Of a stretch of DNA of 30,662 nt, positions 1-30,662 are shown in pieces (the first letter of the stretch is position 1; each line of letters opens with the position of its first letter). The DNA lies in IMG/VR virus record IMGVR_UViG_3300037087_000144, positions 1 through 30,662 of that record; one strand, 5' to 3'. A program made the position numbers and the translations under genes. Origin of the DNA: a virus. The notes below the pieces were generated by a model that saw nothing but the letters and a program-made list of their open reading frames with translations, was not told the origin of the DNA and searched no databases.

Positions 1-8
1 CATATTAT

Positions 9-497
9 ATGAAGGCGACTACGATCACAGTTAAGAACAAGCTTGAAATCTTACCAGGGAATGTTATCAGCGTGCCTGGGTGCGAACCAATTTCGAGTTT
101 GACCTCCACAGCTCTTGCACGTAACTTACATTGTAACGCATCGGTCATCCCAGTACAAGAAGTTTTGAGACTGATACCAGGGTCTAGAATTGTACAAGTG
201 ATGACTCCGCGTGGGCAGCAAGGCACAGGAACCGGAATTTTTGTTGAATTACCAGAGGGTCCTCCACCTTATGGTAATGTGTGCCCTCCCTGTTGTCTAC
301 CAGATTGGTATGCTATCTTACGTGCTCATGCTTATTATCCTAATCAAGTGGAACCTACGCCCAATCCAAAGGAATGTGCTGGTTTCTCCATAAATGGGTG
401 CATGGCACGCACTCCGTATGATGAGGTGGAGAAGATGTTGCATCCCAGATTACCTGATCATAGGCCAAATGGTATGCCAGTTGGGGGTGGCCTATGA
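9..497 (+). CDS. Hypothetical Cys/Pro-rich phage protein
   Basis: I do not recognise this 162-residue protein. The first half looks like a small beta-rich domain (KNKLEILPGNVISVPGCEP at the N-terminus). The second half is rich in Pro and Cys, with a CPPCC cluster near residue 93 and more cysteines near 122-130. The reading frame is open back to base 3 and only eight bases precede the ATG, so the true start may lie outside the window. Its stop overlaps the next start by four bases (ATGA), so it is translationally coupled to the neck gene. By position it may be a neck or virion-associated protein, but that is inference only. Confidence 0.7.
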   Translation: MKATTITVKNKLEILPGNVISVPGCEPISSLTSTALARNLHCNASVIPVQEVLRLIPGSRIVQVMTPRGQQGTGTGIFVELPEGPPPYGNVCPPCCLPDWYAILRAHAYYPNQVEPTPNPKECAGFSINGCMARTPYDEVEKMLHPRLPDHRPNGMPVGGGL

Positions 498-1111
498 GTG
501 CGATTCTTGACTTTGATCCTCATCAGCAGTATTCAACTATTGATAACAGACCTGATTTTAGGTCAGATGCTGAACGTACTAGTTCTCTCTTGTCGATATA
601 TAATCATCGCAATCCTGATATTGCTTACACAGAACGTTTAGCTGAGGAGTTGATCAACATATGTGGGGCATGGATCACTGTCTATAAGCGTACTCGTGAC
701 ACTGGGAACAAGGATGAGGTTTGGGATGAGGATGCTGACCCAAAATACAAGGTGGGTGTTCGTCTGAAGGGAAAATTTGTCCCTGAGCCTGCTGAGATCT
801 CTCAAACCAGATGGGGTGTGGATGTCCAGAACCAGACTACTGTGAACTTCGCCCGGACTTCTGTACTTAAGCAATTTGGAAAAGAGATGATCTCTGAGGG
901 TGATATTCTAATCGTTCCCCATAATACATTGACGGTGGTTCAGAGCACAGATCTGCGCGATGGTATTCATAATCGTGTTGATACTTATCGTGTTCTTAAG
1001 TCGTCCGATGTTGGGAATTTCAAATACCGTTGGTTATATTGGGCTTGTTTGGTTCAGAATATTACTGGTGATCCAAGTATACAGGTTAATTTCAAGATGG
1101 ACCCTAGTTGA
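494..1111 (+). CDS. Neck / head-completion protein, gp14-like
   Basis: A 205-residue protein with the layout of T4 gp14, which joins gp13 in the neck that closes the filled head and receives the tail. Visible hallmarks are an N-terminal acidic stretch, a segment reading AWITVYKRTRDTGNKDEVWD (residues 59-78), then EGDILIVPHNTLTVV (about 134-148), comparable with the gp14 segment EGDLIYFPMDNSLFEI. T4 gp14 is slightly longer (256 residues). The gene directly precedes a gp15-like gene by a few small ORFs, the same relative order as 14-15 in T4. The start overlaps the upstream stop (ATGA). The assignment rests on synteny plus these segments. Another head-tail connector family is possible. Confidence 0.55.
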   Translation: MSAILDFDPHQQYSTIDNRPDFRSDAERTSSLLSIYNHRNPDIAYTERLAEELINICGAWITVYKRTRDTGNKDEVWDEDADPKYKVGVRLKGKFVPEPAEISQTRWGVDVQNQTTVNFARTSVLKQFGKEMISEGDILIVPHNTLTVVQSTDLRDGIHNRVDTYRVLKSSDVGNFKYRWLYWACLVQNITGDPSIQVNFKMDPS

Positions 1112-1143
1112 TATAAGAAGATTGGGGGTTTTGGAGGCTATCC

Positions 1144-1323
1144 ATGAGTAAATTTCTGGTTGAGTTTCTTGGGAAGGGTTATGAGAAGAAGACGACCATT
1201 GATTCACAGGATGTCAAGACGGCCAGGGATTGGGCTGATACCCAATTAGCTATGTGGTGTAGGGACCCGAAGAATAAGCTTCCGAAGAAGATTCGGATTA
1301 ATGTTACTCCTGTGTTGAGCTAA
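1144..1323 (+). CDS. Small basic hypothetical protein (59 aa)
   Basis: A short ORF encoding 59 residues beginning MSKFLVEFLGKGYEKKTTID and ending in a basic tail with KLPKKIRINVTPVLS. The start is supported by a good Shine-Dalgarno sequence (GGAGG, 1134-1138) seven bases or so upstream. It sits between the neck gene and the following ORFs on the same strand with little spare sequence. The composition (amphipathic, Lys/Asp-rich, one Trp-Ala-Asp helix) looks like a real small folded protein. The family is unknown to me. Confidence 0.65.
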   Translation: MSKFLVEFLGKGYEKKTTIDSQDVKTARDWADTQLAMWCRDPKNKLPKKIRINVTPVLS

Positions 1324-1325
1324 AT

Positions 1326-1403
1326 ATGGTTATCCTAGATAAGAATGGTGATGAGGCTGTTTTTCCGGGACTAAGTTTAACATCATGGAAGACGAAGCGG
1401 TAG
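1326..1403 (+). CDS. Possible 25-codon minicistron
   Basis: An ATG two bases after the previous stop opens a 25-codon frame (MVILDKNGDEAVFPGLSLTS...) that ends 19 bases inside the next gene. The next gene has no clear Shine-Dalgarno of its own, so this short frame could deliver ribosomes to it by coupling. It has no strong ribosome binding site either, and could equally be chance. Confidence 0.25.
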   Translation: MVILDKNGDEAVFPGLSLTSWKTKR

Positions 1404-1807
1404 TAGCTGAGACAGCCGCTGAGAAGGAAAAGCGGGAAGAGCGGGAAAAGTTGTCAGTAAGCCTGAAGGCTTCCTTTTCTTTCGAAGCATTACAAGATCT
1501 CAAGGCTGTTCACGGTCTGTCTCTTCTCGATATACTCAAGAGACCTCTTCCCGCTAAGAGTGATCTCATCTCCGTTCCAAGAACGGAACCAACTACTATC
1601 TCTACACCAATCAGGACCGAGCCTATGGCAGTTAGTCCAGTTAAGTTATATCCTTATCAGATAGAGATTTTGCTGAAGATGGGGATGATATCGAGAATGA
1701 CAGCCGATGAGATGCTGAGGGATGCACCAACTCCACCAGCTTCGCAGGAAGCCCCAGTACAGGAAGCCATGACTAGCGAATTGGGGTCTCGGAAGTTGCA
1801 ACTATAA
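1385..1807 (+). CDS. Hypothetical linker-rich protein
   Basis: A 140-residue protein of unknown family. Residues 1-30 form a highly charged helix (AAEKEKREEREK). Residues 60-90 are a Pro/Thr/Arg linker with repeated RTEP. Residues 95-120 (YPYQIEILLKMGMISRMTAD) look like a compact helical module, and the tail is Pro/Ala/Gln-rich. This charged helix-linker-helix plan is typical of a small adaptor or virion-associated protein. The start codon lacks an obvious Shine-Dalgarno and no upstream in-frame start exists before a stop at 1352-1354. Function is not assignable. Confidence 0.6.
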   Translation: MEDEAVVAETAAEKEKREEREKLSVSLKASFSFEALQDLKAVHGLSLLDILKRPLPAKSDLISVPRTEPTTISTPIRTEPMAVSPVKLYPYQIEILLKMGMISRMTADEMLRDAPTPPASQEAPVQEAMTSELGSRKLQL

Positions 1808-1814
1808 CATAACT

Positions 1815-1838
1815 CTCACCAAATATATTCTAGGTGAG
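1815..1838 (+). promoter_or_regulatory. Hairpin covering a ribosome binding site
   Basis: CTCACC (1815-1820) pairs perfectly with GGTGAG (1833-1838) around a 12-base AT-rich loop. The right arm is the Shine-Dalgarno sequence of the gene starting at 1842, so folding would hide it. This could lower initiation or make it depend on ribosomes arriving from upstream. The stem is only 6 bp, so the effect is uncertain. Confidence 0.4.
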
Positions 1839-1841
1839 AAA

Positions 1842-2156
1842 ATGGTTCACAAAGTCAAATCGGTTAATGAGTTTATGAAGTCTGCGGAAGGTCATATCTT
1901 CGCAGCTGGTCAGCATGTGGTCGTAGCCTTATCTCAAGATGCGATTGCACAAATACAAAAACGTTCGCAGGGTCAGTTGGTGCCGGAAGCAAAGAGGACC
2001 GTTAGACATTTCATTGTCGGAGTCCAGCCTACACCAGAAGATCCCACAGGGGCGCGTGCTCAGGAGATTGAGCGCAGTACCCAGGCATTCAGCAAGACTC
2101 AACAGCAGTTAAGTGATAAGACATATGTTCAAAACCTTTTACAAGGGAAGCGTTGA
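1842..2156 (+). CDS. Hypothetical protein (104 aa)
   Basis: A 104-residue protein of unknown function. The N-terminal 65 residues (KSVNEFMKSAEGHIFAAGQH, then VVVALSQDAIAQIQKRSQGQ) look like a small alpha/beta domain. The C-terminal 40 residues are polar and Gln-rich, probably helical. The Shine-Dalgarno AGGTGAG lies four bases before the ATG and is the right arm of a hairpin. It lies just before the gp15-like gene, so a tail-completion role is possible but unsupported by any motif I know. Confidence 0.65.
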   Translation: MVHKVKSVNEFMKSAEGHIFAAGQHVVVALSQDAIAQIQKRSQGQLVPEAKRTVRHFIVGVQPTPEDPTGARAQEIERSTQAFSKTQQQLSDKTYVQNLLQGKR

Positions 2157-2194
2157 TGCCTATTAAAACTAAGACAAAAGGAGCTGCGGCATGA
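2156..2194 (+). CDS. Possible 12-codon coupling minicistron
   Basis: A 12-codon frame (MPIKTKTKGAAA) starts on the last base of the previous stop (TGATG) and ends in an ATGA overlap with the start of the gp15-like gene. The GGAG Shine-Dalgarno for that gene lies inside it. The exact bridging of both junctions suggests translational relay, but a short frame could fit by chance. Confidence 0.3.
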   Translation: MPIKTKTKGAAA

Positions 2195-3081
2195 TTTATA
2201 ACTTCGAGTTTGATCAATCCACTAATCCTACTAAACTCACGGATCAGCGTTTTGATCAGAAAGATGAGGACGGTAGGCTTCAACGTCGTCCAGCCACTAG
2301 TGCTATTCCAACTGCTATAGATGCTGAGAAGAGAACAACGTTGTGGTTTGAGCGTCAGAATGTTAATCTTCCTGAAGAGATTCGTGAATTTCTTCCTATT
2401 GGTTATCGGACCATGGATCGTGGTCTGAAGAACTATTTTTCTGGTATCCAGGTGCCAACCAAGGATGGCATTAAGATGATGGGTGTGAGGATTAGCGGTG
2501 GTGATAAGCCTTATCTGGTCTGGGCGCAAGATCTGCGTTTAGGTCGTGTTACTCTTCCTGTGATGTCAGTTCGTCGTGAAAATGATGAGTTTAATTTTCA
2601 GAAGTTTTCACCTGCTCATTTTCATTGGATGTCAAAGCGTTTCCTTGATCCTGAAGGAACGAGGATCGCTCTTGCCTATCGGCCTATCCCATCGTTGATT
2701 AATTATTCGCTATCGGTGTGGGCTGAGCACAAGCGTGATCTTGAATATATCAATTATCAAGTTAGAACTAGGTTCAATCCTGTGGCTGAGTTTATGGTTG
2801 AGGATGAGCATATGCGTGGTAGTGTGTTCCTGAAGTATAGTGGTATGACGGTATCAGTTGATGATGAGATGCCTCCTGATCAACGTGCTAATAAGCGTTA
2901 TGATTATAGTATTCAGATGGAGGGTTGGTTGCCGATTCCTGAGAAGGTTGTTCCTTCTATTCTTGGACGTGTGATGTCTCTGAAGGATGGTACTAAGTCG
3001 TTGGTGACGGGTGAAATACTAGATGTTGTGTTGGGTAAGGATGTGTTGAACATGGCGCAAGTACGTAAGTTATCAGAGTAA
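2191..3081 (+). CDS. Tail completion / sheath stabiliser, gp15-like
   Basis: A 296-residue protein matching the T4 gp15 family (272 residues in T4), a ring at the head-proximal tail end that stabilises the contracted or extended sheath and joins tail to neck. The diagnostic part is residues 164-197 (RPIPSLINYSLSVWAEHKRD, then a helix leading to RFNP), which parallels the gp15 pattern of a Pro-rich start, a YxLSxxxxxxxD strand and a helix ending in F-x-P. Residues 210-247 end in the YDYSIQMEGWLPIP strand, which parallels the gp15 EWSLTFEVNGWMYPP end. The GGAG ribosome binding site lies seven bases before the ATG. The C-terminal 45 residues extend beyond the conserved core. Position before the sheath gene supports the call. 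Confidence 0.75.
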   Translation: MIYNFEFDQSTNPTKLTDQRFDQKDEDGRLQRRPATSAIPTAIDAEKRTTLWFERQNVNLPEEIREFLPIGYRTMDRGLKNYFSGIQVPTKDGIKMMGVRISGGDKPYLVWAQDLRLGRVTLPVMSVRRENDEFNFQKFSPAHFHWMSKRFLDPEGTRIALAYRPIPSLINYSLSVWAEHKRDLEYINYQVRTRFNPVAEFMVEDEHMRGSVFLKYSGMTVSVDDEMPPDQRANKRYDYSIQMEGWLPIPEKVVPSILGRVMSLKDGTKSLVTGEILDVVLGKDVLNMAQVRKLSE

Positions 3082-3104
3082 ATACACGTTAAGGAGATAC
3101 TCGA

Positions 3105-3410
3105 ATGGCTATGCGTCCGAAAACCATGCGCGAGATTCAGGCGGAGAATGTTGCGAAAGCTGGCAAGGGTGAAGTCCGCATTCTCAATATTTCTAAGCAG
3201 ACCATACCGATTCATCTGAAGCCTCCGAAAGGGGTTGATTTTTATGTCGGTGCACAAGACGTGCGGCTAGGTGTAGGAAAGAGTCATATGTTTAGGAAGA
3301 GCCGTCTGTGGCCAGAGCAGGTTGAACGCCTTGAAAAACAGAGAAGAATTCAAGTGTTATATGACAGCGAGAAGGCTGAAAAAGCTGCGGAAAAAGCTGC
3401 CCAGCAATAA
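3105..3410 (+). CDS. Hypothetical protein (101 aa) upstream of sheath
   Basis: A 101-residue basic protein. Residues 25-75 (GEVRILNISKQTIPIHLKPP, then VDFYVGAQDVRLGVGKSHMF) form a probable beta-sandwich-like core. The tail is an Ala/Lys/Glu helix (AEKAAEKAAQQ). A Shine-Dalgarno AAGGAG precedes the ATG by about eight bases. It is the last gene before the sheath promoter region. No family recognised; a small virion or tail-assembly protein is plausible from context only. Confidence 0.65.
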   Translation: MAMRPKTMREIQAENVAKAGKGEVRILNISKQTIPIHLKPPKGVDFYVGAQDVRLGVGKSHMFRKSRLWPEQVERLEKQRRIQVLYDSEKAEKAAEKAAQQ

Positions 3411-3453
3411 TCGTCTATTGGCCATAACTGATCTCCAATTCTCTGGATAAAAA

Positions 3454-3470
3454 GCAAATATAAATTGACT
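3454..3470 (+). promoter_or_regulatory. Candidate late promoter upstream of tail sheath
   Basis: The 97-base gap before the sheath gene contains GCAAATATAAATT. The TATAAATT at 3459-3466 differs by one base from the T4 late promoter element TATAAATA. A related GCAAAAATAT motif occurs before the first tube gene and the prohead protease gene. A gp55-like factor is encoded in this window. The same octamer also occurs inside the portal gene (22973-22980), so specificity is weak. Confidence 0.35.
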
Positions 3471-3507
3471 AGGGTAGTTATGCTAGTGTGATGAGGAGAT
3501 CAACACA

Positions 3508-6384
3508 ATGGCAATCTTTCTTTCGCCAGGTGTCTTCCCCAGGGAGATTGATCTGAGTGTTCTTCCCGCCGCAACGGGGGCACTCACACCTGCCTTCATT
3601 GGGACCGCCAACAAAGGGCCAGTCCAGGAACCTATCTTCTGTTCCAATGCACAGCAGTTTATAGACAATTTTGGGAATCCATTCCCAGAAAGTTTCCTCG
3701 GATACGCTGCACTTGCGTATTTTGAGGAAGGGAATAGGGCCTATATCCTACGAGTCGGAGTTGAATGCGAAGAAGGACAAGCAGCCCCTCTTGCTGATGT
3801 CTGCATTGACCTTTCTGGTGCACGCGGTCATGGTTGGGGCAGAATCCCAGTGTTCACAGGGATTGACTTCGGCAGGATCTGCACCCGCGTCATTGACTCC
3901 ACCAATCCACTGTCCTTCCATCCTGCATTGGTGCCTAATGGTCCTGTTGATTACAACGACATCTTCATCAGCCCATCTGAAGGCCCATGCAGTGCCACGC
4001 TGATCTTCGGCAGTCCAACCAGCTACACTGGCGCGATTGATGACGCCTTCACGGTCCTCATCCTGAGCGATCCAACACCAAGCCTCGGTGGTCTGGTTGG
4101 TGGTGCTGGTTATGAGGTCATCCGCAACTCGGATGGCCTGGTGGTACGTGCAGGTACGCTGGTTGAGAGTGCACCTGGTGTTTCTGATCCGATTAACATC
4201 GGTGAGGGGATTGTTTTCCAGGTTGTGGTGACTGGTTCAGTGCCCATTGGCGCTCAGGATACACTCTCCTTCAGAGCACGACCTGACAATCGCAAGTTCT
4301 CCTTTAATGTGGATCGTTCTCTGTCGGTGGTTGAGTACACAATGCCGACAGCTGACTATACCACCCCAGCTGCTTTCGTCGCTGCGTTCAACGCCCTGTT
4401 GGGTGGTGGTGAGAAATACAAAGCGGTCGCCAAGGATGATGGCACAGCCTGCTTCACAACTGATGTCGCTGGCTGGAACATCCAGCTTGTGACCACGGAA
4501 GCTTTCGCGCTCCAAGTTGGTCAGTCGCTCTACGTGTACGACATCCCACGCAGCTTCCTCCAGTCCACAGACTCAGGCCCGTACAACATCTCCTCAGAGA
4601 ACAATCGCATCAGTATGCAGATTGTAGGCCGCACGCAGACCGTGAATATGGAGTTCAGCCTCCCAGTTGGGACCCAGACTCCAGGGTCCATGGCGAATGC
4701 GATCAACAATGGCGGAATTTTGAATGGTGTTCGGTACTTCCGCTCGTACGCGATGCTTGTTCCTGGTGGTTACGAAGAGGTCTTCATTGAGACAGATGTT
4801 ACTTCCACACCGGAGAACGAGTTCAGCCAGCCACAGCTTTTGGCTGATCTGTCACATTTCAAGACTCTGCGCTTTGCGGAAGAGCTTAACATCCTCTACC
4901 CGTACACTCGCTCCTACCGCACCTTCAGTGATCCGAGAGTAATGCTCCCGGCCACTGGCGCGATCACTCCTTCTCAGCCTCTGTCCTGCGAGATTGACCC
5001 GCTGAGTGCTGCTTGTCTGGTCGACTCTGCTTACTTCGAAAACATCGTTGGCTGGCTCGTGGCGATAAGCCCTGGCACATGGGTTGATGGACTGCATGTG
5101 ACGATTGAGCCGTACATTCAGAATACGAGCAGTGGCGCAGTGGTCCCTGGCATGTTCACGATCACGGTTGAGGATTCCAACTTCCAGAAGCTGGACTCGA
5201 TTGATAACGTCAGCTTCGACACTGCCAATGACAGATACATTGCCAACGTGATCAACCCTGGTTCCAAGTACGGTGGGACAAATGGTGATCTTTACCTCAA
5301 CTGGATTCCTAGACCGAGCTTCCTGGCGAACGACCCAGTGAATGATCCAACCAACTACGAGAACAGGGTTCCTGGCCCGATCTACAGGAAGGTTTACGTT
5401 GGTCAGGCCAATGGCATCCCATCTGATCCTGCCTATTCCACTGAGCTGGATCGGGCGGTCATTGGTAATCCAGGGGCCGAGACGGGTATCTTCGCATTCC
5501 AGAATCCAGAAGTGTTCGACATCACGCTGCTGATCTGCCCAGGCTTTAGCTCTGGTGCGGTCATTGGTAACATGCTGCAGATGTGCGAATCCCGTGGCGA
5601 CTGCATGTCGCTCATTGACCCACCGTTTGGTCTCCGCGCTCAACAGGTGGTGGACTGGAGCAATGGCATCCTATTCAGTGACTTGGCTCGTGCCATCAAC
5701 TCCAGCTATGGTGCCCTCTACCATCCGTGGCTGAAGATCTTCGACCAGTTCAGCGGCAATAACATCTTCATCCCGCCTAGTGGTCACGTCTCGGCGGTTT
5801 ACGCCCGCACGGCTCGTGACACTGAGCAGTGGTTCGCACCCGCTGGTCTGACTCGCGGGCGTCTGCTCACCCCGATTGATACTGAGGTTGACCTGACCCA
5901 GGGTGAGCGTGATCTGATGTACGGTTACGGGAATGCGGTTAACCCGATTGTGAACTTCCCGCAGGACGGGATCGTGGTCTGGGGTCAGCGCACTCTCCAG
6001 CGCAAGCAGTCTGCTCTTGACCGCGTGAATGTTCGAATGCTCTTGATCTTCATCAAGAAGAATGCCACTCAGTTCCTGCGGCAGTTCATCTTCGAGCCGA
6101 ACGATGCCATCACGCGTGCGCAGGTGGTCTCGATCAGCAATCCGTTCTTGGCTGACATCCAGGCTCGGCGTGGTCTCACTGGGTTCTCGGTGGTCTGTGA
6201 TGAGCGGAACAACACTCCGGAACGGATTGATCGCAATGAGCTGCACGTGGCTTATTTCCTGAAGCCAACCAGGGCTGTCGAGTTCATTCAGCTGAACCTG
6301 GTTATTCTCAGGACAGAGGCCAGCTTCACAGCAGAGGAAGTCCTGGCAGCTGGTGGTGTGACGCTCGTGACGACAACCCCGTAA
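3508..6384 (+). CDS. Tail sheath protein (gp18-like), extended
   Basis: This 958-residue protein is the contractile tail sheath. The N-terminus (FLSPGVFPREIDLS) is the usual sheath opening that reaches the neighbouring subunit, and the C-terminal third (from about residue 660) holds the conserved sheath core: FDITLLICPGF, the W-x-G-L-like DWSNGILFSDLA region, PPSGHVSAVYARTARD, GVVWGQRTL-type IVVWGQRTLQRKQSALDRVN and FVVCDERNN-like strands. T4 gp18 has 659 residues, so about 300 extra are present, mainly between residues 110 and 640. They are beta-rich and include two similar segments at about 261-328 and 365-432. Codons are C/G-ending, as expected for an abundant protein. GAGGAG precedes the start. 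A candidate late promoter lies upstream and a hairpin terminator lies downstream. Confidence 0.93.
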   Translation: MAIFLSPGVFPREIDLSVLPAATGALTPAFIGTANKGPVQEPIFCSNAQQFIDNFGNPFPESFLGYAALAYFEEGNRAYILRVGVECEEGQAAPLADVCIDLSGARGHGWGRIPVFTGIDFGRICTRVIDSTNPLSFHPALVPNGPVDYNDIFISPSEGPCSATLIFGSPTSYTGAIDDAFTVLILSDPTPSLGGLVGGAGYEVIRNSDGLVVRAGTLVESAPGVSDPINIGEGIVFQVVVTGSVPIGAQDTLSFRARPDNRKFSFNVDRSLSVVEYTMPTADYTTPAAFVAAFNALLGGGEKYKAVAKDDGTACFTTDVAGWNIQLVTTEAFALQVGQSLYVYDIPRSFLQSTDSGPYNISSENNRISMQIVGRTQTVNMEFSLPVGTQTPGSMANAINNGGILNGVRYFRSYAMLVPGGYEEVFIETDVTSTPENEFSQPQLLADLSHFKTLRFAEELNILYPYTRSYRTFSDPRVMLPATGAITPSQPLSCEIDPLSAACLVDSAYFENIVGWLVAISPGTWVDGLHVTIEPYIQNTSSGAVVPGMFTITVEDSNFQKLDSIDNVSFDTANDRYIANVINPGSKYGGTNGDLYLNWIPRPSFLANDPVNDPTNYENRVPGPIYRKVYVGQANGIPSDPAYSTELDRAVIGNPGAETGIFAFQNPEVFDITLLICPGFSSGAVIGNMLQMCESRGDCMSLIDPPFGLRAQQVVDWSNGILFSDLARAINSSYGALYHPWLKIFDQFSGNNIFIPPSGHVSAVYARTARDTEQWFAPAGLTRGRLLTPIDTEVDLTQGERDLMYGYGNAVNPIVNFPQDGIVVWGQRTLQRKQSALDRVNVRMLLIFIKKNATQFLRQFIFEPNDAITRAQVVSISNPFLADIQARRGLTGFSVVCDERNNTPERIDRNELHVAYFLKPTRAVEFIQLNLVILRTEASFTAEEVLAAGGVTLVTTTP

Positions 6385-6407
6385 GGGCACTTAAGGACCT
6401 GATCAAC

Positions 6408-6436
6408 GGGAGGCTTCGGCCTCCTGTTGCTGTATT
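6408..6436 (+). terminator. UUCG-loop hairpin terminator after sheath gene
   Basis: GGAGGC (6409-6414) and GCCTCC (6419-6424) form a perfect 6 bp stem closed by a C(UUCG)G tetraloop, followed by a T-rich but interrupted tract (TGTTGCTGTATTTG). This is a typical rho-independent shape with a weak U tract. It would end the sheath transcript just before the glycosylase fusion gene. Confidence 0.75.
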
Positions 6437-6444
6437 TGAGAATT

Positions 6445-7401
6445 ATGTCAGAAGGTAATTATGAGTCGCTAGTTGTCCATTGTAAGAAATCACCTTATGA
6501 CGTTTACATAGGAAGACCATCCAAATGGGGTAACCCATTCACAATAGGTAAAGATGGCACGCGTGCAGAGGTAATAGAAAAGCACCGGCTATGGTTGATG
6601 GAACAGCCAGATCTGCTTAACTCTCTTGATGAGTTGAAGGGTAAGCGTCTTGGTTGCTGGTGTCGGCCAGAAGCGTGTCATGGTGATCTTCTGGCTATCT
6701 TGGCTAATGATGTTGAGTACCGTAAGTTGTTCATGTTCGATTGGAATCCTAATTCACTTCAGTCTTCAAAGAAGAGGAGCTTGGAAATGGACCGGAAAGA
6801 GCGTTTAGAGAAAATGCTTGGTCCTCTAGGGTTATTTGTTAAGAACTGTAGTATGTGTGTTTTGTGTAAGAACGTAGTTGATAGTTTATATAATCCGCAT
6901 GTGTTTAGCACTATGAATCCAAGTCGTTGGATGGTTGTTGGTCAGAATCCAGGGGTGAACGAATGTAAGCAGGGTGTACCGTTTGTGGGAGATGCTGGTA
7001 GGAATTTTGATGAGGCTCTTCAAAGGAATGGTTGTAGTCGTGAGGATTTTTACATTAGTAATGCAGTGAAGTGTTTTACGGTTGATAATGAGAAGCCAAG
7101 CTTTGAACATATGTCTGCTTGTCGTCCTATTTTGCAGTTGGAGATTGCGATATTGAGGCCAAGGTTGGTTATTACTCTTGGTAATGTTGCTTTTGATGTT
7201 TTCTGTCCAAAGTTGCAGATGTCTGATCATCTTGGGGAGATAGTGAGGTCTGATATATTTGGTGTTAATGTCTATCCGATCTATCATCCGTCACCACGGA
7301 ATATTAATTTGAAGGATCGAAAAGAGAAGTTCGATGCAAATATCACTGATCTCTGCAGGATGGTCTTGCACTATAAGTTGGAGTTTAATAAGGGTGTTTA
7401 G
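6445..7401 (+). CDS. DUF4326 - uracil-DNA glycosylase fusion
   Basis: A 318-residue two-domain protein. Residues 10-88 match DUF4326: GRPSKWGNPF at 23-32 and GCWCRPEACHGDLLA at 70-84. From about residue 128 it resembles the iron-sulfur uracil-DNA glycosylases of families 4/5: clustered cysteines C135, C138 and C141, the GQNPG motif (166-170), GVPFVGDAGRNFDEAL (177-192), C210 (NAVKC), C226 (ACRP), and a C-terminal YHPSP motif (280-284). The family-4 motif is GEAPG, so GQNPG is a variant that may change the substrate range. Such enzymes remove uracil or damaged bases. The ATG at 6445 was preferred to a TTG at 6427 inside the terminator tail. An internal ATG at 6787 has a strong GAGGAG site. Confidence 0.75.
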   Translation: MSEGNYESLVVHCKKSPYDVYIGRPSKWGNPFTIGKDGTRAEVIEKHRLWLMEQPDLLNSLDELKGKRLGCWCRPEACHGDLLAILANDVEYRKLFMFDWNPNSLQSSKKRSLEMDRKERLEKMLGPLGLFVKNCSMCVLCKNVVDSLYNPHVFSTMNPSRWMVVGQNPGVNECKQGVPFVGDAGRNFDEALQRNGCSREDFYISNAVKCFTVDNEKPSFEHMSACRPILQLEIAILRPRLVITLGNVAFDVFCPKLQMSDHLGEIVRSDIFGVNVYPIYHPSPRNINLKDRKEKFDANITDLCRMVLHYKLEFNKGV

Positions 7402-7666
7402 ACTTCTCCTATATGAGGATTGTTGCCGGTTGCCATTTCCAGGAACCATATCTTAGTGAATTCTTCTATGATCATCTTGGTCATGAGGCGAATCTTCTCT
7501 CTTTCACAGTTGGGGTCAGATAGTCGTTTTTCCACCGCAGTTGTGGTTTGGTCAATGAGTGTCTCGATGCATTTTTCATATTCTTCGCGATATTTTGCAG
7601 CGTATTTTTCTATCCATTCGCTGATGGCTTGAGGGCCTGGTTTCGCATGAACTCTTTCATGTCCAT
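7398..7666 (-). pseudogene. Frameshifted small antisense gene
   Basis: The 370-base gap between the glycosylase and tube genes holds, on the minus strand, a reading frame of about 75-90 codons without a usable start. It encodes a convincing charged helical protein (SEWIEKYAAKYREEYEKCIE, later REKIRLMTKMIIEEFTKIWF, ending GNNPHIGEV). An ATG at 7666 (or 7660) opens a different frame (MDMKEFMRNQALKPSANG) that stops at 7610. A one-base shift between about 7612 and 7666 would join the two into a protein of about 89 residues. The stop overlaps the end of the glycosylase gene by four bases. A GGGGGG tract lies upstream of the ATG. Either the gene is decaying, the sequence has an indel, or decoding is unusual. 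No family recognised. Confidence 0.5.
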
Positions 7667-7735
7667 GTGTTAACCCCCCGTGTCTAATTTTATATTATCT
7701 CGTGGAGGAGTAGGGTTAAATATAGGGAAATGGAA

Positions 7736-7750
7736 GCAAAAATATCTTGA
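7736..7750 (+). promoter_or_regulatory. Candidate promoter motif before first tail tube gene
   Basis: GCAAAAATATCTTGA lies 36 bases before the tube start. It resembles GCAAATATAAATT before the sheath gene and GCAAAAATATTTA before the protease gene. The tube Shine-Dalgarno (GAAGGAG, 7757-7763) follows. The shared motif suggests a common promoter or processing element, but similar AT-rich strings also occur inside genes. Confidence 0.3.
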
Positions 7751-7771
7751 CGACTTGAAGGAGATTCTCAA

Positions 7772-8296
7772 ATGCCAGGATTCATAATTGGTGGTACAGG
7801 CGGTCCGGGTCCAAACCACATGGTCGAGACTCGAAGAAAGCACCGCTGGGTGTTTGAGACATTGGGACAAGCCGCTGCGGGTGAATTCAAATCACCTATC
7901 TTGCTGCTTCTGAAGGAAGCCAGCAGGCCGCATCCCACGGTTGAAGAGCCTGAGATGCACCACAACCAGGAAAAGGCTTACTTCGCTGGTAAGCATTCCT
8001 GGGAAGCCTGTAAGCTGGTCTGGTACGATGGTGAACAGCCGGATGATGTCGCCGAGGAGCTATGGAACTGGCTCAATGGAATTGTTGACATCAAGAACGT
8101 GACGGTCAAGCTGCCCAGCCAGTACAAGAAGGAAGGCAAGTTACAGATGCTCAAGGGTGATGGCACGCCCAATGAGACTTGGCAGATGTTTGGTTGTTGG
8201 TGCCAGGATATCAATTGGGGTGCTCTGGATTATACCGATACAGAGATTCAGCTGGTTGAGGTAACTATGAGATACGACCGTGCGTACCGAATGTAA
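7772..8296 (+). CDS. Tail tube protein (gp19-like), major copy
   Basis: A 174-residue protein of the T4 gp19 tail tube family, which polymerises as hexamer rings inside the sheath. The start (MPGFIIGGTGGPGPNHMVET) followed by RKHRWVFE, and the C-terminal TDTEIQLVEVTMRYDRAYRM, are typical of gp19-like proteins, and the length is close to T4 gp19 (163). It lies downstream of the sheath, as 18-19 in T4. AAGGAG precedes the ATG. Codons are C/G-rich like the sheath, unlike the paralogue that follows, so this copy is probably the main tube subunit. Confidence 0.88.
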   Translation: MPGFIIGGTGGPGPNHMVETRRKHRWVFETLGQAAAGEFKSPILLLLKEASRPHPTVEEPEMHHNQEKAYFAGKHSWEACKLVWYDGEQPDDVAEELWNWLNGIVDIKNVTVKLPSQYKKEGKLQMLKGDGTPNETWQMFGCWCQDINWGALDYTDTEIQLVEVTMRYDRAYRM

Positions 8297-8308
8297 TCGG
8301 GGGCGCGT

Positions 8309-8866
8309 ATGCCAGGTTTTGTCATTGGTGGTGCTGGGGATGGTCCAGCCAATACCGTAGAAACATTACGTCAGCATCGCTGGCTCATCCAACGCATGGG
8401 TCCTATTGGGCAAGCAAATCGATTAGTGGCAAGAGACATAACTTTACCGGAATTGAGAATTGAGCGTCAAGAGATTTTGGGTGGAATGATATGGTATAAG
8501 TTCGCCAAGGCAGTTAAATATGACGATGCGCAGGTAATCTTTTATGATACTGGTGACTTCCTAGGTGAAATTCAAGAATGGCAGAATGCAGTCTTCCAAT
8601 TAGCATCTGGTATCGGAACTCATTCACCTAGTGGTGGGTATAAGCAAGAATCTAAGTTTGATCTGTTGGATGGATCAGGGGCAACCATTAACTCATATAC
8701 TCTGAAGAATTCATGGCCAATTAATATATCACAGGGAAAGCTCACTTATACGGATACTGAGATAAAGATTGTAACTGTGACTTTGGCATATGATTGGGCC
8801 GAGGGCATAGATACGGCTAAGAACCCATCGGTTCCATCAAGTACACCTAATATCAATCTTGAGTAG
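8309..8866 (+). CDS. Second tail tube paralogue (gp19-like)
   Basis: A 185-residue paralogue of the preceding protein: MPGFVIGGAG at the start, TVETLRQHRWLIQRMG at 17-32, and LTYTDTEIKIVTVTLAYDWA near the C-terminus align in order with the first copy. It adds a Pro/Ser/Asn C-terminal tail of about 20 residues (AKNPSVPSSTPNINLE). Codons are more A/T-ending than in the first copy, suggesting lower expression or another origin. It may form a special ring at the tube end, a baseplate-proximal adaptor, or an alternative tube subunit. It is followed by the gp26-like gene. Confidence 0.82.
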   Translation: MPGFVIGGAGDGPANTVETLRQHRWLIQRMGPIGQANRLVARDITLPELRIERQEILGGMIWYKFAKAVKYDDAQVIFYDTGDFLGEIQEWQNAVFQLASGIGTHSPSGGYKQESKFDLLDGSGATINSYTLKNSWPINISQGKLTYTDTEIKIVTVTLAYDWAEGIDTAKNPSVPSSTPNINLE

Positions 8867-8906
8867 AGCGCATAAGAGTACATAAGTGTATTGAGGAGGA
8901 GTGATT

Positions 8907-9890
8907 ATGTCTGAGAAAGAAGTTCCGTTACCAGGTCAGAACGTACCGCCCAAAACCTCGAAGCCAGATGAGGTACAATCTCTGAAACCTCAAAGTGAAC
9001 TACCAGCTGGTGCGTCGGCGGCTGAAGTCGTAAGCTTTGTGTTGAGTAAGAGTCAGGAAGAGCTGCTTCCTTGGGAAGATATAGTACTCCCTAGCCAGGG
9101 GTTATATTATGGCAATCAGATCCCCGGTGGTAAGGTCAGAGTAAGGCCAATGGGGTTGATGACAGATAAGATTCTGGCTACACCGCGATTAGCGCAAAGT
9201 GGTCAGGCGCTGGATGAGGTATACAAGCGGTGCGTTGATATGAGCAATTTCGATCCGCTGGATCTGTTGGTCGGTGATAGAGTGTTCATTCTGTTTGTCC
9301 TGCGTGGTATCACGCATGGCAATCTTTATGAGTTTATGTTGAAGTGTCCCAATGAGGCGTGCGGTGCGAATAGTTCGCACACATATGACCTGAACGCGAC
9401 GGCATTGACTGTCAAGCCTCCGAAGCATATGTCTGAGCCTGTTAGGGTAGTACTCCCGTATCTCTCTGAGTTTACCAAGCGTGATTTTTATGTTGATGTT
9501 CGGTTTATGCGTGGGCGCGATACCCAGATCATGAGTCAGAAGAGGAAATTTGTCGAGAAAGCTGTTGGTCAGACTGCCAGGCCCAAGAGTCAGCAGCAGG
9601 ATGATTCGCCGAGGCCGACTCGTCAGACGATTATTGATCAGACGCTTGAGGAGAACCTGAATCTGCTTATTATTAACGCGAATGGTGTGACTGATAGACA
9701 TGCTATCGCACAATTAGTAACAGGGATGCATGGTCGCGATACAGCTACCATTCGCGGGGTTATTAGAGATGAAGCACCTGGGCTGGATACTGAGATATAT
9801 GTGACTTGTCCTGAGTGTGGCACGGATATTGAGATGGAGTTGCCGATTACGGACTCCTTTTTTCGTCCAAAAAACAATTCAAGAGTGTGA
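8907..9890 (+). CDS. Baseplate hub / tail assembly protein, gp26-like
   Basis: A 327-residue protein resembling the T4 gp26-type baseplate family. The recognisable element is IVLPSQGLYYG (residues 59-69) followed by VRVRPMGLMTDKIL, the family's LPSxGxxY plus basic beta-strand signature. The mid-region has a cysteine pair C147 and C152, and the C-terminus has C301-x2-C304, which together could bind one zinc ion. In T4 gp26 is needed to assemble the baseplate hub. The ATG at 8907 has GGAGGA six bases upstream; a GTG at 8901 overlaps that site and was rejected. The 3' end contains A AAA AAC in phase and overlaps the frame of the next ORF. Confidence 0.65.
   Translation: MSEKEVPLPGQNVPPKTSKPDEVQSLKPQSELPAGASAAEVVSFVLSKSQEELLPWEDIVLPSQGLYYGNQIPGGKVRVRPMGLMTDKILATPRLAQSGQALDEVYKRCVDMSNFDPLDLLVGDRVFILFVLRGITHGNLYEFMLKCPNEACGANSSHTYDLNATALTVKPPKHMSEPVRVVLPYLSEFTKRDFYVDVRFMRGRDTQIMSQKRKFVEKAVGQTARPKSQQQDDSPRPTRQTIIDQTLEENLNLLIINANGVTDRHAIAQLVTGMHGRDTATIRGVIRDEAPGLDTEIYVTCPECGTDIEMELPITDSFFRPKNNSRV
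9869..9875 (+). other. Candidate programmed frameshift site (A AAA AAC)
   Basis: Five codons before the gp26-like stop the message reads CCA AAA AAC, so the canonical slippery heptamer A AAA AAC lies in the correct phase, and a T6 run precedes it at 9858-9863. The downstream ORF is in the +1 (equivalently -2) frame. A +1 slip on AAA would fuse the two proteins (RPK then TIQECESEW). A simple -1 slip adds eleven residues and stops at 9908-9910. Confidence 0.4.
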
Positions 9891-9909
9891 GAGTGAGTGG
9901 GAACACTTG

Positions 9910-10086
9910 ATGGAGCAGTCATTCCTCCTGAAGTATCATGGGGGATATGACTTACTGGAGCAGGCTAACATGCCTGCCGAAGAACGCGCTTGGAATATTA
10001 GGCGTATTGATAAGGAAATTAAAGATACGAACAAGAGACAGCAGGAGTCGAAACAATCCCAGCCGCATCATCCGAATATTAAATGA
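9910..10086 (+). CDS. gp51 / tail chaperone-like small protein
   Basis: A 58-residue protein from the ATG at 9910. The pattern SFLLKYHGGYDLLEQANMPA followed by EERAWNIRRIDKEI is the same kind seen in small proteins encoded after gp26-type genes in T4-like phages and in tail assembly chaperones (a short aromatic-Gly helix, then MP-x-x-x-R-x-W). The frame is open upstream to 9817 inside the gp26-like gene, and the ATG lacks a good Shine-Dalgarno. Translation may therefore depend on coupling or frameshifting from the upstream gene. Its stop overlaps a further possible start at 10083. The role is inferred from position and pattern. Confidence 0.6.
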   Translation: MEQSFLLKYHGGYDLLEQANMPAEERAWNIRRIDKEIKDTNKRQQESKQSQPHHPNIK

Positions 10087-10121
10087 CAATTCAAAAATAT
10101 CTTAGGTTTGGAGTGCTACTA

Positions 10122-11114
10122 ATGTCGCGTCATCATCATGACGATGAGTGCCAAGAAGTAACGGCGAATCCATTGCCACGAGTGAGCGGTCGTCTTGGAA
10201 GCCCGATTGACCTGAATATTACATTTTACAAGGATGGGATTCCTACTGACCCATGGGCAATACGAAAAGTAACTATTTATAGATCAGCAGTTCAACCAGA
10301 GAATATAATCGCAGAATTTCCGATAGTATCAATATGCGAACCAAATTACCCATTTCCGCTTGCACGTGAACAGTGTGAACCACCACCAGACCCATGCCCG
10401 TGTCCACACACAGAGGGCACTGAGCCGCCGATTCGCATTAAACCAGGTATCTTCCATCTGATATGGGACGTGCCGACAGTTGGGATACCTACACCAGATA
10501 TCTTTTTCGATGTGTGGAGTTTTTTCCCGGTTGAACCACCTTGTCCACCTTGTGGGTCAGATGGAACAGAACCTCCGTGTACAGAGCCACCTGAACCAGA
10601 AATATGCCCAGAGTACGAGGAGGGAGAGGAGCATCATAGGCACCACCATCATCACCATCACCACAAATGTGTTGATGATGAAACGCTGATGCAGCATGTG
10701 TGTCAGCGTTTCTGGTTATATCCAGATAGTTATTATACCGATTCTGGCCTGGAAAACATCCGTCTTGGTTTTGAGGCGATGGATGATAAATTTACGCAGC
10801 CAGAAGTCAGAACTCTAGAAGTTGGTATAATGCCGCTTCCATTGTATGATTATAATTATAATTTGGTTGCTCCTATCATCCCCAATCTTAAGGCGACGAT
10901 ATCGATCATGACTGATCAATGTGAGATTTTGATCTGTAATGAACCTATGAAGATTGGGATTAGGCAAGGAACATTCCGGTCTAACCCATTCGTTCTGCAA
11001 TATCTCTTTAACACAATGCGTGTGTTGCGTGGTTCATATAAGTATCAGGTCACATTAAGGCTTCCGAATGGCGAGACCAGAACTAGCCCTCGTTTCGCGT
11101 TACAGGTGTCATAA
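10122..11114 (+). CDS. His/Cys/Pro-rich hypothetical virion protein
   Basis: A 330-residue protein of unknown family. The N-terminus is MSRHHHDDEC. Residues 15-90 form a beta-rich domain (GSPIDLNITFYKDGIPTDPW). About 90-165 are Cys/Pro-rich, with CPCPH, PPCPPCG and PPCTEPPEPEICPE. Then comes an acidic EYEEGEE stretch and a natural histidine run HHRHHHHHHHHK (10632-10667). A second folded region follows, including a Tyr-rich LPLYDYNYNL segment, and it ends in GSYKYQVTLRLPNGETRTSP, like an Ig-type beta strand pair. The ATG at 10122 is preferred because GGAG lies eight bases upstream; an ATG at 10083 overlaps the previous stop. The His and Cys clusters suggest metal binding. Confidence 0.7.
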   Translation: MSRHHHDDECQEVTANPLPRVSGRLGSPIDLNITFYKDGIPTDPWAIRKVTIYRSAVQPENIIAEFPIVSICEPNYPFPLAREQCEPPPDPCPCPHTEGTEPPIRIKPGIFHLIWDVPTVGIPTPDIFFDVWSFFPVEPPCPPCGSDGTEPPCTEPPEPEICPEYEEGEEHHRHHHHHHHHKCVDDETLMQHVCQRFWLYPDSYYTDSGLENIRLGFEAMDDKFTQPEVRTLEVGIMPLPLYDYNYNLVAPIIPNLKATISIMTDQCEILICNEPMKIGIRQGTFRSNPFVLQYLFNTMRVLRGSYKYQVTLRLPNGETRTSPRFALQVS

Positions 11115-11797
11115 TGAGTAAGATCATATTGAATAATCGTGGCCTACGTAAGTTGGTTCCATATCTAGAGGAAAAGTACCCTACTTTACGTGATCAGTTG
11201 ATTATTGTTGATGATCATCTGAGGCTTGTTTCTGATCCTGATGTGGAGATCATTGTACGAGTCCCTGTTAGTGAGGCAACCGCACCAGTTACGCCAGTAG
11301 CAACATCAACCACGTCAACAACTACAGGAACTCCTGCCCCAAATCCAATGTCTACAGCGGCAGACCTAAATCCGCTCGACCCATCCAAGAAAGTACCGAA
11401 AGATGTTAAAATGCCACCTGAGAATCCAACAAAGAAAAATGTACAGGGCGCTCAGGGTAGAATGGCTATCACACAGGCAAGTTCGACTTCTGCTCCTGCT
11501 AAGGTGACACAACCAAATGCTGTGCCACAAGCACAGATTATGTCTAAGGGTCCTGGTGGTATATCACCAGCTGCGCAGGTAGGACGTGCCCCCCAGAAAG
11601 AAAAAATGGGTGCTGAGAAACAAGCTATGGCATCTTTGATATCATTAACACAACCAGGGAGCGCTGCGGCTAAAAGATTCGAGAAAGAGTTGCCATCTTC
11701 AGTTCAAAGGAAGCAAGCTAGGGCTGAGGGAGAGAAGGAGAAGGATGTAGAGCAAGCAATCACAGATTTAGCTGCTGCTATATCAGGCAGTAAATAG
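11114..11797 (+). CDS. Hypothetical protein with long disordered linker
   Basis: A 227-residue protein starting on the last base of the previous stop (TAATG). Residues 1-52 form a small folded domain (LRKLVPYLEEKYPTLRDQLI and a beta-strand pair ending EIIVRVPV). Residues 55-165 are low-complexity Thr/Ala/Pro/Lys linker. Residues 175-227 are predicted helical (AEKQAMASLISLTQPG, then EKEKDVEQAITDLAAAISG). The architecture fits a tether or adaptor in the virion or tail assembly machinery, but no known family was recognised. Confidence 0.65.
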   Translation: MSKIILNNRGLRKLVPYLEEKYPTLRDQLIIVDDHLRLVSDPDVEIIVRVPVSEATAPVTPVATSTTSTTTGTPAPNPMSTAADLNPLDPSKKVPKDVKMPPENPTKKNVQGAQGRMAITQASSTSAPAKVTQPNAVPQAQIMSKGPGGISPAAQVGRAPQKEKMGAEKQAMASLISLTQPGSAAAKRFEKELPSSVQRKQARAEGEKEKDVEQAITDLAAAISGSK

Positions 11798-11823
11798 CGT
11801 ATTTAAACTTTGGAGGAATTCAC

Positions 11824-12240
11824 ATGTATTACGATTTGAGAGATCCAATTCGTTCGAACATCATTGCACTTCTTTCTGAAGCCCCAATCAGAGGATCGGA
11901 TTCAGACAAGATAGTAGCCATCGGGAAAGCTTTGGACAATACCAAGCATGATCCATATTATGAGATAGATGAAAATTTGGCAAAGTTCGCCGCGTCTGTA
12001 ATGCAGGAAGTTACTATCAAGGGAAAGTTCGCGGCACCACTGCTGGAGGCAGTGATTAGGCTTAATAAACCAATGAAGGAAATACCGGCTGGTCAACCTA
12101 AGCCTACACCACAACCTTCGCCCGGTGCTCCTTCGCAGAAAGCTTCTCCTGTACCTCCGAAGCTTCCTGGCCCTCTTCAGCCAGTTACGCAGAATGATAC
12201 AAAGACAAAGCCCGACCAGAAAAAGAAGCCACCCAAATAA
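11824..12240 (+). CDS. Hypothetical helical protein with Pro-rich tail
   Basis: A 138-residue protein. Residues 1-85 are largely helical (YYDLRDPIRSNIIALLSEAP, then ENLAKFAASVMQEVTIKGKF), and the last 50 residues are Pro/Lys/Gln-rich and probably disordered. A strong Shine-Dalgarno TTGGAGGAAT (11811-11820) precedes the ATG. It shares with the upstream protein the plan of a small folded domain plus a disordered tail, so the two may work together. Function is not assignable. Confidence 0.65.
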   Translation: MYYDLRDPIRSNIIALLSEAPIRGSDSDKIVAIGKALDNTKHDPYYEIDENLAKFAASVMQEVTIKGKFAAPLLEAVIRLNKPMKEIPAGQPKPTPQPSPGAPSQKASPVPPKLPGPLQPVTQNDTKTKPDQKKKPPK

Positions 12241-12254
12241 GGGCGGTGAAGTGC

Positions 12255-13949
12255 ATGTTAGCCAGGATATTCGATAATCATCACATTTATCTTGAACAGA
12301 TCACTCAAGGTAGCGAAGAATCAATTATAGATTGGTTCAGCGTCAGAGAACCGAATGCATTCTTTGTCAAATCAGAACTATGGGATGGCTGGCACCGAAA
12401 GTATAACACGGTCAAGCAGCGTCTAGCCCTTCCATTTCTCAATGAGCTTCAGACATGTTGCGATGTCAAGGGAATACCGCTACAGATAAGTGATGAACGC
12501 CCAGCTCCAAAATACCCAGCTCCGCAGCCAGAACAGATAACTGAAACATTTCTAGATGGTGTAACTCTTGAGGAATATCAAGTTCGTATACTTAGAGCTA
12601 TTTGTTCCGAAGAGATTGGGATTATATCAGCAACTACTGGTTCAGGTAAAACAGAAATCATGTGTGGTATAGTAAAGATGTTTCGCTGTCCCACGGTCAT
12701 AATCACTGAACAGATCGTGGTTCTGGAGCAGATTGTGCAACGTCTTCAGCTTCGGAATGTGGTGCACAATAACGACATTGGGATGTTCTGCTATGGGAAC
12801 ATGCCGAATGGAAATATTGTGATCGTAGGCAGTATACAATCATTATCAACGCCGACAGTTCCTAAGAAGGATAAGGTTGGTGTAAACAGGAAAAAGCTTC
12901 TGAAGAAGGTCCATGAGTGGGCTGATCTGCAGGATGAATGTCTCTTAACCGTTTTCCCGCGAGTTCTGGCTGAGGCTCTATATGCCAATCCATCCGGAGC
13001 GTACCAGATTCAGGGCAAATATTACCTTCTTCTGAGAGATTATTATGTTGAGATGGAATATGAGCGTCAATTAGCAGCGTATAAGACTAGGATTACTAAT
13101 TGTCGGAAAATTCAGGATATGGTCAAAAAGTCTGATCTGATGTTGGTTGATGAATGTGACTTGGCGACTTCAGACCAGTATGGAATGATGTTCAGATATT
13201 ATTTTAATGGTAGAAGGCGGTATGGTTTCAGTGGGACACCCTTCGATTCGAAGAAACAAGTAAACAATATTAAGCTTAAGGAGAATCTTGGGAATATCAT
13301 CGGTGAAGCTGATAGGAACGAGGTGCAGAGTGCTGGGCGTATAGTACCAGTTCGATGTTATTTTATTGGTGTTGGGGTTGGTGGTGATAGGACTGATAGT
13401 CGCGCATTTGACATAGCCCTTAAGGAGGAAATTGAGGAAAACTCAGAATTTCATGAGTTGGTGGCTAATATTCCACGTGCTTTCCCGAATGATGGTACTC
13501 TAATCCTGGTCGATACATCAGTGGCTCTGGGTGTCATTTTGGAGTCTATGATTCCTGATTCTAAATTCATATTTGGGTCTACATCAAAACCCAAGCGTAG
13601 GAAAGTTATTGGTCAATTCGAGAGTAGAGAGTTGAAATGTTTAATAGGGAGCAAAATTCTTAAACGTGGACTTGATTTGAAAGGTGGTTGTGAGAATCTC
13701 GTTATCATTGGTGGTGGGGCTAAGTGGTCTGAATTTGACCAGAAGATCGGGCGTGCTGTCCGTTTGAACGAGCGCGGCTGGTCACGGGTGTTCTCGTTCT
13801 TCTTCTTTAATAACAAATATCTATATAAGCATTCCAAGGAAAATTTAAAGGCCGCTATTGATATGGGTTACCCGACTAAGGTAATCGTTAATGATAGAGA
13901 ATTAGATGGCGCAGGTTTTGTCCGTAGTCAATTCCGAATTCCAAAATAA
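12255..13949 (+). CDS. uvsW: Superfamily 2 helicase, UvsW-like
   Basis: A 564-residue DEAD/H-type helicase resembling T4 UvsW, an ATP-dependent branch-migration and RNA-DNA unwinding enzyme that shuts down origin-dependent replication and supports recombination. Residues below count from the ATG at 12255. A Q-motif-like LEEYQVRIL is near 105-113, Walker A ATTGSGKTE at 126-134, motif II VDECD at 298-302 (a variant DEAH box), motif III GFSGTPF at 324-330 and motif VI QKIGRAVR at 496-503. About 100 residues separate motif Ia from motif II, longer than usual. The N-terminal 100 residues resemble the extra UvsW substrate-binding domain. The ATG at 12255 follows GGTGAAG; an upstream GTG at 12246 is possible. 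Confidence 0.75.
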   Translation: MLARIFDNHHIYLEQITQGSEESIIDWFSVREPNAFFVKSELWDGWHRKYNTVKQRLALPFLNELQTCCDVKGIPLQISDERPAPKYPAPQPEQITETFLDGVTLEEYQVRILRAICSEEIGIISATTGSGKTEIMCGIVKMFRCPTVIITEQIVVLEQIVQRLQLRNVVHNNDIGMFCYGNMPNGNIVIVGSIQSLSTPTVPKKDKVGVNRKKLLKKVHEWADLQDECLLTVFPRVLAEALYANPSGAYQIQGKYYLLLRDYYVEMEYERQLAAYKTRITNCRKIQDMVKKSDLMLVDECDLATSDQYGMMFRYYFNGRRRYGFSGTPFDSKKQVNNIKLKENLGNIIGEADRNEVQSAGRIVPVRCYFIGVGVGGDRTDSRAFDIALKEEIEENSEFHELVANIPRAFPNDGTLILVDTSVALGVILESMIPDSKFIFGSTSKPKRRKVIGQFESRELKCLIGSKILKRGLDLKGGCENLVIIGGGAKWSEFDQKIGRAVRLNERGWSRVFSFFFFNNKYLYKHSKENLKAAIDMGYPTKVIVNDRELDGAGFVRSQFRIPK

Positions 13950-13960
13950 ATAAATGGTGT

Positions 13961-13996
13961 TGGAAGGCGTCAGGACGGCCTCTTCCATCATAAATA
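13961..13996 (+). promoter_or_regulatory. Hairpin and late-promoter-like box before sigma gene
   Basis: The 99-base gap after the helicase contains TGGAAG (13961-13966) paired with CTTCCA (13982-13987) around a GC-rich interior that can pair partly. It is followed by CATAAATA (13989-13996), one base from the T4 late element TATAAATA. The hairpin may act as a weak terminator or processing site and the box as a promoter for the sigma gene. There is no U tract. Confidence 0.3.
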
Positions 13997-14048
13997 ATTA
14001 CAAGGGGTGTTGTGTCTTCATACGGGGATACCACAGGTGATAGCAGAG

Positions 14049-15029
14049 ATGACTCAACACAGCAAAAAGAGTAAGGGACTTCGAGACGATGGGTCTCCGG
14101 GGAATGAATCTCCACCAGTTCCACCACCGATAATCATTCCAACGCCGCCATCTGATCCACCTATACCACCACCAGTGATTGACTTTGAAAGACGAGAAGG
14201 AGAACTAGCAAAGAACCACTATTTTGACAATGAGATGGTTGAACTGTTACTATATGACTACCTGGAGGGAGCATGCGTAGATGTTGCCCTTCGCGACAAG
14301 ATAATGGACCAGGCAGCAGAACTTATCAGACAGACGATCAAGACACACAACCTCTCACAGATATACCCAGGACATGATGACTCTTCAATAGGAGATCTTT
14401 TTCAGGTTGCCTGGTGCCAGATCGAATCAGTGTTATACAAATACGAAGCTCGCCCGCATTGTGTTTGCTGCTATAACGCTCTTAGACCGAACGAATCTCT
14501 TATTGTAGATGAATTCGTGTTCGCTGAGGAGGTTCTGAGGAAATTCAAACGTTGCCCGGTCTGTAGGGCTAAACTCATACGCAAGAATCTGCATTATAAG
14601 GGAAAGTCGAAGGTGTTCAATCTATGGTCACAGATAGCTCGTACTGTTATTTTGGCTCATATTAAGAAGGAGAATCGTGACCGGAAGAATGGGCCAGTAT
14701 TCCAGACACATCTGGAGCATAGGATTGTTCCGAAGGGGCATGTGTTGGATAGATTCTTGACCGAGGCCGAAGAGATTTGCAAATATAATGAGGATTACTT
14801 GTGTTTGCTAGAGGCGATCAAGCAATTATATGAGCAAGATGAACGGCCATATGAGGGTTTGATCGCCAAGCTGGTGGAGAGATCAGGGCTTTCGAGAACG
14901 ATGGTCACAGGGTTCCTGAAGATGCTACGTCTGAGGAGTCATGATTTCTCAGACTCGCCTGTGAATGAGGAACATGAGACCATGCGTCGAAAGAATACTG
15001 AGATCACTGATAACTCGGAGCAAGAATGA
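14049..15029 (+). CDS. Late sigma factor, gp55-like, with zinc insertion
   Basis: A 326-residue protein with the sigma region 2 signature of T4 gp55, which guides host RNA polymerase to late promoters. Residues 115-132 (GDLFQVAWCQIESVLYKY) match regions 2.1-2.2 and 186-213 (SKVFNLWSQIARTVILAH, then IKKENRDRKN) match regions 2.3-2.4, like the gp55 segment ending in FVQRIKKERKE. Between them an insertion of about 50 residues carries C138/C141 and C169/C172, a likely zinc ribbon. A helix-turn-helix-like LIAKLVERSGLSRTMVTGFL lies at 271-290. Residues 20-45 are Pro-rich. T4 gp55 has 185 residues. The start is uncertain: ATG 14049 follows AGGTGA by eight bases, but the frame is open to 14007. It overlaps the next gene by ATGA. 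Confidence 0.65.
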   Translation: MTQHSKKSKGLRDDGSPGNESPPVPPPIIIPTPPSDPPIPPPVIDFERREGELAKNHYFDNEMVELLLYDYLEGACVDVALRDKIMDQAAELIRQTIKTHNLSQIYPGHDDSSIGDLFQVAWCQIESVLYKYEARPHCVCCYNALRPNESLIVDEFVFAEEVLRKFKRCPVCRAKLIRKNLHYKGKSKVFNLWSQIARTVILAHIKKENRDRKNGPVFQTHLEHRIVPKGHVLDRFLTEAEEICKYNEDYLCLLEAIKQLYEQDERPYEGLIAKLVERSGLSRTMVTGFLKMLRLRSHDFSDSPVNEEHETMRRKNTEITDNSEQE

Positions 15030-15694
15030 GCGACATCTCAGAGGCAACTCCCAAATCTACACGCGAACGGGTCTATCGAACTCTCCGTAAGGACACAAGC
15101 CATCGTGACAGGCCAAGGAAGAAAACAATAGCACCATCCCTCCGCGCAGAAGTCGGAAAAACAGGTAACAATGACCCGCATCGTTGTAACCCCAGGTTAC
15201 ATAATGAAGCTATCCCTGAGAAGCTCAAGATTGCGGTAGTCTTCTTACGGGACAATATCAAGAAACCAGGTGAAGAGATCACAAATGCTGCTGAACTATT
15301 CAAGAGCAAGCCAGAATTGTTAGATTTAATCAAGCATCTAATCGCGACATCTATGGGTGGTTGGCAGCAAGGACAGGGATGTTTTGTCAATGATAGTGGT
15401 CGAACGGCTTACCCAGAGCATTGGTTGCTCTCTGAAGGTAGGCTTGTGCCAAAGGGAAAGAAGAAAGCTCCTGAGTATAATATTAACAAACTTCTTGAAA
15501 TCAAGGACATATTAGAGAAGGCCATTCTCCTGGAGGAGGCATCTGAGAAGATTGATCATGATGACCTGACTAATCAAGATTCAGCCGATGTATTCCATTT
15601 TGCTTTGAAGCTGTCTCTGGGTCAGTGTGATGTTGAAAGCATCCCGGAGCGTTTGCAGCCGTACGTGCTTGAGATGATGAGAGCAAATGAGTGA
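15026..15694 (+). CDS. Hypothetical protein between sigma and terminase
   Basis: A 222-residue protein of unknown family. The first 55 residues are basic and polar (RERVYRTLRKDTSHRDRPRK) and probably disordered or nucleic-acid binding. Residues 60-140 form an alpha/beta unit containing AVVFLRDNIKKPGEEI, a helix ELLDLIKHLIATSMGGWQQG, and the segment NDSGRTAYPEHWLL. The C-terminal 80 residues are helical and acidic. It overlaps both neighbours by ATGA-type junctions (15026-15029 and 15687-15694), so it is co-translated with the sigma factor and small terminase and may act in the late transcription or packaging complex. Confidence 0.7.
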   Translation: MSDISEATPKSTRERVYRTLRKDTSHRDRPRKKTIAPSLRAEVGKTGNNDPHRCNPRLHNEAIPEKLKIAVVFLRDNIKKPGEEITNAAELFKSKPELLDLIKHLIATSMGGWQQGQGCFVNDSGRTAYPEHWLLSEGRLVPKGKKKAPEYNINKLLEIKDILEKAILLEEASEKIDHDDLTNQDSADVFHFALKLSLGQCDVESIPERLQPYVLEMMRANE

Positions 15695-16358
15695 CAAGAA
15701 GATCAACACAGATCTGGTTGCCCTCTTAGGTAATGCTACGCCAGCGCAAAGTGAGCAACCAGAAGATCCCCAAGAGGCGCAATCTGAAGCAGATCTCAGA
15801 GCAGAATCACTCATTGACCAAGATGACGAAGAGGACGAACAAGCATTAGGAAATGGCAATGGTGTAGATGAACCTCCACCGAAAGTAATCTCATCTGAGA
15901 TAATAGAACCAGAGTTAATAGCGGCTTCTGATATACAAACAATACCACCATCGTCTGACCTTATGGCACAGCCGAATCAGGAAGATGTAGCAGGCGTCAA
16001 GGTCTTACTCGGTGTGTTTGGGACAACCGTACAGGATATAGTCCAGAATTATAAGAAAGACCGTGAACAGATTGATAAGGCTATTGAATATTTTGAAGCA
16101 GAAGTTAGATCAGCCCAGAAGTCCGGAGCGAAATTATCACCAGCATTCACTGAAGCCTGGGCCAAATTATTACAAGCGAAGGCCGAGATCAACATGAGCG
16201 CTACCTCAAGTCTGGACTCGATAGCTAAGTTGATCTCTGCCGGTAAGGGTAATGATCTAGTTATTAATTTGAATGGTAATATTCCGAAGGGTAATCTCAA
16301 CCTTGAAGCACTTCTATCTCAACCGGCGTATGAGGATGAGAGAGTGCGGCGACAATGA
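15687..16358 (+). CDS. Small terminase subunit, gp16-like (probable)
   Basis: A 223-residue protein directly upstream of the large terminase, overlapping it by ATGA. Residues 1-100 are acidic and low in complexity. Residues 103-190 form the helical core expected of T4 gp16 (IVQNYKKDREQIDKAIEYFE, then SPAFTEAWAKLLQAKAEINM), a coiled-coil oligomerisation unit with a gp16-like P-x-x-x-E-x-x-x-K-L helix. The C-terminus is Asn/Gly-rich. In T4 the small subunit regulates the gp17 ATPase and helps initiate packaging. The assignment rests on position and helical layout rather than on a catalytic motif, so moderate confidence. Confidence 0.6.
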   Translation: MSDKKINTDLVALLGNATPAQSEQPEDPQEAQSEADLRAESLIDQDDEEDEQALGNGNGVDEPPPKVISSEIIEPELIAASDIQTIPPSSDLMAQPNQEDVAGVKVLLGVFGTTVQDIVQNYKKDREQIDKAIEYFEAEVRSAQKSGAKLSPAFTEAWAKLLQAKAEINMSATSSLDSIAKLISAGKGNDLVINLNGNIPKGNLNLEALLSQPAYEDERVRRQ

Positions 16359-19270
16359 CGACTGAGCTTGTCAATCTAGAACAGATGAAGCAGCTCTTAT
16401 TGCGTTGCCAGTCTAGCTCCATGTTCTTCATCGAGAATTTTTGCAGAGTCCAGCATCCAACAGCTGGTATTCTTCCATTTAAGCTGTTCAAGTATCAGAG
16501 AACGTCGTTGAAAGCTTTCTTAACCTATCGCTGGAACATTTATAGAAAATGTAGGCAATGCTTTCGTGGTGATTCGATGGTGTGGACACCATTTGGCCCT
16601 AAGCGTATTGATTCGATTAAGGCTGGTGACTTGATTTATTCGTTGGATGAAATTACTAATTCTTTGGTGATTGTTCCTGTTGAATCTGTACATCATAATG
16701 GTACATCTGATAATTGTGTTGAAGTTAGGACAAAGACAGGGCATAGATCAATCTGTACTCTTGATCATGAATTTAAGACCAAGGATGGGTATAAGCCTGT
16801 CGATATGCTTACTCTAAATGATTGTTTAATTGAAGTAAATGACGTTCAACGATATGGTCGTTCTGCAAATCAATCTGAAGTGATATTGTTGGCTTATTTC
16901 TTGACAGATGGATATTGTGGGAATAAAGCCCATCATTTTACTAACACTAGATGGAAATATTTGTTGGAATTTCAGAAACATTATGAACTTAGGTTTGGTG
17001 TAAAATTGCCGATTAAACCACATAAGAATTCTGGTTTTGGCTGCGAGAATGCGTCTAGATTATATAGTTATAACAAAAATTGTAGAACTTGGTTAAAGGA
17101 ACTAGGTATACTCGGATTGACGAAATCCGCGAAGGTTATACCTGACATTGTATTCACTTGGGATAATGATTCGATTGCCCTATTAATTAATAGAATGTTC
17201 GCAGCTGATGGTTGGTACTCTGGCGGTCACTGTAATGAGGCTGGGATAGGGCAGATATCAATTAGAATATTGTACCAATTAAGACAGCTGCTTACAAGGT
17301 TTGGAATAAATGCACAAGTGTATCCAGCGACTGATGCTAGTATCCCAAAATTGAGGATAATGGGAGGGCGTGATTTTGACTTATTTACCAAATATATTGG
17401 AATTTTTGGAAAGGAACAAAGACAAGAAATTACAAAGGGATTTTTCTTTAATAGAAAAAGAGGCGAATTGAAATCGATTACACGAATATCTGGAAATCAT
17501 GATGTTTACGACCTTACTGTTTCTCCTAATCATAATTATATCGTTGATGGCACTGTAGTTCATAACTGTGGTATTTCTACATTAGCTGGTGGATTTGTTC
17601 TGTGGTATGCAATGTTCTTCCCACATAAGACGATTCTGATTGTGTCGAAGCGTGATCTTGACGCTATGGCTTTCTTGAATAAGAATGTCAAGTTTGTATA
17701 CGAGCATCTCCCGGAAGAATTTAAGGCTATCTATGGTAATCCACCACCGATCTGGAATGAACACACCGTGGGATTCGCAAATGGTTCTGTGATCAAGAGC
17801 TTGACCTCCCATAAGGAAACACTGCGATCCAATTCAGCATCGTTGAATATTATTGACGAGTCCGCATTCATGCCTCACATGGTGGAGATGTGGTCAGCCG
17901 GTCAACAGACACTGGTTCACGGTGGATCGGTTATCGTCATCTCGACTTGCAATGGCTTTGACGCCTGGTATCAGCCTACTTTTGAGGATGCGATTAACAA
18001 GAGAAATGACTTCAATCCTATTGTAATCAATTGGTGGGATATGGACTGGGAGATCAAGTACAGGGATGAGCTTTCTGGTAAGGAATGCAAGATTGCTCCC
18101 ACTGAGGGGATCAGGAAGTGTGAGACCAAAGAAGAGCTTGAGAAGTGGGGTCCATATTATAGCCCGTGGCTTGAAGAACAGTATCGACAATTACAATTAA
18201 AAGGTGAGGTGCACAAGTTCAGACAAGAGGTGCTGGCAGAGTTTGTTGGCACTGGTAACACAGTCTTGGACCGTGTAGCATTGTTAGCGATAGAGAAGCA
18301 GGTTGATGATAATTATTCAGTGGTTGGGCGCGTTGGTTATATCCACCCAGTCACTGGGGAACGGTTGAATATTGACTTTGAGAATCAGCTCTGGATCTGG
18401 AAGAAACCAGTGAAACCAGAACCTGATCTTATTGAGAATGGCCGCGTCATCCGGCCAGGTAGACCAGGACACACCTACAGTATGGGTGTTGATATCGCTT
18501 CTGGTGAGGCTGATGACTTCGACGCGATTGAAGTTATTGATACCAACACTCATGAACAGGTTGCTGAGTTGTACTTGAAGGTCCAGCCTAATGTTCTGTT
18601 GATGATGATTGACTACATTGGGCGCTGGTATAATGGCGCGTATTGTGTTCCTGAGCGTACCGGTATGGGTATTCCGGTGTGCCAAGATTTATATGCGACG
18701 ATTGGTTACTCTAATCTTTATCGGATGGCTCTTCCTAGTGGTAAGCGTAGTAAAAAGGTTGGATTCCCGACTTCGCCGGTATACAAGCCGACTCTGAATA
18801 AGGCATTGGTTGATATGCTGGGTGAAGATGGTGTACACGTGTACAGCCGTCGTTTACTGCAACAACTATACATTTACATCCATACTGGTAAGAATAAGAC
18901 AGGGCATGTTGAAGGTCCAGGTAATCATAGTGATTTGTCAATTGCTACCGCACTGGCTCTGGTCGGCATTGGGGAGGCAGTTCAGGCCGATACCACTTCG
19001 ATGGTTCCGATGCGGAGCGTTCCTACTGATATGCCTGATCCGAAAGTGGTGAAGCCTAGTGAGATTATGGAATTAGCCTCTAGTGGTGGTATGAGCGCAT
19101 TGATGCCGATCATCATTGGCCCGCAAGGGAATGATCGGAGAGTCTTGTCTCCTCAGGAAGAGATTATGCAGTTTGCTGCTCAACTGGGTGGGTTACCTAT
19201 AAATGCTAGGGGTGCTAATCCTGCTTTCATTCAGCGTAAGCATATAATTCAATATCCACATCAGTCTTGA
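16355..19270 (+). CDS. Large terminase (gp17-like) with internal intein
   Basis: A 971-residue precursor; removing residues 69-404 leaves a 635-residue extein, near the size of T4 gp17 (610). The ATPase has a deviant Walker A, KCRQ (65-68) joined after splicing to CGISTL (405-410), and Walker B LNIIDE at 497-502. The C-terminal nuclease keeps acidic residues in GVDIASGEADDFDA, VPERTGMGIPV and NHSDLSIATALAL. The enzyme pumps DNA into the prohead through the portal and cuts concatemers. In the Walker A the usual GK[ST] is replaced by G-I-S, with the lysine more likely K65, a layout seen in several terminases. The start overlaps the small-terminase stop (ATGA). Ser/Pro-rich C-terminal tail. Confidence 0.93.
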   Translation: MTTELVNLEQMKQLLLRCQSSSMFFIENFCRVQHPTAGILPFKLFKYQRTSLKAFLTYRWNIYRKCRQCFRGDSMVWTPFGPKRIDSIKAGDLIYSLDEITNSLVIVPVESVHHNGTSDNCVEVRTKTGHRSICTLDHEFKTKDGYKPVDMLTLNDCLIEVNDVQRYGRSANQSEVILLAYFLTDGYCGNKAHHFTNTRWKYLLEFQKHYELRFGVKLPIKPHKNSGFGCENASRLYSYNKNCRTWLKELGILGLTKSAKVIPDIVFTWDNDSIALLINRMFAADGWYSGGHCNEAGIGQISIRILYQLRQLLTRFGINAQVYPATDASIPKLRIMGGRDFDLFTKYIGIFGKEQRQEITKGFFFNRKRGELKSITRISGNHDVYDLTVSPNHNYIVDGTVVHNCGISTLAGGFVLWYAMFFPHKTILIVSKRDLDAMAFLNKNVKFVYEHLPEEFKAIYGNPPPIWNEHTVGFANGSVIKSLTSHKETLRSNSASLNIIDESAFMPHMVEMWSAGQQTLVHGGSVIVISTCNGFDAWYQPTFEDAINKRNDFNPIVINWWDMDWEIKYRDELSGKECKIAPTEGIRKCETKEELEKWGPYYSPWLEEQYRQLQLKGEVHKFRQEVLAEFVGTGNTVLDRVALLAIEKQVDDNYSVVGRVGYIHPVTGERLNIDFENQLWIWKKPVKPEPDLIENGRVIRPGRPGHTYSMGVDIASGEADDFDAIEVIDTNTHEQVAELYLKVQPNVLLMMIDYIGRWYNGAYCVPERTGMGIPVCQDLYATIGYSNLYRMALPSGKRSKKVGFPTSPVYKPTLNKALVDMLGEDGVHVYSRRLLQQLYIYIHTGKNKTGHVEGPGNHSDLSIATALALVGIGEAVQADTTSMVPMRSVPTDMPDPKVVKPSEIMELASSGGMSALMPIIIGPQGNDRRVLSPQEEIMQFAAQLGGLPINARGANPAFIQRKHIIQYPHQS
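16559..17566 (+). mobile_element. Intein with LAGLIDADG homing endonuclease
   Basis: A 336-residue in-frame insertion (precursor residues 69-404) splitting the large terminase Walker A motif between Q68 and C405. Block A is CFRGDSMVWTPFGPKRIDSI with nucleophile C69; block B is CTLDHEF with T135-x2-H138; block F is VYDLTVSPNHNYIVDGTVV; block G is HN with C+1. These are the residues needed for standard Cys-type protein splicing. The middle holds two LAGLIDADG-like helices, ILLAYFLTDGY (177-187) and LINRMFAADGW (277-287), so it is a full homing intein rather than a mini-intein. The insert is visibly more A/T-rich than the flanking exteins, consistent with recent acquisition. Confidence 0.93.
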
Positions 19271-19282
19271 TAGACAACAAGC

Positions 19283-19477
19283 ATGGTGTGTGAGACATGC
19301 GGGTTTAAACCCCGTACCTATTACCAGCTCAAGTTCGAGCGTGGGTATTGGTGGCACAAGAAATGTGTTACCTTTCGGAATGGTCTAGTGGATCTTGGTA
19401 GTGGTGGTAAGATGTTGCCTGATACAATCATGACTAAGGAGAGGGGTAGTGGCAGACCCAAAAGAAGTCATAAGTAA
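19283..19477 (+). CDS. Small zinc-type hypothetical protein (64 aa)
   Basis: A 64-residue basic protein beginning MVCETCGFKPRTYYQL, with a CxxC pair (C3, C6) and a later KKC (C28) after a WW pair. This is a possible half zinc ribbon. The tail is Gly/Arg/Lys-rich. It starts 12 bases after the terminase stop without a strong Shine-Dalgarno, and overlaps the next gene by 29 bases. Function unknown; it is the first of a run of six small genes before the portal. Confidence 0.55.
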   Translation: MVCETCGFKPRTYYQLKFERGYWWHKKCVTFRNGLVDLGSGGKMLPDTIMTKERGSGRPKRSHK

Positions 19478-19745
19478 GAGTCTTGAGGGAGTGGAGCCTC
19501 ACAAGGATATGGTTCTACCTATGGCCGTTGCAACCGCCACGACTATTATGGAAGCTGAGAATCTTAGGCTGAGACAAGAGATTGAGCGGAGAAATAAGGC
19601 GTGTCCGCATGTCCCTGACCCGCATGATACGTGTGAACTATGTGGTCAGCCAGGTTGTGGGATTGTTCCGTTGCGGGCATATCGAGAGAAGTTGTTGAGA
19701 TACCTGAATGGGGAGACTAGGACTGTGGAGGATACACGACCATGA
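19449..19745 (+). CDS. Small zinc-type hypothetical protein (98 aa)
   Basis: A 98-residue protein from a GTG start at 19449, supported by AAGGAG ten bases upstream. Residues 30-50 form a helix (EAENLRLRQEIERRNK). Residues 52-72 hold cysteines in CPHVPDPHDTCELCGQPGC, with two histidines, a likely zinc site. The C-terminus is basic. It overlaps the upstream gene and the next one (ATGA at 19742-19745). Function unknown. Confidence 0.6.
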   Translation: MADPKEVISKSLEGVEPHKDMVLPMAVATATTIMEAENLRLRQEIERRNKACPHVPDPHDTCELCGQPGCGIVPLRAYREKLLRYLNGETRTVEDTRP

Positions 19746-20005
19746 GGTCCTTTCATGAGACCATATTCATGGGCAGCGGTCAGAATACACTTAGGAACAT
19801 CCGTAGGCTTAAGAGAAGGTTACATGAGAGCTTCTCTATTCTGAGTGGTATGCAGCAACCACCTGATCCGTGTCAGCCTTATGATAGGAAGTTGGAGAGG
19901 TCTCTAAATCAAGAGGCCAAGAGAGATCTTGAGGACATAGTACGCGATGTCGCCACAGCACTGGGTTGTTCTCGCCTTTTGAAGGGTAGACGGAGGAAGT
20001 TATGA
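19742..20005 (+). CDS. Hypothetical basic protein (87 aa)
   Basis: An 87-residue helical, strongly basic protein (LRNIRRLKRRLHESFSILSG and a C-terminal LLKGRRRKL). ATGA overlaps join it to both neighbours (19742-19745 and 20002-20005). The charge suggests nucleic-acid or acidic-partner binding, but there is no recognised domain. Confidence 0.6.
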   Translation: MRSFHETIFMGSGQNTLRNIRRLKRRLHESFSILSGMQQPPDPCQPYDRKLERSLNQEAKRDLEDIVRDVATALGCSRLLKGRRRKL

Positions 20006-20280
20006 AGAAGTATGCGTTGGTTGTCCGGGCGGAGAATGTGAATGAGGAACTGGAACATATTCGTGATCAACGTAAGTTAATTGCTATTATTAATTATGCT
20101 GCCTCCTTGCTTGATAATGTACAGGTGAGGAAACGGATTATGGAAGAAGCTGAAAAGTTAGATAAACGATTAGATAAGAAAGGTGCGTCAGTTGTTGAGG
20201 ATTTTCGCTCTTTTGAGCGTGAATTTGGCCAGCTCATCGGTTCTAGCAAAAGAAAGATTGAGAGGAAGCCATGCCGGTAG
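20002..20280 (+). CDS. Hypothetical helical protein (92 aa)
   Basis: A 92-residue protein, almost entirely predicted helix, with heptad-like Leu/Ile spacing in NEELEHIRDQRKLIAIINYA and EKLDKRLDKKGASVVEDF. It could form a coiled-coil dimer. It overlaps the preceding gene by four bases and the next by ten. Shine-Dalgarno GGAGG lies inside the preceding gene. Function unknown. Confidence 0.6.
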   Translation: MKKYALVVRAENVNEELEHIRDQRKLIAIINYAASLLDNVQVRKRIMEEAEKLDKRLDKKGASVVEDFRSFEREFGQLIGSSKRKIERKPCR

Positions 20281-20717
20281 AAAAACAGGTACGTGTGTCA
20301 TTCTCCTGCAAGGACTGTGGTAAGAAAACTAGTGTTGGCTCTGATGAGCGATCTATCAAGGACAAAGTAAGAGAATTTCGATGCTTACTGGAGAGAAGAG
20401 GATGGGAGATAATACATTCAGCGGATAATGAGTATGACTTTGATGTTCGTTGCCCAAAATGCGTCAAGGAACATAATACCTTTCTTTGTGAATCCAGTGA
20501 TATCAGAGAAAGGATTAATGGTGGGTATTATGGTGATATGCGTGATGCTAAGAAGGCTCAAAAATTCAAGGAAGATGCTCTGAAGGAAGTTGGTCTTACT
20601 GGGCATCCAAGGGCAGAAAAGGCTTATGCTTATGCTTGGGAGGAAGGGCATAGTGCTGGTATTCATGAGGTCCTCATTTACCTTGAGAGGATTGCTGAGG
20701 TTTTGAAAGATGACTAG
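20271..20717 (+). CDS. Zinc-ribbon hypothetical protein (148 aa)
   Basis: A 148-residue protein. The first 65 residues resemble a zinc ribbon split by a helix: C13-x2-C16 (SCKDCGKKT) and C61-x2-C64 (VRCPKC). The C-terminal half is helical (AKKAQKFKEDALKEVG, then YAYAWEEGHSAGIHEVLIYL), with an A/Y-rich motif resembling small helical phage proteins. It overlaps its neighbours by ten and eight bases. The role is unknown; nucleic-acid binding is a reasonable guess from the ribbon. Confidence 0.65.
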   Translation: MPVEKQVRVSFSCKDCGKKTSVGSDERSIKDKVREFRCLLERRGWEIIHSADNEYDFDVRCPKCVKEHNTFLCESSDIRERINGGYYGDMRDAKKAQKFKEDALKEVGLTGHPRAEKAYAYAWEEGHSAGIHEVLIYLERIAEVLKDD

Positions 20718-20904
20718 GCCGTATAATGAGGTTGCGCGTGTACGTCCTAGGAAGAAATATATTAAACTTCCAGGTCATAAGGAAATTACACCTGAAATGA
20801 CAGAAATGGAACGGCGTGACGCCGAGGCCCATAATAGAGCACTCCAAGAATTGGAGGAAAAGAATAATAATCCACGTTACTGGCAGAAGAAGAATAGTCT
20901 ATGA
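20710..20904 (+). CDS. Small hypothetical protein (64 aa)
   Basis: A 64-residue charged protein with a basic first half (RVRPRKKYIKLPGHKEI) and a C-terminal helix (AEAHNRALQELEEKNN). It overlaps the preceding gene by eight bases and the homing-endonuclease start by ATGA (20901-20904). No family recognised. Confidence 0.5.
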   Translation: MTRPYNEVARVRPRKKYIKLPGHKEITPEMTEMERRDAEAHNRALQELEEKNNNPRYWQKKNSL

Positions 20905-22146
20905 TTGATTGGGATTTAACCAAGGCTAAATTTGGTGATGTTGATTTAAGTCAATTTAGGCCGAGAGTTATTGTTCGTTGTGATAAATGTAATAAGGAGT
21001 CGATTTTTACAATTAGAGTTAAGAGTCGACTTAAAAATAGTCAATTGTCATGGCTTTGTTATAAATGTGCTTGTAATAAGGGTGATGTAAAGAAGACGCA
21101 TAGTAAACAGATGTCAGCGCAATGGGAAAATCAGATTTATTATAATGAACGTTCTAATTCTAGTAAGGAATTATGGCGTGGTGATGATTTCAAGAAGTGT
21201 CATCATGAAGCTGTACAGGAACAAGATTCTCGACAGAAATGTTCAGATGCAGCTAGATTGGCTTGGCAAAATCCAGATTATAGGGAGAAACATGCAGTTG
21301 CTTTGGCTAAGCAGCTAATTAGAACTCCTAATACTGAGAAAAGAGTTCGTCAGATATTAACTGATTTAGGGGTGCAGTTTGATACCAATGTGGTGGTTGG
21401 GCCATATACTTTTGATATAGGAGTGAAAAGAGAAAATAAACCATATTTGTTACTTGAAGTTAATGGTAATTATTGGCATACGCGTCCTTATGTTATGCGG
21501 AAAGATGCGGCAAAAGCTGATTATATCAGTAAATTTCAACAATATGAGCTTAAAACAGTTTGGGAACATCAACTTTTTGACATAATAAAAGTTAAACAAT
21601 TATTGTCACGTTTTGTCGGTAATGAGATACCACAATTTGTGCGTCTTGATTTATCACAAATTAATTATAGCACTATTACTGATAGAAAACAACTCAATGA
21701 ATTTTTTGGTAATTATCATTATTTAGGATCAGCTGGTCGCTGTGGTATGGCTGTAGGTGGTTTTTACAATGAGCAATTGATCTGCGCTGCGATATTTGCC
21801 CATCCTACTAGAAAAGAGAGTTATATTAATATCTGCTCATCAAAAGAAGTTTATGAATTGACCAGATTTTTGATTCATCCTAGTTATCATATACCAAATC
21901 TTGCGTCTCATTTCTTATCCATCTGCCGGTCATGATGGGACAATCTATCTGGCGGCTAATTGGAGTTTTGTAGGAGAAACTAAACCATCATATTTTTATA
22001 TGAATGATGAGGGCTGGATAATGCACAAGAAGACTCTTTATAATAGAGCCAAATCGTTACACTTGAAAGAAGCAGAATTCGCCATACAATACGGATATAA
22101 GAAGGTTCACACCCCTCCTTTAAAGAAATTCATCAAAAATAGATAG
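20901..22146 (+). pseudogene. Vsr/EDxHD homing endonuclease + Mom-like domain, broken
   Basis: A 344-residue frame (20901-21935) followed by the rest of the same protein in the +1 frame (from about 21913 to 22146). An N-terminal zinc-type unit has C27-x2-C30 and C53-x2-C56. A DPDYREK-type repeat (WQNPDYREK, 122-130) follows. The Vsr-like nuclease has E146, D172, H193 and D202 (EDxHD pattern; LLEVNGNYWH). The C-terminal 100 residues (FFGNYHYLGSAGRCG, then YELTRFLIHPSYHIPNLASH) resemble a Mom-like acyltransferase domain that continues as GHDGTIYLAANWSFVGETKP in the other frame. Roughly 15-20 residues expected between the two parts are missing, so a small out-of-frame deletion is likely. The gene is AT-rich like the intein. 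The nuclease half could still be made. Confidence 0.65.
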
Positions 22147-22162
22147 AAGACGGAGACCAGCT

Positions 22163-23938
22163 ATGCCTCTCAACTGGCAAATATGGGACAGAATTAGAGC
22201 ATTTGCCCGAAAAGCCAATATATATCGTACAGATAATATTTATCAAGATCAGGGAATTCTAGATAGGATTGTTGCTGGTGGTGATTTCATAAATCTATCC
22301 AATCAAGGGTCATTACTCGAACAGACAAATCTCCAGATAAATAGATTAGAGCGCTATAAAGACTACGACATGATGGATGAAGTCGGCGAAGTATCACTAG
22401 CACTCGACATGTATGCCGATGAAAGTTCACTGGTAGATTCAGAACGAAAACACTCAATAATAGTAAGAGCCAAAAACAAGCGCCTGAAAGAAACAATTGA
22501 AGACTTCTTATACAACACCGTTCTTATAGATCGTGAAATCAGACCCATGATCAGGTATCTCTGCAAGTATGGTTGCTTTCCTGCTGAGATCGTCCCAACC
22601 GCAAATCGAGACGGCGTTTCCTCATTCCGCTTCATGAATGTTTATAACTTCACGCGAGTGCAGACCAAATTCGGTGACTTAATTGGTTTCTATTATCAAG
22701 ATCCAGGTTCAGGTGGTCCTATCTTCCTGCATCCATGGCAGGTTATTCATATGCGCTTGACCACATTTGAATCTCAATACCATCCTTATGGTCGCAGTGT
22801 GCTAGATGGTGGTCGTAAGGATTTCAAACGATTGAGATTGATGGAAGATGCGGCCCTGATCTACAGGATCACTAGGGCACCTGAGAAAAGAATATTTAGC
22901 ATACCGGTTGGTAATTTGTCACCGCAGCAAGTTCCGCAATATATTGAGCTGATTGCCAGACAAATGAAGAAGTATAAATTCGTTGACCCGGCTACTGGTC
23001 AGGTCAATGAACGTTACAGTCCTCTGATCCAAGAGGACGATTTCTGGCTACCGAAACGCGCTGATGGAACTGGTCCTACAGTTGATACTCTGCCTGGTGC
23101 TGAGAATCTTGATGCTATTGCCGATATCGAATATTTCAAGAAGAAGATGGTTGCTGGGTTGAAGATCCCGTTTAGTCGTCTCGGTATTGGCGAGCAATCT
23201 GAAAGTGATGGTAAGTCCTTGGCTTCTGTCTCCCCTGAATTTGCTAAGAATATCCAGTGGGTGCAGCGTGAAGCTATTATGGGTCTGAAGAAGCTGGTTA
23301 TCGTGCATTTGGCACTGCGTGGCCATAGTATTGATGAGATTAAGTCTTTCGATCTTTCGATGACTGCAGCTTCTGCTATTGATGAGCTGTATAGGATTGA
23401 GACTTGGAATACTCGTGCCGATGTGATGTCGGCTCTGAAGGATACGAAGATGTTCACTGATCGGTGGATCTTGCAGAGATTCACTGATATGACTGAGGAT
23501 GAGATTGCTGAGTTGGAGAGGCAGAAGGCAGAGTCTGCAGCACCTCCAGTTGCTGAGAGCACTGACCCAGATGAACGCAGGTTGATGTTGGAGTATGCTG
23601 CGTTTGAGAAGCGTCTGAGTGCTTCTAGAAAGTTGACGTTGGATACGAGTGAGGGCTTTGAGCGCTTTCCAGGAAATTCACCGAATGCTTCTGTGAACTG
23701 GTTTGTCAATAGTAAGGAATTGGATGGTCTTAGTAAGAAGGATGCGGAGATTGTCCCAGTTAGTATTGACAAGGCTGTGATTGAGGAAGTTAAGCGTGAA
23801 ACGGAGCTGCTATTAGAGGGTGGTGAGTCTACTGAGGTTGAGTCAGAGGGTGTTGAGGGTGATTTATCTGTTGAGGTGGCTGAAATTGCGAAGAAGCCAG
23901 CGCTTTTGATGGAAGGTCCTACTGGTGTTACAAATTAA
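22163..23938 (+). CDS. Portal vertex protein (gp20-like)
   Basis: A 591-residue portal protein, close to T4 gp20 (524), forming the dodecameric ring at the head vertex through which DNA enters. The family core is clear: EVGEVSLALDMYADESSL (residues 74-91), MIRYLCKYGCFPAEIV (128-143), FMNVYNFTRVQTKFGDLIGF, a WQVIHMRLTTFESQYHPYGR stretch, then GRKDFKRLRLMEDAALIYR and the long helix leading to KKKMVAGLKIPFSRLGI. The C-terminal 120 residues are acidic and less conserved. GGAG lies nine bases before the ATG. It follows the terminase block and precedes the core/protease genes, as in T4. Confidence 0.93.
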   Translation: MPLNWQIWDRIRAFARKANIYRTDNIYQDQGILDRIVAGGDFINLSNQGSLLEQTNLQINRLERYKDYDMMDEVGEVSLALDMYADESSLVDSERKHSIIVRAKNKRLKETIEDFLYNTVLIDREIRPMIRYLCKYGCFPAEIVPTANRDGVSSFRFMNVYNFTRVQTKFGDLIGFYYQDPGSGGPIFLHPWQVIHMRLTTFESQYHPYGRSVLDGGRKDFKRLRLMEDAALIYRITRAPEKRIFSIPVGNLSPQQVPQYIELIARQMKKYKFVDPATGQVNERYSPLIQEDDFWLPKRADGTGPTVDTLPGAENLDAIADIEYFKKKMVAGLKIPFSRLGIGEQSESDGKSLASVSPEFAKNIQWVQREAIMGLKKLVIVHLALRGHSIDEIKSFDLSMTAASAIDELYRIETWNTRADVMSALKDTKMFTDRWILQRFTDMTEDEIAELERQKAESAAPPVAESTDPDERRLMLEYAAFEKRLSASRKLTLDTSEGFERFPGNSPNASVNWFVNSKELDGLSKKDAEIVPVSIDKAVIEEVKRETELLLEGGESTEVESEGVEGDLSVEVAEIAKKPALLMEGPTGVTN

Positions 23939-24016
23939 GTTTGGCGTCAAATTTATCATGAATGTTTCTTAGGTACTGGGACTGGTCTGGAGACCACCAT
24001 TTACAGGGGATCGCAC

Positions 24017-27000
24017 ATGAGCAACACGATCACAAATCAGAAACAGCAGCCTACATCCGTAGTCGAGATGGATGCTGGCAAGTTTCTGCACATGATCAAC
24101 GTCGGCGCTCAGAGCCAGGTCACCCTCTTTGCTGAACGCATCGCCAAGCTTGGCGAAGAAGTCGGTCAGCATTGGAGGTTAGTGTCACTGGACAGCGCTC
24201 AACTCCTCTTCGAGGATGTTGGTAGCAACATCTACTACGTGGCTGACATTTCGAAGATCAGCCGGAATGGTGGCCCGAAGCGGGTTAAGATAGACAACAT
24301 CCGCCAAGTCCGGGTGGTCGAGTCCAAGAAAGAAGGACTCTTCAGAAAGAACCTTGCCGAACTGGTTGATGCAATCAACGAAGACAACACCAAGCAGGCT
24401 GACGACATTTTCAACCGTATCGCAGCCCAGCGCTTCCGCTCTTGCGTGATCCCTGAGAACGGCCTGGTCACTACTCGTGACCGCACCATCCGCCGCATTC
24501 ATGTCGCCAGCTCAGTCCTAGATGAAGGCACCAAACTGGAGATCGTCAACGCCATCCGCGACATAGTGAAAGATGGTGTGAAAGTCACCCGTGGTCGGAT
24601 CGTTGAGGCAATCTATTCTGACAAGCCTGTCATGATCCCGATCAGCGAGATGACCCGTCGCCGGGTGGTCGCCCGCTTCCTCAAGGAACAGGCCAAGAAT
24701 GCCTATAAGTATGAAGGCTTCCAGGCCCGTGTTCACGACATCGCAGCCCTCATCTCGCAAGATAAGGTTGAGGAAGCTGTGCAAAATTCCGCCGAGTTCC
24801 TCATGGAAGAGCAGCAGTTCTGCATGCTCGACCTGCGTGAAATGCAGGAACTCGCCAACAACGCTCTCGCCACTATCGGTTGCATGAATGCAACATTGGC
24901 TGACGATGTTGGCAGGCTCCTGTACAGGACCAACTGCCGCGTCAACTACAACGCAATCATCGAAGAGTGGCAAGAGACCGCTCGTCGCTCGGAATATGCT
25001 CCGCTCGTGGAGAATGTCCGAATGTTGGGCGAGTCCAAGCTGTTTGAGGCTGATTACCAGTCATTCCTGCACATGGTCTTCAACGAGGATGTCTCCACGC
25101 AGGAGGCCAAGGCCAAGATTTATCTGGCAGCGTTGAAGGACATGAAGAACATTCTGACCGGCAGTGAGAAGGATGCCGATCTCGCCAGTTCTCTGGACAA
25201 TTACATCACCCGCCTTGAGAATATCGGCAATGAGCCAGACGATGCCACTCTCATGGAGGTTGAGGAACTGGTTGCTTCCGTCAGTGAGGGCCTCCTGAAG
25301 AACCTGTCCGATCTGAAGGATTACGATCAGGTCCCGCAGCCGAAGGCTACTCCTCCTGAGGAATTTGGTGCTCAGAATTTGGCTGGTGAGCCGGGTGAAG
25401 GCGAAGAAATGATCGGTGGAGGCGGTGGTGCTGGCCCAGCCCTTCCGCTTGGTGAGGCTGAAGAGCCTGGTGCCGAGGAAGCTGCTGCTCCTGGTGAGGG
25501 AGAGGAACCTCCTCCGGGTGAGGAAGAGATCCCCGTTGAAGGCAAGAAGGCCCCCGGTAAGGTGGTCACTGAGTCCAAGGGCATCGCCCAACTGGAAGCT
25601 AAGGACCTCAAGTCTGAACTGCTCGAATGGCAGAAGAACGGCGAAAGGTTCTTTGCTGAAGATGGCGTCGAAAGTTGCACTGCCCATCTCAAGGCTTGCA
25701 TCAAGCGTGCCAATCTCCTCAAGGAGAGTGACCTGGCCACTGGCTTCAATAAGCTCCTGGCCGAGAATACTCCACTGAAGGACGTGGAGGTTGAGCCTTA
25801 CCATTACGAGGCGACACGGGACATCAAGATCAACCGCAACTACGGCCTGCACGAAGCACGCGATGAGGGTATGGAGGCCAAGAAGGGCGGTACTTCGACT
25901 GGTGGCCTGGGCATGCAGAAGATCCAGGGCAAGAATTGTGCAATGGGCAAGGCCGGTGAGAAGGATCAGAATGTTTCCGACTACGGCCATTCCAGTGCCA
26001 TCCTGAAGGGTAGCGGGCAGAAGATCAGCGACAAGAAGGTTGCCCCTCCTACCAAGTGTGAGTCAATGGACTCTGCTGGCAATGCAATTTGCCCTGAGTG
26101 CCACGGTCACTTTGAGCCTGCTTCTTGCATGACTGAGAGTGGTGCCCTCTGCCCTGAGTGTGGTGCGGATATGGGTGCACAGCTTCTGGAAATGCTTTCG
26201 GTCGAAGAGATCAAGGGTTGCGGTCACAAGATGGATCGGGTCAGTGATGGCAAGGGTGTGGCTGCTACTACTCTGGGTAAGAGTGATGGTCGCGGCGGTG
26301 GTACAACGGCCCAGTCCGGTTCGGTGGGTGGTAAGCAGCGCATGGACCGGATCAGTGATGGTAAGGGTGTGGCTGCTATTTCTTCCCAGCAGAGTGATGG
26401 CGCTAAGGCTGGCGGCAAGAAGGATGGGATGGAGGGGCAGGAAGGTAAGGGTGTTGCCGAACTGCGTCAGCCTGCCAATCAGGGGATGCGCCCGATTGGT
26501 TTGAAGAAGACTGCGGTTAGCCCGAAGCTCCGGGAAGGCAAGGAGATTAGTGAGGGTACTCAGATTCAGGTCACTAGCACTGAGCCTGGTGAGGGGTTGA
26601 ATGATGTGACGTTCAACACCGAGCGTCCGATTGACCAGGTTGTGGCTGGCATTGCTGATGCTATGGCTCAGGAGCCTGGCGATATCGTTGCCGGTGCTGA
26701 TGTTGGTGGTCCAGAGGTGCCGGTGGGTGAGCCTGGCGCTGAGGGTGAGCCGCCAGTTGGCGGTCCTCCGGGTGATATCGGTCCTGAGGAGATTGGGGCT
26801 GGTATGGAGGAAGAGCCAGGCGCTGGTGGGCCTCCGATTGAGGAACCGGGTGCCGGTGGACCTCCTATTGAGGAACCGGGTGCTGGTGGGCCTCCCCCTG
26901 AATTCGGTGGTGAAGGTGCTGGTGAAGCCGAAGAGGAAGAGGAGGAAGAAGAGGAAGAGGCCGCAGAGGGTGAAGGCGGTATCAAGGGCGGTGCTGACAT

Positions 27001-27634
27001 TGAAGAGAAAGAGGAAGAGGAACCTGAAGGGGATAAGCCTGAAGGCGGCATAAAGGGCGGTGCTGGATGCATGGGGAAGAAGGCATGTGAGAAGTGCGGC
27101 AAGGAGGAATGCACCTGCCCCTGCGAGAAATGTGGCAAGACTGAGTGCACCTGTCCTAAGAATGAGGATGCTGGTGCCGAGGGTGCCCCCATTACGGAAA
27201 AGAAGATCAAGGGTGTCACTAGCGATGGTCGCAAGTTCAAGCTGAAGATCAGTAAGAAAGAAAAGAAGGAAGGTGAGGAAGAGGAAGAGGAAGAAGAGGA
27301 AGAGGCGGAAGTAGAGGAAGAGTCCAGGACGGCTGAAGGTCAGAGCATCGAAGAGCGCCGTGCTCCTCCCAAGGAATTCCAGTTCAAGAAGAAGGGTGAT
27401 AAGGGTAAGAAGGAAGAGGCCGGAGAAGAAGCTGAAGAGGCTGGTGAGACCGTGAAGGAGGATGAGGATGTCACTACTCCTCAGGGTGAAGATTACACCA
27501 GCGAGAAGGCCGCTCGCAAGGATGGCGGTGAGGGGATTGAACCCAAGAGTGGGAAAGAGATGAACCCGAAGCCAAAGTTCAAGAAGAGCGATGGCAAGTC
27601 GGGCGATGCACCAGCTAGACCAGTAGGCAAGTGA
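24017..27634 (+). CDS. 1205-aa acidic, Cys-containing protein in the head core slot
   Basis: A 1205-residue protein of no family I recognise, placed between portal and prohead protease where T4 has the small core genes 67 and 68. Residues 1-440 are folded and mostly helical. Residues 440-520 and 850-1205 are low-complexity, with Glu runs, Gly/Pro repeats and Lys-rich stretches. A zinc-like cluster lies at C692/C695, C704, C712/C715. A 37-residue repeat beginning MDR[VI]SDGKGVAA starts at 739 and 776. A 10-residue EEPGAGGPPI repeat begins near 932. A tandem CEKCGKxECTCP pair lies at 1024-1047. Codons are C/G-ending like the sheath, suggesting high expression. A scaffold, internal head or decoration protein is possible. 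AGGGG precedes the start. Confidence 0.8.
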   Translation: MSNTITNQKQQPTSVVEMDAGKFLHMINVGAQSQVTLFAERIAKLGEEVGQHWRLVSLDSAQLLFEDVGSNIYYVADISKISRNGGPKRVKIDNIRQVRVVESKKEGLFRKNLAELVDAINEDNTKQADDIFNRIAAQRFRSCVIPENGLVTTRDRTIRRIHVASSVLDEGTKLEIVNAIRDIVKDGVKVTRGRIVEAIYSDKPVMIPISEMTRRRVVARFLKEQAKNAYKYEGFQARVHDIAALISQDKVEEAVQNSAEFLMEEQQFCMLDLREMQELANNALATIGCMNATLADDVGRLLYRTNCRVNYNAIIEEWQETARRSEYAPLVENVRMLGESKLFEADYQSFLHMVFNEDVSTQEAKAKIYLAALKDMKNILTGSEKDADLASSLDNYITRLENIGNEPDDATLMEVEELVASVSEGLLKNLSDLKDYDQVPQPKATPPEEFGAQNLAGEPGEGEEMIGGGGGAGPALPLGEAEEPGAEEAAAPGEGEEPPPGEEEIPVEGKKAPGKVVTESKGIAQLEAKDLKSELLEWQKNGERFFAEDGVESCTAHLKACIKRANLLKESDLATGFNKLLAENTPLKDVEVEPYHYEATRDIKINRNYGLHEARDEGMEAKKGGTSTGGLGMQKIQGKNCAMGKAGEKDQNVSDYGHSSAILKGSGQKISDKKVAPPTKCESMDSAGNAICPECHGHFEPASCMTESGALCPECGADMGAQLLEMLSVEEIKGCGHKMDRVSDGKGVAATTLGKSDGRGGGTTAQSGSVGGKQRMDRISDGKGVAAISSQQSDGAKAGGKKDGMEGQEGKGVAELRQPANQGMRPIGLKKTAVSPKLREGKEISEGTQIQVTSTEPGEGLNDVTFNTERPIDQVVAGIADAMAQEPGDIVAGADVGGPEVPVGEPGAEGEPPVGGPPGDIGPEEIGAGMEEEPGAGGPPIEEPGAGGPPIEEPGAGGPPPEFGGEGAGEAEEEEEEEEEEAAEGEGGIKGGADIEEKEEEEPEGDKPEGGIKGGAGCMGKKACEKCGKEECTCPCEKCGKTECTCPKNEDAGAEGAPITEKKIKGVTSDGRKFKLKISKKEKKEGEEEEEEEEEEAEVEEESRTAEGQSIEERRAPPKEFQFKKKGDKGKKEEAGEEAEEAGETVKEDEDVTTPQGEDYTSEKAARKDGGEGIEPKSGKEMNPKPKFKKSDGKSGDAPARPVGK
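26231..26399 (+). repeat. Imperfect in-frame repeat, two copies
   Basis: Two similar segments of about 59 bases start at 26231 and 26342, 111 bases (37 codons) apart, both encoding MDR[V/I]SDGKGVAA followed by a Ser-Asp-Gly segment. Differences are mostly at third codon positions, so the duplication is old and kept under selection for the protein. Confidence 0.75.
26810..26899 (+). repeat. Three tandem 30-base coding repeats
   Basis: Three head-to-tail 30-base units (26810-26839, 26840-26869, 26870-26899) encode EEPGAGGPPI, EEPGAGGPPI and EEPGAGGPPP. Third-position changes separate the copies. The Pro/Gly-rich repeat is likely disordered. Copy number could vary between related phages by slippage. 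Confidence 0.8.
27086..27157 (+). repeat. Tandem 12-codon cysteine repeat
   Basis: Two adjacent 36-base units encode CEKCGKEECTCP and CEKCGKTECTCP. Each has four cysteines spaced C-x2-C-x4-C-x-C, enough to bind one metal ion each, or two together. The copies differ at several bases, mostly silent. Confidence 0.8.
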
Positions 27635-27662
27635 CAGCTGGCAGTCTGTCGCGAGAGCCAAG

Positions 27663-27695
27663 CTTGGGCCTCCCTTAGGAGGCCCAAGTTGTATT
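27663..27695 (+). terminator. Strong hairpin terminator after the 1205-aa gene
   Basis: CTTGGGCCTCC (27663-27673) pairs perfectly with GGAGGCCCAAG (27678-27688) around a four-base CTTA loop, an 11 bp GC-rich stem, followed by TTGTATT. It sits 28 bases after the stop and would end the portal/1205-residue transcript. Confidence 0.85.
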
Positions 27696-27723
27696 AGGTC
27701 CTGGACGTAGATATTATCAGAAC

Positions 27724-27945
27724 ATGAAGACTATCATAGAAGACCTGCTAGACGAAAGTAAGAACATTGAAGTGAAGCCTGGATCAACCATCCGATTTGA
27801 ATTCGCAGACGGATCACACATTTCTATAGAGGTTCCAACTAGGGATGACGATGATCGTGAACAGATAAAAGTGACCACATTTGGGCAATTGGTGATAGAA
27901 CCAGAATCATCTAACGTAGCTGTACTTAAAACTAGGGATGACTGA
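27724..27945 (+). CDS. Small acidic hypothetical protein (73 aa)
   Basis: A 73-residue acidic protein (MKTIIEDLLDESKNIEVKPG, then TIRFEFADGSHISIEVPT) with an alternating beta-strand pattern. It looks like a small beta-barrel or ubiquitin-like fold. It has no strong Shine-Dalgarno. Its stop overlaps the next start by one base (TGATG). Function unknown. Confidence 0.6.
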   Translation: MKTIIEDLLDESKNIEVKPGSTIRFEFADGSHISIEVPTRDDDDREQIKVTTFGQLVIEPESSNVAVLKTRDD

Positions 27946-28310
27946 TGAACATAATCACTATCCATCCAACAATGCGGGGGTGCATTGGAGTGCACAGAGC
28001 ACTTATCCGGATGGGCTTTCCATCGAATAATATATTCGTGGTACTAAATGAACAGACTAAGACTGGATGTTGCGTTCTTAGGGCTGACAGTAAAGAATTC
28101 TGGACAGGTATTGGCCCCTATGAAAAGTCGTTCGCTGATTTCAAGAGACTATGGGAAGAAGTTGCTAATGCTATCAATACTGGTGGTATATCACCTGTGG
28201 ATGTAGAGAAGATGTATAAAAGTTGCGTTGCCTGTAAGTATGCCAATGATTTCATAGCTGCTATTGAGAAGAAGGGTATCAAGATCCCAAATCCGCAAGG
28301 TATTGGTTAA
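27945..28310 (+). CDS. Hypothetical protein (121 aa)
   Basis: A 121-residue protein. Residues 1-55 form an alpha/beta unit (IHPTMRGCIGVHRALIRMGF, then NNIFVVLNEQTKTGCCVLRA). Residues 60-100 contain WTGIGPYEKSFADFKRLWEE, and a late helix has CVACKYANDFIAAIEKKG with a CxxC pair. Translation is coupled to the preceding gene by TGATG. No family recognised. Confidence 0.65.
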   Translation: MNIITIHPTMRGCIGVHRALIRMGFPSNNIFVVLNEQTKTGCCVLRADSKEFWTGIGPYEKSFADFKRLWEEVANAINTGGISPVDVEKMYKSCVACKYANDFIAAIEKKGIKIPNPQGIG

Positions 28311-28336
28311 TCTAGGCTCAACCGTTCTCCTCATGT

Positions 28337-28349
28337 GCAAAAATATTTA
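28337..28349 (+). promoter_or_regulatory. Candidate promoter motif before prohead protease
   Basis: GCAAAAATATTTA lies 31 bases before the protease ATG and matches GCAAAAATATCTT before the first tube gene at 10-11 of 13 positions. The strong AGGAGG ribosome binding site follows. The shared motif suggests common control of virion genes. Confidence 0.3.
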
Positions 28350-28367
28350 CAGCACAGGAGGAATACC

Positions 28368-29078
28368 ATGCCAATTGCTGAACTAGGCGCACGAAAACTC
28401 CAATTGGATCGCGAATATATCGCCCAGACTGGTGATATCCCAGAAGGCGCTCAACTTATCCAAGACTCGATGCCACTCAAGATCACCCAGAAACAGTCTA
28501 TTCTACGCGAGAGCGTGAATGGCAAGAAAACTCCTGTACTCGAACTCACCGGCATCTTCCAGAAAGCTGATGAGAAAAACGCCAATGGCCGAATCTACCC
28601 ATATAAGGTCCTGAAGGAAGCAGTTGACCAGATGCAAGAAAGCATCAAAGCACGTGGTACAATGGGAGAATTCGACCACCCCACAGATGCCAAGATTCAC
28701 ATGGATCGCGTCTCTCATCTTATCACTCGTCTTTGGATGGATGGTAAGATTGTATACGGCAAGATTGAAGTGATTAATGATGATCGCAGCCCGTGTGGAA
28801 GCCTCTTGTCTTGCTATATTGACCGTGGCATTCAGGTTGGAGTCTCTTCACGTGGCGTGGGTGACATGGAGATTGTGATGCATGAAGGCGAGGACTGCTA
28901 CGAAGTCCAGCCTGGATATGCTATTGTTACCTTTGATGCTGTTGCTGAGCCTTCGGTCAGGGATGCCAAGCTGAAGCGCCTGAATGAGTCGCTCCAGCGG
29001 CGCGTATCTCCGAAACAGCTTCGTGAAATGCGTGAGAAGCTTCTTCTGCAAGCAGTTAGCAGGATGTTTGGGGGATAA
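28368..29078 (+). CDS. Prohead core protease (gp21-like)
   Basis: A 236-residue serine protease of the T4 gp21 type (T4 gp21 has 212), which cleaves scaffold and capsid proteins during head maturation. Landmarks are NANGRIYP (71-78), MGEFDHP with catalytic-type H104 (99-105), DRVSHLITRLWMDGKIVYG (113-131) and GVSSRGVG with nucleophile-type serine S160 (158-165). The ATG at 28368 follows AGGAGG by seven bases; a GTG at 28335 in the same frame was rejected. The portal lies upstream as in T4, but the usual scaffold and capsid genes (22, 23) do not follow here. Confidence 0.92.
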   Translation: MPIAELGARKLQLDREYIAQTGDIPEGAQLIQDSMPLKITQKQSILRESVNGKKTPVLELTGIFQKADEKNANGRIYPYKVLKEAVDQMQESIKARGTMGEFDHPTDAKIHMDRVSHLITRLWMDGKIVYGKIEVINDDRSPCGSLLSCYIDRGIQVGVSSRGVGDMEIVMHEGEDCYEVQPGYAIVTFDAVAEPSVRDAKLKRLNESLQRRVSPKQLREMREKLLLQAVSRMFGG

Positions 29079-29090
29079 GACCGTAGATTT

Positions 29091-30155
29091 TCAAAATGAC
29101 GTACGCAGATAAGGTTCTACGAATTCAAGACCATCTCTTAGAGTCGGTCTCTCTTTGAAGAGATAAACTGCATATCCACCATGTCCACCGCCACAGTATT
29201 TTCTGGCAATCTCACCAAATGTAGGCAGTGAGATCATTTCCTCTTCAAGTTGAGCATCGTAGGACATGTTGATGGCTGCGGCTAGCATCGTTAAGCATTG
29301 TGTTTTGACTGCATCTCGTGCAAGTATACCAGCCCTGTGTATGAGTGAATAGTTCCGTTTGAGATCAACAAGATCTGGTGTAACGTGTGTTTGCTGTGTC
29401 CAGAGGATTGCCATTTTCTCCTTCAAGAATTCTGGATTTACCTTAAATTCTAATACAGGTCTCGGACCTGAGCGCCAGACGCATAATCCAGTTTCGTGGA
29501 TGATAGCTGGGTCCTGCCAGCCGACACCTAGCTTCAATTCTGAGTCTACACCATCATTCCCGCTGAGAATTGAAAATGCGGCTGACCCTCCAAGCCCGCT
29601 GCCGATCCTATATGGCCATTCTTCAACTGAAACCAGAGGCGAGATTGCACAATTTACGATATAGCCTCCCTCTATTGCATATTTTGGGACATCTAGCCAT
29701 CCTCCCGCAAAGTCGATCCTAAGAGGTACATGGCTTGGTGCTTTTACCCATTTGACAATCTGTGAGGTGCTGATTTTTTCGTAGTTCAATGTCTTCGGTA
29801 ATACGACGTAATTGATATTATGCTGTTTACATAATTCTTTCTTTTCCTCGCCATATCTGTCGTCTTCAGTGACTGCTAGGATATCTGGTCTTATTCTTAG
29901 TAATTCACATTTGAAATCGAATCCTAGTTCTGGATCTTTCCCTATTACAACCTCGTTGACCATGTTTAGTGATTTGAGGAGATGGATCTTGTGCTGTAGT
30001 GGTATTGAGGGTCTGCGGTGTTTGTGTTTCCAGAGAACTTCGTCAGATGCCACAGATACAATGAGATAATCTCCGAGGGCTTTTGCCTGTAGGAAGAATT
30101 CAACGTGCCCTCCGTGTAGGATATCATAGCAGCCTGATACGAAGACTTTCTTCAT
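29091..30155 (-). CDS. Nucleotidyltransferase - GHMP kinase fusion
   Basis: A 354-residue bifunctional enzyme on the minus strand. Residues 1-135 are a cytidylyltransferase-like domain (RfaE/HldE C-domain or TagD type): SGCYDILHGGHVEFF holds the HxGH motif (H14, H17), and ISTSQIV at 128-134 matches the family ISTT motif. Residues 139-354 are a compact GHMP sugar kinase: PLRIDFAGGWLDVP (144-157), GSGLGGSAAF (185-194, the phosphate loop) and CGGGHGGYAVYLF (321-333). Together they would phosphorylate a sugar and join it to a nucleotide, as in heptose or fucose activation. The kinase part is shorter than usual (about 215 rather than 320 residues). Start ATG at 30155 overlaps the upstream stop (ATGA). 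Convergent with the protease gene. Confidence 0.85.
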   Translation of the reverse strand: MKKVFVSGCYDILHGGHVEFFLQAKALGDYLIVSVASDEVLWKHKHRRPSIPLQHKIHLLKSLNMVNEVVIGKDPELGFDFKCELLRIRPDILAVTEDDRYGEEKKELCKQHNINYVVLPKTLNYEKISTSQIVKWVKAPSHVPLRIDFAGGWLDVPKYAIEGGYIVNCAISPLVSVEEWPYRIGSGLGGSAAFSILSGNDGVDSELKLGVGWQDPAIIHETGLCVWRSGPRPVLEFKVNPEFLKEKMAILWTQQTHVTPDLVDLKRNYSLIHRAGILARDAVKTQCLTMLAAAINMSYDAQLEEEMISLPTFGEIARKYCGGGHGGYAVYLFKERPTLRDGLEFVEPYLRTSF

Positions 30156-30436
30156 TTTTGTCCCCCGATCAGGGCTTTGGCTAGCCAACTGATTAGCTTG
30201 CTGGTCAGTAAGAACTGTCTTGGTTTGAGTTCTTCCTTCAACCATTTGGAGACATTAGACCAGTTGTCACCAAACAGGTATTTGATGTTGACGTCGCTCC
30301 AACAGTCATAATATATTATTGGTGGTGGTCCTCTGTAGGGTAGAACGGTAGCCGGGACTGGCTGACATCCACCATTGTATGGACTACAGTTGCATGTTAT
30401 GTTGTAGCCACATCTTGGACATATGAATGGAGCCAT
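30152..30436 (-). CDS. Small zinc-type hypothetical protein (94 aa)
   Basis: A 94-residue protein on the minus strand. The N-terminus MAPFICPRCGYNITCNC holds C7, C10 and further cysteines, a likely zinc ribbon. A Pro-rich segment (VLPYRGPPPIIYYDCW) follows, then a basic helical tail with a Trp-Leu-rich end (KLISWLAKALIG). The start at 30436 is supported by GGAGGTGG just upstream; an in-frame ATG further upstream is less likely. It overlaps the sugar-enzyme gene by ATGA. Function unknown. Confidence 0.65.
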   Translation of the reverse strand: MAPFICPRCGYNITCNCSPYNGGCQPVPATVLPYRGPPPIIYYDCWSDVNIKYLFGDNWSNVSKWLKEELKPRQFLLTSKLISWLAKALIGGQK

Positions 30437-30455
30437 GGCCCACCTCCACCTATCT

Positions 30456-30662
30456 TTAGCGGGCAGCACCGACAGTATCTTTTAACTTCCAGTTATAATT
30501 ACGCCAGCGCAACCCAAAATGTTCAGTCTTAGAATACACAAACTTTCCATCTACTACCCTACGTGTCAACTGGCCATTTACCGTCATCATATCTAGAATC
30601 AGAGATACACACATATCCTCGTCATTGAACCACTCAACAGCAAAACCCTTACCACCGTCCTC
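30456..30662 (-). CDS. Unknown protein, 5' end beyond window
   Basis: The last 68 codons of a minus-strand gene whose start lies past the right edge. The visible C-terminus includes GFAVEWFNDEDMCVSLILDM, then LTRRVVDGKFVYSKTEHFGL and RWRNYNWKLKD. The balanced composition and beta-strand alternation look like a real folded protein. It ends 19 bases before the next gene's start, so it belongs to the same operon. No family recognised. Confidence 0.65.
   Translation of the reverse strand, partial: EDGGKGFAVEWFNDEDMCVSLILDMMTVNGQLTRRVVDGKFVYSKTEHFGLRWRNYNWKLKDTVGAAR

Follow-up and report, generated by a model that had tools for sequence, protein, structure and literature searches.

The window, a 30,662-nucleotide stretch of viral metagenome DNA, is a T4-like late gene region in which a sigma-like gene lies between an upstream UvsW-like helicase gene and a downstream gene for the terminase large subunit; genes for the tail sheath, tail tubes, portal and protease are also present. 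The sigma-like open reading frame runs from an ATG at 14049 to a stop at 15029, and a longer version beginning with a GTG at 14007 is likewise open. Its family comprises about 47 loci, all in viral metagenome contigs (sizes up to 395 kb), encodes proteins of approximately 240–330 aa, and is seen here in contigs of uncultivated T4-like phages only. With four family members as tblastn queries, none was found in 50,697 GenBank phage records, and a scan of genome contigs returned zero relatives. Tail sheath proteins 51–69% identical to that of the window occur in 11 of 20 records, and among cultured phages the closest sheath belongs to Microcystis phage Mel-JY01 (39% identity over 41% of the query). 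The features of the sigma-like gene, all on the plus strand, are as follows.

14049..15029 (+): whole sigma-like gene, 326 aa, with about 47 family loci in viral contigs
14049..14219 (+): proline-rich N-terminal tail, residues 1–57, unconserved and probably disordered (pLDDT 44–72)
14220..14231 (+): YFDN motif, residues 58–61, with N61 invariant
14229..14444 (+): first part of sigma region 2 (2.1–2.2), residues 61–132, from conservation, model and structural match
14445..14606 (+): insert in the 2.2/2.3 loop, residues 133–186, a predicted beta stem and Cys4 knob that at most resembles rubredoxin or RING
14460..14471 (+): C138-x-x-C141, the first of the two cysteine pairs
14553..14564 (+): C169-x-x-C172, the second of them
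14613..14720 (+): long helix 189–224 (regions 2.3–2.4 and beyond), with FNLW at 190–193, from the AlphaFold model
14739..14777 (+): helix 231–243, second arm of a gp55-like helix-loop-helix, from the model and structural match
14790..14933 (+): C-terminal domain with helices 248–263, 271–279 and 283–295, including a predicted helix-turn-helix at 271–295

By itself, the window protein could not be credibly matched to anything in Pfam, PHROGs, NCBIfam, the PDB sequences or GenBank phages, and family profiles have no credible match among PDB sequences. Matches to ClpS, FATC and Xpo1 (phmmer, Pfam, PHROG, NCBIfam) were at chance level and were discarded. The AlphaFold model, built from 29 sequences and confident at residues 61–215 and 231–295, has the region 2 fold of the sigma-70 family. 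Among the Foldseek candidates, its top solved-structure match, at Z 12.2, is the T4 gp55 chain of the gp55 open complex (7d7c_F), in agreement with the earlier note, which had proposed a gp55-like sigma region 2. The alignment covers 119 residues over model positions 58–232, approximately the number that lie outside the insert. Almost all matches ranked after gp55 are sigma factors, and region 2 of sigma-E on −10 DNA (4lup) aligns with the model over 92 residues at 2.3 Å. Taken alone, the Foldseek search against the PDB gave no match under an E value of 0.16.

Since a Z score of about 12 can be reached by chance in helical folds, support from sequence matters. The Pfam Sigma70_r2 model matches relatives that lack the insert (L054, E 6.8e-4; L053, E 2.7e-3), and in one genome search with this one model a family member from G015 scored 21.8 bits versus 14.5 for T4 gp55. 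The best family score, 19.8 bits (21.8 in the genome search), lies under the curated cut-off of 24, as does that of gp55, an accepted sigma factor (14.5 bits). A profile–profile comparison with gp55, which had been suggested as a check, was run with hhalign against eleven gp55 proteins; the alignments were collinear through regions 2.2–2.4 but fell short of significance (pairwise E values of 0.10 and 0.15). No match to PHROG 234, the gp55 family, was found in the contigs; the window family is gp55-like in its predicted action, yet not filed within PHROG 234. A sigma match to phrog_351 in relatives was weak (best E 0.012) and was set aside.

By inspection, N61 of the YFDN motif may correspond to gp55 N13, itself invariant, which lines the pocket for the −9 base (PMC7892883). 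In region 2.2, D116 and L117 are invariant and Q119 is nearly so, and by inspection these residues appear to fit the DLxQ of sigma-70 region 2.2. The fourth helix of gp55 is much longer than that of sigma-70, and a helix-loop-helix has been described (PMC7892883); the model contains both, as helices 189–224 and 231–243, with the gp55 alignment extending to residue 232. Beyond region 2 and these helices, the resemblance to gp55 includes a Y-x-D/N-N-like motif close to the N-terminus, a neighbourhood of T4-like structural genes and predicted single-box late promoters. In contrast to gp55, which has 185 aa, members of the family are longer, carry a C-terminal helix-turn-helix and, in some, a Cys4 knob, have no significant sequence match to gp55, are associated with the box CAAANATA rather than TATAAATA, and show no clear clamp-binding tail. 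From its sequence and predicted structure, the window gene probably encodes a gp55-like late sigma factor, with late-gene specificity and polymerase contacts to match.

Region 2 is interrupted by an insert of about 54 residues between LYKY at the end of region 2.2 and FNLW at the start of region 2.3 (57 residues lie between the two motifs). The earlier note had described an insert of about 50 residues with two cysteine pairs at this place and had stated that T4 gp55 has no such element; both observations hold, and at the corresponding position the gp55 alignment and structure have just the short H3–H4 loop (PMC7892883). Two cysteine pairs occur in all 18 knob-bearing sequences (the window counted), which are 37–63% identical to the window across the insert segment. 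Three of the cysteines align in 18/18 and the fourth in 17/18, the second pair of L067 being wider (CPNKKC). Such a pattern is not a product of chance, and the four conserved cysteines, of the kind that serve as metal ligands, suggest a putative Zn-binding Cys4 domain. Predicted alone, the knob forms two strands with short helices; no known structure resembles it with confidence (best Z 3.0), and its net charge is positive in 16 of the 18 sequences. Rubredoxin and RING cysteine knuckles share with it two CxxC pairs approximately 28 residues apart between two beta strands, but the similarity is too weak to classify it (Z 2.9 and 3.0), and the knob differs from them in being net basic and in lying inside a sigma loop.

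Thirteen relatives have no insert, and their region 2 is uninterrupted (for example L007, L014 and L017). On a family tree restricted to columns occupied in 80% or more of the rows, and thereby excluding the insert, the knob-bearing rows require two changes and fall into one or two clades; the AU test does not reject a single origin (p-AU 0.32). The length of the knob varies. L024, L057 and L060 carry a cysteine-free insert of about 60 residues in the same 2.2/2.3 loop; it is unrelated to the knob and apparently an independent insertion.

The predicted fold continues beyond region 2. Helices 271–279 and 283–295 are modelled with high confidence as a helix-turn-helix, in line with the extra segment suspected earlier at residues 271–290, and a domain of this type follows region 2 in every member examined. 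Sigma70_r4 matched none of 22 C-terminal domains, so that identity with region 4 is not demonstrable by sequence; alignments with full-length sigma-E and sigma-S extend to residues 298–311, with large rmsd. The gp55 family has a hydrophobic-acidic clamp-binding motif at the C-terminus; in the window family most tails are short with an acidic character, some of them containing IDFDEE or YNIDDEDW, and the window protein ends in EITDNSEQE. Extracytoplasmic function (ECF) sigma factors such as E. coli sigma-E (1or7, 4lup) share the order of region 2 followed by a helix-turn-helix-containing domain, and the insert lies at their specificity loop. They differ in that the C-terminal domain of the family is unmatched by Sigma70_r4, no −35-like element is seen, and the long helix 189–224 is gp55-like. 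We know of no such knob in ECF sigma factors. Unlike its known relatives, the window protein is predicted to combine a metal-binding-type knob and an extra DNA-binding-like end domain in one chain.

A putative late promoter box was identified by pattern counting, which was used because, in several genomes without the knob, ribosome-binding sites dominated EM motif finding or its results stayed near the shuffled level. All 16,384 gapped 8-mers were ranked over 389 intergenic stretches that lie upstream of genes in the window and in 12 related contigs. CAAANATA ranks first of the 16,384, with 59 sense and 17 antisense occurrences against a shuffled mean of 6.6 and maximum of 13. It occurs in the window eight times on the coding strand versus once on the opposite strand, and the exact box precedes the tail sheath gene in 10 of 11 genomes whose sequence there has otherwise diverged, one of them with 59% GC. 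In G008, a contig without the sheath gene, it is not enriched. The boxes assigned to genes in the window are listed below.

1820..1827 (+): CAAATATA box, 22 nt before the open reading frame at 1842
3455..3462 (+): CAAATATA box, 53 nt upstream of the tail sheath gene
7737..7744 (+): CAAAAATA box, 35 nt upstream of a tail tube gene
10092..10099 (+): CAAAAATA box, about 30 nt before an ATG at 10122 (the listed start at 10083 would cover the box)
22134..22141 (+): CAAAAATA box, 29 nt upstream of the portal gene
28338..28345 (+): CAAAAATA box, about 30 nt before the head protease ATG at 28368 (the listed GTG at 28335 would cover the box)

The late box expected from T4, TATAAATA, had been the one named earlier; it has zero occurrences in the window, is unenriched, and was rejected. 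The cognate late box is probably CAAANATA, as judged from these counts. We infer that the window protein is its reader; several related phages also carry other sigma-like genes whose products could read the box. A second enriched pattern, GTATNTAA, is found in intergenic sequence of the window (for example at 11799) and of related contigs (24 sense and 16 antisense occurrences, 3.9 in shuffled sequence) and possibly marks another promoter class.

These data bear on several other explanations of the locus. An unrelated helical phage protein with a helix-turn-helix and a zinc finger might produce the weak sequence-profile statistics of the window protein itself; this is very improbable, given that gp55 heads a list of top structural matches made up almost entirely of sigma factors, and that in relatives lacking the insert the Sigma70_r2 match equals or exceeds that of T4 gp55. 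A sigma factor with a non-late role, serving a different gene class while another phage sigma reads CAAANATA, is less far-fetched but still unlikely. Additional Sigma70_r2 proteins are indeed present in G003, G008, G013 (two), G014, G015 and, weakly, G019. However, they are of several unlike types, none was found in the fragments G001, G004, G007 and G017, the contigs of these four carry both CAAANATA and the window sigma family, and the best structural match of the window protein is the T4 late sigma.

With regard to the knob, the earlier note had suggested a broadened or altered promoter recognition, such that phages with the knob would have extended late promoters. The insert coincides with the ECF specificity loop (PMC6411747) and its charge is mostly basic, as this proposal would have it, but CAAANATA ranks first both in genomes with the knob and in those with no insert (second in the single genome with the other insert). 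Moreover, no further promoter position is conserved at 27 knob sites or at 24 no-knob or other-insert sites, and neither a −35 nor an extended element is conserved at the same sites, although both sets are small. Because the top box is the same with and without the knob, altered promoter reading by the insert is unsupported and is considered quite unlikely. A possibility of more weight, albeit a tentative one, is that the knob has no DNA role and serves to dock a partner specific to the phage or the host, such as a co-activator, an anti-sigma factor or a polymerase domain. Its confinement to one or two clades, its variable length, and the unrelated insert at the same place in another lineage (L024, L057, L060) would fit such a function, against which it can be held that no docking partner gene was identified and that gp33 and a T4-type clamp were not found in the contigs.

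The reading preferred here is that of a phage sigma-70-family factor of the gp55 type, which probably redirects host RNA polymerase to late promoters consisting of a single −10-like CAAANATA box. Region 2 would bind the clamp helices of the polymerase and open the box, the long helix and helix-loop-helix would work as in gp55, and the protein would take over the host enzyme to turn on the phage particle genes. A phage RNA polymerase beta subunit was not found, which makes the host polymerase the likely partner. In ECF sigma factors the 2.2/2.3 loop acts as the specificity loop, where it captures a flipped −10 base, and it is disordered in sigma-H, probably because sigma region 1.2 is lacking (PMC6411747). 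The knob would be a metal-stabilised outgrowth of this loop. We infer that it most likely braces the loop and/or contacts the non-template strand, upstream DNA or polymerase, with no added sequence preference.

The helix-turn-helix fused at the C-terminus may make contact with the beta flap or with upstream DNA, the task of gp33 in T4, and may thereby replace a separate co-activator. T4 gp33 (PHROG 254) occupies the flap as region 4 does, and the C-terminal domain is proposed to have this role in the window family; gp33 differs in being a separate protein in T4 and in having no sequence match in the related contigs. Neither gp33 (phrog_254) nor a T4-type clamp (PF02916, PF09116) was recognised in these contigs, which are fragments, while the gp33 and PF02916 models do recover T4's own genes. 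A co-activator different from that of T4 is possible.

T4 late transcription is the textbook example of replication-coupled gene control. A review of the system takes up why no fused late sigma factor exists or has been found (Geiduschek and Kassavetis, PMC2988020). The present family is a natural candidate for one, with and without the knob, together with a predicted cognate box. Tentatively, it could represent a gp55-like region 2 joined to a flap-binding gp33- or region-4-like domain, with the loop rebuilt, depending on the lineage, by the metal knob or by an unrelated domain. More generally, the versions with no insert, with the Cys4 knob and with the other insert offer a ready comparison of what a sigma specificity loop tolerates.

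Several further features were observed in the family and the window. Six of the sigma genes (L023, L059, L066, L067, L069 and L070) contain inteins in region 2.3, where they split the promoter-melting motif between FN(L/M)W and S-Q; L031 is almost identical to L059 but has no intein. A sigma factor bearing the intein is presumably inactive before splicing. L133–L136, L138 and L139 are mutually unlike Sigma70_r2 proteins in related phages, and L137 is a weaker match. The terminase large subunit of the window (16355–19270) likewise contains an intein, with a LAGLIDADG-type domain. At 6427–7401, a DUF4326 domain is fused to a uracil-DNA glycosylase superfamily domain, and two tail tube paralogues follow in succession at 7772–8866. 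The product of the gene at 24017–27634 is 1205 residues long, has a high content of Gly, Glu and Pro, contains cysteine pairs and matches no family. Finally, a long gene on the minus strand (29091–30245), surrounded by plus-strand genes, has a cytidylyltransferase-like domain near its N-terminus.
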